DNA from: a bacterium
GTDB lineage: Bacteria; Deinococcota; Deinococci; Deinococcales; Deinococcaceae
Length of the DNA stretch: 64,000 nt
Reading direction: 5' to 3'
Assembly (NCBI GenBank): GCA_021810505.1
Contig: JAJZIR010000002.1
Span: forward strand, 62,001-126,000
Shown here: positions 1 through 64,000 of the stretch, one piece after another
Position numbering within the stretch: position 1 is the first letter of the stretch
Layout: every line of letters starts with the position of its first letter
The notes under the pieces: model-generated
Database searches by the model: none
What the model saw: only the letters and a program-made list of their open reading frames with translations
What the model was told of the DNA's origin: nothing
Made by a program: the position numbers and the translations under genes

Positions 1-967
1 CTCTGGCCAGAACGTCCCCTCGCTCGCAGGCGGGACCGGCCAGGTCGAAGTGCTCCAGCTCCCCTCCCGAGTAGAGCGGGAGGACGGGGTGTTCGGCCCC
101 GTAGAGCATGGGCCGGATCAGCTCGGTCATGCCGGCGTCCAGCAACAGGTAGCGCCTTCTGGTACGCTTGATCCCCCAGCAGCGGGTGACTAGGACGCCG
201 AAAGCGGCGGTGACGCTGCGGCCCGGCTCTACCCACAGCTCCGCTCCCAGCTCCTCGGTCAGTTTCAGGGCGGACGTGGCCACCCGCTCTAGGTCGGCCT
301 CCGGCCCGAAGCCGCCGCCTAGGTCCAGCACCCGGAAGGGCCCGTGCCGCTCCGCGATCTCCCCAGCCCTCTGGTAGGCTCTGAGCAGGTCGGCCGTACC
401 CAGCAGCGAGCCGGCGTGCAGCTGTAACCCTAGGACCCTAAGGCCCCTGGCTGACTGCAGCGCTCGCCGCAGGTCTTCTTCTAGGATTCCGAACTGACTT
501 TCCCCTTGGCCGGTGGCCAGGTGTCCGTGGGTGGAGACCGGCAAATCCGGGTTGATCCGCACGAGCACCGCTGCGCCGGGGCACTGGTCGGCGATGCGCT
601 CCAAGTCCGCGACCGAGTCGGCGGCCAGGATGGGTAGACCGGTTTCTTGCAAGTGCCTCAGCGTCGCTGGCGTCTTGACCGGCCCGCTGAGCAGAACCTC
701 ACTCGGTGGGAAGCCGGCGGCGTAGGCCCTGCCCACCTCCCCGACCGAGACCGCCTCGGCGCCGAGGCCGAGCGCGCGCAGAGCGCCGAGCAGTCGGAGC
801 CTGGGATTGGCCTTGAGCGCGTAGAGGAGTTTTCCCCCGGCGAAGAGGTCGCGGAGCTGGCAGGTCCGCTGCTGGATGGCCGGCAGGTCGTAGGCGTAGA
901 AAGGGGTCTCGAACTGGTCCAAGGCCTGGTGCAGCGCAGCCTCGAATTCGGGCCGGAGCGCTTTCAC
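1..967 (-). CDS. lysA: Diaminopimelate decarboxylase (C-terminus cut by window edge)
   Basis: Pyridoxal-phosphate enzyme that decarboxylates meso-diaminopimelate to lysine, the last step of the DAP lysine pathway. Translating the minus strand from a GTG at 967 gives a fold-type III N-terminus (FETPFYAYDL, then LLYALKANPR with the PLP lysine). It continues through VLDLGGGFG and a VEPGRS phosphate-binding loop to DAGMTELIRPMLYGA. The remaining C-terminal residues lie left of base 1. The GTG overlaps the menA stop by 4 nt (GTGA), so the two genes are translationally coupled. Arginine/ornithine decarboxylase relatives are possible, but the motifs fit LysA best. Confidence 0.9.
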   Translation of the reverse strand, partial: MKALRPEFEAALHQALDQFETPFYAYDLPAIQQRTCQLRDLFAGGKLLYALKANPRLRLLGALRALGLGAEAVSVGEVGRAYAAGFPPSEVLLSGPVKTPATLRHLQETGLPILAADSVADLERIADQCPGAAVLVRINPDLPVSTHGHLATGQGESQFGILEEDLRRALQSARGLRVLGLQLHAGSLLGTADLLRAYQRAGEIAERHGPFRVLDLGGGFGPEADLERVATSALKLTEELGAELWVEPGRSVTAAFGVLVTRCWGIKRTRRRYLLLDAGMTELIRPMLYGAEHPVLPLYSGGELEHFDLAGPACERGDVLAR

Positions 968-1887
968 AGCCGGAGTTGCCCTAGCAGCACACCCAGGGTC
1001 AGCAGCAGGCCGAGCGCCAGGTGCAATCCCGAGGTGCCCCGCACCACCCGGTTGAGCGCTATCCGCCCGCTGCTACCGGCTACCTCGCGGTATAGGCGCA
1101 GGGCCAGAGCGGCGCTGGCTAGGCTGAGCAGCGCCCAGGGGCTGATCTGGCGGGCCAGGACCAGCGCGGCCACCACGGCGTAGCTAGCCCACAGCAGCGA
1201 GCGGTAGAGCCGAATTGCCCTCCGGCGGCCGACCAGGATGGCCAGCGTCCTGCGCCCACCCAAAGCGTCGCCTTCCAGATCCCTGATGCTGTTGGCCAGC
1301 AGGATAGCTGCCACCAAAAAGCCGATAGGCAGGGAAGCCAGCAGGGGTAGGGCGCTGAGCTGATGGGTCTGCACCGCGTAGGAGAGAGTGACGATCAGTG
1401 GCCCCATAGAGAGGAAGACGGTCAGCTCCCCGAAAGGGGTGTAGGCGATCGGCCGCGGCCCGCCGCTGTACAGGTAGCCGGCTAGGGCGGCCAGCAAGCC
1501 GAGCCCTAAGACCAAGGCCCCTCCCTCGAAGACCAGGTAGAGGCTGAGCAGCGCGGCCGCAGCGTAGGTCCAGAGCGCGCTGCGCAACACCGCCCGCGCT
1601 TCCAGCCGACCCGAAACGATGCTGCCGGAGATGCCGACCGAGTCGCTGGCGTCCAGGCCGCGCACGGCGTCGTAGTACTCGTTAAACATGTTGGTGGCAG
1701 CCTGGATCAGCAGGCTGGCTAACAGCATGGCCAGGAAGGGGAGCGGCAGAAACCGGAATCTACCTGCGGCCAGAGCGGTGCCCAGCAGCACCGGTACGGC
1801 CGCGGCTGTCAGGCTGAACAGGCGGGTGAGCCGCAACCACTCCCGCAGGGTGAGCCGGTGGTGCGGGGGTGCCGGGGATGCGTCCAT
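964..1887 (-). CDS. menA: UbiA-family prenyltransferase, probably 1,4-dihydroxy-2-naphthoate prenyltransferase
   Basis: Integral membrane enzyme of about 307 residues that attaches a polyprenyl chain to an aromatic acceptor, most likely in menaquinone synthesis. Both Asp-rich Mg-diphosphate motifs of the UbiA family are present: [11 protein letters not shown] in the first third, and [14 protein letters not shown] near two-thirds. They are separated by several hydrophobic helices. The ATG is preceded by TAGACT with a 6-nt gap, suggesting a leaderless mRNA. It leads a menA-lysA pair and is divergent from glyA. MenA is the likeliest member because no other quinone or heme gene is adjacent to suggest UbiA or CyoE. 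Confidence 0.85.
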
Positions 1888-1893
1888 GCCCCC

Positions 1894-1899
1894 AGTCTA
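1894..1899 (-). promoter_or_regulatory. -10 box of menA (leaderless)
   Basis: TAGACT on the minus strand ends 6 nt before the menA ATG. The transcript would therefore begin at or next to the start codon. No convincing -35 was found. Confidence 0.5.
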
Positions 1900-1931
1900 G
1901 CAACGCCGGGTGCACGCTCCCCCGGCAGTGG

Positions 1932-1937
1932 TACCAT
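1932..1937 (+). promoter_or_regulatory. -10 box of glyA (leaderless)
   Basis: TACCAT lies 6 nt before the glyA ATG at 1944 and there is no Shine-Dalgarno between them. It faces away from the menA box about 35 bp to the left. Confidence 0.45.
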
Positions 1938-1943
1938 CAGGGT

Positions 1944-3176
1944 ATGGCCGACGTGCAGGCCGCGGTAGCGGTCGCGGAGAGAGATAGTCAGGTGCAAGCC
2001 CTCATCGCGCGCGAGCGGCTCCGCCAAGCTGAGGGCTTGGAGCTGATCGCCTCGGAGAACTTTGTCTCAGCTCAGGTTCGGGAGGCGGTCGGGAGCGTCT
2101 TGACCAATAAGTACGCGGAGGGTTACCCCAGGCGGCGCTACTACGGTGGCTGCGAGGTGATCGATGAGGTGGAGCAGCTGGCTATCGACCGGGCGAAGCA
2201 GCTGTTCCAGGCAGCCTGGGCTAATGTGCAGCCCCACTCGGGTTCCCAGGCCAACATGGCGGTCTACTACGCCCTGCTCAGCCCCGGTGACACCGTTCTC
2301 GGGATGAGCCTGGCCCAAGGGGGGCACCTCACCCACGGCAGTCCAGTCAACTTCTCGGGCCAGCAGTACCGGATAATCGGCTACCCGGTGGATCCCCAGA
2401 GCGAGCGCATCGATCTGGCCGAGGTGCGCCGCTTGGCCCTAGAGCACCGTCCCAAGATGCTCATCGCTGGAGCCTCCGCGTACAGCCGGATCCTGGACTT
2501 CGCCGGTTTCCGCGAGGTGGCTGACGAGGTAGGTGCCTACCTGCTGGTCGACATGGCGCACATCGCTGGCTTGGTGGCCGCCGGCCTGCACCCCAGCCCG
2601 CTACCTTTCGCGCACGTGGTCACCAGCACCACCCACAAGACCCTGCGCGGCCCCAGAGGCGGCCTGATCCTGTCCGCCGACAAGGAGCTGGGCAAGCGGA
2701 TCGACAAGATGATCTTCCCGGGCATCCAGGGTGGACCGCTGGAGCATGTCATCGCCGGAAAGGCGGTGGCTTTTCACGAGGCGCTGCAGCCCTCTTTCCG
2801 GACCTACGCCGAGCGGGTGATCGCCAACGCCAGGCGGTTGGCCGGCGCGCTCGCCTCCCTGGGCTACCGGATTGTCTCCGGCGGGACCGATACCCACCTC
2901 TTCCTGGTCGACCTGCGCTCGGCTGCCCTTACCGGTAAGGAGGCCCAGGCTCGCTTGGACGCGGTGCGGATCACGGTGAACAAGAACGGGATTCCCTACG
3001 ACCCTGAGCCGCCGATGGTGACCAGCGGGATCCGGATCGGTACCCCAGCGGTGACCACCCGGGGGATGGGCGAGGGCGAGATGGTCGAGATCGCCCGGCT
3101 GATCGACGCCGGGCTGCGCGGGGAGCAGGTCAGCGAGGAAGTCCGCCGTTTCGCTTCGGCCTTTTTACTCCCCTAG
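1944..3176 (+). CDS. glyA: Serine hydroxymethyltransferase
   Basis: Cytosolic PLP enzyme (410 aa) converting serine and tetrahydrofolate to glycine and methylene-THF, the main one-carbon source. Visible motifs are [11 protein letters not shown] near the N-terminus, [22 protein letters not shown], and the PLP-lysine signature [12 protein letters not shown] at about residue 231. The ATG at 1944 is chosen over upstream in-frame codons because the protein aligns from [21 protein letters not shown] box also sits immediately upstream. Length and motifs are normal. Confidence 0.97.
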
Positions 3177-3189
3177 GCTGTAGGCTCCT

Positions 3190-4152
3190 TTGCTGCGCTG
3201 GCTGAACCGCTGGCTGGGTCTCGCCGGGGACCCCCCACAGTACCAGGGCTCTCGCTGCTTGGTCGAGCGCCAGGCGGTGGGCGGTTGTGATCTTTGCTTG
3301 CAGGCTTGCCCCCACCAGGCGATCTCGATCGACACCGCGGTGCTGATCGGTGAAGCTTGTACCGGCTGCGGGCTCTGCGTCCAGGTTTGTCCGACCGGGG
3401 CTCTGGAGTATCCGGTCGAGCCCACCCTAGCTTCGCTGCACCGACAGAGCAGAGAAGACGGTCAGGCCGAATTCTTCTGTTCGCAGGTCGAGGGGAGTGG
3501 GGAGCGCCTGACCTGCTTGGCCCAGCTCAGCGAGGCGGCCCTGCTGGCCGCTGCGGTCTGGAAGGTGCCGCTGCAGCTGCGCCACGGTCGCTGTAGCGAC
3601 TGCCTGGTGGGGTCTGACCAGGTTCTGGCCCAGCTCAGGACCTCGGCTGACCGGGTCCAAGAGAAGGTCGCCCCCTTCGGCTTCACCTTGGAACTGGAGC
3701 TGCGCGAGGGGGCAGCTGATCTGGACCGTTCCCGCCGTGAGGCCCTGCGCGAGTTCGGCCGGCGCAGTTTCAGCGCTGCCTATGATCTGCTGCCAGCCCC
3801 CCTGCGGCTTGCTGCCGGCGAGGAGGCTGGGGATTTCCCCAAGGAGTGGATCTGGCGCTACCGGGCGTTACGGGCAGCCGCCAGCTCTTCTCCGCTCCCA
3901 TGGCCGGTGCCAGCCGCCAGCGACCGCTGCGTGCTCTGCCCGGTGTGCAGCAACGTCTGCCCGACCGGGGCGCTGCGCCGCGAGGTGGTCTCGGACGGCG
4001 GCGAGCTGGTCCTCGAGCTGCTGGGCAGCGCCTGCACCGGCTGCTCGGCCTGCGTCGCCTCCTGCCCGACCTCCGCCCTGGAGCTGGTCCCTGCTGCGAG
4101 CGCCGAGCAGCTGCAGAGCTGGCGCGAGCTGCGCCGGGGCCGACTGGAGTGA
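3190..4152 (+). CDS. Multi-cluster 4Fe-4S ferredoxin-type protein
   Basis: A 320-residue protein with two pairs of 4Fe-4S motifs. Near the N-terminus are CDLCLQACP and CTGCGLCVQVCPTGAL. Near the C-terminus are CVLCPVCSNVCPTGAL and CTGCSACVASCPTSAL. The roughly 170-residue middle segment has scattered cysteines (CSQVEG, CLAQL, CSDCLVG) but no recognised domain. It is probably a soluble electron carrier or the electron-transfer subunit of an unknown oxidoreductase. The start is TTG at 3190, 13 nt after glyA, with a weak ribosome site. No catalytic partner lies beside it. Confidence 0.75.
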   Translation: MLRWLNRWLGLAGDPPQYQGSRCLVERQAVGGCDLCLQACPHQAISIDTAVLIGEACTGCGLCVQVCPTGALEYPVEPTLASLHRQSREDGQAEFFCSQVEGSGERLTCLAQLSEAALLAAAVWKVPLQLRHGRCSDCLVGSDQVLAQLRTSADRVQEKVAPFGFTLELELREGAADLDRSRREALREFGRRSFSAAYDLLPAPLRLAAGEEAGDFPKEWIWRYRALRAAASSSPLPWPVPAASDRCVLCPVCSNVCPTGALRREVVSDGGELVLELLGSACTGCSACVASCPTSALELVPAASAEQLQSWRELRRGRLE

Positions 4153-4166
4153 GGGCAGGTGCTAGC

Positions 4167-5132
4167 ATGGCGGCCGTGTCTTTGCCGATCGGCGTCTTTG
4201 ACTCGGGTGTGGGAGGATTGACTGTTCTAGGCGAGCTGCGCCGCCGCCTGCCGGATCAGGATTTCCTCTACGTCGCCGACACCGCCCGGGTGCCCTACGG
4301 CCGCAAACCTCCCGAGATGGTGCGGCGCTTCGCTGCCGGAATTGCCGGATTTCTACTATCTCAGGGAGCTTGCGCCTTGGTGGTAGCCTGCAACACCGCT
4401 TCCTCGGTGGCTTTGGACTTGCTCGGAAACCTTTCCGTCCCGGTCTGGGGGGTGATCGGTCCTGGCGTCGAGGCGGCCCGGCGCGGTCCAATCTCGGGGA
4501 CGGTCGGGATCATCGGAACCCAGCGCACCATCGAGAGCGGCGCGTACCAACGCCGCTTGGATCAGCTCGGCCGTTCGGTGTGGGCTCGCCCTACCCCCCT
4601 TCTGGTCCACTTGGTCGAGGAGGGTCTGGCCGATAGCCCAGAGGCCGACCTGCTGCTCAGCTGGTACCTGCGCGACCGCCCCTCGCTGAGCAGCCTGATT
4701 TTGGGCTGCACCCATTACCCCGCGCTCAGACCAGCTCTGATCCGGGTGCTGGGTCCTGAGGTTCAGCTGATCGACAGCGCCCAGGTCGTGGCCGAGCAGG
4801 TAGCGCGCGGTCAACTCCCTGGGGGCGGCCGCGGCCTCGTTCAGCACTACGTCACCGGTGACGTAGGGGCTTACCGGCACACCGCCTCGGTCTTCGGTGG
4901 GGTGCAAGGGGAAGTCTCCGCCCTCAGCTTGGCCGAGCTGGCCGCCTTTGAGCTGGCTACCGATTCAGAGGGTTCAGCTCTTCACCGATCCGGCCATGAG
5001 ACCGCGGATGAAGTAGCGCTGCAGCCCCAAGAAGACGATGAGCGGGATGACCATGGAGACGAAAGCGCCCGCGGTGAGCAGGTACCAGTCGTTCCCGTAG
5101 ACACCCAGCAAGCTGAGGATACGCTGCGGTAG
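4167..5132 (+). CDS. murI: Glutamate racemase with an abnormal C-terminal read-through
   Basis: Makes D-glutamate for peptidoglycan. Motifs are FDSGVGGLTV at the N-terminus, catalytic Cys75 in VACNTAS and catalytic Cys181 in GCTHYP. The homologous part ends near LAELAAFELA at about residue 265, which is normal for the family. The frame then stays open for about 55 more polar residues (EDDERDDHGDESARGEQ), read antisense to the permease fragment that ends at 4974. That tail is probably not native and marks a recombination junction. The ATG at 4167 follows GAGGGCAGG. Confidence 0.92.
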   Translation: MAAVSLPIGVFDSGVGGLTVLGELRRRLPDQDFLYVADTARVPYGRKPPEMVRRFAAGIAGFLLSQGACALVVACNTASSVALDLLGNLSVPVWGVIGPGVEAARRGPISGTVGIIGTQRTIESGAYQRRLDQLGRSVWARPTPLLVHLVEEGLADSPEADLLLSWYLRDRPSLSSLILGCTHYPALRPALIRVLGPEVQLIDSAQVVAEQVARGQLPGGGRGLVQHYVTGDVGAYRHTASVFGGVQGEVSALSLAELAAFELATDSEGSALHRSGHETADEVALQPQEDDERDDHGDESARGEQVPVVPVDTQQAEDTLR

Positions 5133-5474
5133 GACCTCTCGCTGATGCTGTCCTAAGAAGACCAAGGAGATCAGCGCGCCATTCCAAACCCACAGGAATT
5201 GGAAGACCGCGAAGGAGACCAGGGCGGGCATGGAGAGGGGCACGACCAACCGGTAGAACACGGTGTAGTGGGTGGCTCCATCCAGAAAGGCCGACTCAAA
5301 GATTTCCCTGGGCAGCGTGACGATGAAGTTGTAGAGCAGATAGATGGCCAGCGAGAGGATTGAAAGGATGAAGAGTCCTTCCTGGTCCTGTAACGGGGTG
5401 GAGCAGTTGATGTTTTCCGGACCGCTGGGGTTGCGGCGCTCAGCGGTGGGACTGGTGGAGCAGGCTATTTCCAA
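4974..5474 (-). pseudogene. Truncated MalG/UgpE-type sugar ABC transporter permease
   Basis: Only the C-terminal half of a binding-protein-dependent permease remains. It contains the EAA loop (ESAFLDGATHYTVFYRLVVPLSMPAL) that contacts the ATPase, then WVWNGALISLVF, and a normal end RYFIRGLMAGSVKS. The first 110-130 residues, including the N-terminal membrane spans, are missing. Upstream the frame runs into unrelated residues that overlap the 3' end of the CARF gene. No ATPase, binding protein or second permease is nearby. I call it a gene relic. Confidence 0.75.
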
Positions 5475-6909
5475 TGATCGGGCGTAGGGGCTTGACCTCG
5501 GGAGAGCCGAGGTGGCGCTTCAGCCGCCTGACCAGGCCTTCGAGCTGCTCGATAGTGCTTGCAGAAGGGGCCTCCAGGCCGTGGATCAGGGGATTTTGGT
5601 TGCGGGCGCTCAGCGCCTGGTAGAGCCTGCCGAAGTGCTCTTCGAAAATTCCTGGTCCGGTGCCCTGCAGCGCGAGATCCAATAGCGCGAGCTGATCGAG
5701 CAAGCCGAACTTGTCCTCCAGCTTGACTGGGTCCTGCTTGACCTTCCCGAACAAGCTCTCTAGGTGACGTTTTAACTCTTCCCTCTTCTCCGGCGTGAGA
5801 TCGGCGCAGCGTTCGCTGTACCCCTTAGATTGCAACAGGTGGAGGGTCAATAGCTCGGCGTTGCGGTACACCAAGAGGGCCCGGAGCGCTCCGGAAACAC
5901 CCTCGGCTTGCCATGAGAGGACCGAGGTGATGGCCATAGCTACTTCCCGGTCCTTAAGATCGGTCCCTGCCTGGCCGGCTCTCTGGGCGAGATGGAGTTG
6001 CCCTTTAAGCCGCTCGCGTTCCCCGGGATCGAGCAGCTCCTGCGTCCAGGGTTCTTCTAGGAGACTTGCGAGTGTCTTGGCCACCTTGGCTGCTCCGGCG
6101 AAATCCAGTGCAGCGAGCTTGGCATAAAAATCGCTAATCAGATGCCATAGCTCCCAGACCGGCCTTTTGGTGTGCCGGTACAATTTGACGAACGCGTCGC
6201 GTGCCTTGGCGTAGTTGCCCTGGGTATATGTACGGCTGGCGGAGACGACATCGATGTCCTTGAGCGTTGCCAGAGGCCCTTCCAGGACCACTAGGTACTC
6301 GGATCCAGGGGCCGGCTTTCTGATCACCTTATCGTAATCGCTGTTATCGACATAGATCACCCGAATTTCAGAGCCAATCTCCAGAGCCTGCAGGAAGAAG
6401 GCCGCTGCCGCTACCCCTGCGCTCATGGCCTTGGTCCCGCTGGTGATGTCGATGTATGTAATCGCGCCTGACAAGAACTCTTCGGCGATTGTACGGATCT
6501 CCTTGTAGATCTTAACGGGGTCATCTTTGGGGATGGTGTGCAAGCGGAGCTCGAAGTCCTTACCCAGAAAATCTTCAAGCTTTGGGATCTCTTTGCGCGT
6601 CTCTTGGGTATGTAGGATGTGGACTTCGTGTGCTTCGTCACCCCGGCGCCGCGCCCCTGCCCCCAACACCGCTAGGGCTGTGGCCTCGGGGGAGGTACCG
6701 AGGGTGTGGATCGAGTGGGTCGCCGGCTTCAGCTCTGGCGGTCTGGGTGGGTCGCTCTTCCAGATTTCCAGGACAGCTGGCCAGAACTCGCGCCTGTAGA
6801 TCTGGTCCAACGGATGCCCTTGGTCATTTCCGGACCTGGAGCTGTCCCCCTCCCCGTAGCTCTCGCTGAGCCTTTTCCACCTCTGGTGTAGTTCCTGTAG
6901 CGTCTCCAT
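5440..6909 (-). CDS. CARF-HEPN CRISPR-associated ribonuclease (Csm6-like, TIGR02710-type)
   Basis: A 489-residue protein. The N-terminal Rossmann-like CARF sensor shows SIHTLGTSPEAT (about 66-77) and DITSGTKAMSAG (about 154-165), typical of proteins that bind cyclic oligoadenylate made by type III Cas10. A helical middle follows. Near residue 435 is RNQNPLIHG, an R-x6-H motif as in HEPN RNases. The likely role is a signal-activated, non-specific RNase. ATG at 6909 is chosen because GGAGGGAG precedes it. A TTG 18 nt upstream is the alternative. No cas gene adjoins it, and the CRISPR array is 48 kb away. The 3' end abuts a permease relic, suggesting acquisition by recombination. Confidence 0.82.
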   Translation of the reverse strand: METLQELHQRWKRLSESYGEGDSSRSGNDQGHPLDQIYRREFWPAVLEIWKSDPPRPPELKPATHSIHTLGTSPEATALAVLGAGARRRGDEAHEVHILHTQETRKEIPKLEDFLGKDFELRLHTIPKDDPVKIYKEIRTIAEEFLSGAITYIDITSGTKAMSAGVAAAAFFLQALEIGSEIRVIYVDNSDYDKVIRKPAPGSEYLVVLEGPLATLKDIDVVSASRTYTQGNYAKARDAFVKLYRHTKRPVWELWHLISDFYAKLAALDFAGAAKVAKTLASLLEEPWTQELLDPGERERLKGQLHLAQRAGQAGTDLKDREVAMAITSVLSWQAEGVSGALRALLVYRNAELLTLHLLQSKGYSERCADLTPEKREELKRHLESLFGKVKQDPVKLEDKFGLLDQLALLDLALQGTGPGIFEEHFGRLYQALSARNQNPLIHGLEAPSASTIEQLEGLVRRLKRHLGSPEVKPLRPIIGNSLLHQSHR

Positions 6910-7015
6910 ACTCTCCCTCCAATCCAACTGGGGCGGCTAGCTGATCGCTGCTAGTTTACGTCCGATATGCCGGGGGGTTCTTCTGAAGGGAGTCCTGGGA
7001 AAGGTGCGCCGGGCT

Positions 7016-8233
7016 ATGATTGCCTCCATGGAACGCCGGTCGATCCGCCTGCTGCACACCGCGGACTTTCATGCCGGCCGGGTGCTCAAGGGGCGCAACC
7101 GCACTCCGGAGATCGCTGCAGTGCTGCGAGAGATCGCTCAACTGGCCAGCTCGGAGGATGTCGACGCTGTCTTGGTGGCTGGGGACCTCTATGACAGCGG
7201 GAATCCGGGTGCCGAGGCCGAGGCGGCGATCTTCGAGTTCTTTTTAACCCTCAAAGAGGCGGGGATCCCTTCGGTGGTGATCGCAGGTAACCACGATTCA
7301 CCCCCGCGCTTAGAGAGCGTGGCCGGCTTGCTGTCCTGGGTCGGCGCCCAGGTGGTGGCGGCTCTGCAGCCGCAAGACCTCGGCGCTTCGGTCAGGTCCT
7401 TGCAGACCCGGCACGGATCGTTCCAGGTGGCGGCCTTGCCCTATCTCTCCGAGCGGCGCCTGGTCAAGGCGGCCGAACTGCTGGCCGCGGATTTGGGGGC
7501 GTGGCGGATGAAGTACCAGGAGGGGATGGCTTTCTTCATTCGGCAGCTGAGCTCCCGCTTCGATCCGGGCGTAGCCAACGTCTTGATGATGCACGGCACC
7601 GTGACCGGAGCGGTCCCTTCCGGCAGCGAGCGAGATTTCGCTTTCGACATGGCCAACGCCTACACCGTCGACCCACAGCTTTTCCCCTCCTCGGCGTCTT
7701 ATGTCGCCTTGGGCCACATTCACTTCCAGCAGCCCCTGGCTGGGCTGGTCCCGGCTCGCTATTGCGGGAGCCCGCTCCAGCTGGATTTCGGCGAGGCTGG
7801 ACAGGAAAAAGGGGTGATCTTAGCCGAGCTGGAGCCGCAGCGACCGGCTCAGGTCCACTTCCTCCCGCTCAGCTCCGGCAAGCCTTTGCTCAACTTACGC
7901 GCTTCCCTGGATGACCTCGATCAACGGCTGGACGCGCTGGTCGACTATCCCGGTTGGATCAAGGTGGTGGTGGAGTTGCCGCCTGGCCGGGCAATTTCTG
8001 GGTTACGGGACGCGATCGTCCGCAGGCTGCCCAACGTCTTGGCGGTCGACTTGGATCAGGCCAAACCGCCCGAAGACTCTCAGCCGGCTGCGAGGTCCGG
8101 CCTCGGTTTGGCCGAGCTCTACGGCCTCTACTACCAGCAGCGCCTAGGCGCCCTCCCCCCTGCGGTAGCCGCCGCCTTCTCTGAGCTCGACGCCGAGGTG
8201 CGCGAGGCCTCCCGAAGCGGCCAGCCCCTATGA
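7016..8233 (+). CDS. sbcD: Exonuclease subunit SbcD (Mre11 homologue)
   Basis: Metallophosphoesterase nuclease subunit of the SbcCD complex, which opens hairpins and processes DNA ends in repair. The metal ligands are in order: TADFHAGR, VAGDLYDSG, IAGNHDSPPR, MMHGTV and LGHIH. Start choice lies between GTG 7004, ATG 7016 and ATG 7028. I took 7016 because AAAGGTG lies 10 nt upstream. It ends in a 4-nt ATGA overlap with sbcC. The C-terminal capping region is present and the length is normal. Confidence 0.95.
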   Translation: MIASMERRSIRLLHTADFHAGRVLKGRNRTPEIAAVLREIAQLASSEDVDAVLVAGDLYDSGNPGAEAEAAIFEFFLTLKEAGIPSVVIAGNHDSPPRLESVAGLLSWVGAQVVAALQPQDLGASVRSLQTRHGSFQVAALPYLSERRLVKAAELLAADLGAWRMKYQEGMAFFIRQLSSRFDPGVANVLMMHGTVTGAVPSGSERDFAFDMANAYTVDPQLFPSSASYVALGHIHFQQPLAGLVPARYCGSPLQLDFGEAGQEKGVILAELEPQRPAQVHFLPLSSGKPLLNLRASLDDLDQRLDALVDYPGWIKVVVELPPGRAISGLRDAIVRRLPNVLAVDLDQAKPPEDSQPAARSGLGLAELYGLYYQQRLGALPPAVAAAFSELDAEVREASRSGQPL

Positions 8234-10953
8234 GACCCCTCTCGCTGATTCTGGAGAACTTCGCCTGTTTTCGCGGCCGGGTGGAGATCGACTTCCGGGG
8301 CCTGGATCTGTACGCCATCGTGGGCCCCACCGGGAGCGGCAAGAGCAGCATCTTAGACGCGCTCTGCTTTGCGCTCTACGGCAAGACGCCCCGCTTGGGC
8401 AGCAAAGGGATGGACTCCCTGATCACCCAGGGTGAGCAGCGGCTGACCGTCGCCTTGGACTGCCTGGTGGGCACTGAGCACTACCGCGTCACCCGGACCA
8501 AGGGCCGCAAGGCTTCGGAGAGCGAGCTGCGGGTGGAGCGCTGCAGCGGCGCGGCTTACTCCGCGGCTTTCCAGGAGATCCACAAGAGGGATCTCCAGCA
8601 GAACCTCGAGGCCGTGATCGGCCTCGACTTCGAGGCTTTCACCCGGGCGGTGTTGCTGCCCCAGGGCCAGTTCGACCGCTTTTTGCGCGGGACAGCCAGC
8701 GAGCGCCAAGAGCTGCTCGGCGCCCTGCTGGATCTGGCGCACGTCCAGGCCATGCACGAGCGGGCCCAGCAGCGCGCCCGCACTCTGGCCGCCGAGCTGA
8801 GCTCCCGGGAGTCCCTGCTGGGGGAGGAGTACCGTGAGGTGCACCCGGAACTCCTGGAGGCTTCAGAGGCTCGCCGCGAACAGCTGGCCCACCGCTTAGA
8901 GTTGGTGAGCGCTGAGCTGCTTGCCTTGGAGAGCCGCTTAGAGGAGCTCCGCCAGCGCGCGGACTGGGGGCAGCGGTTACAGGTGGCTGGAGCCGCTCTG
9001 GACTCCCTGCTGGCCGAGGCCGCTGAGATGGAGCGCTACGGCCTGCTGCTGGAGCGCTGCCGCAAAGCCGGCCCGCTGTGGGCGACTTTGGAGCAGTTAG
9101 GCGCGCTCGAACGCCGCTGCCGCGAGGTGGAGGACAGGTGGCAGGCCTCGTGCGAGCCGCTGCCTCGCCTGGAAGCCGAGCGGGAGGCCGCCGCTCGGGC
9201 CCTAGCGGACGCGCAGGCCCGCAGCGCCGAGGTGGCTGACCTACAGGCCCGGCTCCGCAGCGTGGAGCAGCTGCAGGGCCGCCTGCTCGCCATCGGAAAG
9301 CTGCCAGATCTCCCCGGGCCTACCCTCCCCTACGACCAGGCGCGGGTCGTCGGCCTGCGCGAGGCCGCTGGCTCCCTGCAGCTGCTGACTCAGCAGGAGG
9401 CCGAGCTGCGCAGGCGGCAGGCCGACTTAGAGGGTGAGAACCGCCGCCTGGCCGACCTCGTCAGGGATTTAGAGCAGCTGGAAGCCCGCCGCCTGGCCTG
9501 CATCGATGAGGGCAAGCGGCTCAGGGCCCAGCAAGTGGCGGTGGAACCGCGCGTGGAGCGACTGCGGAAAGCCCAGCACTTGGCTGGCCTGCACGGGCAG
9601 TTACGGGTCGGCGAGCCATGTCCGCTCTGTGGTCAGGTGGTCACCGCACCCCCGCCCCAGCTGCAGGCCGACGCCCTCTCCGAACTGGAAGCCTACGACG
9701 CCCGGGCCGCCGACCTGGCCCGCTTGCAAGCCGAGTACCGCGGCCTGCGCCAGCAGGTAGAGAGGGAAAGGCTGCGCCTGGAGAGAGAACGGGAGCGTGT
9801 CGCTGCCAAAGGTACGCAGCAGGAGCTGGCCGCTGAGCTGCTGGAGGTACAGGAGGCGCTGCGGGTTGCCGCGCAGGCCCAGGGCGAGCTCTCCGGCGTA
9901 GCCCGCGGCCTGCGCCAGGAAATAAGCCGCTTGGTTCCGGGGCCGTTGGAGCAGGCCCAAGCAGCCCTGGCGGGGCAGATCGCCCGGATCGAAGCGGAGC
10001 TCTGGAGCTCCACTGCTGCTTATCAGCGCAGCCAGGAAGCTTACGAGCGCCAAGTGACCACTGCCGAGTTGCGCCGCGAGCAGAGAGACCAGGCCGCCGC
10101 CGAGCTCGGCGAGCAGCAGGCCGCCGCCGAGGCTCAGCTCGCCGAGCTCGGCCTCTCCAGGGACGAGCTCGCCCAGCTGCCGAGCCAGCAGGAACAAGAC
10201 GCTCTGCGTGCGAGGTTGGCGCGCTGGGAGGCGGAGCGCGCCCAGCTCAGCCTGGAAGTAGAGTCCCTGCGGGCCAAGCTGGGAGAGACCCCTTTCGATC
10301 CCGCGGAGTGGCCCTCGGCCAAGAGCCGTGCTGAACAGATCGCTCAGGAGCGCCTGCAGCTCAATAACCAGCTGGCGGCTACCTCGAGCGCCTGCGAACA
10401 GCTCCGCGCCCGGCTCCAGCGCAAGGCTGAGCTGGAGCGCCAGCAAGCTTCTCTGCGCCGGGAGCATGAGACCTGGACGGCGCTGCAGCGCTCTCTGCAG
10501 CGCGACGCCTTCCAGCGCTACTTGCTCGAGGAGTTGGAAGCCGAGCTGCTCGACTGGTCGGGACAGCTGCTCTACGAGATCAGTGACTCCAGGTACCGCC
10601 TGCGCCTAGAGGACGGGGAATACCAGGTCATCGACCACTGGAATGCGGCGGAAGCGCGCAGCGTCAAGACCTTGTCGGGCGGAGAGACCTTTCAGGCCAG
10701 CTTAGCTCTGGCCATCGCTCTGAGCGACCGCCTAGCCGGTAGCCGGGTATTGGGCGCCCTGTTCCTGGACGAGGGTTTCGGGGCGTTGGATCCCCAAGCT
10801 CTCGAGCTGGTGACCTCCTCCCTGGAGCGGCTCCGCTCGGGGGGGCGGATGGTCGGGGTGGTTACCCACGTCGCCAGCCTGGCGGAGCGGCTACCCGCTA
10901 CGTTGAGGGTCCAGCGAGATGGCCAGGGGAGCCAGGTGACCCCCGATCTTTGA
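8230..10953 (+). CDS. sbcC: Exonuclease subunit SbcC (Rad50 homologue)
   Basis: A 907-residue SMC-like ATPase that partners SbcD. The Walker A motif GPTGSGKSS is near residue 35. Two long Ala/Glu/Leu/Arg-rich coiled coils flank the zinc hook CPLCG at about residue 464. The ABC signature LSGGETFQ (about 815) and Walker B with the D-loop LFLDEGFGALD (about 845) close the split head. The start codon overlaps the sbcD stop, giving a two-gene operon. Confidence 0.96.
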   Translation: MRPLSLILENFACFRGRVEIDFRGLDLYAIVGPTGSGKSSILDALCFALYGKTPRLGSKGMDSLITQGEQRLTVALDCLVGTEHYRVTRTKGRKASESELRVERCSGAAYSAAFQEIHKRDLQQNLEAVIGLDFEAFTRAVLLPQGQFDRFLRGTASERQELLGALLDLAHVQAMHERAQQRARTLAAELSSRESLLGEEYREVHPELLEASEARREQLAHRLELVSAELLALESRLEELRQRADWGQRLQVAGAALDSLLAEAAEMERYGLLLERCRKAGPLWATLEQLGALERRCREVEDRWQASCEPLPRLEAEREAAARALADAQARSAEVADLQARLRSVEQLQGRLLAIGKLPDLPGPTLPYDQARVVGLREAAGSLQLLTQQEAELRRRQADLEGENRRLADLVRDLEQLEARRLACIDEGKRLRAQQVAVEPRVERLRKAQHLAGLHGQLRVGEPCPLCGQVVTAPPPQLQADALSELEAYDARAADLARLQAEYRGLRQQVERERLRLERERERVAAKGTQQELAAELLEVQEALRVAAQAQGELSGVARGLRQEISRLVPGPLEQAQAALAGQIARIEAELWSSTAAYQRSQEAYERQVTTAELRREQRDQAAAELGEQQAAAEAQLAELGLSRDELAQLPSQQEQDALRARLARWEAERAQLSLEVESLRAKLGETPFDPAEWPSAKSRAEQIAQERLQLNNQLAATSSACEQLRARLQRKAELERQQASLRREHETWTALQRSLQRDAFQRYLLEELEAELLDWSGQLLYEISDSRYRLRLEDGEYQVIDHWNAAEARSVKTLSGGETFQASLALAIALSDRLAGSRVLGALFLDEGFGALDPQALELVTSSLERLRSGGRMVGVVTHVASLAERLPATLRVQRDGQGSQVTPDL

Positions 10954-11440
10954 CGCTCTCCTTAGCCCGGAGGATAGGATTCCTGCCGCGCCCGGGCGTG
11001 GGATCGCGCTGCGCCAGTCGTTTCGGTAGCCTCCCGCCCACTGCCCGGCTGGGCTAGGGGTACTGGTGGCAGGGTTCCCGCTCAGAGGCAGCGGCTCAGG
11101 GGCGCTGTTCCCCACCGGCTGAGGGCGCTGGCCTGATCTCACGGGATCCCTGGTCTTGCCCTAGGCTTCTCCTCGGGCACCGGCGGGCGCAGAGCGGGCT
11201 GGGCTGCGCCCGCCGGGCGAGTCAGGTACGGGCAGACCTCTCGCTGGCAAAGCCCTGATCCCCACAGTGAAGCCGGGGAGCAGCGCTCGGGGCCTGTACC
11301 GCGCTGGGCCGGCTGTCGGCGCCCCTATCCTTTGCGCGGTAAGGCTGTCCTGCGGAAGTGCCCGAGGACAGTAGAGTGGAGGCTGCTGCTGGGTTAACTC
11401 AGGAGTGAGCGGGTAGTCTACAGAGGAAGGAGCCGTCGAC
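10954..11440. other. Intergenic gap between sbcC and rdgB, no gene recognised
   Basis: About 490 bp of GC-rich sequence. Open frames on both strands lack recognisable motifs. The right end presumably carries the rdgB promoter; TAGTCT at about 11413 is a candidate -10. No stable terminator with a T-run was found after sbcC. Confidence 0.5.
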
Positions 11441-12049
11441 TTGAGTTTGAGAATGCAGGTAGTGCTGGCAACTGGGAATCGTGGAAAAGCCGCCGAGCTC
11501 CGGGAAGCCTTGGCGCCTCTGGAATGGCAACTCCTCACCTTGGAGGACTTAGGGGGGCTCCAACTCCCCCAGGAGACCGGCAATACCTACGAAGACAATG
11601 CTGCCCTGAAAGCCTGCTTCGCGGCGCTCAAGCTCGGCTTGCCTGCTCTGGCTGACGACTCGGGCCTGGAGGTCAGGGCTCTGGGTGGACAACCCGGTAT
11701 CTATTCGGCGCGCTTTGGCGACAAGCGGACCGATCTGGAGCGCAACGTCTTCTTGCTGGAGAGCATGCGGGGCGCAGAGGACCGCAGCGCTACTTTCGTC
11801 AGCGTGCTGGTCTTGGCTTATCCGGATGGCGGTCTGGAAACCTACCGCGGGGAGGTGTCGGGGACGATCCTAGAAGGTCCCCGGGGAAGCGGTGGTTTCG
11901 GCTACGATTCCCTTTTCCTGGTCCCCGGCCTGGGTAAGACCATGGCTGAGTTGAGCCGCGAAGAGAAACGCCGCATCTCGCACCGCGGCCTCGCGCTAGA
12001 CCAGCTGCTGGCCCACCACCTCTCGTCCCACCAAGCCCCCCTCCCGTAG
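11441..12049 (+). CDS. rdgB: XTP/dITP (non-canonical purine NTP) pyrophosphatase
   Basis: HAM1/RdgB-family enzyme of about 200 aa that hydrolyses dITP, XTP and ITP to monophosphates, keeping deaminated purines out of nucleic acids. Diagnostic motifs are LATGNRGKAAELREAL at the N-terminus, ETGNTYEDNAALKA, ALADDSGLEV, GGFGYDSLF and ISHRGLAL. TTG at 11441 is preceded by GAGGAAGG at good spacing. ATG at 11453 (MQVVLATGN) is nearly as plausible and gives the usual family N-terminus. Confidence 0.95.
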   Translation: MSLRMQVVLATGNRGKAAELREALAPLEWQLLTLEDLGGLQLPQETGNTYEDNAALKACFAALKLGLPALADDSGLEVRALGGQPGIYSARFGDKRTDLERNVFLLESMRGAEDRSATFVSVLVLAYPDGGLETYRGEVSGTILEGPRGSGGFGYDSLFLVPGLGKTMAELSREEKRRISHRGLALDQLLAHHLSSHQAPLP

Positions 12050-12696
12050 CTGGGCGTTCACTCCGCGGTCAAACAGCCCAGCCCCCGCACCGCCGCCACA
12101 TCACGAGTCCCGCCACCGATCGCGCTGATGGCCGGGGGACTTGTCGCCGCTGGGTGGGGCTGGCGCTGTAGGTCCCGCTGCCGGCCCGCAGCGCCGGGCC
12201 GGTCAGCGCGCTGCTGGGAGCGCTCGGATTTCGGGGGATAGTTGCCCACTTCGCCGATCTATCACGGCGAGTAGGGCCGCTCCCGGCACCTTAGATACCT
12301 CCCCGAAGCGGGGAGGGGGTAAGTGGCTCCGCACCGAAGCTACCGCCTCATCCGGAACCCGCAAGTGCCCGGAGGACTCGGCCATCACCCCGCCTCGGAG
12401 GGCTGACCGGGAACCCCGGCGAGCTGCTTAGGCGTCCGAGGGGTCGGTAACCGAGAGCCGGCGACCGGAGTGCGGACCGAGTTGACTGCCTTCCCGTCCG
12501 GCCCCGAGGCCCGAGGAGAGGGCCTGCGGGCTGAAACCTGCGCCCCTGTGGCTTCTAGCCCCGGTGGCCGCCCGGCCGCTCCACCCGTCGGCCTGAGGGT
12601 ACGCCCCAGCGGTGATCTCGCCTGCCGCAGCAGGCTCCAGGCGCAGCCGGGACCGGGGCGCGGGCCTAAGGATAGCGCGCCCCGGTCCCGGGAGAC
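12050..12696. other. Gap between convergent rdgB and ppc, no intact gene
   Basis: About 650 bp, GC-rich. A short minus-strand frame near 12060-12130 reads AIGGGTRDVAAVRGLGC, which looks protein-like but is not extended by any recognisable neighbour. It could be a trace of a decayed gene. Nothing else supportable was seen. Confidence 0.4.
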
Positions 12697-15165
12697 CTAG
12701 CCGGTGTTGCGCATCCCAGCGGCGATTCCCTGCAGCGAGAGCAGCAGCGGGCGTTCCAGCTCTGCGGGGAGTTGCCCGGCGGCCCGAGCCCTCCTGAGCA
12801 GCTCGACCTGCAGGTGGTGCAGGGGATCTAAGTAGGGGTTGCGCAATTGGATCGACTTCCGCAGTACCGGCTCGTTCTCGAGCAGCGGCTGGCCGGTGAC
12901 CGCCTCCACTGCGCAGACAGTCCGGGCGTGAGCTTCCAGGATGAGCGGACCGAAGGGGCTCGCGGAGGTGTCCAGCGCCAGGTAGCGCTCAAACACCCGC
13001 ATGTCGCTCTTGGCCAGGCTCATCTGGGCGTTGTCGATCGCTGAACGGAAGAAGGGCCAGTTCTGGTACATCTCCTGGGCTAGGTCCGCTGGTATCGCCG
13101 AGAGCCCGGCGGCCAAGCCGTACCAGCCCGGGATGTTGGCTCGGTTTTGGGTCCAGGACATCACCCAGGGGATCGCCCGCAAGTTGTCCAGCGTAGTCGC
13201 CCCGGGTCTGCGGACCGGCCTGGAGGCGACTTTCAGGTAAGAGAGTTCACCGATAGGTGTGACCGCCTCGAAGAAAGCCAGGAAACCCTCGGCGGCGGTC
13301 AGCTCTCGGTAGCTGGCGTGGCTGGCCGCGGAGGCCTGCTCCATGGCCGCGGTCCAGGCCCGATCCGGCGCCTCCCCTGGCTTGGTGGTGGCGTAGGCCA
13401 CGGCGTAAAGGGCTTGCTCCAAGTTGCGGAAGGCCAGAGCTGGCTGGCTGTACTTGTCGGCTAGGGCCTCTCCTTGCTCGGTGATGCGCAGGCCACTTCC
13501 TAGCGTCCCGGGCGGCTGCCCTAGGATGGCCCGCGCCATCGGACCACCCCCCCGGCCGATACTGGTCCCCCGGCCATGGAAAAACCTCCAAGGCACTCCG
13601 GCTTCCCGGCAGACCGCGGCGACCTGGCGCTGGGCTTGGTGCAAAGCCCAGTTGGCTGCCAGGAAGCCAGCGTCTTTGTTGCTGTCCGAGTAACCTAGCA
13701 TGATCTCTTGGATCTCTCCGCCCAGCGCCCGGCGGTAAACCGGTAAGGCCAGCAGCTCGGCCATGACCTTGGGCGCTGCCTCTAGGTCGCGCAGGGTCTC
13801 GAACAGCGGGACCGGGAGGATGCGCGCGCCGGCCTGGTGGGCTAGGGCCAAGACAGTCAGGACGTCCTCCGAGCTCTCGCACATGGAGATGACGTAGCGG
13901 CCGAAGGCGGCTGGACCGCGGGCCTCGGTGGCCCTTTTGACCGCCAGCATCGGTCCGATGACCGAATCATCCTCCAGCTCGCCGAGCTTGGGTTCCCCAG
14001 CGAGCTGCTCTTCCAGCCAGGCCAGGCGCGCCTGGCCTGAAGCGGGCTGGCCCAGCAACCGCTCCGCTGCCGCCCGGATCAGCCCGGCGTGCTCTCGGAG
14101 GTCGAGGCTGACCAGGTGGGTTCCGAAGCAGAGGGTCAGGGCCAGCAGCGGCCGGAGAAAGCTCTGTTCTGAGCGGCGCTGCCCGGCTTCTTGCAGGCTC
14201 CTCGACAGGGCGCAGACCCGCTCGGCCAGCTGGGGGTCGGGGTGCCCTGCCGCCACGCCGTCGTAGAGCTCCTTGAGCGCCTCGCGCCAGGGTTCGGTGC
14301 CGCCTCCCAAAGAGCTGGGAACCCGGCTGCGATCCTGGCTCAGGCACAGGTGCGCCTCGGTGATCGCCTCTGCTAGCAGCTGATCCGCCCACTGGGCGTG
14401 GAGCCCTAGGACTTCCCGGGTTACCTCTGGGGTGACCGCCGGATTGCCGTCGCGGTCCCCGCCCATCCAGGAGTGGAAGTGGATGGGGAGGGTCAGCTGG
14501 GTCGGGCGCCCGAACACCTCGGCGAAAGCCCGAGTGAAGGCTCGGTCGAGCTCCGGGAGGACCGAGGCGATGGTCTGCAGGTAGCTCAGACCGCCTTTGG
14601 CTTCATCCAAGACGGTCGGGCGGAGGTGGCGCAGCTCCAGAGTTCCCCAGAGCGCCTCGATGTGGGCGCTGATCTTGGCCAGCCCGCTCTCGCCGCGCAG
14701 CGCGGGGATCAGCTGGGCGATGCGCTCCAAGTGGACCCGGACGGTCCGGCGCCGCATCTCGGTAGGGTGGGCGGTGAAAGTGAGGCCTAGGTACAGCGAG
14801 GAAAAGAGCGCCTCCGCGGCTCCGGCGTCCTTGCCCTCCTCCTTGAGCTTGAGAAAGAGCTCCTCGAAGCTCTGCTTTCTGGGCTTCTGCTGCCGCTCCA
14901 AGCTGCGCACCCGCTGCTGCTCCTCGGCGAGGTTGACCAGCTGGAAGTAAGTGAGGAAGGCCCGCACCAGCCGCTCGGCGTCTTCCGGAGAGACGTCTTT
15001 GAGCAGCTGGCCCAGCTCTTGGCTGTGGCGGTCCAGGTTGCGGTAGGTCTTGGCCGCCTTGCGGACCCGCTCCTCTAGGGCGTAGAACTTGGCGCCTTCC
15101 TGTTCCGAGATGACTTGCCCCAGTGCCCGACCCAACAGGTTGATGTCTTCACTGAGCTGAGACAA
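12697..15165 (-). CDS. ppc: Phosphoenolpyruvate carboxylase
   Basis: Anaplerotic enzyme that carboxylates PEP to oxaloacetate. The 822-residue protein carries catalytic His133 in TAHPTEMRRRTV. It also has GGDRDGNPAVT, GYSDSNKDAGFLAANWAL, the mobile-loop motif FHGRGTSIGRGGGP and the conserved C-terminal end MRNTG. It is somewhat shorter than the roughly 880 aa enterobacterial enzyme but complete. The start overlaps the end of ymdB by 17 nt, so it is probably co-transcribed with it. Confidence 0.97.
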   Translation of the reverse strand: MSQLSEDINLLGRALGQVISEQEGAKFYALEERVRKAAKTYRNLDRHSQELGQLLKDVSPEDAERLVRAFLTYFQLVNLAEEQQRVRSLERQQKPRKQSFEELFLKLKEEGKDAGAAEALFSSLYLGLTFTAHPTEMRRRTVRVHLERIAQLIPALRGESGLAKISAHIEALWGTLELRHLRPTVLDEAKGGLSYLQTIASVLPELDRAFTRAFAEVFGRPTQLTLPIHFHSWMGGDRDGNPAVTPEVTREVLGLHAQWADQLLAEAITEAHLCLSQDRSRVPSSLGGGTEPWREALKELYDGVAAGHPDPQLAERVCALSRSLQEAGQRRSEQSFLRPLLALTLCFGTHLVSLDLREHAGLIRAAAERLLGQPASGQARLAWLEEQLAGEPKLGELEDDSVIGPMLAVKRATEARGPAAFGRYVISMCESSEDVLTVLALAHQAGARILPVPLFETLRDLEAAPKVMAELLALPVYRRALGGEIQEIMLGYSDSNKDAGFLAANWALHQAQRQVAAVCREAGVPWRFFHGRGTSIGRGGGPMARAILGQPPGTLGSGLRITEQGEALADKYSQPALAFRNLEQALYAVAYATTKPGEAPDRAWTAAMEQASAASHASYRELTAAEGFLAFFEAVTPIGELSYLKVASRPVRRPGATTLDNLRAIPWVMSWTQNRANIPGWYGLAAGLSAIPADLAQEMYQNWPFFRSAIDNAQMSLAKSDMRVFERYLALDTSASPFGPLILEAHARTVCAVEAVTGQPLLENEPVLRKSIQLRNPYLDPLHHLQVELLRRARAAGQLPAELERPLLLSLQGIAAGMRNTG

Positions 15166-15931
15166 CGGCGACCTCCTCGCTCAAGCTGATCCTGGAGACC
15201 GCCACCGCCCTGCCTCCCTGCAGGGACAGGGCGGTGGCGTGCAGCCAGGCGGTGCCCTGGGCTGGTTTGAGGCGTTGGGGGATGCGGCCGCGGAAGTTCT
15301 TGACCGGCGCCTCCGGGTCAGCTCCGATCACGCTGTCGCGTACCCCGGTCATGCCCACATCGGTCTGGAAAGCGGTGCCGCCTGGGAGTATCCGCTCGTC
15401 GGCGGTCGCGACGTGGGTGTGGGTACCCAGCACCGCGCCGACCCGCCCGTCCAAGAAGGCGGCCATGGCCGCCTTCTCGCTGGTGGCCTCGGCGTGGAAG
15501 TCCAGCACTACCGTTCCCAGGTCCTGTCCCTTGAGGGCCAGGTCCATGGCTTGGAAGGGGCAGTCCATGGGCTCCATGAAGACGCGGCCCAGAGCGCTGG
15601 CGACGGCCAGCCGCTCCCCGCCGACCTGGAAGCTGGCCAGGCCCCGCCCCGGGGTACCTTCGGGGTAATTGAGCGGTCGCAGCACCCGGGGATCCTCCAG
15701 CCAACCGTAGATGTCCTGATGCCGCCAGGTGTGGTTCCCCAGGGTCACGCAGTCCACCCCTAACTTGAACAGCGAGGAGAGCGCCAGGTCGTGGACTCCG
15801 CGGCCGCCGGAAGCATTTTCGGCGTTGGCCAAGACGAAGTCGAACTGCTCGCGCAGCGGCGGGAGCAGTTTGCGCACCGCCCTGAGCCCCGGTTCGGCGT
15901 AGATGTCGCCGATCATCAGCAGTCGCAGCAT
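15149..15931 (-). CDS. ymdB: YmdB-family metallophosphoesterase
   Basis: About 260 residues of the TIGR00282/YmdB group of dinuclear-metal 2',3'-cyclic nucleotide phosphodiesterases. Metal-binding motifs are MIGDIYAEPG, LANAENASGG, VTLGNHTW, DFHAEATSEK and GTHTHVATAD. GTG at 15958 is in frame, but ATG at 15931 is preferred because TATAGT ends 6 nt before it, implying a leaderless message. It is the first gene of the ymdB-ppc pair. The cellular target in this phylum is not known. Confidence 0.88.
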   Translation of the reverse strand: MLRLLMIGDIYAEPGLRAVRKLLPPLREQFDFVLANAENASGGRGVHDLALSSLFKLGVDCVTLGNHTWRHQDIYGWLEDPRVLRPLNYPEGTPGRGLASFQVGGERLAVASALGRVFMEPMDCPFQAMDLALKGQDLGTVVLDFHAEATSEKAAMAAFLDGRVGAVLGTHTHVATADERILPGGTAFQTDVGMTGVRDSVIGADPEAPVKNFRGRIPQRLKPAQGTAWLHATALSLQGGRAVAVSRISLSEEVAVVSAQ

Positions 15932-15937
15932 CCTAGG

Positions 15938-15943
15938 ACTATA
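15938..15943 (-). promoter_or_regulatory. -10 box of ymdB-ppc (leaderless)
   Basis: TATAGT on the minus strand lies 6 nt before the ymdB ATG. Confidence 0.55.
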
Positions 15944-15997
15944 GCTCAGCCCCCGCACCTTTCCTTATCCGGAACTCTTCCGACTTAGACAGGAGGC

Positions 15998-17458
15998 TCA
16001 GCTAGGGCGCCCGGAGCCGTCCAGAGGTAGGCGCACGTGGGCGGTGGTGCCGCCGCCGACCACGCTGGTGATCCAGATCTCGCCCCGGTGGGCGTCGACG
16101 ATGGCCTTGGCGATGCTGAGGCCCAGCCCGTTGCCGCCTGCGTCCCGGGAGCGGGACTGCTCTACCCGGTAGAAGCGTTCGAAGATGCGCCCCAGGTGCT
16201 CGGGGGGGATGCCTGGGCCGTTGTCGGCGACGCTCAGGTGGACCCAGCCGCTCTGCACCTCCGAGCCCAGCACTACCCTGCTAGCGCCGGCCTTGAGAGC
16301 GTTGCCCACCAGGTTGATCAGCACCTGGCGCAACCTCCCCGGATCCCCTTCGAACTCGACTTCCTGGCCGGTGACCGAGATCTGGCAGCTGCCCCGGATC
16401 GGTTCCAGCTCGGTGGCGATGTCGGCCAAGAAGGCCTGGGCCAACATCGGCTCGGGATTGACCGGGCTGGAGCCGCTGTCGGCCCTGGCCAGATCTAACA
16501 GGCTGGAGATCAGCTGGCTGAGCCGTTCCGACTCGTTGTGGATCACCTGCAAGCTCTCGGTCTGCTGCGCGCTCACCTGGGTGCGCCGCAGCAGGTAACT
16601 GGCGTGGCCACCGATGGCGGTCACCGGGGTGCGCAGCTCGTGGGAGGCGTCGGCAGTGAAGCGCCTCTGCACCTCGAAGGACTGCTCCAGCCGGTCCAGC
16701 ATGCGGTTCAGGGTGTGGGCCAGGTCGGCGACCTCGTCGTGGCTGTTCGGTTCGGGTACCCGCTTGCGCAGGGTCTTCTCGCTGATCTGGGCGGCGGCTT
16801 CCCGCACCTCGGCCAGCGGTTTGAGGGCCCGCTCGGCTAAGGCGTAGGCTCCCGCGCCCATGCCCAGGAGGGCAAAGCCCGAGACCACCACCATGATCAG
16901 CTCCAGCTGCTGGAGGGTCTGGTCCTGTGAGGTCAGGTCCTTGGCCAAGTAGACCACCGCAGTCGACTGGGGCAAGTGCGGTACCGGCGGCTTGAAGGTT
17001 CCCAGAGCGGCCAGCACCCTGAGCGGGTGGACCTGTCCGGAGAGGGTGACCGTGGTGTTGGCGAAGATCTGCCCGGACGGGCTGTGGATCAGCCTCAGGT
17101 ACTGCCGGGGCTTGAGCTGGATCTTGGCTTGCCCGGAGATGGCGTGGCTCTGGGCAATAGTCAGCGCCGGAACCAGCTCCCCACCGGTGAAGGACTTGAC
17201 CGCGCTCAGGGTCTCACCCGGGTAGATGTCCAGCTGGTAATAGATATCTGGGTAGATCGGCGCGTTGCCGTTCAAGCCGAAGATCTCGGCGGTCTGGGGA
17301 CCCCTAGTGATGACCTGTTCCAGGCTGTTCTCCAGCTCGCGCTGCACCGAACCGTTCAGGCTGCGCTGTAGGGCTCCCAAGACCACCAACATCACGATCA
17401 GCAGCAACGCGGCCAGCAGGGCGGTGTAGAGCAGGGTCAGGCGCCATCTTAGGGTCAT
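15998..17458 (-). CDS. Membrane sensor histidine kinase
   Basis: A 486-residue kinase partnered with the regulator 16 bp upstream. An N-terminal membrane helix (about 7-30) is followed by a roughly 150-residue extracytoplasmic sensor. A second helix (about 186-206), a HAMP linker and the dimerisation/phosphoacceptor domain with His273 in DASHELRTPVT come next. The ATPase domain has N box NLVGNALKAG, DNGPGIP, FERFYRV and GNGLGLSIAK. The layout fits the OmpR/PhoB-linked kinases. The signal is unknown. Confidence 0.93.
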   Translation of the reverse strand: MTLRWRLTLLYTALLAALLLIVMLVVLGALQRSLNGSVQRELENSLEQVITRGPQTAEIFGLNGNAPIYPDIYYQLDIYPGETLSAVKSFTGGELVPALTIAQSHAISGQAKIQLKPRQYLRLIHSPSGQIFANTTVTLSGQVHPLRVLAALGTFKPPVPHLPQSTAVVYLAKDLTSQDQTLQQLELIMVVVSGFALLGMGAGAYALAERALKPLAEVREAAAQISEKTLRKRVPEPNSHDEVADLAHTLNRMLDRLEQSFEVQRRFTADASHELRTPVTAIGGHASYLLRRTQVSAQQTESLQVIHNESERLSQLISSLLDLARADSGSSPVNPEPMLAQAFLADIATELEPIRGSCQISVTGQEVEFEGDPGRLRQVLINLVGNALKAGASRVVLGSEVQSGWVHLSVADNGPGIPPEHLGRIFERFYRVEQSRSRDAGGNGLGLSIAKAIVDAHRGEIWITSVVGGGTTAHVRLPLDGSGRPS

Positions 17459-17474
17459 TCAGCCGGTAGCCGGA

Positions 17475-18152
17475 CTACTCCTCGCGCAGGACGTAGCCGA
17501 TGCTGCGCACGGTGTGGATCAGCCGGCGCTCGCCTTTCTCCTCGAGCTTGCGGCGCAGGTAGCCGATGTAGACATCGACGACGTTGGATCCCCCCTGGTA
17601 GTCCGGCCAGACCTTGTCCTCGATCTCGTCGCGGCGGAACACCTTGCCTGGGTTCCTGGCCAGCAGCTCCAACAGCTCGAATTCCTTATTCGAGACCTCG
17701 ATGCGCCGTCCCCCGCGGAACAGCTCGCGGCCGTCCAGGTTCATCACCAGGTCGGCCACCCGCACCTCGCCGGTCACCGCTGGGTTGACGCGGCGTAGGT
17801 GGGCGCGCACCCGGGCTAGCAGCTCCTCGATGGAGAAGGGTTTGATCAGGTAGTCGTCGGCCCCGGAGTCGAGCCCCTCGACCCGGTCCTGGATGCTGTC
17901 CTTGGCGGTTAGGATCACGATGGGGGTGTTGCTGGTCTTGCGGATCCTTCTGGCCACCTCCAGGCCGTCCAGAACCGGAAGCATCAGGTCCAAGATGACC
18001 AAGTCCGGGTTGAGCTCCCGGTATTTGGATAGCCCGGTCACGCCGTCAAAGGCGGTCTCGGTGCTGTAGCCCTCGGCTCCCAGCTCCAGCTCCACGAAGC
18101 GCGCGATATCTTTCTCGTCCTCTACGATCAACACGAGCGGTTTGCGTTCCAT
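17475..18152 (-). CDS. OmpR/PhoB-family response regulator
   Basis: A 225-residue two-domain regulator. The receiver has acidic residues 11-12, phosphoacceptor Asp55 in [12 protein letters not shown] and Lys84 in VILTAKD. The C-terminal winged helix contains [40 protein letters not shown] and TVRSIGYVL. It is the first gene of a regulator-kinase operon with a clear leaderless -10 box. Target genes cannot be told from sequence. Confidence 0.95.
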
Positions 18153-18158
18153 GGGTCC

Positions 18159-18164
18159 AGTATA
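18159..18164 (-). promoter_or_regulatory. -10 box of the two-component operon (leaderless)
   Basis: TATACT on the minus strand lies 6 nt before the regulator ATG, with no ribosome site between. The -35 region (TGCGTT at 17 bp) is weak. Confidence 0.6.
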
Positions 18165-18209
18165 GGACCCTCTCTCATGAGAACGCAGCGCCCCGCTCGG
18201 CCGAGGGCG

Positions 18210-18632
18210 CTAGACCACGAAGCCGTGGACAGGGGCGTGGCTGGTGAAGCGCACCCAGTCCCCAGGGCTGGCGGCTGGCTCTCCGCCCTCCAGCAGGCCG
18301 CAGACCAGCAGCAGCTGGCTCTGGACGATCAGGAAACCTCGCTCGGCGGCCTCGACCTGCCCGCTGCCGCTGAGCGCCGAGATGGCGCTGCAGGCCAGCT
18401 CGGGAGCGTCCTGTGGGGGGATTCGCTCCAGCCAGCGCAGCAGCGGGTGGACGATCACCTTGGCTGCCCCGCTGGCCACCTGCGGCCCAGTCCGGTCGAA
18501 TAGGTAGAGCACCAAGCCGCCAGCGCAGAACTCCAGCAGGGGAGAGCCCAGCGGCTGGGGGTAGAGCGCCCCGGCGTTGGCCCTCCCAGCGAAGCGCTGC
18601 GCGAACTCCTCGACCGAATGCTCCAGGATCAC
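18210..18632 (-). CDS. Uncharacterised 140-residue protein
   Basis: I do not recognise this family. The GTG-start protein is soluble-looking, mixed alpha/beta and rich in Ala, Leu and Gly, with no signal peptide and two isolated cysteines. A TAGGCT box 5 nt before the GTG overlaps the stop codon of the preceding anti-sigma-like gene. Codon use is like its neighbours, which supports a real gene. Function unknown. Confidence 0.6.
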   Translation of the reverse strand: MILEHSVEEFAQRFAGRANAGALYPQPLGSPLLEFCAGGLVLYLFDRTGPQVASGAAKVIVHPLLRWLERIPPQDAPELACSAISALSGSGQVEAAERGFLIVQSQLLLVCGLLEGGEPAASPGDWVRFTSHAPVHGFVV

Positions 18633-18640
18633 ACCCTAGC

Positions 18641-19045
18641 CTACCAGCCCGGCGCCCCCGGCAGGGTGGCCTGCCCCACCAGCTGGTCGGGGCGGCTGGT
18701 CCCGACGTGGCGGTTGAGCCCCACGTAGACCGAGCGCAGCTGCCCGGCCGCCACCGTCAAGGCCTGCGAGGTCTGTCCCAGCGCCCGCAGCTCGCCTCCT
18801 TCCTTTCCCCAGACTTGGTAGAGCAGGCCGGACGGGGCTGGCTGGTTCAGCGCGATCAGCAGCTCGCCGCGGCCGACCTGATAGACGTGACCAGCCGGCT
18901 GGCCGCTGGAGCTCAGCAGCGCGACCGATGCCTTCGCGGCGGCGGCCTCGGCCTGCCAGGAGCTGCCGCGCCCCCGCAGCCAGACCACCCCGGCCGCCAC
19001 CAAGAGGGCGGCCAAGACCAGCCCCAGGGCCACCCTGGCCTTCAT
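18641..19045 (-). CDS. Membrane-anchored protein with anti-sigma-K (RskA C-terminal)-like domain
   Basis: A 134-residue protein. An N-terminal membrane helix (about 5-24) is followed by a small extracytoplasmic beta domain. The segment SGLLYQVWGKEGGELRALG resembles the YQLW region of the RskA/PF10099 domain. The cytoplasmic zinc-binding anti-sigma part of true RskA is missing and no sigma factor adjoins it, so a regulatory role is uncertain. A leaderless TAGGCT box precedes the ATG. Confidence 0.6.
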   Translation of the reverse strand: MKARVALGLVLAALLVAAGVVWLRGRGSSWQAEAAAAKASVALLSSSGQPAGHVYQVGRGELLIALNQPAPSGLLYQVWGKEGGELRALGQTSQALTVAAGQLRSVYVGLNRHVGTSRPDQLVGQATLPGAPGW

Positions 19046-19051
19046 GGCCGC

Positions 19052-19057
19052 AGCCTA
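19052..19057 (-). promoter_or_regulatory. -10 box of the RskA-like gene
   Basis: TAGGCT on the minus strand lies 6 nt before the ATG at 19045. It is divergent from the yceD box. Confidence 0.5.
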
Positions 19058-19100
19058 GCAGATCTGTGGGGGTGAGGCTGGACCGGGGCCGCGCCTGGCC

Positions 19101-19106
19101 TATACT
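19101..19106 (+). promoter_or_regulatory. -10 box of yceD (leaderless)
   Basis: TATACT lies 6 nt before the ATG at 19113. Confidence 0.6.
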
Positions 19107-19112
19107 TGAGGG

Positions 19113-19694
19113 ATGGAGTGGTCTGGGCCCCCTTTGTTGTCGCTCTCGCCGCTGCTGCGGGGTGAGCTGGAAGTGCGCGAGAGCGGTCTGTTGGAAGTGG
19201 AAGCGTTCGGTGGCGCGGGGGCCGGTGCGGCCGAGCCCCCGCTAGCCCAGCCGGCGGCCTTTCAGGTGGTGGCCAGCCGGGTCGGCGAGGATCAGTTCTG
19301 GCTAGCCGGCTGGGTCGAAGGCAGCCTCCGGGACGCCTGCGCTCGCTGCCTGCGGGAGGTGCTGGTCGAGGTGCGCGGCGAGCTCGGCCTGATGCTGGAG
19401 TTCCGCCCCGGCGTCGATCTCCCTTTCTTGGACGAGGAGCGCGAGGGTGCGGACTGGCTGGTCTTGGGTAACCCCAAGCTAGGCTTGGCCCCGCTGCTCA
19501 GCGAAGTCCTGCTGCTGAACCGCCCCTTGACCGTGCTGCACGACCCCTCCTGCAAGGGCCTGTGCCCGGTTTGCGGGACCGATCTCAATGAGCGTGACTG
19601 CGGCCACGGCGCTCGGGTGCTCGGTCCCGACCACCCCTCTCTGCTGCGCACCCAGCTGGCCGACCTGCTCGGCGAGACAGATTCCCGAGCCTGA
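19113..19694 (+). CDS. yceD: YceD/DUF177 family protein
   Basis: A 193-residue protein of the DUF177 family, linked in other bacteria to 23S rRNA accumulation and often placed just before rpmF. The family cysteines are present: CARCLREV in the middle, then CKGLCPVCGTDLNERDCGH at the C-terminus, probably a zinc site. Here rpmF lies 1.8 kb downstream, separated by moaC and two unknown genes. Its stop overlaps the moaC ATG (TGATG). Confidence 0.85.
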   Translation: MEWSGPPLLSLSPLLRGELEVRESGLLEVEAFGGAGAGAAEPPLAQPAAFQVVASRVGEDQFWLAGWVEGSLRDACARCLREVLVEVRGELGLMLEFRPGVDLPFLDEEREGADWLVLGNPKLGLAPLLSEVLLLNRPLTVLHDPSCKGLCPVCGTDLNERDCGHGARVLGPDHPSLLRTQLADLLGETDSRA

Positions 19695-20176
19695 TGGCCA
19701 GGTCCGATGAGCTCAGCCACTTCGGGGCTGGCCGTCCGCGGATGGTCGACGTCACCGACAAGCAACCCCACCAGCGCGCTGCTCTGGCAGAAGCGCTGGT
19801 GCAGATTCCGCCCGCCGCCCAGGAGGCTCTGGACCGAGCCACGCTGCCGAAAGGGGATCCCTTGGTGGTGGCGCAGCTGGCCGGAATCGCGGCCGCTAAA
19901 CAGACCGCCTCGCTCATCACCCTCTGCCACCCCCTTCCCCTCAGCTGGGTGGACGTCCGCATCGAGCGCTGCCCGGAAGGCCTGCGGGTGGAAGCGGAGG
20001 TGCGCACCGCCGCCGCTACCGGCGTCGAGATGGAGGCTCTTACCGCTGCGGCGGTAGCGGCGCTCAACCTCTACGACCTGCTCAAGGCGGTTTCTAAGGG
20101 CGTCGTGATCGGCCCGCTGCGCCTGCTGGAAAAGCGAGGGGGGAAGTCGGGGAGCTGGTCGGCGGGCAGCCCGTGA
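19694..20176 (+). CDS. moaC: Cyclic pyranopterin monophosphate synthase MoaC
   Basis: Second step of molybdenum cofactor synthesis: closes 3',8-cyclo-GTP to cyclic pyranopterin monophosphate. Visible motifs are MVDVTDK, LITLCHPLPLSW, TGVEMEALTAAAVAALNLYDLLKAV and the C-terminal KRGGKSGSW. The 160-residue length is typical. Translationally coupled to yceD upstream and to the next gene by a 4-nt overlap. No other mo-cofactor gene is in the window. Confidence 0.95.
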   Translation: MARSDELSHFGAGRPRMVDVTDKQPHQRAALAEALVQIPPAAQEALDRATLPKGDPLVVAQLAGIAAAKQTASLITLCHPLPLSWVDVRIERCPEGLRVEAEVRTAAATGVEMEALTAAAVAALNLYDLLKAVSKGVVIGPLRLLEKRGGKSGSWSAGSP

Positions 20177-21039
20177 GGGTCGGCCTACTGGACACCTTGC
20201 TGACCGACCACCTGCTTTTCTGGCAGACTTTTCTGGCCGAGCTGGGTGTCTTGGAGGAGCTCCCGGCTGACCTGGAGCCCGATTACCGGACTGGCGCCAC
20301 CTTGCTCCCGCAGGAGCCCAGCCCCGTGCAGCTGGCCATCGGCCGCTTGCACCGCCTGCTGCGCTGCGACGCTGTCCTGATCCCGCAGCTCAGCCCTCAG
20401 CTCCAGGATCAGGATGAGCTGAACGGCAACCCCTGGGTGGTCGACTTCGCGGCCACCGCCTCGGTGCGCTTTAGTTTGCCCCACCTGGTTTCGGTGGACC
20501 CGGCCGCTGCCGGCGAGAGCTTGAAGTCGCTGGCGGTCTCGCTGGGCCTGCGCTGGTCCCAGCCAGTCCGGGTGCGCAGGGCTCTGGAGCGCTCGTATCC
20601 CAGGGCGCAGGGCCGAGCGGCTCGGCCGGACTGGGCCGGACTGGGCCGGGCAGTGGGCCTTTTGGGCCCTCGGTACCTGCTGGAGCAGCCCTGGCTCTAC
20701 CACGGCCTCTTGGAGCAGCTGGCTCAGCTGGGCCTGCGCCCCCTGCCCGGCCACCTGGCCGACCCGGCCCGCAGCCTGGAGCTGGGGCGCCGGCTGGTCC
20801 CCGGCCTGCGCGAGGCCCCGGAGTTGGAAGTCGCCGGCCAGCGCGCCCAACTGGAGCTGCGCTCGGCGGTGCGCGCCCTGATCTGGCTGCTCCCCGAACG
20901 CCTGCCGGTCAGCCGAGCGCTGGGGGACTGGATGGCCAAGCCGCGCTCCGACAAGCCCCTGCTCAAGCTGCCGATCGACCAGCCGGAGGCTGGGGGCGAC
21001 CCTTTGCTGCTCGAGGATCTGGCGGCTCGGATCCGCTGA
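20173..21039 (+). CDS. Uncharacterised 288-residue protein (weak DUF2229-like resemblance)
   Basis: GTG start overlapping the moaC stop (GTGA). The N-terminus MRVGLLDTLLTDHLLFWQTFLAELG loosely recalls the opening of DUF2229, the activase-linked part of 2-hydroxyacyl-CoA dehydratase systems. The end LKLPIDQPEAGGDPLLLEDLAARI recalls its final segment. The iron-sulphur cysteines of that system are absent, so an enzymatic role is doubtful. Probably soluble. I cannot assign a function. Confidence 0.55.
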   Translation: MRVGLLDTLLTDHLLFWQTFLAELGVLEELPADLEPDYRTGATLLPQEPSPVQLAIGRLHRLLRCDAVLIPQLSPQLQDQDELNGNPWVVDFAATASVRFSLPHLVSVDPAAAGESLKSLAVSLGLRWSQPVRVRRALERSYPRAQGRAARPDWAGLGRAVGLLGPRYLLEQPWLYHGLLEQLAQLGLRPLPGHLADPARSLELGRRLVPGLREAPELEVAGQRAQLELRSAVRALIWLLPERLPVSRALGDWMAKPRSDKPLLKLPIDQPEAGGDPLLLEDLAARIR

Positions 21040-21052
21040 GCAGCCCGCGTGC

Positions 21053-21058
21053 TAGACT
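21053..21058 (+). promoter_or_regulatory. -10 box of the small membrane protein gene
   Basis: TAGACT ends 5 nt before the GTG at 21064, which suggests a leaderless GTG start. Confidence 0.45.
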
Positions 21059-21063
21059 GAGGC

Positions 21064-21471
21064 GTGGGATCCTTGCGGGATAGCTTGTTAGCTCCTTGGC
21101 GCTGGCTGACAGCGGTGGACGGCCGGCCGGGCCTGACTGGGCTCAAGATCGGCCGGTTGTTGGTCAAAGCCCTGCTATTTGCCTTGGTCGTCGACCTGAT
21201 TTTCAGCGTCCTGGCGGCTCTGCGCATCCCCTACGTCGACACCATCTGGGGCCAACTGATCGTCGGCCTGATCGTCTATATCCCCTTTCTGCGCCTGCTC
21301 ACCAACGAGTTCGCCGCTCCTGCCCGCGCAGTTTCCCAAAAGGGTGGCGCTGGGCGGGCAGGAGCGGCGGGCAAGGACAAGGCGGGCAAGAAGGATAAGC
21401 CTTCCCGCCGGGTCCACTACGCTTCGGTGACCCGGGCCCCCAAGGCTCTGCGCGGCAGCCGCAGGCGTTAG
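21064..21471 (+). CDS. Small two-helix membrane protein with basic tail
   Basis: A 135-residue protein. Two hydrophobic segments (about 33-53 and 60-80) are followed by a Lys/Arg/Gly/Ala-rich tail of about 50 residues ending RGSRRR. No known domain recognised. The basic tail could bind nucleic acid or the membrane surface. It lies directly upstream of the rpmF promoter. Confidence 0.6.
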   Translation: MGSLRDSLLAPWRWLTAVDGRPGLTGLKIGRLLVKALLFALVVDLIFSVLAALRIPYVDTIWGQLIVGLIVYIPFLRLLTNEFAAPARAVSQKGGAGRAGAAGKDKAGKKDKPSRRVHYASVTRAPKALRGSRRR

Positions 21472-21491
21472 CCCAATCTAGACGCATTTGC

Positions 21492-21497
21492 TATACT
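21492..21497 (+). promoter_or_regulatory. Probable promoter of the rpmF-fab operon
   Basis: TATACT lies 37 bp before the rpmF ATG, with weak TTAGCC 18 bp upstream as the possible -35. Unlike many genes here, this one has a normal leader and a strong ribosome site, GGAAGGAG. Confidence 0.5.
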
Positions 21498-21534
21498 CTG
21501 GCCCGTTGCCGCCTCGGCCACGGAAGGAGCCCTC

Positions 21535-21717
21535 ATGTCCAAACACCCCGTTCCCAAGAAGAAGACCAGCAGCTCCAAGCGGGATATGCGCAGGAGCCAC
21601 CACGCTCTGGCGTTGCCGGTGCTGTCTGAGTGCCCGCAGTGCCACGCCCAGCGCCTGCAGCACCACATCTGCCCCAGCTGCGGCTACTACGATGGCCAAC
21701 CCGTCCTCAAGGTCTGA
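21535..21717 (+). CDS. rpmF: 50S ribosomal protein L32
   Basis: A 60-residue L32 with the family start KHPVPKKKTSSSKRDMRRSHHAL and a four-cysteine zinc ribbon: CPQCH, then CPSCGYY about 14 residues later. The sequence is close to the Deinococcus/Thermus form from memory, which is one basis for the phylum call. Ribosome site GGAAGGAG is 5 nt from the ATG. It heads the fatty-acid synthesis genes. Confidence 0.97.
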   Translation: MSKHPVPKKKTSSSKRDMRRSHHALALPVLSECPQCHAQRLQHHICPSCGYYDGQPVLKV

Positions 21718-21771
21718 GCCCCTGTCTCCACCTCGGACGCACTTCAGGTGGCGATCGGCCGCGGAGCTGCT

Positions 21772-22746
21772 GTGGCGGTAGGGATCCTGGGCCTGGGCAC
21801 CTACGTTCCAGAGCGGATCCTGAGCAACGCCGACTTCGAGCAGTTCCTGGACACCAGCGACGAGTGGATCGTCTCCCGAACCGGGATCCGGCGGCGCCAC
21901 ATCGCCGCTGAGCAGGAGTTTACTTCCCAGCTAGCCTTTTCTAGCGTCGAAGACTTGATCCGGCGCCACGGCCGGCAGATCTTGGAAGGGGTCGGTATGG
22001 TCATCGTGGCGACCAACACCCCGGACGCCCTGTTCCCCTCAACCGCCTCCTTGGTGCAGGATCATTTCGGTCTGGAAGCCGGCGGCTTCGACCTGCTGGC
22101 CGCTTGTCCCGGCTGGATCTACGGCCTGTCCATCGCCCAGGGCTTGGTGGCCAGCGGCCAGATCAAGCGCGCTCTGGTGATCGGCGCTGAGGCGCTGAGC
22201 AAGATCACCGACTACCAGGACCGCTCGACTGCGGTGCTCTTCGGGGACGGTGCCGGAGCGGCGGTGGTCGGCGAAGTCGCGCCGGGTAGCGGCTTCCTGG
22301 CCTCGGTGCTCGGGACCGACGGCAGCGGCCAGATCCACCTGCACCGCAGCGCCATCGCCGATCACCTGCCCGCGGGAGCGAAGATGGGCCCGCACCTGTA
22401 CATGAATGGCCGCGAGGTTTTCAAGTTCGCGGTGCGCGTGATGAACACGGCCACCCTGCAAGTGCTGGAGCGGGCTGGGCTTACCCCGGCAGATATCTCC
22501 CTGTTTGTCCCGCACCAAGCCAACCTGCGGATCATCGAGGCAGCCAGGGAGCGGCTGGGTCTGCCGCTGGAGCGGGTGGTGGTCACCTTGGACGAGTACG
22601 GCAACAACTCCACCGCCAGCATTCCCCTGGCGCTGCAGCGCGCTCTGGACCAAGGCCGCCTGCACCCCGGTGACCGGGTGCTGTTGGTCAGCTTCGGTGC
22701 GGGGCTCACCTGGGCCGCCTCGGTCCTGGCCTGGGGGGGCGCTTGA
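21772..22746 (+). CDS. fabH: Beta-ketoacyl-ACP synthase III
   Basis: Initiates fatty-acid synthesis by condensing acetyl- or branched acyl-CoA with malonyl-ACP. The 324-residue protein has catalytic Cys112 in LAACPGWIYGL, His in VPHQANLRIIEA and Asn in YGNNSTASIPLAL. The GTG at 21772 has GGAG 5 nt upstream and gives the usual N-terminus VGILGLGTYVP. An in-frame GTG at 21748 is possible. The stop overlaps fabD by 4 nt. Confidence 0.96.
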   Translation: MAVGILGLGTYVPERILSNADFEQFLDTSDEWIVSRTGIRRRHIAAEQEFTSQLAFSSVEDLIRRHGRQILEGVGMVIVATNTPDALFPSTASLVQDHFGLEAGGFDLLAACPGWIYGLSIAQGLVASGQIKRALVIGAEALSKITDYQDRSTAVLFGDGAGAAVVGEVAPGSGFLASVLGTDGSGQIHLHRSAIADHLPAGAKMGPHLYMNGREVFKFAVRVMNTATLQVLERAGLTPADISLFVPHQANLRIIEAARERLGLPLERVVVTLDEYGNNSTASIPLALQRALDQGRLHPGDRVLLVSFGAGLTWAASVLAWGGA

Positions 22747-23669
22747 GCAGGGTCGCCGCCCTGTTTCCCGGCCAGGGATCCCACCAGCTCGGTATGGGCG
22801 CTCTTCTGGCGGACACCGATCCGGCTGCTGCCGAGGTCTTCGCCGCCACCGAGCGGGTTCTGCCCGGCCTGACCGAGTTGGTGCGCCAGGGACCGCTCGA
22901 GGAGCTCACCCGCACCGCCAATCAGCAACCCGCCCTGCTGGCCGCCAGCCTGGCCGCCTACCGCGCCTACCTGGCCGCCACCGGCCAGCTGCCCTTCTGC
23001 GCCGCCGGCCACAGCCTGGGGGAGTTCAGCGCCCACGTAGCTGCCGGTAGTTTTTCCCTGGAGCAAGCCCTGGTGCTGGTGCGCAGGCGCGGCCAGCTCA
23101 TGCAGGAGGCCGTTCCCGAGGGAGAGGGAGCCATGGCCGCTGCGATAGGTGACCCTGCGGTGGTGGAGGAGCTCTGCGCAGCGGCTGAGGCGGAGAGGCT
23201 TTTGGTGGAAGTTGCCAACCGCAACGCCCCCACTCAGACGGTGGTCAGCGGCAGCCAGGAAGGGGTGCTCTGGATCAGCCAAAAGCTCCACCAGCGCGGC
23301 CTGCGGGTTATCCCCCTGAAGGTCAGCGCTCCCTTCCACTGCAGCCTGATGGAGCCGGCAGCCGAGCGGATGGCCGCTGAACTGGAGCCGGTCCAGCTCG
23401 GGGCGATGTCCTTTCCGGTTCTCTCCAACGTGACCGCCGAGCCGGTGGACCCGGGGGAGCGCAAGCGCGCGCTGACTGCGCAGATCACCGCTCCGGTGCG
23501 CTGGGTGGAGTGCGTCGAGCGGATGGTGGCCATGGGCGTCACCGAGTTCATCGAGTTCGGCCCGGGCAGCGTGCTCAGCGGCTTGGTGGCCAGGATCCAC
23601 CCCGGCGCGCTGGTGGCCAGGATCCACACCCCAGATGACCTGAGCGGCTACCTGCAGAGGGCTGGGTGA
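22743..23669 (+). CDS. fabD: Malonyl-CoA:ACP transacylase
   Basis: Loads malonate onto acyl carrier protein. Motifs are LFPGQGSHQLGMG at the N-terminus, nucleophile Ser91 in AGHSLGEFSAH, and FHCSLMEPAAERM carrying the catalytic His. The 308-residue length is normal. TTG start within the fabH stop (TTGA), and GTGA overlap with fabG, so fabHDG are tightly coupled. Confidence 0.95.
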   Translation: MSRVAALFPGQGSHQLGMGALLADTDPAAAEVFAATERVLPGLTELVRQGPLEELTRTANQQPALLAASLAAYRAYLAATGQLPFCAAGHSLGEFSAHVAAGSFSLEQALVLVRRRGQLMQEAVPEGEGAMAAAIGDPAVVEELCAAAEAERLLVEVANRNAPTQTVVSGSQEGVLWISQKLHQRGLRVIPLKVSAPFHCSLMEPAAERMAAELEPVQLGAMSFPVLSNVTAEPVDPGERKRALTAQITAPVRWVECVERMVAMGVTEFIEFGPGSVLSGLVARIHPGALVARIHTPDDLSGYLQRAG

Positions 23670-24397
23670 AGGCGCTGGTCACCGGTGCCAGCCGGGGTCT
23701 GGGGCGGGCCATGGCCCTGGCCCTGGCCGGACAGGACCACGCGGTGGCGGTGCACTACGCTGCCCGCCGCGACGCCGCCGAGCAGTTGGTGGGCGAGATC
23801 GTCGCCGGAGGAGGGGTGGCCACCGCCCTGCAGGCCGACCTGGCCGATCCCGCTGCTGCGGCTGCGCTGGTGGACGCGGCCGCGGGGGAGCTGGGCGGCC
23901 TGGAGATTTTGGTTAACAACGCCGGGATCACCCGGGATGGCCTGCTGCTCAGGATGCGCGACCAGGACTGGCAGGCGGTCATGCACACCAATCTGGACGC
24001 CGCCTTCTACACCTGCCGCGCGGCGGTGCGGCACATGCTCCGAGGCCGCTTCGGCCGCATCGTCAACGTCAGCTCGGTGGTGGGCCTGAGCGGCAATCCC
24101 GGCCAGGTCAACTACGTCGCCAGCAAGGCCGGCCTGATCGGCCTCACCAAGGCGCTGGCCATCGAGTACGGCGGCCGGGGGATCACCGTCAACGCGGTGG
24201 CGCCCGGCTTCATCGCCTCGGACATGACCGACGCCCTGCCGGAGCAGCGCCGCGCGGAGTATCTGGGGCGGATTCCGGCCGGGCGCTTCGGGCTCCCCGA
24301 GGAGGTAGCCCACCTGGTCGCCTTCCTGTGCTCCGAGGGAGCTGGGTATATCAACGGCCAGACCATCGCCGTCGATGGCGGTTTACTGCCCCATTGA
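23666..24397 (+). CDS. fabG: 3-oxoacyl-ACP reductase
   Basis: NADPH-dependent short-chain reductase (243 aa) of the elongation cycle. The cofactor loop is [26 protein letters not shown], the catalytic Ser in [24 protein letters not shown] with Tyr and Lys, and the end GQTIAVDGG match FabG closely. The frame ends 37 bp before acpP. Confidence 0.95.
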
Positions 24398-24434
24398 GAG
24401 GCATTTGTCCCGCTACACTGCGGGGGGAGGAAGT

Positions 24435-24665
24435 ATGGACCTGTTCGAGCAAGTCAAGGAAGTGGTCGTGGAGAAGTTGGGTACCGAGCCCTCCAAGGTG
24501 GTCCCTTCAGCCGCCTTCGTCGAGGACCTGGGCGCCGACAGCTTGGAGACGGTGGAGCTGATCATGGGGCTAGAGGACAAGTTCAACGTCAAGATCGACG
24601 ACGCGGCTGCCGAGAAGATCCGGACGGTCAAGGACGCGGTCGATTTTATCCAGGCGCAGAGCTGA
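24435..24665 (+). CDS. acpP: Acyl carrier protein
   Basis: A 76-residue acidic four-helix carrier. The phosphopantetheine attachment site is Ser36 in [13 protein letters not shown]. The ATG at 24435 is chosen over an upstream in-frame codon because GGGGGGAGGAAG precedes it and the family N-terminus starts here. A nearby TACACT suggests that extra transcription of acpP alone is possible. Confidence 0.97.
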
Positions 24666-24720
24666 ATCTCCGCCGCACAGCTGCCTGGGTGGTCCGCCGC
24701 GGAGCGGTAGGGGGGATGAT

Positions 24721-25953
24721 GTGAGACGCGCTGTAGTGACCGGGCTGGGACCGGTGACGCCGATCGGTATCGGCAAGGCCAGCTTCTTGGAAGGGCAGCA
24801 CCAGGGTAGGAGCGGGGTGGGGCGTATCCGGCGCTTCGATACCAGCGCTCTGCCCTGCCAGATCGCCGCCGAGATCCACGACGACCTGAGCTCCTGGGTC
24901 GACCCCAAGGAGAGCCGCCGGCTGGACCGCTTCGTCAAGCTAGCCCTGGCCGCGGCGGCTCTCGCCGTCGAGGACGCCGGCCTGTCCGAGGCCGACCTGG
25001 CCAGCCCCAGGGTAGGGACGCTGGTCGGGAGCGGGATCGGGGGGATGGAGACCTGGGAGGAGCAGTCGAAGATCTTCCACAGCCGCGGCGCGGACCGGGT
25101 CAGCCCCTTCTTCATCCCGATGATGATCGCCAACATGGCCAGCGGGCAGATCGCCATGCGCTACCGGGCTACTGGCCCGAGCAGCACGGTGGTTTTGGCC
25201 TGCGCCACCGGGAGCGCGGCGATCGGCGAGGCAGCTAGGACCATCCGCTTGGGCGAGGCCGACCTGATCTTGGTCGGAGGCGCGGAGGCGGCCGTCACCC
25301 CCATGGCCATCGGTGGTTTCGGTAACATGAAGGCGCTCTCGACCCGCAACGACCAGCCCCAGGCGGCCAGCCGGCCCTTCACCGCCAGCCGGGATGGCTT
25401 CGTTCTGGGGGAGGGGGCTGGCGTCTTGGCCTTAGAGGAGCTGGAGCACGCCAGGGCCAGGGGAGCGCACATCTACGCCGAGGTGGTCGGGTATGGCAGC
25501 AGCGCCGACGCTTACCACATCACCATGCCCGCCCCGGAGGGGCGGGGCGCCCAGGCGGCCATGCGCGCGGCCCTGGAGTCGGCTTCCTTGGCCCCTGAGG
25601 CCATCGGCTACATCAACGCCCACGGCACCTCCACTCCGGCCAATGACCTGACCGAGACCCAAGCGATCAAGGCGGTTTTCGGAGACCACAGCGGCAAGCT
25701 GGCGATCTCCAGCACCAAGTCCATGACCGGCCACCTGCTGGGCGCGGCCGGGGCGGTCGAGGCCATCGCGACCATCCAGGCCTTCGAGAGCGGTGTCTTA
25801 CCGCCCACCATCAACTATGACGACCCCGATCCCGAGTTGGATTTGGACTTCGTCCCCAACCGGGCCAGGGCCCAGCAGGTGGAGTACGGCATGTCCAACT
25901 CCTTCGCTTTCGGCGGGCAGAACGCAGTGGTCATCCTGCGCCGCTGGTCCTAG
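24721..25953 (+). CDS. fabF: Beta-ketoacyl-ACP synthase II
   Basis: Condensing enzyme of chain elongation, 410 residues. The thiolase-fold triad is visible: nucleophile Cys161 in LACATGSAAIGEA, His in NAHGTSTPANDLTE and His in STKSMTGHLLGAAGA. A GTG start at 24721 opens with RRAVVTGLGPVTPIG as expected. An ATG ATG TGA just before it is not usable. Last gene of the fab block. Confidence 0.96.
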   Translation: MRRAVVTGLGPVTPIGIGKASFLEGQHQGRSGVGRIRRFDTSALPCQIAAEIHDDLSSWVDPKESRRLDRFVKLALAAAALAVEDAGLSEADLASPRVGTLVGSGIGGMETWEEQSKIFHSRGADRVSPFFIPMMIANMASGQIAMRYRATGPSSTVVLACATGSAAIGEAARTIRLGEADLILVGGAEAAVTPMAIGGFGNMKALSTRNDQPQAASRPFTASRDGFVLGEGAGVLALEELEHARARGAHIYAEVVGYGSSADAYHITMPAPEGRGAQAAMRAALESASLAPEAIGYINAHGTSTPANDLTETQAIKAVFGDHSGKLAISSTKSMTGHLLGAAGAVEAIATIQAFESGVLPPTINYDDPDPELDLDFVPNRARAQQVEYGMSNSFAFGGQNAVVILRRWS

Positions 25954-26029
25954 CCGGGCTGGCAGAGATCACTCCCTAGACCCGGCCTCAATCTTGACTA
26001 AACTACTCGACTTTAGCCTCCCGGTCCGC

Positions 26030-26035
26030 TAGACT
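26030..26035 (+). promoter_or_regulatory. Promoter of the suf operon
   Basis: TAGACT, with TCGACT 17 bp upstream as a fair -35. It sits 45 bp before sufC and 7 nt before a short ATG frame. Confidence 0.5.
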
Positions 26036-26042
26036 CATAGCC

Positions 26043-26120
26043 ATGAGCCGTTCGGTGTGCGGCGGCCGGAAAGGACGGCGATGGCTGGAGCGAGAAAGTG
26101 TCTGGAAATCCGTGATCTGA
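26043..26120 (+). CDS. Possible 25-codon upstream ORF overlapping sufC
   Basis: An ATG placed like the other leaderless starts (7 nt after TAGACT) opens a 25-codon frame beginning MSRSVCGG and ending WKSVI. It overlaps the sufC start in another frame. It could be a leader peptide affecting sufC translation, or chance. No homologue is recognised. Confidence 0.25.
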
Positions 26121-26848
26121 GAGTCCGAGTCGGCGATCAACCGATTCTGCAGGGAATCAGCCTGACTGTCCCGCGGGGCGAGCTGCATGCCCTGATGGGG
26201 CCCAACGGCAATGGCAAGAGCACCTTGGCCAAGGTGTTGATCGGGGATCCCGAGTACCTGGTGGAGAGCGGGGATATCTTGGTCGACGGCGAGAGCGTCT
26301 TGGAGCTGGAGCCGGACGCCCGCTCGCGCCTGGGCCTGTTCCTGGCCTTCCAATACCCGGTGGAAGTCCCCGGGGTCACCATCGCCAACTTCCTGAGGTT
26401 GGCGCTGCAGGCGCGTAAGCCCGAGGGCGAGGAGCTCGGCTTCTCGGAGTTCTACGGTAAGCTGCAGCGCGCCCTCAAGGTGCTCGATTGGGACGAGAGC
26501 ATCGTCGAGCGTTACCTGAACCAGGGCTTCTCCGGGGGCGAGAAGAAGCGCAGCGAGATCCTGCAGATGCTGATGCTGGAGCCCAACTACATCGTCATGG
26601 ATGAGACCGATTCCGGCCTGGACGTCGACGCCTTGAGGGTGGTCGCTAGGGGCGTGAACCAGCTGCGCGGCCCCGAGCTGGGCGGCCTGATCATCACCCA
26701 CTACCAGCGCCTGCTCGATCACATCGTCCCCGACCGGGTGCACGTCATCGTCGGGGGGAGGGTGGTCCAGTCGGGCGGTCCGGAGCTGGCCGAGCGCTTG
26801 GACCGCGAAGGGTACGACTGGGTCAAGGAGCTGGCCGCGCAGGCCTGA
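26081..26848 (+). CDS. sufC: Fe-S cluster assembly ATPase SufC
   Basis: ABC-type ATPase of the SufBCD scaffold that builds iron-sulphur clusters. Walker A is GPNGNGKST, the signature is [11 protein letters not shown], and Walker B is [16 protein letters not shown]. The family-specific tail [19 protein letters not shown] is present. ATG 26081 has AAAGGA 5 nt upstream and is preferred over GTG 26057. First gene of sufC-sufB-sufD-Rieske. Confidence 0.96.
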
Positions 26849-26861
26849 GAGGAGGAGGGGC

Positions 26862-28261
<1,400 letters not shown>

Positions 28262-28262
<1 letters not shown>

Positions 28263-29596
28263 TGCCCGCGGTCCTCACCCAGGAGCCGGCCTGGTTGCGC
28301 CAGCGGCGCCGAGAAGCCCAGGAGCTCTACACCGCTCTTCCTTTTCCTGACCGCAAGGTGGAGGCCTGGAAGTACACCCAGGTCGATTTCGAGCTCCTGG
28401 AGGAGCTGCCGCCGGCCTCCCAGGAAGCACCGGTGCGTTCGGTCGAGCAGCTCCCAGAGGCGGTGCGCTCCCGCCTGGAGCGCACCGACGTTTCCAGTTA
28501 CCTGGTCTTCGGCGGGCCCAGCTTGGTCCACAGCCACTTACCCGCCCAGCTGGCTGCCCAGGGCGTGCTGTTCTGCGACCTTTTGGAGGCCGCCTCCGCT
28601 CACTCCGAGCTGCTGGCCCAGTACCTCTACCGGGTGGTGCCGGCCGCGGTCCCGGACGACACCACCGTGGCCGCCCCAGGGACGACGCCGAGCAAGCCGC
28701 CCCACCCCAGCGAGGGCAAGTTCAGCGCTTTCAACGCGGCCCACTGGAGCAGCGGCACCTTCGTCTACGTGCCAGACGGTGTCGAAGTGGCGGCTCCCTT
28801 GGGGGCTTTTCGCTACCTGCGCCAGGGTGGCTGCTACCTGGCCACCCGCACCCTTTTGGTGCTGGGACGCAACAGCAAGCTGACCTTTATCGACGAGCAG
28901 GACAGCGACGACCTGGAAGACGCCGCTGCCTACGGGGCGGTCGAGCTGTTTTTGGCCGAGGGGGCCAAGCTGCGCTACGTCAGCGTGCAGAACTGGGGCA
29001 GCGGTGTGACCCACCTCCAGCGCCAGCGGGCCGACCTGGACCGCGACGCCAGCCTAAACAGCTTGGTAGTTACCCTGGGGGCTGACCTCAGCCGCACCGA
29101 GATGGGCAGCTACCTGCGCGGTCCGGGCAGCGAGTCGGAGATGTTGGGGATCTATTTCGCCTCCGGCGAGCAGCACTTCGACCACTACACCCTGCAGCAC
29201 CACGCCGCCGATCACGCCCACTCCGACTTGCTCTACAAGGGGGTGGCCTCCGGGGAAGCCCGAGCGATTTTCAGCGGCATGATCAAGGTCGACCTGAACG
29301 CCCAGAAGACCGACGCCTACCAGAAGCACCGCACCCTGTTGCTCTCCAGCGAGGCCCGCAGCGACAGCATCCCTCAGCTGGAAATCAACGCCAACGACGT
29401 GCGCTGCTCGCACGGATCCACCACCGGACCGGTCGACCAAGAGCAGCTGTTCTACCTGCGCTCGCGCGGCCTGCCCAAGGCTCTGGCCGAGAAGGTGTTG
29501 GTCAACGCCTTCTTGGAGGACGTCCTCTCTAAGGTGCCCTTGACCGAGGTGATCCGCTACGTCGAGTCGGTGATCGCCGCCAAGGTCGGCCTTTGA
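28262..29596 (+). CDS. sufD: Fe-S cluster assembly protein SufD
   Basis: A 444-residue SufB paralogue that completes the SufBC2D complex. Motifs are DRKVEAWKYTQVD near the N-terminus, AAHWSSGTFVYVPDGVEVAAPL, HHAADHAHSDLLYKGV and CSHGSTTGPVDQEQLFYLRSRGLPKALAEKVLVNAFLEDV. Ends in a 4-nt overlap with the Rieske gene. Confidence 0.95.
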
Positions 29597-29907
29597 GCGA
29601 GCGGGTGCTGATCGGCCCGACCAGCGCTTTTGCGGAAGGTGAGCAGAGGGAGATCCGCGCCGGCAAGCAGCGGGTCTTAGTGCTCAAACACAGGGGAGAG
29701 GTCTACGCCCTGCGCAACGTCTGTACCCACGAGTCCTTCCCGCTGCTCGGGGGAGAGGTGGAGGGTGGCGCGATCACCTGTGCCCAGCACGGCGCCCGCT
29801 TCGACCTGCAGACCGGGCGGGCGCTCTGCCTGCCGGCGATCAAGGCGGTGCGGACTTTCCCGGTCGAGACCGAAGCCGGCCTGCTCTACCTGCGGGTCGA
29901 GCCCTGA
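29593..29907 (+). CDS. Rieske-type 2Fe-2S ferredoxin
   Basis: A 104-residue small Rieske protein with the cluster ligands CTHESFP and CAQHGARFDL (CxH...CxxH). It resembles the NirD/BphF-like electron-transfer ferredoxins. The TTG start overlaps the sufD stop, so it belongs to the suf operon and may supply electrons to cluster assembly or be a client. It is followed after 40 bp by a decayed insertion sequence. Confidence 0.88.
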   Translation: MSERVLIGPTSAFAEGEQREIRAGKQRVLVLKHRGEVYALRNVCTHESFPLLGGEVEGGAITCAQHGARFDLQTGRALCLPAIKAVRTFPVETEAGLLYLRVEP

Positions 29908-29949
29908 GTCGCGCTCCAGGGGTCCTTGCTTTGGCGGCCGGCTCAGGAA

Positions 29950-29964
29950 TGAAGTGCAACGCCT
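29950..29964 (+). repeat. Left inverted repeat of the IS30-type element
   Basis: 15-bp TGAAGTGCAACGCCT, matching the complement of the right end at 13 positions. Confidence 0.65.
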
Positions 29965-29991
29965 TTGGCCCAAGGAGGCTGGAGGCGGAAG

Positions 29992-30955
29992 ATGGGAAGC
30001 AAGTACCAGCAGTTGAGCATGGATGGGAGGAATCGGTTGCAGAGAGGATTGAACCGAGGGACGAGCTGGAGAGCCTTGGCGAAGGGGCTACAGCGTAACC
30101 CCGACACTCTGAGTCAGGAGTGTCGCCGAGGGTGGGTGGACAGCAGTGATGATGCCGTCACGGGATGGGGGACGGCACAGGCTAGGAGATGCTGAGGGGC
30201 ACGCGAGCTTACCACCGGTAATGCCTCGACGGAGCGAGCCACCACGGCCATTCTGGAGCACCAGTGGTCACCCGAGCAGATGGCGGGGAGGCTGCGCTTA
30301 GAACGCCCTGAAGACAAGTCCCAACGGGTCAGTCACGAAGCGATCTACCGGTACATCTACGCCCGCCCCGCAGTAGAGCTGAAAACGGCACTTATCGAGG
30401 CACTGCGCCAGAGTCACCAGAAGCGACGCCCGCGCAGTCGAGGCAAGGACCGCCGCAGTGGCATACGGAACATGCGTTCCATCCGCGAGCGGTCCGCAGA
30501 GGCCGAGGGTCGGGAGGTACCCAGCCACTGGGAAGGGGATCTCATCAAGGGGGCAAGGCAGCAGCGCCATGGATACCCTGGTCGATCGGAGCAGCCGTTT
30601 GTGATCCTGCCGCGGGTTGGTGACGCCATAGCAGAGTCCGTCCTGGAAGGCTTCACGCGGCGGCTACGCAGCCTGCCCACGGCGTTTCGGCGACTCACTG
30701 ACCTATGACCGAGGCAAGGAGGCGGCCCAGCATCAGGATCTGAAATGGCGAGTCGGGATTCGGGTGTATTTCGCGGACCCGCATAGCCCTTGGCGACGCT
30801 CCACGAACGAGAATACCAACGGCCTGCTGCGGAAGTATTTCCCCAAGGGGAACAGGTTGATCGGAGTACTCACAACGGTACTTGACCCAAGCAGCAGAGG
30901 AACTCAAGAATCGGCCCAGGAAATCGCTGGGATTTCGGACACCCGCCGAAGTCAT
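29992..30955 (+). pseudogene. IS30-family transposase, multiply frameshifted
   Basis: The N-terminal helix-turn-helix (YQQLSMDGRNRLQRGLNRG, ALAKGLQRNPDTLSQECRRG) is in one frame from 29992. The middle (WSPEQMAGRLRLE, VSHEAIYRYIYARP, PSHWEGDLIKG with the first Asp) is in a second frame. LTYDRGKEAAQH with the second Asp and DPHSPWRRSTNENTNGLLRKYFPKG with the Glu come in a third. Around 30565-30600 two compensating shifts are also needed. No functional DDE enzyme can be made. Confidence 0.85.
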
Positions 30956-30982
30956 GGCACAGCAAGTCAGAGAGTTACGCGC

Positions 30983-30997
30983 AGGTGTTGCGCTTCA
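30983..30997 (-). repeat. Right inverted repeat of the IS30-type element
   Basis: Complement reads TGAAGCGCAACACCT, paired with the left end. Confidence 0.65.
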
Positions 30998-31041
30998 AAC
31001 TTGAAATCGCCCTCCCAAGGGCGCATATTTTAGAGGCTGTG

Positions 31042-31638
31042 ATGGGAAGTAAGGCTCAGGACAAAACCAATACTCTGCCGATTGAACTCTTCGAACGGCA
31101 ACGAGATTGGGCTACTTGGTTAGAGGAGAACCACAAAATATCGTCTGGCGTGTGGTTGCAATTGGCGAAAAAAGGTGCAGGTGTACAGTCAGTTTCATAC
31201 GATGAAGCCGTCGAAGTGGCGCTTTGCTTCGGATGGATAGATGGACAAAAAAAGGCACACAGCGAGCAGTACTGGCTGCAAAAATTTACGCCGCGCTCAA
31301 TCAAGAGCATTTGGTCGAAAATCAACAAAGAAAAGGCGCTTGCCCTTGTCAAAGCCGGAAAAATGAAACCACCCGGTCTCAAAGAAATAGAACGTGCCAA
31401 GCTTGATGGGCGATGGGATGCTGCCTATGACTCTCCTGGCAAGTCATCCGTACCAAGCGATCTTCAACTAGCGCTGGATGGCAATACGCAGGCTAAAAAC
31501 TTTTTCAGCACGCTTGATAGTCGAAATAGATATGCCATTCTGTTCAGGATTCAAACGGCCAAGAACGCCGAAACACGCGTCAAGAAAATTTCACAGTTCG
31601 TGCAAATGCTGGAAAGGCACGAGAAGGTCTATCCGTGA
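31042..31638 (+). CDS. YdeI/OmpD-associated family protein
   Basis: A 198-residue protein of the YdeI or OmpD-associated group (C-terminal OmdA domain). It shows ISSGVWLQLAKKGAGVQSVSYDEAVEVALCFGWIDGQKK, FTPRSIKSIWSKIN and a tail of the ALDGNTQAKNFFSTLDSRNRYAILF type. The family is linked with resistance to some bacteriocins or peptides in other bacteria, but its activity is unsettled. Its DNA is clearly more AT-rich and Lys/Asn-rich than its neighbours. It also sits between two insertion-sequence remnants, so recent transfer is likely. ATG 31042 is preferred. Confidence 0.85.
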   Translation: MGSKAQDKTNTLPIELFERQRDWATWLEENHKISSGVWLQLAKKGAGVQSVSYDEAVEVALCFGWIDGQKKAHSEQYWLQKFTPRSIKSIWSKINKEKALALVKAGKMKPPGLKEIERAKLDGRWDAAYDSPGKSSVPSDLQLALDGNTQAKNFFSTLDSRNRYAILFRIQTAKNAETRVKKISQFVQMLERHEKVYP

Positions 31639-31989
31639 CCAATCCAGATCTTTCTGACACTAAGACACCCAACCCGGCGTTCGAGAGGGGCCTTCCTAAC
31701 CCCGAGCTTCGCCCTCCTGTACACCATAAGCTGCCTCCAAAGTACTCTTATCTGAGATAACCCCTTCCGCAAAGCCAAGATGAGTTGTTCTTCTTGTTTC
31801 CAAAAGCAGAGTTCCCTCCGGCTCTATTGCAGTTTGAGGTGATCCCACCGAATTGGACGGCTTGAAGGAAGGCATAAGCTCTGGACGGTAAGCATGATCA
31901 CTCAGGCCGCCCGCTGCGTACCCACAGCCTAGGCAACGCCTGGGGTCCTGTCACCCAGGGCCAAGCACAGGGCTAAGTAGAGGACACCC
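31639..31989. other. Non-coding stretch after ydeI
   Basis: No gene recognised. TGAGGTGATCCCACCGAATT at about 31836 looks like an insertion-sequence terminal repeat and may mark one end of the IS3-like remnant to the right. Confidence 0.35.
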
Positions 31990-32440
31990 TAGCCTGTACC
32001 GGGCTTGGGCCCTGAGGTCCGACCTGAGCGTCATGCTGCCCACTGCCCAGCGCAGAGTTCAGGTCGGCCTGTGCGTGCTCATACCGGACCGTCCGCCACA
32101 GCCGTTCCGAGAAAGGCGTTGTCCAGTGCCCTGCCTTTCCCATCTACCATCCCACGCTGATTCCTGATCCCGTGCCCCCTGAGCATTGGGGGGAAGGCCC
32201 AAGGGGGGAACTGGACCCCCTGATCAGGTACCCGGGGACTGGTGGGCCGTAGCGGTGCAGGGCCTCCGGCAGTGCCTAGCAGCAAGAGCCGGTGTCCAGA
32301 CGGCCAGATACCCGGACCAGGCCCAGTGCGAGGGACCTCTTCCGTGGCGGCTAGGAGATGGGTACTACCCCTTGGCTCTGGGGGATAGCGTCACCGGATC
32401 ACAGCTGGCTAGGCCGGTTAGTGACCACTGATTGCCCTTG
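31990..32440 (-). mobile_element. Remnant of an IS3-like (rve integrase) transposase
   Basis: The minus strand carries fragments of a DDE integrase. The best is at 32079-32285: DQGVQFPPWAFPPMLRGHG followed by GMVDGKGRALDNAFLG, equivalent to the usual HSDxGxQY...L..HGI..S.S.KG...DNA segment. Upstream there are stops between scraps such as NRPSQL and SGDAIP. The key catalytic context is broken. Confidence 0.5.
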
Positions 32441-32507
32441 CTTTCTCGAAGCATCAGGCCGCCGAGGCTTAGGTGCTGGGATAAGGGAGTCGCTCCTACG
32501 CAGACGC

Positions 32508-32906
32508 TTAGCCTTCTGGCGCTTCCAGGGTCAGGTGGGCGATGAAGCCGGAGCGGCTTTTACCGGCAGCTGAGGTCAGGGCGCCGAGGCGCTTCAGCAC
32601 TCGGCGGGGCAGCGTGATATTCACGCGCACGCTGGTGTCATCCAACAGCGCAAGGTCCACCTTGATCGCGCCAAACACCCACCCTGCATACTCTGGATTG
32701 CGCTGAAGGTCACCTAGGCTGCTGGGTTTCGGGACGGCCCGACCGGCATCTAGCTCTGCATCAATCCACGCAGCAGCAGCCTCTTCGGCTCCGACTAAAG
32801 CTTGATCGAAGGTATCGCCCACCGAGAAACAACCTGGCAAGTCAGGTACCACCACGCCAAACGCTGTGCCCCCTCTACCTCCCTCGATCGCTACCGGGTA
32901 GCGCAT
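32508..32906 (-). CDS. hicB: HicB-family antitoxin
   Basis: A 132-residue protein. The N-terminal HicB fold (AFGVVVPDLPGCFSVGDTFDQALVGAEEAAAAWIDAEL) is followed by a C-terminal ribbon/helix DNA-binding segment (SVRVNITLPRRVLKRLGALTSAAGKSRSGFIAHLTLEA). GGGAGGT precedes the ATG. In intact modules HicB neutralises the HicA mRNA interferase and represses the operon. Here the upstream hicA is frameshifted, so this is an orphan antitoxin. Confidence 0.9.
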   Translation of the reverse strand: MRYPVAIEGGRGGTAFGVVVPDLPGCFSVGDTFDQALVGAEEAAAAWIDAELDAGRAVPKPSSLGDLQRNPEYAGWVFGAIKVDLALLDDTSVRVNITLPRRVLKRLGALTSAAGKSRSGFIAHLTLEAPEG

Positions 32907-32928
32907 CTTTACCTCCCTTTGCAGGTCT

Positions 32929-33118
32929 CTACAGCCCTGCTCGCTTGCGGATTGCTGCGGTGAGGCCGGGTCCGAGATCCCCCCTCGGGTGCAGCACCAC
33001 GGTGTAGCCAGACTGCACCGTGGTGCTTGAAGGCGCGGTGAGATCCCCGAACCCTATCCAGCACCCAGCCTGCAGCTTGTAGTTCACAGATCAGCTCCAG
33101 CCACCTCTGAGCTCACAT
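32929..33118 (-). pseudogene. hicA: HicA-type toxin, frameshifted
   Basis: Directly upstream of hicB. One frame reads AQRWLELICELQAAGWVLDRVRGSHRAFKHH, with the double-stranded-RNA-binding-like GSH signature and its catalytic His. The second half, SGYTVVLHPRGDLGPGLTAIRKRAGL, is in another frame. The ATG at 33118 is followed at once by TGA, so the start is also broken. No toxin should be produced. Confidence 0.75.
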
Positions 33119-33293
33119 GGCTTGCTTGCCAGAGGGGTCCAACCCCGTGCTGCCGCGTCTCTCGGGTCCTGCGGCTAGCCTTATCGTCTACTCCGGAAGT
33201 GCCTGGTCCAATACGTGCCAGGTGCCTCCGAAGCGGCGCGCCGCTCGCCCGCGACTTCAGTCCTGCTGGGCTGCCCGGCTGAGTACTCGCTGC

Positions 33294-35624
33294 CTAGCTA
33301 GGCCGGTCTCGGATCTCCCAGCCGGCCCGGCGCACCGCGGCGATTGCTGCGGCGAAGGCGGCCTCGATCTCTTCCTCGCTGAGGGTCTTGGTTCCCCGGT
33401 AACGGAGCCGCACCGCGGTCGAGCGCATCCCGGCCGGAATGGCGCTACCCTCGTAGAGGTCAAAGGCTTCGGCCGATTCCAGCAGCTCGCTGCTGCTCGC
33501 CAGCAGGCTGCGCAGCTCCCAGAAGCTGACCGAACGCGGGGTCAGAACCGCTAGATCGCGCAGGGCTGCCGGATGGCGGCTGGGCTCTTGAAATGTGCGC
33601 TCCTTGCTGGCTAGCGGCCAGGCCAGCTCGGCGACGGCCAAAGGACCGCTGGCGCAGGCTTCCTGCACTGCTGGGTGCAGCAGACCCATCCAGCCGGCGA
33701 CCTGGCCGTTCCAACGCAGGCGGCCACAGACCCTGGGGTGCAGGTGGGCGGGCGGGTCCCCCTCGGGAGGCAACACCTCCAGGTCGGCCCCCCAGTTCCA
33801 GGCAACTTTTTCCAAGACCGCCTTGAAGGCCAGAGGACCCTCCCCGAAGCCGGGTTGCCAGCCGGCCGAGATGAGGGGCCCGCGCATGGCCACCCCCACC
33901 CGCTCGCACTCTCCTCCCTCCGGGAAGACGTGGCCGATCTCGAAGACCAAGCCGCCGGCCTGGTACTCCGGGCTGCGCAGCGTGCGGATCAGGCCGGGAT
34001 ACAGGGCGGTCCGCAGGGCGGTCCGCTCGCTGCTGAGGGGGTTTTCCAGCAGCAGCGCCGCCTGGGGTGATCTGGTCGCCGAGATTTCGGCGGCGTTGGT
34101 GAAGCTGTAGTGCACCAGCTCCTGGGCCCCGGCCCCGATCAGGGCCCGGCGCAAGCGCTGGCGCTGGCGGTCTTCCCCTCCGGTCTCCAGGTTGTCACCG
34201 GCCGGAGTGATGGTGGGCAGGCGGTAGGGGATCTTGTCGTAGCCGTCCAAGCGCGCGATCTCTTCGGTCAGGTCTTCGGGGAGCTGCAGGTCGCCCCGCC
34301 AGCTGGGGGGGGTTACTGCCAGGGCAGCGCCCTCCTGAGAGACCAAGCAGCCCAGGCTGGTCAGCAGGGCTTCCATGCGCGGCAGCGGCACCGCGTAGCC
34401 GAGCAGCCGCTCCACTTGCTCGCCGCTGAGCGTGACGGTGGGTTGAGGGTTCAGCCCAGCTCGGTAGGTGCTGGCCAGCAGCCTGCCGCCCGCCACCTGC
34501 CGGAGCAGCTCGGCGATCCGGCAGGTGGCTTCCTCGGGTAGCTGCGGATCGACGCCCCGCTCGAAGCGGTAGAGCGCCTCGGTGCGCAGGCCCAGCCGTT
34601 TACCGCTCCGGCGCAACCGGACGGGATCGAAGTGGGCCGCTTCGACCAGGATCTCGCTGCTGTCTGGCCGGATCTGTCCGCGCTCCCCGCCTAAGATACC
34701 TGCCAACCCGACCGTTAGATCGTCGCTGCGGATCACCAGGTCTTCCTCGCCGAGCTCGCAGCGCACCCCGCCTAACCCGAAGAAGACTTCTCCCGGGTAG
34801 GCCGGGCGGACCGCCAGGGAGGGGGAGGCCAGGTCCCGGCGATCGTAGAAGGCGGTCGGCTGGCCCAGTTCCAGCATCACGTAGTTGCTGACGTCCACCA
34901 GGCAACCCAAGCTGCGTATCCTGCTGCCGGCCAAGCGCCGCTGTAGCCAGGCTGGGCTCGGCCCCGGCCGCACCGTCAGCTGCAGGGCGGCGAAGGCGTC
35001 GCAGCCAGGGCCGAGCTCGGCGCGCAGGTTTCCTGGGCTAGGAGCTACCGTGGCCGGCTCGGGCCAAGCGAGAGAGACTCCCAGCGCGGCGGCCAGCTCG
35101 CGGGCCAGGCCGCGGACCGACAGCACGTCTCCGCGGTTGGGGGTGACCTCGATGTCTAGATGCTGGTCAGCCGGCCACAGCTCGGCCAGCGGCCGACCCG
35201 GCTCGGTTTCCCCCGGGAACACCAGCAAGCCGCTACCATCTTCGCCGATTCCCAGTTCCTTGGCCGAACAGGCCATACCGTAGGAGATCTCTCCCTGGAT
35301 GCGCCGCTCAGAGACGGGAGCGAGAATCCCTGTCAGGAAGCTGCCGGGCCGCGCTAGAGCCACGCAGTTGCCGGCAGCTGCGTTAGGGGCGCCGCTGAGC
35401 ACGCTGACGGTCCCCTGGCCGTCGTCGAGGGTCAGGCGGCGCAGCGCGCTGCCAGGGAGCAGTTCAGCCACAAGGACTTTCGCGCAGACGATGCCTGGAT
35501 CTAGGGCGGGGGTTGCTGACAACCCCTCGAGCGGAAAGCCCAGACTAGCCAGCAGGTTCTCCAGCTTCTCTGTAGCGGGGAGATCGGGGAGGACCTCCCG
35601 CAACCAGGCCAGCGACAGCTGCAT
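33294..35624 (-). CDS. pheT: Phenylalanine-tRNA ligase beta subunit
   Basis: A 776-residue subunit of the alpha2-beta2 synthetase charging tRNA-Phe. In order: the N-terminal tRNA-binding EMAP-like domain (VCAKVLVAELLPGSALRRLTLDDG), the B3/B4 editing domain, the B5 domain, the catalytic-like core and the C-terminal FDX-ACB anticodon-binding domain ending AVRRAGWEIRDRPS. The ATG at 35624 overlaps the pheS stop (TGATG). Upstream in-frame extension into pheS is not used. Confidence 0.96.
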   Translation of the reverse strand: MQLSLAWLREVLPDLPATEKLENLLASLGFPLEGLSATPALDPGIVCAKVLVAELLPGSALRRLTLDDGQGTVSVLSGAPNAAAGNCVALARPGSFLTGILAPVSERRIQGEISYGMACSAKELGIGEDGSGLLVFPGETEPGRPLAELWPADQHLDIEVTPNRGDVLSVRGLARELAAALGVSLAWPEPATVAPSPGNLRAELGPGCDAFAALQLTVRPGPSPAWLQRRLAGSRIRSLGCLVDVSNYVMLELGQPTAFYDRRDLASPSLAVRPAYPGEVFFGLGGVRCELGEEDLVIRSDDLTVGLAGILGGERGQIRPDSSEILVEAAHFDPVRLRRSGKRLGLRTEALYRFERGVDPQLPEEATCRIAELLRQVAGGRLLASTYRAGLNPQPTVTLSGEQVERLLGYAVPLPRMEALLTSLGCLVSQEGAALAVTPPSWRGDLQLPEDLTEEIARLDGYDKIPYRLPTITPAGDNLETGGEDRQRQRLRRALIGAGAQELVHYSFTNAAEISATRSPQAALLLENPLSSERTALRTALYPGLIRTLRSPEYQAGGLVFEIGHVFPEGGECERVGVAMRGPLISAGWQPGFGEGPLAFKAVLEKVAWNWGADLEVLPPEGDPPAHLHPRVCGRLRWNGQVAGWMGLLHPAVQEACASGPLAVAELAWPLASKERTFQEPSRHPAALRDLAVLTPRSVSFWELRSLLASSSELLESAEAFDLYEGSAIPAGMRSTAVRLRYRGTKTLSEEEIEAAFAAAIAAVRRAGWEIRDRPS

Positions 35625-36655
35625 CAGGAGCCCATCCCGCGGAACTGGGCCAGCACCCTGGGGTCGTTGGCGTAGAAGTGGCGGATGTCCGGGATAGCGT
35701 AGCGCAGCATGGCGATGCGGTTGGGGCCTAGGCCAAAGGCGAAGCCCATCTTGCCCTGATAGCAGGGGGCCTTGCCTTGGGCGACCCGCAGCTGGTCGAC
35801 TGCCGCGAAGACCTGGGGGTGTACCATCCCAGCGCCGCCTAACTCCAACCACTTCCCGGGACCTTTGGGATTTTCCCACCAGGCCGCGAAGTCAGCTCCC
35901 GGCTCGACGAAGGGGTAGTAGCTGGGCTGGAAGCGGACTTCGGCAGCCGGCCCGAACAGACCTCGGGCCAGCTCGCGCAGGGTACCCTTCAGGTCGGCCA
36001 TGCTGACCTGGTCGGCGACCAGCAGGCCCTCGAGCTGGTGGAACATCGCCTCGTGGGTCGCGTCGGTGGCCTCGTAGCGGTAGACCTTGCCCGGCACCAC
36101 GATCTTGAAGGGGGGTTCGTGGGCGACCATATAGCGCACCTGGACTGGACTGGTGTGGGTGCGCAGGACCCGGCCGTCCTTGAGCCAGAAGGTGTCCTGG
36201 AGGTCTCTGGCCGGGTGATGGGCTGGAATGTTCAGGGCGTCGAAGTTGTGGAGCTCGTCTTCTACCTCCGGACCTTCGGCGATCCGGTAGCCCATCGCCT
36301 GAAAGATGTCGCGCAGCTCATCTAAGACGCAGGAGATGGGATGGGGACCGCCTCTGGGCAGCGGGGGAGCCGGTAAAGTCAGGTCGAGGGCTTCCGCGCT
36401 CAAGCGCTGCTCCTGTTCGGCTACCTGCAGCTCGGCTTCCCGGGCATCTAAGGCCGCTTCGATCTGGCTGCGCAGGGCGTTGAGCCGTGCCCCCTGGCTG
36501 CGGCGCAGCTCGGTGGGCAGCGAGCCTAGGCTGCGCAGCTGGCTGGTCAGGGATCCGGAACGCCCCAGCAGCGCGCTGCGCAGCTCGGCTAGCGCCGCTC
36601 TGGACGCGCAGGCCTGCACGCGCTCTAAGGGATCGTCTTGCAGAAGATCATCCAT
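35624..36655 (-). CDS. pheS: Phenylalanine-tRNA ligase alpha subunit
   Basis: A 343-residue catalytic subunit. An N-terminal coiled coil (about 20-95) is followed by the class II core: motif 2-like DTFWLKDGRVLRTHTSPVQVR, GKVYRYEATDATHEAMFHQLEG, and motif 3 GFAFGLGPNRIAMLRYAIPDIR. AGGAG precedes the ATG. The gene lies just after an intrinsic terminator and a putative leader peptide with Phe codons, so expression is probably attenuated when charged tRNA-Phe is plentiful. Confidence 0.97.
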   Translation of the reverse strand: MDDLLQDDPLERVQACASRAALAELRSALLGRSGSLTSQLRSLGSLPTELRRSQGARLNALRSQIEAALDAREAELQVAEQEQRLSAEALDLTLPAPPLPRGGPHPISCVLDELRDIFQAMGYRIAEGPEVEDELHNFDALNIPAHHPARDLQDTFWLKDGRVLRTHTSPVQVRYMVAHEPPFKIVVPGKVYRYEATDATHEAMFHQLEGLLVADQVSMADLKGTLRELARGLFGPAAEVRFQPSYYPFVEPGADFAAWWENPKGPGKWLELGGAGMVHPQVFAAVDQLRVAQGKAPCYQGKMGFAFGLGPNRIAMLRYAIPDIRHFYANDPRVLAQFRGMGS

Positions 36656-36678
36656 GCCTCACTCCTGGTGGTGGGAAT

Positions 36679-36704
36679 AAAAAAGCGGACCGAACCGGTC
36701 CGCT
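36679..36704 (-). terminator. Intrinsic terminator/attenuator before pheS
   Basis: On the minus strand the stem AGCGGACC / GGTCCGCT (8 perfect pairs) is followed by a run of T. It lies between the leader peptide and pheS, about 24 bp before the pheS start. An upstream segment at 36729-36738 can pair with its 5' arm (7 consecutive bp), offering an antiterminator. Confidence 0.8.
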
Positions 36705-36722
36705 CCGCCGATCTCCAAGCGA

Positions 36723-36785
36723 TCAGGGGGAGCGGTCGTTCCCAAAAAACGGCGAACGCGCTGGCACCCCCGCAGGAGAGATCAC
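36723..36785 (-). CDS. Putative pheST leader peptide with tandem Phe codons
   Basis: A GTG 5 nt after the -10 box opens a 20-codon frame reading MISPAGVPARSPFFGNDRSP. Codons 13-14 are TTT TTT, and the stop precedes the terminator hairpin. Position, size and Phe pair match a ribosome-mediated attenuator peptide, like PheM of enterobacteria in principle but not in sequence. The start would be leaderless, as for many genes here. Confidence 0.55.
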   Translation of the reverse strand: MISPAGVPARSPFFGNDRSP

Positions 36786-36790
36786 AGCTC

Positions 36791-36819
36791 AGTGTACCCG
36801 GAGCCGGTACACGCTGCAA
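36791..36819 (-). promoter_or_regulatory. Promoter of the pheST operon
   Basis: On the minus strand TTGCAG (36819-36814), a 17-bp spacer and TACACT (36796-36791). Transcription would begin at or near the leader-peptide GTG at 36785. Confidence 0.7.
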
Positions 36820-36949
36820 CTCCCGCTCCGTCGCCTACACCTCCGAGCGAATCCTAAAGAGGTATCCGCTCGCTCTGGGACGACTTATTGAGCTTTTTCC
36901 TACAGCTTCTCAGACCTCTCTGCTCAAGACTATCTCTGGAGGAATTGCC

Positions 36950-37909
36950 GTGAACCACCGTACCCGCACCGCCCTTCGCTCGGTCGCTGCCCTGTCCCTC
37001 GCCTCGGCCTTTGCGTTTGCCGCCGCTCAGAGCTCCTCGTCCATGACCGTCAACATGTCCTCCATGACCATCACCCAGATCGTCGCCTCCAGCCCCCAAT
37101 TCTCTACCTTGCTGGCCGCGGTCAAGCAAGCCGGTCTGGTCTCGGTCCTGAACGGCCCCGGCCCCTTCACCGTCTTCGCCCCCACCAACGCTGCCTTCGC
37201 TCGGGTCCCGGCGGCCACCCTGGCCAACTTGATGAACACCAAGTCCGCCCTGAGCAAGGTCCTCGAGTACCACGTGGTTTCAGGGCGCCTGACCATCGCC
37301 GACCTGCTGCTGCTGAACAAGGTCAAGACCCTGGAGGGCGCCTCCATCACTGTCCACGCCCACGGCACCACCCTCAAGGTCGATCAGGCCCTGGTGCCCG
37401 GGCAGGAGATCCGCGCGAAGAACGGCCAGATCATCGTAGTAGACAGCGTCTTGTTGCCCCCCAGCATGCGCAAGCCCAGCGCCCCTTCGGTCATGCCCAC
37501 TCAGAACCTGGTCCAGCTGCTCTCCCTGCAGCCCCAATTCTCCACCCTGCTGGCCGCGGTCAAGCAAGCTGGCCTGGTCTCGGTGCTGAACGGCCCCGGC
37601 CCTTTCACCGTCTTCGCCCCCACCAACGCCGCCTTCGCGCAGGTCCCGCCGGCCCTGCTGAAGGAGATCCTGGCCAGCAAGACCCTGCTCACCAAGGTCT
37701 TGGAGTACCACGTGGTCAAGGGAGAGCTGCAGACCCCCGAGCTGGCCAAGCGCTTCGGCCTCACCAGCCTGGAAGGGTCCCTGCTGCTGCTCTCGGTCTC
37801 GCACGGCCACCTCGCCGTGGACGGGGCGACTGTCACCGAGCCCAACCTCTTGGCGACCAACGGTGTGGTCCAGGAGATCAATCAGGTCTTGCTGCCTTCG
37901 AACCTCTGA
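36950..37909 (+). CDS. Secreted protein with two fasciclin (FAS1) domains
   Basis: A 319-residue protein. It has a Sec signal peptide (RTRTALRSVAALSLASAFAFAAAQ) and two FAS1 adhesion domains at about 40-170 and 180-315. Each has the H1 motif GPFTVFAPTNAAFA and an H2-like YHVV block. The two domains are nearly identical over about 40 residues at DNA level too, so the second copy arose recently. GTG at 36950 has GGAGGA 7 nt upstream. Likely a cell-surface adhesin. Its 3' end overlaps convergent pcp by 32 bp. Confidence 0.92.
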   Translation: MNHRTRTALRSVAALSLASAFAFAAAQSSSSMTVNMSSMTITQIVASSPQFSTLLAAVKQAGLVSVLNGPGPFTVFAPTNAAFARVPAATLANLMNTKSALSKVLEYHVVSGRLTIADLLLLNKVKTLEGASITVHAHGTTLKVDQALVPGQEIRAKNGQIIVVDSVLLPPSMRKPSAPSVMPTQNLVQLLSLQPQFSTLLAAVKQAGLVSVLNGPGPFTVFAPTNAAFAQVPPALLKEILASKTLLTKVLEYHVVKGELQTPELAKRFGLTSLEGSLLLLSVSHGHLAVDGATVTEPNLLATNGVVQEINQVLLPSNL

Positions 37910-38519
37910 GCTCTATCTGCTCTAGGCAGACCTCCAGGGCTAGGCGGATTGCCCGGCTCTGGAGGTCTGCGGCCATGCTGGGGCTGCCCAGGTGCCGGGC
38001 GGCTTGCTCGGGGAGGTAGGGTAGGTGCACGAAACCCCCGATCCCGGTGGGCGCCGCTGTAGGTAGCCGCCGCATCAGCCCGTAGAAGCAATAGTTGCAC
38101 ACGAAAGCCCCGGCGCTCAGCGAGCGCTGGGCTGGGATGCCAGCCGACCGCAGCCGGGTCACCACCTGCTGGACGGGTAAGGTGCTGAACAGGCCGTCTG
38201 GTCCCCCCACCTCGATCTCCTGGTCCTGCGGCTGGAAGCCTGAGTTGTCCGGGATCCGGGCGTCCTGCAGGTTGATCGCAACCTGCTCGGCGCTGATATA
38301 CGCCCTCCCGCCGGCTTCGCCGGTGAGCAGCGTGACCTCCGGCTTGAGCCGCTCCAGCGCTGCGCAGAGCACCTCCAGCGAGTGCCCGAAAGCGGTGGGT
38401 AGCAGTTGGGTGTGGACCGGGTGGCCCGCTACCCGGCTGGGCAGGTTCTCTAGGAGCAGGGCCGAAGGATTGACGCTCTCCCCGCCGAAAGGTTCGAAGC
38501 CGGTGACTAAGACGTTCAA
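37878..38519 (-). CDS. pcp: Pyroglutamyl-peptidase I
   Basis: Cysteine peptidase (213 aa) that removes N-terminal pyroglutamate from peptides. Active-site regions visible: the Glu-containing AEQVAINLQDARIPDNSGFQP, Cys in GAFVCNYCFYGLM and His in GGFVHLPYLPEQ. It begins VTGFEPFGGESVNPS. The start overlaps the pxpA stop (ATGA). With PxpA-C it forms a route from pyroglutamyl peptides to glutamate. Confidence 0.95.
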   Translation of the reverse strand: MNVLVTGFEPFGGESVNPSALLLENLPSRVAGHPVHTQLLPTAFGHSLEVLCAALERLKPEVTLLTGEAGGRAYISAEQVAINLQDARIPDNSGFQPQDQEIEVGGPDGLFSTLPVQQVVTRLRSAGIPAQRSLSAGAFVCNYCFYGLMRRLPTAAPTGIGGFVHLPYLPEQAARHLGSPSMAADLQSRAIRLALEVCLEQIELRGSKAARPD

Positions 38520-39241
38520 GGCCGCCTCCTTCTGGCCAGCTGGATACCCCGTTGGCGCAGAGCCCTGCGCAGCTGGCGAGTGAACTGGACTGCCCCTGGG
38601 GTGTCCCCGTGCACGCAGACGGTATCTACCGCCAGGCCTCTGGATAGCCGCTCGGCGATGGCCTGCCCGGCGGCCTGCGGGTCGTGCAGCACCGCACCGG
38701 GTTCAGAGCGCGGTACCAGCTGCCCGTCCTCCCGCAAGGCCCGGTCGGCGAAGACCTCGGCCAGGCCGCGCAGGCCGTAGGACGCGGCTGCGCCGAGCAG
38801 CGGGCTGCCCGGCAGGCCGTAGATGGACAACCCCGGGTCGAAGTCCCTAGCCGCGCGGACCACCGCCTCGGCGATCTCTGCTGACCTGCAGGCGTCGTTG
38901 TACAGCGCACCGTGCGGCTTGAGATGGTGCAGATAGGCCCCGTAGGGCCTCAGAAAAGCGCTGAGGGCGCCGAGCTGGTACAGAGTCCAGTGGTAGATTT
39001 CGGTCCCCGAGAGAGCCATGGAGCGCCGGCCGAAGCCCTGGCGGTCCGGGTAGCTGGGGTGCGCTCCGATATGGACTCCCAGCTGGTGGGCGGTCCGGAC
39101 CGCTAGGGCCATCACCTCCGGGTCGCCCGCGTGGACGCCGCAAGCCAGGTTGGCGCTGGTCACCAAGCTCAGCATGGCCTGGTCCTCGCCGAGCTGATAC
39201 CGCCCGAAACTCTCTCCTAAGTCGCTGTTCAGATCGAGCAC
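38516..39241 (-). CDS. pxpA: 5-oxoprolinase subunit A (LamB/YcsF family)
   Basis: A 241-residue subunit of the PxpABC ATP-dependent 5-oxoprolinase. It opens LDLNSDLGESFGRYQLGED and contains SANLACGVHAGDPEVM, GVHIGAHPSYPDRQGFGRR and HLKPHGALYNDA, all diagnostic. GTG start with a leaderless TAGACT box. The partner subunits pxpB and pxpC lie 2 kb away on the same strand rather than in this operon. Confidence 0.95.
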   Translation of the reverse strand: MLDLNSDLGESFGRYQLGEDQAMLSLVTSANLACGVHAGDPEVMALAVRTAHQLGVHIGAHPSYPDRQGFGRRSMALSGTEIYHWTLYQLGALSAFLRPYGAYLHHLKPHGALYNDACRSAEIAEAVVRAARDFDPGLSIYGLPGSPLLGAAASYGLRGLAEVFADRALREDGQLVPRSEPGAVLHDPQAAGQAIAERLSRGLAVDTVCVHGDTPGAVQFTRQLRRALRQRGIQLARRRRP

Positions 39242-39247
39242 GGGCCT

Positions 39248-39253
39248 AGTCTA
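39248..39253 (-). promoter_or_regulatory. -10 box of pxpA-pcp (leaderless GTG)
   Basis: TAGACT on the minus strand lies 6 nt before the pxpA GTG. Confidence 0.5.
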
Positions 39254-39482
39254 AGCCGGATCCGGGGGTTCAGCGCTGTTCCCCTAAAGCTCCGCCCGAC
39301 CAGTTGGCCGGCTCGGGGCTCGCCCCCGGCCAGCTTAAGGAAACCAGAGCTGCGCCCTCGCGCCTCCTGGGATGAAACTTCCGTGTGTCCCCGCGCACCT
39401 CGGGGGATGACCTGCGTTGCCCTTGCGCGAGCCAGATCTCACCCGCCGGTGCAAGCCGTCGGCGTCTCGCCAAGGCTGCCTC

Positions 39483-39511
39483 TTGACGCAGCGCTCAGCC
39501 AAGGAAATAAT
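39483..39511 (+). promoter_or_regulatory. Promoter of the beta-propeller lipoprotein
   Basis: TTGACG, a 17-bp spacer and AATAAT, about 50 bp before the ATG at 39562, which has AAGGAG as ribosome site. The rest of the 39254-39482 gap shows no gene. Confidence 0.55.
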
Positions 39512-39561
39512 GCGCTCATGCCGCAGCGGTCCACCGCCTCTGGCTGACACAAGGAGTTAGC

Positions 39562-39753
39562 ATGGATACCCGCTTCCGCTTGCCCCTACGCTCCGCCGTC
39601 TCGGCTACCTTGGTTGCCGCCCTGTTAGCAGGCTGCTCCAGCCAGGTCAGCAGCAGCCTCCAGGCCGGTTTCGCCGCCAAAAGCCCAGTGCTGAGCTCCC
39701 TGGGGGGAGCACCCAGCTCAGCTGGACCTTTGGAGCAGGTAGCTGGACCCTGA
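39562..39753 (+). CDS. Lipoprotein signal segment of a frameshifted beta-propeller protein
   Basis: Starts at ATG with AAGGAG upstream and encodes a signal peptide with lipobox LVAALLAGCSS, so the mature protein would be lipid-anchored at Cys. The frame ends at 39753. However, after the GGGGGG run at 39702-39707 the reading continues sensibly one frame over (STQLSWTFGAGSWTLSVSNP). It is therefore the N-terminal piece of the next entry, separated by a one-base shift. Confidence 0.7.
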   Translation: MDTRFRLPLRSAVSATLVAALLAGCSSQVSSSLQAGFAAKSPVLSSLGGAPSSAGPLEQVAGP

Positions 39754-39791
39754 GCGTCAGCAACCCCGCAGCAGGCACCAACGGGGTCTCG

Positions 39792-40994
39792 GTGAACGGC
39801 AAAGCTTACACCGGACCGGTCAACCTGGGCTCGGCCACCAGCGCCACCCTCGCCCTGCCCGAGAACAGCTCCGCGGCAAATCAGGTCTACGCCCTGACCC
39901 TTACCAACAGCTCTCAGCCCAGCTTCCTGGCCACCACCACCTTGACCGTGGACCGCCCCAAGGTGGTGACCTTTCTGGCTCCGGGTGGTTCATTTCCCGC
40001 TCTTTATGAAAGCTTTGGCCCAGGCCTAGCTGTCGACCCCTCCGGGAACGTCTGGGCCACCGGCTATGACTACAGCACCCTCCTCGAGGCTCCCCTGGGC
40101 GCATCCCCCACCGGTCTGGTCAATTTTCCCTCGGTTACAGTGAGCGGCGTAAGCAGCCTAGACGGTCCGGAGGGTATCGCCGTCGACCCCTCCGGGAACG
40201 TCTGGGTGGCGAACTACTCTAACGACACCGTCACCGAGATCCCGGCTGGATCCACCCCCGGCTCCACCCCGGTGGTGTTCAGCGGCTCCAGCTACTCCTT
40301 CAGCAACCCGTACGCTATTGCCGTCGACCCCTCCGGGAACGTCTGGGTGGCGAACTACTCTAACGACACCGTCACCGAGATCCCGGCTGGATCCACCCCC
40401 GGCTCCACCTCGGTGGTGTTCAGCGGCTCCAGCTACTCCTTCGATAGTCCGGAGGGTATCGCCGTCGACCCCTCCGGGAACGTCTGGGTGGCGAACTACT
40501 ATGGCGACACCGTCACCGAGATCCCCAAAGGATCTCCCTCCGCCACCCCGGTGGTGTTCAGAGGCTCCAGCTACTCCTTCAGCCACCCATATGGTATCGC
40601 CGTCGACTCCTCCGGGAACGTCTGGGTGGCGAACTACTCCAGCGGTACCGTCACCGAGATCCCCAAAGGATCTCCCTCCGCCACCCCGGTGGTGTTCCCC
40701 AACTCCTGGTTCGATGGCGGTGCCGAGTCGGTGGCAGTGGACGGCGCCGGGAACGTCTGGGTGGGGACCTACTACGGGCTCACTGAAATCCCTGCGGGAT
40801 CGACTCCCAGCTCCACCCCGGTCATCTTCTCCTCCAGCCTGCTGGACGCAGCTGGGGCCTATTACGGCGGGGAGTTCTTTAGCATCGCGGTCGACCAGAG
40901 CGGGAACGTATGGCTGGTTAACTATTACCGCGGAGACCTGCAGGAGCTGGTGGGCGTAGCTGCCCCCCGCAAGTCCTCGGTGCCGCTGCTGTAG
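39792..40994 (+). CDS. Beta-propeller (NHL/Vgb-like) repeat body of the same lipoprotein
   Basis: About 400 residues made of a short Ig-like start and then 43-residue repeats of the form GIAVDPSGNVWVANY followed by TVTEIPAGS. At least five are strongly alike at DNA level, giving a propeller of about six or seven blades. Probably an exported binding or lyase-like surface protein; the ligand is unknown. If the upstream frameshift is real this part lacks its export signal. A GTG at 39792 is the first start in this frame but has no good ribosome site. Confidence 0.75.
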   Translation: MNGKAYTGPVNLGSATSATLALPENSSAANQVYALTLTNSSQPSFLATTTLTVDRPKVVTFLAPGGSFPALYESFGPGLAVDPSGNVWATGYDYSTLLEAPLGASPTGLVNFPSVTVSGVSSLDGPEGIAVDPSGNVWVANYSNDTVTEIPAGSTPGSTPVVFSGSSYSFSNPYAIAVDPSGNVWVANYSNDTVTEIPAGSTPGSTSVVFSGSSYSFDSPEGIAVDPSGNVWVANYYGDTVTEIPKGSPSATPVVFRGSSYSFSHPYGIAVDSSGNVWVANYSSGTVTEIPKGSPSATPVVFPNSWFDGGAESVAVDGAGNVWVGTYYGLTEIPAGSTPSSTPVIFSSSLLDAAGAYYGGEFFSIAVDQSGNVWLVNYYRGDLQELVGVAAPRKSSVPLL

Positions 40995-41339
40995 CGGAGC
41001 CGAAACTCTCGCTCCAAGAGCTCCAGTGCGCGTCGGTCGCAGGTTGGCTCCTCGGGGCAAGGGTCTGGCTGGTCCGAGGTGCCTGGGGTGGCTGCACCCC
41101 AGGCACGCGCCCGCGCAACCTGCCGCCCCCCAAACCTGGGGAGGGATTCGGGCTACCGACCATCTGGCTTGGCCGCTCTCGGCTGGCCTGGGCTTGTGCG
41201 GGGCCTCAGCGCTCTGCTCCCGCCAGCTGGGGCCACCCACGGGTTGCGTCCAGGAGTGCGCCGCGGCGAGCGCAGGGGCCAGCGTTACCGAGCGCAGGTA
41301 CCCGCCCAGGGTATGGGGTTCCTCCAGTCCCCGAGCCGC
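40995..41339. other. Gap between convergent propeller gene and pxpC
   Basis: About 345 bp, GC-rich. Long frames on the minus strand are shadows of the repeats. No gene, RNA or clear terminator was recognised. Confidence 0.5.
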
Positions 41340-42323
41340 CTAGAGCAGTGCTGAGTCCAATCCGCTCTGTCCGGGGGGTATACCCAGCTCCGCAGCCAGC
41401 TGCCGCAGGGCTAGGCGGCGCTCCGCAGCCAGCTGCCTGGCCTCGGATAGGCTGCTTTGCGCCAGCAGCACTTCCTGCCCGGGCCGCAGCTGCCCCAAGG
41501 CGCTCTGGTCAGCCGAGATGATCTGCCCCAAGAGGCGGTAGCCTCCCAAGGTCTGCCCGTCGGCCAGCAGGGCGATCAGCTCTCCTCCGGGTGGTTGCTG
41601 GATTCCCCCCGGGGCTACCGGCAGGGACGGGAGGGTGCCGGGCGCTTCCCCCAGGGGCGAGCCGCGCAGGCGCAGGCCCATCCGGTTGGAGTCGGGGTGC
41701 ACGGTCAGGACCGCGTCCCGCAGCGCCCATAGCTCCCGTTCCGCGCCCGGTCCGGGCAGAACGCGGAGCAGGGCTGGTCCGTCTTGGTCGGGCCAAAGCG
41801 CCCGGCGCAGGCCCCTGCCCGGCCGGGCCGGGCCGGCTGGTCCCACTGCGAGCCGCTCCCCGGCCTGCAGCCTCCCGGACTCGCCGGGGGCCGGGGAGCG
41901 GCTCCCTAGCACGCTGGGCAGGGCCAGGCCGCCTGCGACCGCCAGGTAGGCTCGGAAGCCCGAGCGCGGCGCCCCGAAGCGCAGCGTCGCCCCGGCCTGG
42001 GCGCGAAAGCTGACCCAGCGCGGGCAGGCCTGCCCGTCCAAGCTGGCCTGGAGGTCACCGCCTCCCAGGCACAGCAGCAGCGCCCGCTGCACCTGCAGGG
42101 TTAGGCCGCCGCCAGCGATCTCCAGGCCGGCCGCGCCGACCGGATTTCCCACCAGGAGGTTGCTGGCCATCAGGGCGAAGCGGTCTAGGGCCCCCCCCAG
42201 GGGAATCCCCCAGCGCCTTTGCCCAGGCCTGCCCAAGTCCTGCGCGCTGGTGAAGATACCGGGCCGCAGGATCTCTAGGCCTTCGGCGCTGCCGCTACCG
42301 CTCGGGGGCGTCGCCTTCAGCAC
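41340..42323 (-). CDS. pxpC: 5-oxoprolinase subunit C (biotin-dependent carboxyltransferase-like)
   Basis: A 327-residue PxpC/KipA-type subunit. Motifs are LEILRPGIFTSAQDLGRPGQRRWGIPLGGALDRFALMASNLLVGN near the N-terminus, then GGDLQASLDG, PDSNRMGLRLRGSPL and GYRLLGQIISADQSALGQLRPG. GTG start overlapping the end of pxpB by 7 nt. Works with PxpA and PxpB on 5-oxoproline. Confidence 0.94.
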   Translation of the reverse strand: MLKATPPSGSGSAEGLEILRPGIFTSAQDLGRPGQRRWGIPLGGALDRFALMASNLLVGNPVGAAGLEIAGGGLTLQVQRALLLCLGGGDLQASLDGQACPRWVSFRAQAGATLRFGAPRSGFRAYLAVAGGLALPSVLGSRSPAPGESGRLQAGERLAVGPAGPARPGRGLRRALWPDQDGPALLRVLPGPGAERELWALRDAVLTVHPDSNRMGLRLRGSPLGEAPGTLPSLPVAPGGIQQPPGGELIALLADGQTLGGYRLLGQIISADQSALGQLRPGQEVLLAQSSLSEARQLAAERRLALRQLAAELGIPPGQSGLDSALL

Positions 42324-42979
42324 TGCCGCTCGAAGGCGTCGGCGGAGATGGCCACCATCTGGACTCGGTCACCCGGCTGCAGCAGCCCCGGCTGCTCGCG
42401 GTCGAGCCAGAGCAGCCGCTGCGGGGTGCGCCCGATGATCCGCCAGCCTCCTGGGCTCCTGCCGGGATAGAGGCCGGTCTGCATCCCGGCTACACCCACC
42501 GAACCGCTGGTTACCTCGGTCCGGGGTCTAGGCAGCCGTGGGACCGGCTGTGGCGCCGGCCACCCGCTCAGGTAGGCGAAACCGGGCAGGAAACCGATCA
42601 GGTCGACGCGGTGCAGGCTGGACTGGTGCAGCTCCACCAGCTGAGCTGGGCTGAGCCCCAGATAGTCGGCTACCCAGGGCAGGTCGGGGCTGTGGGGGGG
42701 CGCGTAGCAGACCGCTAGGCGGTGGGTCCTGCCAGCTTCCAGCGGCCTGGGCCGCAGGCCGCTCAGATAGGCCAGCAGCGGTGGGCCGGCAGTCTCGGCC
42801 GGATCGAAGTAGAGCGCCAGTGAGGTCAGGCCAGCCACCGCTTCCAGCAACCCCGGCGGTGGGAGCCGGTTCAGTTCGGCGGCTAAGCCCTGGATGACCC
42901 CGAGCAGGTCCTCCCTGGGGGTCGTTCCGAACAGCAGCAGCAAGTGGTCCTCGAACTCGGTGACGCGGTAGGCCTCCAC
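42317..42979 (-). CDS. pxpB: 5-oxoprolinase subunit B (KipI family)
   Basis: A 220-residue protein with LTSLALYFDP, HRLAVCY, then DLIGFLPGFAYLSGWP, PRPRTEVTSGSVGVAGMQTGLYPGRSPGGWRIIGRTP, the hallmark of PxpB/KipI. GTG start with TAAGCT 6 nt upstream. Forms an operon with pxpC. In Bacillus the homologues were first named as sporulation kinase inhibitors, but 5-oxoprolinase is the better-supported role given pcp and pxpA nearby. Confidence 0.94.
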   Translation of the reverse strand: MEAYRVTEFEDHLLLLFGTTPREDLLGVIQGLAAELNRLPPPGLLEAVAGLTSLALYFDPAETAGPPLLAYLSGLRPRPLEAGRTHRLAVCYAPPHSPDLPWVADYLGLSPAQLVELHQSSLHRVDLIGFLPGFAYLSGWPAPQPVPRLPRPRTEVTSGSVGVAGMQTGLYPGRSPGGWRIIGRTPQRLLWLDREQPGLLQPGDRVQMVAISADAFERQC

Positions 42980-42985
42980 CGGCTG

Positions 42986-42991
42986 AGCTTA
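42986..42991 (-). promoter_or_regulatory. -10 box of pxpB-pxpC (leaderless GTG)
   Basis: TAAGCT on the minus strand lies 6 nt before the pxpB GTG. Confidence 0.45.
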
Positions 42992-43138
42992 CCCGAAGGG
43001 CCCAGGCCAGCCCCTCAGGCCCTCTGGCTCCCGGGCCGCCTGCCGCTGCAGCGGCCTCACTCTGCACCCGGGCGCTACCCGCGCCCGCTGCACCCGGCCC
43101 GTGGGCCGGGGGCGGCCGCGCCGGTGCACAATGGGGGA

Positions 43139-44086
43139 GTGATCGATCGTTGGATTGGACATACTCCGATGCTGCGCCTCTCCGGCCTCCCCGAAGGCTC
43201 CGCCGAGGTCTACCTCAAGCTTGAAGGGATGAATCCCGGAGGCTCGATCAAGGACCGCACCGCCAAGTCGATGGTGGAGGACGCCGAGCAGCGGGGACTG
43301 CTGCGCCCGGGCGGCACCATCGTCGAGCCCACCAGCGGGAATACCGGGGTGGGACTAGCACAGATCGCGGCTAGCCGCGGTTACCGTTTGATCCTGACCA
43401 TGCCGGCTCAGATGAGCGAGGAGCGCAAACGCACCCTGACCGCCTACGGCGCTGAGTTGGTGCTCACCGACCCCCAGACCCGGATGTTGGGCGCCATCGC
43501 CGAAGCGCAGCGCCTGACCGAGCAGCTGGGGGCTTGGATGCCCAACCAGTTCGACAACCCGGCCAACGCTCTGGCCCACTACCGGACCACCGGGCCGGAG
43601 ATCTACCAGCAGATGGAGGGTCGGATCGACTGCTTCGTCTACGGCAGCGGGACCGGGGGGACCATCATGGGGGCCGGGCGCTTCCTGAAGGAGCAGCTTC
43701 CCGGCCTGCGAGTCGTGGCGGTCGAGCCGGCCCGTTCCAACGTGCTCTCCGGGGGGACCCGCGGTGAGCACGGCTTCCAGGGGATGGGGCCGGGATTTAT
43801 CCCCCCCAACTTAGACGTCGCTCTCTTGGACGAGGTGGTGCAGGCCTGGGAGGAAGACGCTTACCCTCTAGCCCGCTGGCTGGCCAGGAGCCAGGGGCTC
43901 TTCGTCGGTATGAGCAGCGGCGCTATCGCCTGGGCGGCGGTCCAGCTGGCCCAGCGGTTGGGTCCTGGCCACCGCGTCGCGGCCATCGCCTGCGACAGCG
44001 GAGCCCGCTACCTGAGCACCGCCCTGTTCGCCGGGGACAGCGACACGCCGCCCGGCTACCTCCCCCGCTCCCGGGAACGGGTGTGA
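43139..44086 (+). CDS. cysK: Cysteine synthase (O-acetylserine sulfhydrylase family)
   Basis: PLP enzyme of 315 residues making cysteine from O-acetylserine or a related serine ester. It opens IGHTPMLRLSGLPEG. The PLP lysine is in NPGGSIKDRTA, the substrate loop is EPTSGNTGVGLAQIA, and the phosphate loop is GSGTGGTIMGAGRFLKE. It could be the CysM-like form or a cystathionine beta-synthase-like enzyme. GTG 43139 is chosen because the family N-terminus starts here. Overlaps mtnN by 4 nt. Confidence 0.92.
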   Translation: MIDRWIGHTPMLRLSGLPEGSAEVYLKLEGMNPGGSIKDRTAKSMVEDAEQRGLLRPGGTIVEPTSGNTGVGLAQIAASRGYRLILTMPAQMSEERKRTLTAYGAELVLTDPQTRMLGAIAEAQRLTEQLGAWMPNQFDNPANALAHYRTTGPEIYQQMEGRIDCFVYGSGTGGTIMGAGRFLKEQLPGLRVVAVEPARSNVLSGGTRGEHGFQGMGPGFIPPNLDVALLDEVVQAWEEDAYPLARWLARSQGLFVGMSSGAIAWAAVQLAQRLGPGHRVAAIACDSGARYLSTALFAGDSDTPPGYLPRSRERV

Positions 44087-44760
44087 CCGGCCTGCTGGGG
44101 GCCATGCCCTCGGAGGTGGCCGGCTGGCTGGAGGCCCTGGAGGGGGCTAGGCCCGCTGAGCTGCTGGGGACCCGCCTCCACCTGGGCCGCCTGCGCGGGC
44201 AGGAGGTGGCGGTGGCCTGCTCGGGGATCGGTAAGGTCAACGCCGCCCTCTCCGCCGCCGCCCTGATCGCCGCCGGCGCCGGCGCCCTGCTGTGCGCCGG
44301 CGTGGCCGGGGGGCTCGGGGACCTGCAATCGGGTGACCTGGTGGTCGGTTCCGAGCTGCTGCAGTACGACGCCGACGTCACCGCGCTCGGCTACCCTGCT
44401 GCCCAGCTTCCCGGAGAGCCGGCGCTGTGGACCGCCCCCCTCGGGCTGGTGGAGCAGGCCCTCTCCGCCGCGGCCGCCCTGGGCTTCCGGGCGGTGGCCG
44501 GCCGGATCGGATCAGCCGACCGCTTCCTAGCCGACAGCGCCTACGCCGCGCGGCTGCGGGAGACCCTGGACCTGCGCTGCGTGGAGATGGAGGGGGCGGC
44601 GGTGGCCCAGGTGGCGGCGCGCTGCGGGGTACCCGCCTTGGTCCTCCGGGCGGTGAGCGACGCCGGCGGCGACGCGGCCGGAGGGCAGTACCGGCAGTCC
44701 TTGGACCAAGTGGCGGCCCGGGCGAGCCAGCTGGCCGCTGCCCTGCTGGCCAGCTGGTAA
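44083..44760 (+). CDS. mtnN: 5'-methylthioadenosine/S-adenosylhomocysteine nucleosidase
   Basis: A 225-residue nucleosidase that removes adenine from MTA and SAH, recycling methyl-transfer by-products. Motifs are GLLGAMPSEVAGWLEAL, CSGIGKVNAALSAA, CAGVAGGL, YDADVTALGYPAAQLPGEP, VEMEGAAVAQVA and LRAVSDAGG with the catalytic Asp. GTG start inside the cysK stop couples it to cysteine synthesis, a sensible sulphur-recycling pairing. A futalosine hydrolase is a less likely alternative. Confidence 0.92.
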   Translation: MTGLLGAMPSEVAGWLEALEGARPAELLGTRLHLGRLRGQEVAVACSGIGKVNAALSAAALIAAGAGALLCAGVAGGLGDLQSGDLVVGSELLQYDADVTALGYPAAQLPGEPALWTAPLGLVEQALSAAAALGFRAVAGRIGSADRFLADSAYAARLRETLDLRCVEMEGAAVAQVAARCGVPALVLRAVSDAGGDAAGGQYRQSLDQVAARASQLAAALLASW

Positions 44761-44816
44761 GATTTCTTCCAGATTCCCCGCCGAGCAGCTGCGCATCATG
44801 CCCTGGGGGGTGACTC

Positions 44817-45458
44817 TTGATTCTCGTCGCTGGAGCGACCGGCGGGACCGGCCGGCAGGTAGTGGAGCGTTTGCTGCGGGCAGGGCAGCCGGTGCGCGCC
44901 CTGATCCGCCGTCCCGAGCAAGCCGCGCAGTTCGCCCCCGCGGTGGAGACCGCCCTGGGCGACCTGACCGGCGACTTCGCTCCGGCCCTCACCGGAGCGC
45001 AGGCGGTGATCTGCTGCGTGGGCGCCGGAATGGGGGCGGACCCGGAGCAGGTCGATCACTTAGGGACCGTCCGCCTGGCCCGGGAGGCTCAGGCGGCAGG
45101 GGTTTCCCGCTTTCTGCTGGTGAGCTCCTTCGGGACCGATCGCCCGGAGGCGCTGCCCCCTTTCCTGCGCCCCTACCTGGAAGCCAAGCGGCGGGCCGAG
45201 CTGGAGATCGCCGCGCTGGGCCTGCCCTACACCATCCTCAAGCCGGGCGGCCTCACAGACGCCCCGGCGACCGGCCGGGTCTCCCTGGCAGTCCGGTTGG
45301 CCAGCGGCGGCCAGATCCCCAGGGCCGACCTGGCCGAGGTCTGCGTCGCCTGCTTGGGCCGCCCCGAACTGGAGGGCTGCGAGTTGGAGCTGATCCGCGG
45401 TGAGCTGCCTATCGCGCTGGCTCTGGACCAGCTGGCCAGCCAGCTACAGCGGCCGTGA
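44817..45458 (+). CDS. NAD(P)-binding atypical short-chain dehydrogenase
   Basis: A 213-residue Rossmann protein. The dinucleotide loop is VAGATGGTGRQVVERLL, followed by VRALIRRPEQ and GVSRFLLVSSFGTDRPE. LPYTILKPGGLTD is near the end. It fits the NAD(P)H-binding/NmrA-like atypical SDRs (PF13460), whose substrates vary. TTG start with GGGGGGTG 5 nt upstream. The last 15 bp overlap the convergent antiporter gene. Confidence 0.82.
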   Translation: MILVAGATGGTGRQVVERLLRAGQPVRALIRRPEQAAQFAPAVETALGDLTGDFAPALTGAQAVICCVGAGMGADPEQVDHLGTVRLAREAQAAGVSRFLLVSSFGTDRPEALPPFLRPYLEAKRRAELEIAALGLPYTILKPGGLTDAPATGRVSLAVRLASGGQIPRADLAEVCVACLGRPELEGCELELIRGELPIALALDQLASQLQRP

Positions 45459-46703
45459 GGCCCTGCGCCCCCGCAGCCGGGAGACCCGCTCCAGCATCCA
45501 GGGCATGCTCAGCCCCTGCACCACGATGGAGAACACCGTGGCCCAGTAGGCCAAGCTGACCAGGGTTTGGCGCTCCGGGAGCTGGGGTAGGCTCAGGGCC
45601 AAAGCCAGGGTCAGGCCGCCGCGCAGGCCGCCCCAAGTCAGGAGTAGACCGGTGCCCCGGGGTTGCGGAGCGACCCGGCGCAGTCCCAGCAGCGGCAGCT
45701 GCACGCTGAATAGCCGGATGAGCAGCATCAGGGCGACCAAGGCCGGGGCCAGCAGCAGCTGCCGGGGGCGCAGGCCCAAGGTGATCACCTCCAGGCCGAT
45801 CAGGGCGAACAGCACGGTATTGAGCAGCTCGTCCAGCGATTCCCAAAACAGCCCGACCCGCTCCCGGGAGCGCTCGGAGAGCCCGTAGCGCCAGCCGTAG
45901 TGGCCGATCAGCAAGCCGCTGACCACCATGGTGAGCGGTCCGGAGCTGCCCAAGGCCAGCGCCAGGCTGTAGCCTCCGGAGGCGACCGCTAGGGTGATCA
46001 GCAGCTCGCTGAGGGGGTCGTCGGTGGTCGAGAGCAGGTAGGTGGCCAGGATCCCCAGCAGGCCCCCCAGCAGGATGGCCAAGATCACCTGGCGCGCGAG
46101 CAGCCCGAGGACCCCGCCCAGGCCGACGTCCTGATGGCCGACTGCGCCCAGCAGACTGGTGAACAGGATCAGCCCCACCCCGTCGTTGAACAGCGCCTCC
46201 CCGGCGATCAGGGCCCGGAAACCGGCCGAGAAGTTGCGGCGCCGGATCAGATCCAGCACCGCCACCGGGTCGGTAGGGGAGAGCAGGGCGCCGAACAGCA
46301 GGCCCTCCGCCGGGCTGATCGCCAGCCCGGCGGCCCGCAGCAGGGCGGTGGCGCTCAGGCCCAGCAGCAGGGCGGTTACCAGGGTGGACAGCGTCGCCAA
46401 GCTGAAGACCAGCCTGGCCTGCTCGCGCAGGGCGTCCATGCCCACCCCCAGCGAGCCAGCGAACAGCAGAAAACCCAGCAGCCCCTGCAGCACCAGCTTG
46501 CTGAAGGGGATGTGGCCCAGCAGGGCCCGGGCCGCCCCTGCGGCCTCCGCCCCCACCCCGCCCAGCAGGGGCAGGGCCGAGCCCAGCACCAGGCCGCTGA
46601 CAGTCACGGCGATGCTGACCGGCCAGTGCAGCAGCCGGCTGTTCAGGTAAGCCAGCAGGGCCACCAGGCTGATCAGCAGCGCCGAGACCTGAAAGAGGTT
46701 CAA
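45444..46703 (-). CDS. Cation/proton antiporter (CPA1, NhaP-type)
   Basis: Polytopic membrane protein of 419 residues, about 11-12 helices. The CPA1 motifs are LSPTDPVAVLDLIRRR and GEALFNDGVGLILFTSLLG with the paired acidic transport residues. Probably exchanges Na+ or K+ for H+. No cytoplasmic regulatory domain follows. TTG start 10 nt after the HD-domain gene; it is the last member of that minus-strand operon. Confidence 0.9.
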   Translation of the reverse strand: MNLFQVSALLISLVALLAYLNSRLLHWPVSIAVTVSGLVLGSALPLLGGVGAEAAGAARALLGHIPFSKLVLQGLLGFLLFAGSLGVGMDALREQARLVFSLATLSTLVTALLLGLSATALLRAAGLAISPAEGLLFGALLSPTDPVAVLDLIRRRNFSAGFRALIAGEALFNDGVGLILFTSLLGAVGHQDVGLGGVLGLLARQVILAILLGGLLGILATYLLSTTDDPLSELLITLAVASGGYSLALALGSSGPLTMVVSGLLIGHYGWRYGLSERSRERVGLFWESLDELLNTVLFALIGLEVITLGLRPRQLLLAPALVALMLLIRLFSVQLPLLGLRRVAPQPRGTGLLLTWGGLRGGLTLALALSLPQLPERQTLVSLAYWATVFSIVVQGLSMPWMLERVSRLRGRRASRPL

Positions 46704-46713
46704 GCCCAGCTCT

Positions 46714-47643
46714 TCAGGCCCGTACGAACTGGGTCCCGCGCAGCTCCACCCGCTCGATGATCCGCTGCTCCCCGCCTTCGCTGAGCTGGGTGGTGGCCAG
46801 GAGCGCCACGTAAGGGGCCAGGGGGGAGTGGATGACCTTGGTGGCCAGGGTCTCCTCGACCTGGAAGATGCCGGCCGAGTTGTTCATGTGCACTTCGATC
46901 TGGACCGGCCGATCACTGCCCTTGGAGATGATCACCTGGTCGACCGCCAAGGCGCTGACCGAGTGGATGTCGGTGGTTCCCAGCGCGAAGGCTTTCCGCC
47001 CGCGCCCCTTGGTGATATCGGTGCCGTCGGCCACCGCGGTGACCCCAGCCTCCACCGTCAGCGGCGCTGGGTCTAGGTCGTGGCAGGCCACGCAGTGCAG
47101 GGCGAAACCCAGCATCCGGGCCCGCTGGGAGGCGTCAGGGTAGATCGGCGCGAGGATACGCTCCAGAATGGGCTTGGCCAGCAGCAGGCTGCTCAGCTCG
47201 TGGCGCTGGCGGTGCACCAGGTTGCCGATGTCGTGCAGCATGGTGCCCAGCAACACCACCACCTGGGCGTCCTCCTGGGTCCCGTAGCCCTGTTCCACCA
47301 GGTCGGGGGTGATGCCCCCCTGCTGGAGCAGCTTGAGGATCACCAGGCTGGCCGCCCCGGTCACCCAGGCGTGCACCCGGCCGTGGTCGTTGTAGCCCAG
47401 CTTGCGCACGGTGATGTAGTTGGCCAGGTCCCAGTAGGCCAGCGCTTCGGGGTCGTCGCTCAGGCTCAGGTAGGCCGCCAGCGCCCGCGAGTCCCCCAGA
47501 GCCGCGCGGATGAACTTGTCGGCCTCCTCGGTCAGGCGTCCCTGAGGGGTGGCGTAAGCCAGGCCGGCCGGGCCCTGGTCTTGGCCGAGCTGCTGCAGCG
47601 TCCCGCCCTCCACGGTCAGGGTCATCCGGTCTTGGCTGCCCAT
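46714..47643 (-). CDS. HD-domain phosphohydrolase
   Basis: A 309-residue protein with an HD metal site: HGRVHAWVTGAAS, then LGTMLHDIGNLVHRQRHELSS, and DGTDITKGRGRKAF further on. It is of the stand-alone HD type found in Thermus and archaea, probably a nucleotide or cyclic-nucleotide phosphohydrolase; the substrate is unknown. ATG at 47643 overlaps the enoyl-CoA hydratase stop (TGATG). A much longer frame upstream is a shadow of that gene. Confidence 0.82.
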   Translation of the reverse strand: MGSQDRMTLTVEGGTLQQLGQDQGPAGLAYATPQGRLTEEADKFIRAALGDSRALAAYLSLSDDPEALAYWDLANYITVRKLGYNDHGRVHAWVTGAASLVILKLLQQGGITPDLVEQGYGTQEDAQVVVLLGTMLHDIGNLVHRQRHELSSLLLAKPILERILAPIYPDASQRARMLGFALHCVACHDLDPAPLTVEAGVTAVADGTDITKGRGRKAFALGTTDIHSVSALAVDQVIISKGSDRPVQIEVHMNNSAGIFQVEETLATKVIHSPLAPYVALLATTQLSEGGEQRIIERVELRGTQFVRA

Positions 47644-48437
47644 CAGCGCCCCTCCCAGCGCGGGGAGCGCTTCTCCAGGAAGGCCCGCACCCCTTCTCGC
47701 TTGTCGGCGCTGCTGCAGGCCAGGCCGAACAGATCGGCTTCCAGCTCCAGGCCCTCCCCCAGCGGCCCGTCTTGGCCGCGGCGGACCGCTTCCTTGATCA
47801 GCCCGACCGACAGCGGGGCGCTGCTGGACAGCAGCCGCTCCAAGTACTCCCTGGCCGCCTGCAGGGGTTCCTCGCTGACCAGGTTGATCAGCCCCATCTG
47901 CAGCGCCTCCCCGGCGGAGACCTGCCGGCCGGACAGCAGCAGGTCCAAGGCCCGCCCCAGCCCGATCAGCCGGGGCAGCCGCTGGGTCCCGCCGTAGCCG
48001 GGGATCAGCCCCAGCTTCACCTCCGGGAATCCCAGCTTGGCTTGGGGGTGGGCGACCCGCAGGTCGCAGGCCAAGGCCAGCTCCAGCCCACCCCCCAGGG
48101 CGTAGCCGGAGATGGCGGCCATGGTGGGGATGGGCAGCTGACTGATCACCTGGAAGACGTCCTGGCCGGCTAGGCTGAGCTCCCTGCCCTCGAAAGCGCT
48201 CTCCACCGCGTCCAGCTCGGTCAGGTCGGCCCCGGCGGCGAAAGCCCGTTCCTGGCCGGTGATCAGCAGGGCCAGCAGCTCGGCCTGCTCGGAGACCCAC
48301 TCGACCGCCTCGGCCAGATCGGCGAAGACCTGGCTGCTCAGGGCGTTGAGGGACTGGGGCCGGTTGAGGGTCAGCAGGGCGATTTCCCCGTGGCGATCCA
48401 CCAGCAGGGTTTCGAACTGCGGTTCAGCCGGGCTCAT
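47643..48437 (-). CDS. Enoyl-CoA hydratase/isomerase family protein
   Basis: A 264-residue crotonase. Oxyanion-hole segments are FAAGADLTELDAVE and ISGYALGGGLELALACDLRVA. The catalytic Glu region is KLGFPEVKLGLIPGYGGTQRLPRLIG with both glutamates of true hydratases. Likely acts in fatty-acid or amino-acid beta-oxidation, though no other beta-oxidation gene is near. Sits between deoD (4-nt overlap) and the HD gene. Confidence 0.92.
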   Translation of the reverse strand: MSPAEPQFETLLVDRHGEIALLTLNRPQSLNALSSQVFADLAEAVEWVSEQAELLALLITGQERAFAAGADLTELDAVESAFEGRELSLAGQDVFQVISQLPIPTMAAISGYALGGGLELALACDLRVAHPQAKLGFPEVKLGLIPGYGGTQRLPRLIGLGRALDLLLSGRQVSAGEALQMGLINLVSEEPLQAAREYLERLLSSSAPLSVGLIKEAVRRGQDGPLGEGLELEADLFGLACSSADKREGVRAFLEKRSPRWEGR

Positions 48438-49150
48438 GCCTCTCCCGCCGGGCTGCTCAGGGCCTCCAGGGCGACCTCCACCATGGCCGCCACCCCCTGC
48501 TGCAGCGCCTCGGGGGCGATAAACGCTTCTCCGACCGGGTTGCTGCAGGTCAGCAGGCAGCCGGCCTGCACCCCCCGCAGCGCCGCGATGGTCAGCAGGG
48601 CGGCCGCCTCCATCTCCACGGCCAGCACCCCCCGCTGGCGCAGCGCGGCGCGGCGCTGGGGGTTCTCGGCGTAGAAGGCGTCCTCGGTGGCGATCAAACC
48701 CACCTGGTAGGGCCAGCCCTTGGCCCTGGCCGCCCGGACGCTGCGCTCCAGCAGGGGATAGCTGGCGGCCGGCGCGTAGGGATCGCCGCCCAGGTACTGC
48801 CGGCTGGTCCCGTCTAGGGGCACCGCGGCCTGGGCGATGACCAGGTCGGCGGGGCCCACCGAGGGCTGGAGGGCCCCGCAGGTTCCCACCCGCAGCAGCT
48901 GCTTGGCCCCTAACTGGATCAGCTCCTCGGTGACGATGGCGGCGCTCGGCCCGCCCATCCCGCTGGTCTGCACGCTGATCTCTACCCCCCGGAAACGGCC
49001 GGTGTATCCCAGCAGGCCGCGGTGGTCGCTGTAGAGTCGGGGGTGGGTGAAGTACTGCTCGGCGATCCAGCGAGCCCTCCCTGGATCGCCGGGGAGCAAG
49101 ACCCGCTCGGCGACCTCTCCTGGGCTGGCGTGAAGGTGTAAAGGTGACAT
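48434..49150 (-). CDS. deoD: Purine nucleoside phosphorylase, DeoD type
   Basis: A 238-residue hexameric-type phosphorylase that splits purine nucleosides with phosphate. Motifs are LPGDPGRARWIAE, YTGRFRGVEISVQTSGMGGPSAAIV, LLRVGTCGAL and AVEMEAAALLTIAA. First gene of deoD-crotonase-HD-antiporter, with a clear leaderless -10 box. Confidence 0.94.
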   Translation of the reverse strand: MSPLHLHASPGEVAERVLLPGDPGRARWIAEQYFTHPRLYSDHRGLLGYTGRFRGVEISVQTSGMGGPSAAIVTEELIQLGAKQLLRVGTCGALQPSVGPADLVIAQAAVPLDGTSRQYLGGDPYAPAASYPLLERSVRAARAKGWPYQVGLIATEDAFYAENPQRRAALRQRGVLAVEMEAAALLTIAALRGVQAGCLLTCSNPVGEAFIAPEALQQGVAAMVEVALEALSSPAGEA

Positions 49151-49156
49151 AGCGCC

Positions 49157-49162
49157 AGTATA
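49157..49162 (-). promoter_or_regulatory. -10 box of the deoD operon (leaderless)
   Basis: TATACT on the minus strand lies 6 nt before the deoD ATG. Confidence 0.6.
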
Positions 49163-49205
49163 GGTCCGCTCGGCCGGGATTCCCCGCGGCGGCCTGACCC
49201 GGGAG

Positions 49206-49925
49206 CTAGGTCTGCTTGACCAAGATCCTCCCGCAGGAGGGGCACTTGACCACCGGCAGGCGCTGGGCGGCGGCCCGCTGCTGGATGGTCACCGGCAGGT
49301 GCATGTTGCAGCCCCCGCAGCGCCCACCGACCACCAAGGCGACGCCGGCCCCCTTTTTGGCCCGGCGGATCAAGGTGTATTCCCGCAGCAGCACCCGGTC
49401 GATGGTGCCGGACAGCGCCTCGCGCTCCCCCTGGTGGCGGCGCTGCTCGCCCTGCAGGGCTTCCACCCGCAGGGCGTTGGCCTGCTCCAGCTGCTCCAGC
49501 TGGGGCGCCAAGCTCTCCAGCTCCGAGCTAGCTCGGGCCAGCTGGCCCTGCAGCTGCTCGCTGCGCTCGTACAGCGGGGTGAGCACCTCCTCTTCCAGCT
49601 CGGCGATCCGGTCGCTCAGCTGGTGGATCAGGTTCTCGTACTGGGTCTGCAGCTTGCTGTCGAAAGCGTTGCGCTCCTGATCGCCCCTGGCCCGGTTGAG
49701 CTTGTCTTGATAGTCGGCCAGCTCGGCCTCGGCTTGGGAGACCTCGCGCCGGTTGCCCCCCAGCTGCTGCTCCAAGCCGCGGAGCTGGGCGTCTAGCTCC
49801 TCCTTGGCCCGCCTCAGGGCCAGCAGGTCCTCTGGGATGGCGTGCACCTCCTGCTCGATCCGGTCGATCTCTAAGTCGATGGCCTGGATCTGGAGCAGCT
49901 CCTCAAGCATTCCGGCGTCGCTCAT
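49206..49925 (-). CDS. Coiled-coil protein with C4 zinc ribbon
   Basis: A 239-residue protein. A long Gln/Glu/Leu-rich coiled coil (about 15-165) is followed by a C-terminal zinc ribbon, CGGCNMHLP and CPSCGRILV. This is the widespread C4-type zinc ribbon family (CT398/DUF164-like), whose role is unsettled; RNA or nucleotide metabolism has been suggested. Divergent from recD2. Confidence 0.85.
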   Translation of the reverse strand: MSDAGMLEELLQIQAIDLEIDRIEQEVHAIPEDLLALRRAKEELDAQLRGLEQQLGGNRREVSQAEAELADYQDKLNRARGDQERNAFDSKLQTQYENLIHQLSDRIAELEEEVLTPLYERSEQLQGQLARASSELESLAPQLEQLEQANALRVEALQGEQRRHQGEREALSGTIDRVLLREYTLIRRAKKGAGVALVVGGRCGGCNMHLPVTIQQRAAAQRLPVVKCPSCGRILVKQT

Positions 49926-49932
49926 CTGAGTC

Positions 49933-49938
49933 AGTCTA
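49933..49938 (-). promoter_or_regulatory. -10 box of the zinc-ribbon gene (leaderless)
   Basis: TAGACT on the minus strand lies 7 nt before the ATG. Confidence 0.5.
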
Positions 49939-49995
49939 CACCGCGCCTGCGCGCAGCCGGCAGCTGGCCCGGCGGTTCGGGTCTGGGGTGGGGAA

Positions 49996-52209
49996 ATGTG
50001 GCCGCTGCCGCTTCCCAGGGCCGGCTTAGTGGCAACATGGAGGGGAGTGGAATCCTTGCGGCTCAGCGGCCAGGTCGAACGGGTGACCTTTCACAACCCC
50101 GACAACGGCTTCTGCGTCCTGCAGGTGCGCCTCCCGGGACGCCGGGAGCTGGCCGCGGTGGTGGGCTACGCCGTCTCGGTCAACCCAGGGGAGACGGTGC
50201 GCCTGCAGGGGCACTGGGCGGTGGACCTGACCCACGGCCAGCAGTTCCGGGCCGATTCGGTGGTGGCTATCCCCCCCAGCTCTGAGGAGGGCCTGATCCG
50301 CTACCTGGGCTCCGGCCTGATCCGGGGGGTCGGGCCGGTCTACGCCGAGCGCTTGGTCGCCGCCTTCGGGACCGCGGTTCTGGAGGTGATCGACGCTGGG
50401 GGCGCCGGCCTGGAGAAGGTCCCCGGCATCGGCCCCAAGCGGGCAGCCCAGATCCGCGGCAGCTGGGCCGAGCAGCGCTCGGTGCGCGAGATCATGCTGT
50501 TCCTGCACGCCCAAGGGGTGAGCACCGCCCGGGCGGTGCGCATCTTCAAGACCTACGGGGAGCAGGCCGTCTCGGTCATCCGGGAGAACCCCTACCGCTT
50601 GGCCAAGGACGTGCGCGGGATCGGCTTCAAGACCGCCGACCAGATCGCCGCTCGCCTAGGCATCGCCCGGGACGCCCCGGTGCGGGTGGAGGCCGGCTTG
50701 GTCTACGTCCTGGAGCAGGCCCTGGACCAAGGTCACTGCGGGCTGCCCAAGGTGCAGCTGATCTCCGAGGCAGCCAAGCGGCTGGAAGTGGACTCCTCTC
50801 TGGCCTTAGCCGCCCTGCAAGCCGACCTGGCTTCCGGCCAGGTGGTCTTGGCCGACCTGCGCGGCAAAGAGGGGGTGCTGCTCGGCGGCCTCTACCGGGC
50901 GGAGCAGGAGATCGCCGAGCGGGTTCTGGCCCGGCTGGGCCCGCCGCCCTGGGGAAAACTGGACGCCGCGGCCGCCACCGCCTGGGTCGAGCGGCGCAGC
51001 GCCCTGCAGCTAGCGCCGAGCCAGCGCCGAGCCCTGGCTTTGGCCCTGGCCAGCGGGCTGTGTATTTTGACCGGGGGCCCGGGGGTAGGGAAGACCACCT
51101 TGGTGCGCAGCCTGCTGCAGATTCTCACAGCCAAAGGGGTCCGGTCGCTGCTGGCCGCCCCGACCGGCCGAGCAGCCAAACGCCTGTTCGAAGCCAGCGG
51201 CTTGGAGGCCAAGACCCTGCACCGCCTGCTGGAGGTGGACCCCGTCCAGGGGGGATTTCGCAGGGGGCTGGAGCGGCCGCTGGACTGCGACCTGCTGATC
51301 GTCGACGAGGCCAGCATGGTGGACGTCCCGATGATGCGCGCGCTCCTGCGAGCCCTGCCGGTCGGGGCAGCCCTCTACCTGGTCGGCGACGCCGACCAGC
51401 TGCCCTCGGTGGGCCCGGGCCAGGTTCTAGCCGACCTGATCGCTTCCCAGCGAGTGCCGGTCGCCCGCCTGGGTGAGATCTTCCGCCAAGCGGCGGCCAG
51501 CCAGATCGTCACCAACGCCCACCGCATCCGCGAGGGCCGCATGCCCGATCTGGTTTCGGCGCGCAGCGGCGACTTTTACTTCGTGGATGCCGAGCAGCCC
51601 GAGCAGGCGGTGGACCGGCTGCAGCGCCTGCTCTGCGAGCGGATACCCAAAACCTTCGGGCTCGACCCGGTTCAAGACGTCCAGGTGCTCTGCCCGATGA
51701 ACCGCGGCGGTTTAGGCGCCCGGGCATTGAACTTGCTGCTGCAGGACCGGCTCAACCCCAGGGAGGCCCGGGTGGAGCGTTTCGGTTGGCGCTACGGCTT
51801 GGGGGACAAGGTCATGCAGGTCGAGAATGACTACCAGCGCGAGGTCTACAACGGTGATCTGGGGCGGATCGAGCAGGTGGATTGGGAGCAGCGCTGCTTG
51901 GAAGTGCGCTTCGACAGCCGCCTGGTCCAGTATCCCTTCGACGAGCTGGATACGCTGTCCCTGGCCTTCGCCACCACCATCCACAAGAGCCAAGGCTCGG
52001 AGTACCCCGCGGTGATCATCCCGCTCAGCACCCAGCACGCCACCATCTTGGGCCGGCGGCTGCTCTACACCGCGGTGACCCGCGGCCGCAAGCTGGTCAT
52101 CCTGATCGGCCAGCGCCGAGCCCTGGGGTTGGCGGTGCGCCGGGTGCAGGGCCAGCGCTGGACCAAGCTGGGAGACTGGCTGCGCGCCCCCGGCCCAGGG
52201 GCCGGGTGA
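49996..52209 (+). CDS. recD2: RecD2-type ATP-dependent DNA helicase
   Basis: A 737-residue 5'-3' superfamily 1 helicase that works without RecBC. An N-terminal OB-like segment (SGQVERVTFHNPDNGFCVLQV) is followed by helix-hairpin-helix repeats (VPGIGPKRAAQI, VRGIGFKTADQIA). Motif I is GGPGVGKTTLV at about residue 360. Motif II is VDEASMVD, motif III GDADQLPSVGPGQVLAD, motif V/VI TTIHKSQGSEYPAVIIP and LYTAVTRGRKLVILIG. RecD2 is a known DNA-repair helicase in Deinococcus. ATG 49996 may be slightly upstream of the true start. Confidence 0.94.
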   Translation: MWPLPLPRAGLVATWRGVESLRLSGQVERVTFHNPDNGFCVLQVRLPGRRELAAVVGYAVSVNPGETVRLQGHWAVDLTHGQQFRADSVVAIPPSSEEGLIRYLGSGLIRGVGPVYAERLVAAFGTAVLEVIDAGGAGLEKVPGIGPKRAAQIRGSWAEQRSVREIMLFLHAQGVSTARAVRIFKTYGEQAVSVIRENPYRLAKDVRGIGFKTADQIAARLGIARDAPVRVEAGLVYVLEQALDQGHCGLPKVQLISEAAKRLEVDSSLALAALQADLASGQVVLADLRGKEGVLLGGLYRAEQEIAERVLARLGPPPWGKLDAAAATAWVERRSALQLAPSQRRALALALASGLCILTGGPGVGKTTLVRSLLQILTAKGVRSLLAAPTGRAAKRLFEASGLEAKTLHRLLEVDPVQGGFRRGLERPLDCDLLIVDEASMVDVPMMRALLRALPVGAALYLVGDADQLPSVGPGQVLADLIASQRVPVARLGEIFRQAAASQIVTNAHRIREGRMPDLVSARSGDFYFVDAEQPEQAVDRLQRLLCERIPKTFGLDPVQDVQVLCPMNRGGLGARALNLLLQDRLNPREARVERFGWRYGLGDKVMQVENDYQREVYNGDLGRIEQVDWEQRCLEVRFDSRLVQYPFDELDTLSLAFATTIHKSQGSEYPAVIIPLSTQHATILGRRLLYTAVTRGRKLVILIGQRRALGLAVRRVQGQRWTKLGDWLRAPGPGAG

Positions 52210-52326
52210 GAGCTGGGCGGTAAGGGTTCCCGGGCGCGGCTGGCTGCCCCATCCGGCGCCCGAGAAGGCCTGACCTCCCAGGGTGGCGGGGAGTCTCGGT
52301 GCCGGGTTCGCTCTCATAGGGAAGAG

Positions 52327-52357
52327 AGAAGCGGAGCTTTCTGAAAGCTCCGCTTCT
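52327..52357 (-). terminator. Intrinsic terminator after the tRNA genes
   Basis: 14-bp perfect stem (AGAAGCGGAGCTTT with its complement) with a 3-nt loop, followed on the minus strand by a pyrimidine-rich CTCTTCCC. It directly follows tRNA-Val and may also stop recD2 transcripts from the other side. Confidence 0.8.
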
Positions 52358-52360
52358 TCC

Positions 52361-52435
<75 letters not shown>

Positions 52436-52440
52436 TTGCC

Positions 52441-52515
52441 TGGAGGCGCCGGGCGGATTCGAACCGCCGTATAAAGGTTTTGCAGACCTTCGCCTTACCC
52501 CTTGGCTACGGCGCC
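52441..52515 (-). tRNA. tRNA-Cys (GCA)
   Basis: A 75-nt cloverleaf. Acceptor GGCGCCG with its complement, anticodon stem AAGGT/ACCTT with loop CTGCAAA, T-arm GGCGGTTCGAATCCGCC, discriminator T and encoded CCA. Anticodon GCA. First of a tRNA-Cys/tRNA-Val transcript. Confidence 0.95.
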
Positions 52516-52543
52516 GCAGAGACCGCCGGGCTCTCGGCAAGGA

Positions 52544-52572
52544 ATCCTAGCACGCTCCGGAAGGGCTGTCAA
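52544..52572 (-). promoter_or_regulatory. Consensus promoter of the tRNA operon
   Basis: On the minus strand TTGACA, 17-bp spacer, TAGGAT. The -10 ends 28 bp before the tRNA-Cys 5' end. It is the best sigma-70-type promoter in the window. Confidence 0.85.
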
Positions 52573-52579
52573 ACGGCCC

Positions 52580-52704
52580 CTGCGCCTCAAGGCACGCGCT
52601 CAGCCTGCGCCTCAAGGCACGCGCTCAGCCTGCGCCTCAAGGCACGCGCTCAGCCTGTACCTCAAGGCACGCGCTCAGCCTGCGCCTCAAGGCACGCGCT
52701 CAGC
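52580..52704. repeat. Five tandem copies of a 25-bp repeat
   Basis: CTGCGCCTCAAGGCACGCGC plus TCAGC, five head-to-tail copies. The fourth reads CTGTACC in place of CTGCGCC. It fills the gap between the tRNA promoter -35 and the end of the MFS gene. Each copy holds a short imperfect palindrome around GCCTCAAGGC. Confidence 0.9.
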
Positions 52705-52727
52705 CCCGAACCGGGTCAGCCGCAGCG

Positions 52728-54194
52728 CTAGCTTCTGGAGACGTTCTGGTGGGGTTCGCCGGCGGGTAGGCCGTGGCTGGGCCGCAGGTAGGATAAGGCC
52801 GCGGCGACGATGCTGACCGCGAAGCAGAACCAGAAGGCGCCGTGCAGCCCCTGATCGAAGAGCCGGGTAGCCCTAGGGTCTCCCAGACCGCCCCCGTTTA
52901 AGAACACTTTCTGCAACAGGTTTTCCGGTACCTGGCTGAGCACTAGGGGGAAGATGACCGCGATGCTCAACATCTGGCCGGTGTTGGCCAGCATGGTGCG
53001 CATCCCGGCAGCGACCCCGCGCTGGTTGGGCAGCACCGAGCTCATGATCGCGTTGGTGTTGGGGCTGCTGAACAGGCCTGAGCCCATCCCCAGCAGCACC
53101 ATGAAAGCGGCCAACAGCCAGTAGGGGGTCAGCTGGGTGATGGTGGTGAGCAGCAGCAGCGCTACCGAGGAGAGGACCAGGCCCAGAGTGGCCAGCAGCC
53201 TGGAGCCGATCCGGTCCGACAGCGCCCCGGAGGCCGGGCCGACCGCCATGAAGGCCAGGCCGAAGGGGGCCAGCATCAACCCAGCGCTGAGGGGGTTTTG
53301 GCCGTAGGGACCCTGCAGGAAGAAGATCAGCACGAACAGGACCGCTCCCCTGGCCAGCCCGTTCAGCGCGTTGGCCAAGTTGGCGAAGGCGAACAGGCGG
53401 TCGCGGAAGAGCCCCAGGTCGAACATCGGCTGCGCGGTCCGCAGCTCGATCCAGAAGAAAGCTATCAGGCTCAGGGCGGCGGCGATCAGGAGGGCGAGGT
53501 TGACCTGAGGTCCGAAGAGCGGGAAGGCCAGCAGCGATACCCCCAGCAGCAGGCAGCCTAAGCCGATAAAAAAGGTCAGGCTGCCCGGCCAGTCGAAGGT
53601 CTGCTTGGTCGGCAGGCGCACCGGGTCGCGCAGCCGCCAGATTCCCCACAGGGTCCCGAAGATGCCCAGCGGGACGTTGAACCAGAAGATCCAGTGCCAG
53701 GAGATGCTGGTCAGCAAGCCGCCGACCACCGGCCCCAGCACGAAGCCGGCCGCGCCGGCGATCTGGTTGACCCCTAAACCTAGGCCCACCCGGCCGCGCT
53801 TGAAAGCGTCGGTGACGATGGCGGTGCTGTTGGTGATCAGCAGCGCCCCGCCCACGCTCTGCACCACCCGGTAGAGGACCAGGTCCCAGCCGTGGTACTG
53901 GGGCTGGGCGAAGCCGGCCAGCAGCGATCCCAGGGTGAAGATCGCGAAGCCGGCGTTGTACAGCGCCTTGCGGCCCACTATGTCGGCGATCCGTCCGATG
54001 ATCGGGACCAGCGCGGTGGTGATCAGCAAGTAGCCCAACAGCACCCACATGATGGTGAGGAAGCTGCTGTGCAGGTCCTTGAGGATGCTCGGTAGGGCGA
54101 TCAGCAGCGCCGAGCCCTGGACCGAAGCCAGCAGCGCACCCACTGTCGTCACCGAGAGCGCGACCCAGGGATAGCTGTCTCGGTCGGTGGTCAT
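52728..54194 (-). CDS. MFS drug exporter, DHA2 (EmrB/QacA) type
   Basis: A 488-residue, 14-helix major facilitator. Motif A is GRIADIVGRKALYNAGF after helix 2. Motif C-like GAAGFVLGPVVGGLLT is in helix 5, and WHWIFWFNVPLGIFG is typical of DHA2 pumps. Probably proton-driven export of toxic compounds. GGAAGGGGGC precedes the ATG. No regulator adjoins. Last gene before the CRISPR array. Confidence 0.92.
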   Translation of the reverse strand: MTTDRDSYPWVALSVTTVGALLASVQGSALLIALPSILKDLHSSFLTIMWVLLGYLLITTALVPIIGRIADIVGRKALYNAGFAIFTLGSLLAGFAQPQYHGWDLVLYRVVQSVGGALLITNSTAIVTDAFKRGRVGLGLGVNQIAGAAGFVLGPVVGGLLTSISWHWIFWFNVPLGIFGTLWGIWRLRDPVRLPTKQTFDWPGSLTFFIGLGCLLLGVSLLAFPLFGPQVNLALLIAAALSLIAFFWIELRTAQPMFDLGLFRDRLFAFANLANALNGLARGAVLFVLIFFLQGPYGQNPLSAGLMLAPFGLAFMAVGPASGALSDRIGSRLLATLGLVLSSVALLLLTTITQLTPYWLLAAFMVLLGMGSGLFSSPNTNAIMSSVLPNQRGVAAGMRTMLANTGQMLSIAVIFPLVLSQVPENLLQKVFLNGGGLGDPRATRLFDQGLHGAFWFCFAVSIVAAALSYLRPSHGLPAGEPHQNVSRS

Positions 54195-54487
54195 ATTGCC
54201 CCCTTCCCGCGCCCAGCGCGTTCAAGCCCGATTAGAAGCCCGGGGAGCCCGGGCCGTTGTGAGCTGCTCTACACTCCAGCCAGGGGTCAATCGCCTGCCC
54301 GCGGGCGGGCGGGTCTGGGCCGGAGCCAAAATCCCTTCCCTGGCCTGGCCAGGGCGCTGCGCCGCGGCGTCCATACCTGAGAAGACCGGGTAGGCTCCCT
54401 CAGCCTGCCGGCTTGGTGACCTAGTCTCCTAGGAGTTCCTTCAGCCTTTTGGACTGCGCGTCTTTCTTGGGATCCCAGATCCCCAAC
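54195..54487. other. Trailer side of the CRISPR array, no gene
   Basis: About 290 bp between the MFS start and the first, degenerate repeat. It should contain the MFS promoter. It lacks an AT-rich leader, which fits this being the old end of the array. Confidence 0.5.
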
Positions 54488-54524
54488 CGGTCCAACCTCA
54501 CCCGGCCCGAGGGTCGGGTGCAAC
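54488..54524 (-). repeat. Degenerate terminal CRISPR repeat (trailer end)
   Basis: Matches the consensus except in its first eight plus-strand bases. Decay of the terminal repeat is typical of the leader-distal end. Confidence 0.85.
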
Positions 54525-57500
54525 GTCACCCCCGTGGAGACCACACTGCCCGTCCAGGCGTTTCAATCCTCACCCGGCCCGAGGGTCGGGTGCAACCTGG
54601 GGATGGGATCTGCTGGCTACCGTCGTCGGCGTTTCAATCCTCACCCGGCCCGAGGGTCGGGTGCAACCGGTTTGGGCGGCTGGCAGCCCACTACGAGATC
54701 CCGTTTCAATCCTCACCCGGCCCGAGGGTCGGGTGCAACGCGTGGTAGAGCGGTATCCCGTCCTCGTCCTCCCAGTTTCAATCCTCACCCGGCCCGAGGG
54801 TCGGGTGCAACCCCCGCTCCCACCGCTACGCCCTCTACGATCTGTATGTTTCAATCCTCACCCGGCCCGAGGGTCGGGTGCAACCGCCAGCACCTACCTG
54901 GAGCTGGCCCTACAGCTCGTTTCAATCCTCACCCGGCCCGAGGGTCGGGTGCAACGGAGCGCGGTGATGAAGGCACTATGAATCCGCTGCCGTTTCAATC
55001 CTCACCCGGCCCGAGGGTCGGGTGCAACGTGATCGTCCTGGCCGCGCTCTACCGGACCGGGGCGTTTCAATCCTCACCCGGCCCGAGGGTCGGGTGCAAC
55101 CAGAGTTGGGGCTTCTTAAAAGAGTGATTATCCCAAGTTTCAATCCTCACCCGGCCCGAGGGTCGGGTGCAACCCAGGTGCAGCTGGTCGGGTGTGTGTG
55201 GGCATATTGTTTCAATCCTCACCCGGCCCGAGGGTCGGGTGCAACGTCGCGGAGGAGCTCCAGGCCCAGCGGGCCCAGCTCGTTTCAATCCTCACCCGGC
55301 CCGAGGGTCGGGTGCAACGACCGCATCGGCAGCGCCCATGGGCATCGATGGGCATTGTTTCAATCCTCACCCGGCCCGAGGGTCGGGTGCAACCGCGGCC
55401 TCCGCGGCGGAGGCGCTGCAGCAGGCTTTGTTTCAATCCTCACCCGGCCCGAGGGTCGGGTGCAACCGGGGCGACCAGTGCGATCGGGGCTGCCGGTGAG
55501 CGTTTCAATCCTCACCCGGCCCGAGGGTCGGGTGCAACCAGTGCTGCCGGTGAGCTACTGAGCTGCCGGTGCGTTTCAATCCTCACCCGGCCCGAGGGTC
55601 GGGTGCAACATCGCCTCACCTCGGAGGGTTGGCCGCCCATCGATGTTTCAATCCTCACCCGGCCCGAGGGTCGGGTGCAACCAGGAACTTAATCAGCATT
55701 ACCGGTTGTTATCAATTGTTTCAATCCTCACCCGGCCCGAGGGTCGGGTGCAACCTGGACGAGGCGATGGAACGCCGGGCTGTACGCCGTGTTTCAATCC
55801 TCACCCGGCCCGAGGGTCGGGTGCAACAAGTTGACAGCAAAAAGCGGTCGAGAATGACGACGTGTTTCAATCCTCACCCGGCCCGAGGGTCGGGTGCAAC
55901 AAGCGCAGCCGAGGTCAGCTCAGTGCAAGCGCAGCGTTTCAATCCTCACCCGGCCCGAGGGTCGGGTGCAACCTCGGCTCACACTGGGGCTATGGCACGG
56001 CATCTGGAGTTTCAATCCTCACCCGGCCCGAGGGTCGGGTGCAACGTCCAGTACCGGGAAAGGCCGGATACTGCGCTGATGTTTCAATCCTCACCCGGCC
56101 CGAGGGTCGGGTGCAACGACCGAGTCGGCACAGCGCTCCTGAGACCGAGTCGGGTTTCAATCCTCACCCGGCCCGAGGGTCGGGTGCAACCTAAGCTAGC
56201 AGCCCGAAATGATCACCGCTCTCCGTGTTTCAATCCTCACCCGGCCCGAGGGTCGGGTGCAACTCCCAGAGCGCGCCCCAGAGCGCGGGATCATCGTGTT
56301 TCAATCCTCACCCGGCCCGAGGGTCGGGTGCAACCCCGCCCGGGCGCGGGAAGGGAGAGGCGGAGGCTAGGTTTCAATCCTCACCCGGCCCGAGGGTCGG
56401 GTGCAACGGGACCGGGAACCAGCGACATCGAGGCGCCCCGAGTTTCAATCCTCACCCGGCCCGAGGGTCGGGTGCAACATCCTCCTTTTGCCCCATCCAG
56501 AGCGGAAAAGTTGTTTCAATCCTCACCCGGCCCGAGGGTCGGGTGCAACACGCGATACCGATTCAAAGCCCCCTGCCCGGGATGTTTCAATCCTCACCCG
56601 GCCCGAGGGTCGGGTGCAACGTGGGCCAGCTCGGCCCAGGCCGCCTCGGTGAGGTTTCAATCCTCACCCGGCCCGAGGGTCGGGTGCAACCGCGGCAGAC
56701 GCTGCAGCGGACGGGCTCCTAGAGGTTTCAATCCTCACCCGGCCCGAGGGTCGGGTGCAACAAGCGCAGCCGAGGTCAGCTCAGTGCAAGCGCAGCGTTT
56801 CAATCCTCACCCGGCCCGAGGGTCGGGTGCAACCTCGGCTCACACTGGGGCTATGGCACGGCATCTGGAGTTTCAATCCTCACCCGGCCCGAGGGTCGGG
56901 TGCAACCAAGCGCAGCAGACCTCAGCTCAGTGCAAGCGCAGCGTTTCAATCCTCACCCGGCCCGAGGGTCGGGTGCAACATCGGGCCGAGATGCCGATCG
57001 GGGTGCCGGATGCCGTTTCAATCCTCACCCGGCCCGAGGGTCGGGTGCAACCCGAAGAGGAACCGCGAACGAGTGGCCTGGATTAGTTTCAATCCTCACC
57101 CGGCCCGAGGGTCGGGTGCAACGATTTCCCTGGCTCAGGCCGAGCTGGCGGCGCAGGTTTCAATCCTCACCCGGCCCGAGGGTCGGGTGCAACGTCTCGC
57201 CGCAGCAAGGTGGTGCAGCCGCTCCTGAGTTTCAATCCTCACCCGGCCCGAGGGTCGGGTGCAACCAGCAGCCATTGATTGCGCCGCAGCAGCCCGAGCT
57301 CGTTTCAATCCTCACCCGGCCCGAGGGTCGGGTGCAACGGGTGGTGGTGAGGTGATGGTTATGGTTTCCACTGTGTTTCAATCCTCACCCGGCCCGAGGG
57401 TCGGGTGCAACGGGGGGCTAGTACAGGTCGGGGCGGCTGCCCTGGAGGTTTCAATCCTCACCCGGCCCGAGGGTCGGGTGCAACCCGAGCGCGGTGCGCC

Positions 57501-60500
57501 CGCGCATCTGGATCGGCACGTTTCAATCCTCACCCGGCCCGAGGGTCGGGTGCAACGCCTGGGCGGTCTGCTGCTGTTGGGCGATGTTAAGAGGTTTCAA
57601 TCCTCACCCGGCCCGAGGGTCGGGTGCAACCGGGGGCTGCCGGCGGCAGCGCTAGCTCCAGTGTGGTTTCAATCCTCACCCGGCCCGAGGGTCGGGTGCA
57701 ACGCGAGTCGGTTCCACCTTGCTGCGGCGACTCGCTACGTTTCAATCCTCACCCGGCCCGAGGGTCGGGTGCAACTGCGGTTCGCTGCGCTGCTCCTCGT
57801 CCACTCATCGTTTCAATCCTCACCCGGCCCGAGGGTCGGGTGCAACGCCCCATGGGAAGTCTATTTTATTGCGGAGCAGCTCGTTTCAATCCTCACCCGG
57901 CCCGAGGGTCGGGTGCAACCTCCGCGCGCGAGCTCGGGCGCGCGACCAGCCAGATGTTTCAATCCTCACCCGGCCCGAGGGTCGGGTGCAACCCTCGAGA
58001 TAGGCGGCAAACAGGTGCTCGACCAATGTTTCAATCCTCACCCGGCCCGAGGGTCGGGTGCAACCCACAGCTCTGGATCATCGTCGCGGTCGCACTCCTG
58101 TTTCAATCCTCACCCGGCCCGAGGGTCGGGTGCAACATCACCGTCACGTCCGCTACCACCGCCAACGTCGGGTTTCAATCCTCACCCGGCCCGAGGGTCG
58201 GGTGCAACCGGGTGCCCATCGGTGCCGATGCCGGGTGAGGTCCGTTTCAATCCTCACCCGGCCCGAGGGTCGGGTGCAACATGCGGTCGGTCAGGTGCCT
58301 GGTGCAGCCGGACCTGTTTCAATCCTCACCCGGCCCGAGGGTCGGGTGCAACGTCCAGCAGCATATCCGGCGTGCACGAGAGGAATTAGTTTCAATCCTC
58401 ACCCGGCCCGAGGGTCGGGTGCAACCACCAGGCACCTGACCGACCGCATCGGTAGCTCAGGTTTCAATCCTCACCCGGCCCGAGGGTCGGGTGCAACGCC
58501 GGTTCCACCTTCAGGAAGCGTGCCGTAGCCCTGTTTCAATCCTCACCCGGCCCGAGGGTCGGGTGCAACGCCGGTTATGCCACCATTGGGGTTGGTGGCC
58601 AGCCAGGTTTCAATCCTCACCCGGCCCGAGGGTCGGGTGCAACATGAACTTGGCGGAGGAGGAGATTTCGCAGGGATCGGTTTCAATCCTCACCCGGCCC
58701 GAGGGTCGGGTGCAACGCCCAGGCATGCCCGAGCGCGGCATGGAGGTTCAGGTTTCAATCCTCACCCGGCCCGAGGGTCGGGTGCAACAGGGGTGTGGGG
58801 ATCGAGGACGAAGCGGATCAGGGTTTCAATCCTCACCCGGCCCGAGGGTCGGGTGCAACAGCAGGTGGAAATGGCCAGGCTCCGCGGCTTCGAGGTTTCA
58901 ATCCTCACCCGGCCCGAGGGTCGGGTGCAACGGGGCCAAGTAGCTTGGCTTGCGAGGTAGCTTTGGGGTTTCAATCCTCACCCGGCCCGAGGGTCGGGTG
59001 CAACCCCCCTAGGCATCTCTCGCCGCTCGGCTGGGCGGTCGTTTCAATCCTCACCCGGCCCGAGGGTCGGGTGCAACGGAGACCGACCGTTCCTTTCCTT
59101 GCTGGTGAGGAGTTTCAATCCTCACCCGGCCCGAGGGTCGGGTGCAACCGGGCCGCCCGAGCGGGGGGCTGCCCGAGCTTGTCGTTTCAATCCTCACCCG
59201 GCCCGAGGGTCGGGTGCAACCCTCCTCGAGCAGCTGATAGATGCGCACTCGGGTGTTTCAATCCTCACCCGGCCCGAGGGTCGGGTGCAACAAGGGGTAT
59301 GTGCTTAACGAGATTGACGCCATTCTCGTTTCAATCCTCACCCGGCCCGAGGGTCGGGTGCAACACGGTATAAAGTGCGTCTGGATAGCTGGGATAGTGG
59401 TTTCAATCCTCACCCGGCCCGAGGGTCGGGTGCAACGAAAGGTTAAGATACGTCCGGCGGCACCAGGGGTGTTTCAATCCTCACCCGGCCCGAGGGTCGG
59501 GTGCAACGTTAAGGTCTGCTGAACACCCTCCGCAGGCGCGTCGTTTCAATCCTCACCCGGCCCGAGGGTCGGGTGCAACTGGTCGATCCAATTAGTAATC
59601 CCTGAGAATAGCCCTGTTTCAATCCTCACCCGGCCCGAGGGTCGGGTGCAACGGGGGCTTGCCTTTGCACCCACACATGCACACATGGTTTCAATCCTCA
59701 CCCGGCCCGAGGGTCGGGTGCAACTGCGCGGGCTGGTGCATGGGTGTGGGTGCCCTATTGTTTCAATCCTCACCCGGCCCGAGGGTCGGGTGCAACACTT
59801 CTCGGTAGAGCTCGGGAACTTAATCAGCATGTTTCAATCCTCACCCGGCCCGAGGGTCGGGTGCAACGGTGAGGGAATCCTACGCCTGGGGCGCAAGCGA
59901 GGTTTCAATCCTCACCCGGCCCGAGGGTCGGGTGCAACCAGGCCGTCCTCCCCCGGGATGACCGGGAGCTCGTGTTTCAATCCTCACCCGGCCCGAGGGT
60001 CGGGTGCAACGGTGCCAACTGCCGGGTGCCAATGGGCTTGGTGCCGTTTCAATCCTCACCCGGCCCGAGGGTCGGGTGCAACTCGCGCGGAGCTGGCCCT
60101 GCAGCTCCGGGCCCGGGTTTCAATCCTCACCCGGCCCGAGGGTCGGGTGCAACGAGGAGGGATCTTGGGACGGACTGGGAGTGGCGTCCGTTTCAATCCT
60201 CACCCGGCCCGAGGGTCGGGTGCAACGGCCAGCTCCGCCCAAGCAAACCGGCCAGATCACGCGGTTTCAATCCTCACCCGGCCCGAGGGTCGGGTGCAAC
60301 CCAGCTGGTCTCGGCAGCGAGTCGGTCTCGGCACGTTTCAATCCTCACCCGGCCCGAGGGTCGGGTGCAACCAGCGAGTCGGTCTCGGCACCACCAGCTG
60401 GTCTCGGGTTTCAATCCTCACCCGGCCCGAGGGTCGGGTGCAACCACCAGCTGGTCTCGGCAGCGAGTCGGTCTCGGCACGTTTCAATCCTCACCCGGCC

Positions 60501-63500
60501 CGAGGGTCGGGTGCAACGTGCCGGTGGCGCGGAGCACGATCGAGACCATCTCGTTTCAATCCTCACCCGGCCCGAGGGTCGGGTGCAACGCAGTTGGCGT
60601 AGATATATGGAGCTCACCCCAAGCTGTTTCAATCCTCACCCGGCCCGAGGGTCGGGTGCAACGTCCCGCTCCCGGCCCCTGGCCATGGCCGAGGGCGGGT
60701 TTCAATCCTCACCCGGCCCGAGGGTCGGGTGCAACGGCGGTGAGGGAGCTGGTGAAAAACGGAAGATTCAGTTTCAATCCTCACCCGGCCCGAGGGTCGG
60801 GTGCAACAGTACGGGCTCGAGACGGAGAGGCCTGCGGAAACGTTTCAATCCTCACCCGGCCCGAGGGTCGGGTGCAACAGGTAGTCGATCTGGCCTGGGC
60901 GGGGGCCCAGCCAGTTTCAATCCTCACCCGGCCCGAGGGTCGGGTGCAACAAGAGGCCACCCACACACCAACAATACCAGTTATCGTTTCAATCCTCACC
61001 CGGCCCGAGGGTCGGGTGCAACCTGACTAGCGGCGGCCAGGGTGATGGAGGCGGTCCAGGTTTCAATCCTCACCCGGCCCGAGGGTCGGGTGCAACAGCC
61101 AGCTGGCCTCCGGGATCAGCGTGCCCGAGGGGTTTCAATCCTCACCCGGCCCGAGGGTCGGGTGCAACTGAGGGATAGGCAAATTCTGCGCCAGCTTCCC
61201 TATCGTTTCAATCCTCACCCGGCCCGAGGGTCGGGTGCAACCGTGTGGGCCGGCTCGCGGCCCACTACGAGATCCCGTTTCAATCCTCACCCGGCCCGAG
61301 GGTCGGGTGCAACGCCCCTGCCTCTTACCTGGAGCTGGCTCTCCAGCTCGTTTCAATCCTCACCCGGCCCGAGGGTCGGGTGCAACGATCATGAGCAACC
61401 GCCCCCCGCGCGTGGCGCCACGTTTCAATCCTCACCCGGCCCGAGGGTCGGGTGCAACGGCTGGGGGGGGGAGCGGCGGGATCTCGATCCCAGCGTTTCA
61501 ATCCTCACCCGGCCCGAGGGTCGGGTGCAACGTGGAGGCGGCGCAGCCCAGCAGGTGGGCAGCTCGTTTCAATCCTCACCCGGCCCGAGGGTCGGGTGCA
61601 ACTGGCACACTGCCGGCAGCGGCGGTGGGCCAGGTCATCGTTTCAATCCTCACCCGGCCCGAGGGTCGGGTGCAACCCGATCTACCCTGTAATCACCGGT
61701 ACCTTCACACGTTTCAATCCTCACCCGGCCCGAGGGTCGGGTGCAACATGTACGCGCCTGCGATTGCAAAATAGTTCTCCCGGGTTTCAATCCTCACCCG
61801 GCCCGAGGGTCGGGTGCAACCGGCCCGAGCTGGGGAGGGTTGTGTCCCCGGGATAGGTTTCAATCCTCACCCGGCCCGAGGGTCGGGTGCAACGGTGGAG
61901 GCGGCGCAGCCCAGCAGGTGGGCAGCTCGTTTCAATCCTCACCCGGCCCGAGGGTCGGGTGCAACAGAGCACCCCCAGCGCGGCGCTGCTGCGCGAGATC
62001 GTTTCAATCCTCACCCGGCCCGAGGGTCGGGTGCAACCGATCCTGGAGCCAGGAAGGCAGCAGACGGCTATGTTTCAATCCTCACCCGGCCCGAGGGTCG
62101 GGTGCAACATCGGCATTGGCACCCGGCACCGATGGGCACCCGGGTTTCAATCCTCACCCGGCCCGAGGGTCGGGTGCAACCCGGCAGCCCGGCATTGGCA
62201 TCGATGGGCACCCGGGTTTCAATCCTCACCCGGCCCGAGGGTCGGGTGCAACTCCCGCGCAGAGAAACTTCTCGGTAGAGCTCGGGGTTTCAATCCTCAC
62301 CCGGCCCGAGGGTCGGGTGCAACGGGGAGGTGGTGGCGTGAGCCGCGTCCCCGTCCAGTTTCAATCCTCACCCGGCCCGAGGGTCGGGTGCAACGCGCGA
62401 TCCGCCTCCTCGAGCCCGTGGTCGGGCGCGTTTCAATCCTCACCCGGCCCGAGGGTCGGGTGCAACAAATCCTAGAGTTGGGTTAGCCATGTTGCCTCCT
62501 GTTTCAATCCTCACCCGGCCCGAGGGTCGGGTGCAACGATCATTTGCGTCTGGGACAGCGTTCTTATGGACGAGTTTCAATCCTCACCCGGCCCGAGGGT
62601 CGGGTGCAACATTACCATCCTCGCCACGTCCTCTACCACAGCCAGGTTTCAATCCTCACCCGGCCCGAGGGTCGGGTGCAACGATACGTAGCTGTCGATC
62701 TCGGTGAGGATCTGCTGGTTTCAATCCTCACCCGGCCCGAGGGTCGGGTGCAACGAGGATCATGATGATAGATGAGAATCTAGTAGCCATCGTTTCAATC
62801 CTCACCCGGCCCGAGGGTCGGGTGCAACATGGGGCTGTCGCCGATCGGCTGCAGTGCATTGCCGTTTCAATCCTCACCCGGCCCGAGGGTCGGGTGCAAC
62901 ATGGGGCTGTCGCCGATCGGCTGCAGTGCATTGCCGTTTCAATCCTCACCCGGCCCGAGGGTCGGGTGCAACAACCGAGTCGGTGCCGCAAGGCGCAGCG
63001 CTCCAGGGTTTCAATCCTCACCCGGCCCGAGGGTCGGGTGCAACTGCCGGGGCTGAGGCGGCTGATGGCACTCGCGCTGTTTCAATCCTCACCCGGCCCG
63101 AGGGTCGGGTGCAACGATCTGATCGGTGGTGGGCACGGCATTGCGATGGCGGTTTCAATCCTCACCCGGCCCGAGGGTCGGGTGCAACGGCAGCCCCCAC
63201 CGCCCGGCCAGGGAGCCGGGAAGTTTCAATCCTCACCCGGCCCGAGGGTCGGGTGCAACACCGAGACCGCTTGCTGAGACCGACTCGGCTCCTGAGTTTC
63301 AATCCTCACCCGGCCCGAGGGTCGGGTGCAACTAGCTGTTGCCCCCGAAAAGTGCCTCTGGGAGCGAGACGTTTCAATCCTCACCCGGCCCGAGGGTCGG
63401 GTGCAACTCGGGTGCCCCCGAGGGGAAGGAAGTAAAAATGAAGTTTCAATCCTCACCCGGCCCGAGGGTCGGGTGCAACGAGTACATAGTGGAGGTCCGC

Positions 63501-64000
63501 TTCGACCGCGTGGCGTTTCAATCCTCACCCGGCCCGAGGGTCGGGTGCAACAATTGATCAATCGGGCCTGTAGCTATCTACGGGGGTTTCAATCCTCACC
63601 CGGCCCGAGGGTCGGGTGCAACAGATCCACCTTTCCCCCGGGTGCCCCCGGGGCGGTGTTTCAATCCTCACCCGGCCCGAGGGTCGGGTGCAACTTCCAG
63701 CGGCCCCCCAGTGCCTTGGCCGAGGCGACGGTTTCAATCCTCACCCGGCCCGAGGGTCGGGTGCAACCCATCTCGGCGGCGAACTCGCCGCCGAGGGCGC
63801 TCGTTTCAATCCTCACCCGGCCCGAGGGTCGGGTGCAACGAGACCGACTCGCTACGGTGCCGAGACCGACTCGCGTTTCAATCCTCACCCGGCCCGAGGG
63901 TCGGGTGCAACTCCCGCTCTATGTAGTATGAGAGTTGGACCTGAACAGTTTCAATCCTCACCCGGCCCGAGGGTCGGGTGCAACGCCGGGTCATCATCGC
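54488..64000 (-). CRISPR. Very long CRISPR array, right end not reached
   Basis: By hand count 132 repeats (131 complete spacers plus one cut at the edge). The 37-bp repeat reads on the plus strand GTTTCAATCC at one end and GGGTCGGGTGCAAC at the other, with an inner CACCCGG...GGGTCGGGTG palindrome. All copies looked identical except the first (54488-54524), which has five mismatches in its first eight bases. Spacers are about 34-38 bp. On the minus strand the repeat ends ATTGAAAC, the usual 8-nt crRNA handle of several type I and type III systems. So transcription is probably leftwards and the leader lies beyond 64000. No cas genes are in the window. Confidence 0.99.

Follow-up and report, generated by a model that had tools for sequence, protein, structure and literature searches.

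How the expression of pheST is controlled was the question raised by the region upstream of pheS in the window, the 64,000-nucleotide stretch of DNA that was analysed as a whole. The initial annotation had proposed an attenuator with a leader peptide translated from a leaderless transcript. Every part of this proposal, namely promoter, GTG start codon, 20-residue leader with adjacent Phe codons, pairing segment, terminator and pheS, was found on the minus strand between 36819 and 36655.

Organization of the pheST leader region

The features of the locus, with the basis of each assignment, were as follows:

36814..36819, minus strand: -35 element TTGCAG (sequence)
36791..36796, minus strand: -10 element TACACT, 17 nt from the -35 element and 5 nt before the start codon (sequence)
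36723..36785, minus strand: leader ORF of 20 codons, GTG at 36785, predicted to be leaderless, MISPAGVPARSPFFGNDRSP (sequence, and comparable short ORFs of relatives with SPF or FF(F))
36725-36723, minus strand: leader stop codon TGA (sequence)
36744..36749, minus strand: TTT TTT at codons 13-14, the two Phe control codons, part of the SPF motif (Phe in leaders of relatives; UUU preferred)
36737..36758, minus strand: hairpin CGUUC...GAACG, whose loop holds the Phe codons (minimum-energy fold)
36700..36735, minus strand: putative antiterminator CCGCUCC-CUGAUC / GAUCGG-GGAGCGG (stalled-state fold; duplex compared with shuffles)
36679..36704, minus strand: intrinsic terminator AGCGGACCG-gtt-CGGTCCGCT with U-run (terminator scan; fold about -17 kcal/mol)
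35624..36655, minus strand: pheS, phenylalanine--tRNA ligase alpha subunit (TIGR00468, 291 bits, cut-off 237, NCBIfam)
33294..35624, minus strand: pheT, phenylalanine--tRNA ligase beta subunit (TIGR00472, 505 bits, cut-off 403, NCBIfam)

The start of pheT overlaps the stop codon of pheS, and an AGGAG sequence lies between the terminator U-run and the pheS ATG (36655). The terminator was present as proposed, but its stem (36704-36684), originally given as 8 bp, is a 9-bp GC stem followed by TTTTTATT; the scanner paired 11 bp if G-U was allowed. Two terminator-like sites were found in the 800-bp region, compared with 0.2 expected from shuffles. A transcription start downstream of the terminator appears unlikely, as the U-run and the ATG are only about 23 nt apart and inspection of the sequence revealed no promoter-like site between them.

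We read the locus, with a probability of roughly 0.85, as an attenuator of pheST transcription that acts through the ribosome, with a leader peptide that would be translated from a leaderless transcript. Alternatively, a T-box or other aptamer could control the terminator and the short ORF could be incidental, as T-box control is common in other phyla for aaRS operons that have a terminator in their leader. This is hardly credible here, where the element conserved across relatives is the ORF with its Phe codons and no covariance-model match was obtained at the locus, relaxed thresholds included. The only Rfam matches in the window were two tRNAs. None of the Rfam amino-acid leader families matched at the locus, and the matches that appeared at relaxed thresholds were all unrelated, no better than chance and on the opposite strand; a T-box or other known RNA family was rejected as a candidate for the leader on the lack of an Rfam covariance-model match.

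Taken by itself, the predicted promoter of the window leader is weak: TTGCAG shares 4 of 6 bases with TTGACA, and the promoter fell below the scanner's 9-of-12 threshold. At the equivalent place most relatives of three groups carry TTGACA, TTGACG or TTGACC, so that support for the window promoter comes mainly from these stronger counterparts. A perfect 7-bp dyad, GTGTACC-N7-GGTACAC, spans the -10 element (36792-36812, minus strand); it was not noticed in the promoters of relatives and may be an operator or due to chance.

Leader peptides upstream of pheS in related genomes

The comparison set comprised 111 genomes of the phylum, with Deinococcus sensu stricto not identified among them; one scan of a collection of named genomes gave none either. 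The groups were f1 (the window's family), f2 (Trueperaceae), f3 (labelled Thermaceae), f4 (probably Thermaceae, Thermus- and Meiothermus-like) and f5 (Deinococcales MAGs). Leaders were called on promoter and spacing only, with the start codon 5-11 nt past the -10 box, and Phe was not required. Short ORFs directly after the promoter upstream of pheS included:

f1: MALERNSVSERSPFTGAGGSA, MCIDLELGVKSSPFTTRGRPRA, MRNRSFQHSPFFREGQARE
f5: MGTLSPFTS, MVNALSPFTRFA
f2: MQSYLASPFIH, MNVLRSPFTG, MRSLLASPFIT
f3: MRAYGFFFSY, MAAFFFP
f4: MAGGWFFS, MGGRWFFR

Conservation of the Phe codons in relatives was the point at which, as stated beforehand in the initial annotation, the proposal could fail. Phe was present in 59 of the 59 leaders called over the five family-level groups, window included; the leaders are kin by descent, and such counts overstate their independence. 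For one f1 leader (L004) the caller took a frame other than the SPF frame. Phe was also the commonest residue of the called pheS leaders (101 of 627, 16%). With the same caller, L, V and I together made up 37% of residues at ilvB, where F was 1.9%, while L reached 17% at leuS and W 19% at trpE, and thus the enrichment tracks gene function. From the sequences compared, the pheST-type leaderless leader appears to recur in most of the window's phylum, an unexpectedly wide distribution. No such leader was found upstream of pheS in 6 Thermus-like genomes. At one f2 locus (L081, genome G066) a TTGACA-TAGACT promoter is followed almost at once by a terminator and the leader ORF is absent, an apparent loss.

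Codon usage in the leaders was also biased. Their Phe codons were UUU in 73 cases and UUC in 25 (74% UUU), compared with UUU shares of 15% in this genome and 26% in the pheS genes of relatives. In the 21 Ser-Pro-Phe motifs UUU was the sole Phe codon and UCG the sole Ser codon, but all four Pro codons occurred, so that Pro is retained as an amino acid. This last pattern, seen in three groups, together with the single Phe codon of many leaders, would also suit an arrest by the nascent peptide or at the Pro-Phe junction rather than for lack of charged tRNA-Phe, in which case the switch would read another signal, for instance EF-P status or some inhibitor. We consider such an arrest improbable: FFF or WFF is retained in f3 and f4 although SPF is absent there, the operon concerned is pheST, the UUU preference is what is expected of a slow control codon, and attenuator leaders with a single control codon have been reported, for example Streptomyces TrpL2 (PMC8079986). 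Stalling for want of charged tRNA-Phe is the reading retained below.

Predicted leaderless initiation

The window leader has its start codon 5 nt after the -10 element and no Shine-Dalgarno site. In this genome, the distance from TANNNT to a candidate start codon was 6 nt in 184 cases, 7 nt in 87 and 5 nt in 52, compared with about 24 at other distances. This peak at 6 nt, within a range of 5-7 nt, argues that leaderless initiation is normal here, as far as it can be read from sequence. It agrees with the spacing published for Deinococcus-Thermus, in which a -10 motif lies 6-7 bp before the start codon in about 30% of genes and -10-adjacent ORFs were found by reporters to be expressed leaderless (PMC12340547). 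TACACT, the commonest -10 motif adjoining ORFs in D. radiodurans according to the same study, is identical to that of the window and is likewise close before start codons; unlike the present analysis, that study says nothing of leader peptides, attenuation or pheS.

The spacing from the -10 element to the leader start is conserved among relatives, 6-8 nt dominating in f1, f2 and f5, and 7-11 nt in f3 and f4. The conservation in the first three groups and the genome-wide TANNNT peak together point to a leaderless transcript for the window leader. A leader with a 5' UTR of a few nucleotides, translated nearly leaderless and with the same attenuator logic, would fit the wider spacing of f3 and f4, the 5-nt distance of the window leader, which lies at the lower limit of the genomic peak, and the variation of start sites in general by 1-2 nt. 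It has a low probability, since the window has room for a UTR of no more than about 1-2 nt and the spacing in f1, f2 and f5 is mostly 6-8 nt.

Folding and geometry of the proposed switch

In the ribosome model used, 12 nt are covered from the A-site codon. With the ribosome at the first UUU, the arm 36735-36721 would be free; at the second UUU one base would be covered, and at UGA the arm would be covered wholly. In the stalled state CCGCUCC (36735-36729) and CUGAUC (36726-36721) are predicted to pair with GAUCGG (36713-36708) and GGAGCGG (36706-36700) at -18.5 kcal/mol. The antiterminator 3' arm shares 5 nt with the terminator 5' arm, and its pairing would take AGCGG out of the latter. Stalling at TTT TTT had been expected to favour the antiterminator; in the model, antiterminator and terminator do exclude each other and are suitably placed for stall versus stop. 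The window locus would thus combine the elements of a classical attenuator: a leader ORF with cognate codons, an intrinsic terminator, an exclusive antiterminator and a stall/stop geometry. The hairpin at 36737..36758 is possibly akin to the 1:2 structure of such attenuators and may play a similar role.

Equilibrium folding favoured the terminator in most states, so that the switch, if trp-like, would have to be kinetic with the antiterminator forming first. As a test of switching, equilibrium folding was dropped as uninformative, the terminator winning in nearly all states; the fold just before the terminator 3' arm is made and a duplex test against shuffles were used instead. Pairing of the segment exposed by stalling with the terminator 5' arm was stronger than in 96% of shuffles (p 0.037), a result of only modest significance given that this leader was one of 26 in the test. 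Three other f1 members gave p values of 0.21-0.68, and f2 and f5 were not significant as whole groups. Relatives thus keep the Phe codons, but the antiterminator pairing reached significance for the window leader and not for the other f1 members taken singly. Comparable antiterminators of different sequence were found by eye in two f1 leaders, GGGCCAG-CUCGAG/CUCGAG-CUGGCCC (L093) and AGGGGCC-CUCGAG/CUCGAG-GGCCCU (L004).

We propose that transcription would begin at or beside the GTG, and that a ribosome would load on the RNA at its 5' end, needing no Shine-Dalgarno site, and trail RNA polymerase. When Phe-tRNA is sufficient, the ribosome would reach UGA and cover the antiterminator 5' arm CCGCUCC...CUGAUC, the GC terminator would form and transcription would end before pheS. 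When Phe-tRNA is short, the ribosome would stall at UUU UUU and leave this arm free to pair with GAUCGG...GGAGCGG, which would remove the terminator 5' arm and allow pheST to be made.

Leaders in the genome and before other operons

About 2.3 Mb of the genome (the window and 20-kb tiles, with a few contig ends missing) was scanned for TANNNT with a weak -35 element, a start codon 5-8 nt on, an ORF of 7-40 codons and an intrinsic terminator with a gene after it. Of the six places that passed, only the pheST leader had a Phe-Phe codon pair. Another of the six is a plausible ilvB attenuator, a second leaderless candidate in this genome (L133, minus strand, -10 element at 1169; G000:C8, about 80,369). 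Its promoter and start read TTGACA-17-TAGTCT-7-ATG, and the ORF, MWWTVGLLGSLRGIRR with a stop codon, is followed by a possible antiterminator (CGGGGA..CGAAGG / CCUUC..UCCCCG) and the terminator AATCCCCGGCCTCAGCCGGGGATTTTT. Leaders were called at the corresponding place in 22 of 24 ilvB loci and are mostly rich in L, V and I.

At trpE (L275-L298), leaderless-type leaders with WW or WWW were observed in several groups, Thermus-like genomes included (MSPLPALWWPG), and the same caller found no trpE leader in the window's own genome. At leuS (L250-L272) there were short leaderless-type ORFs, in which one or two Leu are frequent (MIRSGL..., MTRTGLPPA, MYLRAQVSSVR); the genome of the window has one as well (L123, about 12152). 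Similar leaders thus seem to lie ahead of ilvB and trpE and, with weaker support, of leuS.

A constitutive partial terminator could also set the level of pheST, with the ORF being a decaying or unrelated small gene, and the lack of a clear antiterminator in most relatives outside f1 would be in keeping with this. It is nevertheless very improbable, as Phe occurs in every called leader with a UUU bias, promoter and spacing are conserved over five groups, and the leaders of ilvB, leuS and trpE carry their own cognate residues.

Relation to known attenuators

The E. coli pheST (pheM), pheA and trp attenuators combine cognate control codons in a leader peptide with mutually exclusive antiterminator and terminator structures, and pheM controls pheST, the same target operon as here. 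There the leader ORF is preceded by a 5' UTR that carries a Shine-Dalgarno site, whereas the start codon of the window leader lies at or beside the predicted 5' end. No sequence relation to the E. coli attenuators is indicated, because Rfam gave no match at the locus; by analogy, the proposed switch would work like the trp, phe and ilv attenuators. The initial annotation called it an unusual version of the classical mechanism, which is true when it is set beside the textbook examples but does not hold for bacteria with abundant leaderless mRNA, such as those in Corynebacterium and Streptomyces.

In Corynebacterium glutamicum, the ilvBNC leader starts one nucleotide from +1 and is practically leaderless, with three hairpins and overlapping terminator and antiterminator, and its codon replacements were tested (PMC11857589). 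The window locus resembles it in the predicted near-leaderless start, the three hairpins and the overlap. It differs in that C. glutamicum belongs to the Actinobacteria and its leader concerns branched-chain amino acids and has another sequence. In Streptomyces lividans, leaderless leader peptides were mapped by RNA-seq ahead of amino acid and aaRS genes, namely leuS, trpS, trpE, leuA, ilvB and thrS; some of them contain just one control codon, and some are accompanied by an intrinsic terminator (PMC8079986). This too is an actinobacterium, and the eight leaders listed for it include none for pheST. Mycobacteria have leaderless cysteine ORFs (PMC9031893, PMC4633059), and polycysteine ORFs (Canestrari et al. 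2020, doi 10.1111/mmi.14498) regulate downstream genes via their translation, as the description in PMC9031893 has it; no intrinsic terminator was found for them (PMC1262725). They share with the window a short leaderless ORF, clustered control codons and regulated downstream genes, but differ in using cysteine, in acting on translation of the downstream genes and in having no obvious intrinsic terminator.

Leaderless attenuator peptides are therefore documented in Actinobacteria and not new in kind. What looks new is the breadth of candidate leaders in the phylum, at pheST, ilvB, trpE and, more weakly, leuS. A literature search found no account of such attenuation for Deinococcota; the 2014 work on D. 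deserti leaderless mRNA was outside the search, and priority in the phylum is not claimed. The locus points to ribosome-mediated attenuation, on transcripts without a Shine-Dalgarno site, in a phylum with hardly any such description in the papers searched. A leaderless attenuator would save a step, that of recruiting the 30S subunit to a UTR, and would couple the first ribosome to RNA polymerase from base one. It would offer a natural system for studying the coupling of leaderless translation to transcription, and the phylum-wide leader set yields testable predictions.

Possible other versions of the switch in the phylum

A terminator between leader and pheS is also present in f1, f5 and most f2 relatives. 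The groups outside f1 do not clearly show the switch predicted for the window, because the antiterminator test was not significant for f2 and f5 as whole groups. Neither inspection by hand nor the duplex test gave an antiterminator in f2 or f5, and a hand-picked candidate for these groups, UAGCG:CGCUG, was rejected as unsupported. An alignment of 18 f2 leaders supports three hairpins. H1 lies within the ORF (GAAGC...GCUUC), H2 begins at the leader stop codon and H3 is the terminator. Both sides of H2 vary (G-C, A-U, G-U; U-A, C-G, U-G) with few broken pairs. This covarying hairpin was observed, for example, in the f2 leaders L022, L023, L027, L065 and L083. H2 does not overlap the terminator; in the model it would be free with the ribosome at Phe and covered with the ribosome at the stop codon, as fits an ON structure.

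Tentatively, leaderless attenuation could be the phylum's standard means of sensing charged tRNA, at pheST, ilvB, trpE and probably leuS in several family-level groups, with the lineages that have a single conserved SPF(UUU) motif switching via the conserved stop-codon hairpin and not via a trp-type antiterminator; we hold this broader view to be possible but doubtful. In the f3 and f4 loci (L008-L021, L094-L102), two GC-rich hairpins, GCGGGAAGC..GCTTCCCGC and GGGCGGC..GCCGCCC, come after the FFF or WFF leader and lack a clear U-run; these leaders possibly represent a translational version or one with U-poor termination.

Follow-up and report, generated by a model that had tools for sequence, protein, structure and literature searches.

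A probably active type I-C CRISPR-Cas system and its unusually long array in a genome of the Deinococcaceae

Judged from its sequence, the genome analyzed here encodes a type I-C CRISPR-Cas system that is complete, is probably active and has an array of unusual length, a description that is held with high confidence. The window, i.e., the whole stretch of 64,000 nucleotides under analysis, covers bases 62001-126000 of its contig, which is 152,064 bp long; the genome of 2.31 Mb is assembled in 26 contigs with an estimated completeness of 97.85%.

The first-pass annotation had described a CRISPR array of at least 132 repeats at 54488-64000 that was still open at the edge of the window. Parsing of the sequence from 54001 to 64000 yielded exactly 132 copies of the 37-bp repeat GTTTCAATCCTCACCCGGCCCGAGGGTCGGGTGCAAC, of which 131 are without mismatch and one is decayed. 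The following features were assigned:

54488-54524, minus strand: decayed terminal (oldest) repeat, whose outer end carries all of its 5 mismatches
54525-64000, minus strand: part of the array within the window, with 131 complete spacers and as many perfect repeats of 37 bp
55901-56008, minus strand: spacers 20-21, of which an exact second copy is present as spacers 32-33 (56762-56869)
60301-60480, minus strand: spacers 81-83, with a 36-bp tandem-repeat target

The spacers in the window are 33-38 bp long. At its old end (54488) the array adjoins an MFS transporter gene, and on the other side it does continue past 64000, ending in the flanking sequence at window-equivalent position 65497. The whole array comprises 153 repeats and 152 spacers (11,010 bp). 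In total, 149 of the 152 spacers are distinct, which bears out the earlier reading of the array as a large record of invaders; the exact duplicates are 20 = 32, 21 = 33 and 116 = 117. The recurrence of spacers 20-21 as 32-33 may be due either to internal duplication or to re-capture. A search of the genome with the forward repeat returned 153 matches, namely 152 perfect array copies and a stray one that lies between cas7 and cas4 and is the only copy outside the array with up to 3 mismatches; the reversed (read-backwards) repeat, used as a control, gave no match. Elsewhere in the window, a HicB-like antitoxin gene (PF15919; 32508-32906, minus strand) and an NHL beta-propeller-like ORF (39792-40994, plus strand) with DNA repeats at regular intervals of about 140 bp were observed.

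On the minus strand the repeat reads GTTGCACCCGACCCTCGGGCCGGGTGAGGATTGAAAC, with GATTGAAAC at its 3′ end, which is the usual crRNA handle. This end, together with the position of the leader and the cas genes on the right, predicts transcription of the array on the minus strand, from right to left. The cas proteins were assigned by NCBIfam profiles with family cut-offs in the flank right of the window (L031; window-equivalent position = L031 position + 63900):

L031 1597: end of the array
L031 1598-1837: AT-rich leader, 240 bp
L031 1838-2134, minus strand: cas2, above the TIGR01573 cut-off
L031 2145-3164, minus strand: cas1, above the TIGR03640 (Cas1c) cut-off
L031 3169-3789, minus strand: cas4, above the TIGR00372 cut-off
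L031 3973-4962, minus strand: cas7 (Csd2), above the TIGR02589 cut-off
L031 5027-6934, minus strand: cas8c (Csd1), TIGR01863 with 262.8 bits (cut-off 218.65)
L031 6934-7701, minus strand: cas5c, above the TIGR01876 cut-off
L031 7704-10028, minus strand: cas3, HD domain above the NCBIfam cut-off

The leader has a G + C content of 47%, compared to 67% for the window outside the array. The helicase core of Cas3 reached 97.4 bits, just below the cut-off of 102.45. The operon contains what defines type I-C: the Cas8c signature, Cas5c and Cas7, the HD and helicase parts of Cas3, and Cas4-Cas1-Cas2. No cas6 is present in it, the space from cas3 to cas2 being taken up by the other cas genes. By this gene content, the locus is classified as a complete type I-C system with the order cas2-cas1-cas4-cas7-cas8c-cas5c-cas3 from the leader. 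The repeat is predicted to fold into a hairpin of -14.9 kcal/mol; an Rfam search over the locus gave no match.

The first-pass annotation had also called arrays of more than 100 spacers uncommon. Among 811 class 1 systems, the I-C arrays (164 systems) have a mean of 43, a median of 30 and a maximum of 318 spacers, and the I-E arrays a mean of 30, a median of 19 and a maximum of 239 (PMC5575924). With the geometric parameters fitted there, the probability of at least 152 spacers is about 0.03 for I-C, which places the array in the top 3% or so, and that of at least 200 spacers is about 0.001 for I-E. The I-C array is therefore long, but with precedent, and of an ordinary, well-known kind. The longest published class 1 arrays fall into the same length class; what differs here is that two such arrays, of different subtypes and with overlapping targets, are found in one 2.31-Mb genome.

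The second cas locus was found by a Cas1 search on another contig, C13:

C13 40268-52489 (L109, L108): I-E array with 200 spacers and 201 repeats of 29 bp, of which the last is decayed
L108 8582-17645: I-E cas genes cas3, cse1, cse2, cas7, cas5e, cas6e and cas1e

An ORF beside these genes reads like Cas2e when judged by eye. Together, both arrays occupy 23.2 kb, or 1.0% of the genome. Ten pairs of I-C and I-E spacers overlap over at least 14 bases, compared to 1, 0, 0, 0 and 0 pairs with shuffled I-E spacers; therefore, both systems have sampled the same or related elements.

Since overlapping spacers supply each other's flanks, PAMs could be derived from the spacers themselves, no real protospacers being used. 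The four informative I-E flanks are AGG, AGG, ATG and AAG, which are known forms of the I-E PAM and thus support the method. A T at position -2 is found in 10 of the 11 independent flanks of I-C spacers (chance about 6e-7, with three positions allowed); among them are ATG, GTA, GTC, GTG, CTG, GTT, TTG and CTT. A conflicting flank, ACG, results from an alternative overlap, of spacers 81/83 with 130, inside a tandem-repeat family. On the PAM-distal side, the same overlaps showed no comparable pattern. The flanks give NTN rather than TTC, and the I-C PAM seems to be relaxed to a T at -2; this would be a relaxed form because the I-C PAMs on record include TTC, TTN, TTT, CTN, CTT and CCN (PMC8482600). 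Furthermore, four pairs of I-C spacers are nearly identical (81/83, 98/103, 101/137 and 149/152). The members of each pair have the leader-side end (the PAM-side end, 5′ in the crRNA) in common; at the opposite end they vary by 1-2 nt, as would be predicted for independent captures at one PAM with a loose ruler.

These observations also bear on the question whether the array is partly an assembly product, with copies multiplied or joined and a true array that is much shorter. Perfect repeats are difficult for short reads, the genome is in 26 contigs, and the recurrence of spacers 20-21 and the identity of 116 and 117 would fit such an error. On the other hand, 149 of the 152 spacers differ, the anatomy is ordered from the decayed end to the leader and cas genes, the differences of 1-2 nt between re-captured spacers are always at the same end, and there are ten overlaps with an independent I-E array on another contig. 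An assembly artefact is considered highly improbable, because the spacers differ, both ends are ordered and the overlaps with the I-E array are beyond the reach of misassembly.

Part of the I-C spacers is derived from tandem repeats. An internal direct repeat of at least 9 bases is present in 10 of the 152 I-C spacers (0.37 expected from shuffles), two of the ten being one duplicated spacer (20 = 32), and in none of the 200 I-E spacers (0.26 expected). Spacers of the tandem-repeat type are 15, 20, 23, 25, 32, 34, 81-83, 106 and 130, with periods of, e.g., 22, 25, 26 and 36 bp. In spacers 82 and 83, the same 36-bp unit appears in two circular permutations; the target is therefore a head-to-tail array. 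This unit contains no AAG, AGG or ATG, and eight GTG, CTG or GTC sites over the two strands, so that its PAM content may be the reason why only the I-C system sampled it. This is a partial answer, as other repeat-type I-C spacers do contain AAG or ATG. Neither the own assembled genome outside the array nor 110 relatives of the class contained a match to the tandem-repeat spacers.

Matches of the spacers to phages of the Deinococcota, as predicted in the first-pass annotation, did not materialize: there was no convincing match among 50,697 phage records, and seven exact-pattern scans of IMG/VR (six spacer-derived patterns and one repeat) returned zero matches. This is unsurprising because the family is little sampled; three other genomes of it, and none other of the genus, were among those searched. 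Plasmid searches with the array's first 8 kb as query returned only Thermus and Deinococcus records with 64-69% identity over long stretches, as would be expected of repeat-to-repeat matches between CRISPR arrays. Genome_contigs searches with the I-C repeat and with Cas8c gave no match.

In the proposed working of the locus, new spacers would be inserted at the leader beside cas2, right of the window, and the array would be transcribed from right to left. Cas5c would cut the repeat hairpin, a Cascade of Cas5c, Cas8c and Cas7 would bring the guides to DNA, and Cas3 would destroy the target, presumably phages or plasmids of the own lineage. That the array is instead a fossil, left by a silenced or inhibited locus in which spacer uptake and DNA cutting have ended, would agree with a target search that identified no match. 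It is quite unlikely given that each of the seven cas genes has an open frame that matches its profile over most of the length and that 152 of the 153 repeats are identical, with decay confined to the terminal copy, which argues for recent growth and upkeep.

In trees of Cas1, Cas7 and Cas8c, the locus falls within a well-supported clade of Thermaceae-type I-C operons. Hybrid I-C/III-B loci of this type (e.g., L088 and L095) have the same I-C genes in the same order, with identities of about 70% for Cas1 and Cas7 and about 51% for Cas8c, but a different repeat sequence and arrays of up to 62 repeats in the loci fetched, compared to 153 here. In 10 of 10 clade loci with both ends readable (L088-L092, L094, L095 and L103-L105), cas7 and cas4 are separated by 7-8 kb. 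Cmr (type III-B) genes within the insert were identified in two loci, L088 and L099. The insert of L088, presumably from a Meiothermus-type relative, encodes Cmr1, Cas10/Cmr2, Cmr3 and a CARF-RelE effector, and L099, which we take to be Truepera-like and which lies outside the clade, also has a Cmr module between cas7 and cas4. Here, in contrast, the gap between cas7 and cas4 measures 183 bp and holds a strong hairpin and the stray repeat; a Cmr module with Cas10, by which the hybrid loci are recognized, is absent from it, and two profiles detected no Cas10 in the own genome. A related effector could nevertheless be found about 5 kb beyond cas3:

L031 15048-16094, plus strand: CARF-RelE (CARF7), of the same PADLOC family as the hybrid-locus effectors

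Its identity to the CARF-RelE of the hybrid loci is 48-54%. The simplest reading of these comparisons is that the Cmr module was probably lost and the CARF-RelE effector left behind. A later gain of the module in the other clade members is possible because the own locus is placed close to the clade's base. The I-C system of a same-family relative (G001, L107) has the same subtype and gene order, but is placed on a distant branch with 44% identity for Cas7 and 25% for Cas8c, and for this reason the I-C locus was probably exchanged horizontally. A chimera of two I-C operons joined at the stray repeat had been considered when close relatives seemed to lack cas4-cas1-cas2; it was rejected, as 20-kb regions show these genes of the relatives 7-8 kb further on and equally close in sequence.

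The stray repeat itself lies upstream of the adaptation genes:

L031 3804-3840 (window-equivalent 67704-67740), minus strand: stray CRISPR repeat, 34 of 37 positions, 3 mismatches

Because CreA/CreR guides are known examples of ectopic degenerate repeats (PMC9458426, PMC12737573), it is treated as a lead, short of a finding. As in CreTA/CreR, a degenerate repeat in array orientation is located in a cas operon; unlike there, a single repeat is present, and neither a target, nor a toxin, nor conservation is proven. A role as a functional guide of the CreA/CreR kind, or as a Cas5c cut site restricting the expression of the adaptation genes, would be in keeping with the published precedents, the array orientation, the position 14 nt before the likely cas4 start, the mere 3 mismatches and a pseudo-spacer with a 10/12 seed match and a GTG flank in the same gap. 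Another stray repeat, just before cas7 in L088, points in the same direction. Such a role is nevertheless doubtful, since the other 19 relatives' loci fetched lack a stray repeat, the stem is weaker (-9.1 instead of -14.9 kcal/mol), the seed match is nearly what chance would give in 20 kb and the repeat is single. The repeat of L088 (13664-13700, minus strand) is degenerate, with 7 mismatches. A conserved operon element was rejected, as 1 of the 20 relatives' loci has a repeat inside the operon, and in a different place. A wider scenario, in which the III-B module was removed from a hybrid locus, the repeat element upstream of cas4, acting either as a guide of the CreR/CreA kind or as a site cut by Cas5c, throttles the adaptation genes and CARF-RelE is otherwise controlled, is unlikely.

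For the I-C branch to which the locus belongs, NTN is a putative relaxed PAM open to test, and the locus is probably an example of a type III module having been lost and its effector retained; the stray repeat is a candidate regulatory ectopic repeat. In total, the 352 spacers of two independent type I systems, 345 of them distinct, provide a compact record for reconstructing the mobile elements of a little-sampled family, and the two spacer sets allow two adaptation machineries to be compared in what they acquire from common invaders.
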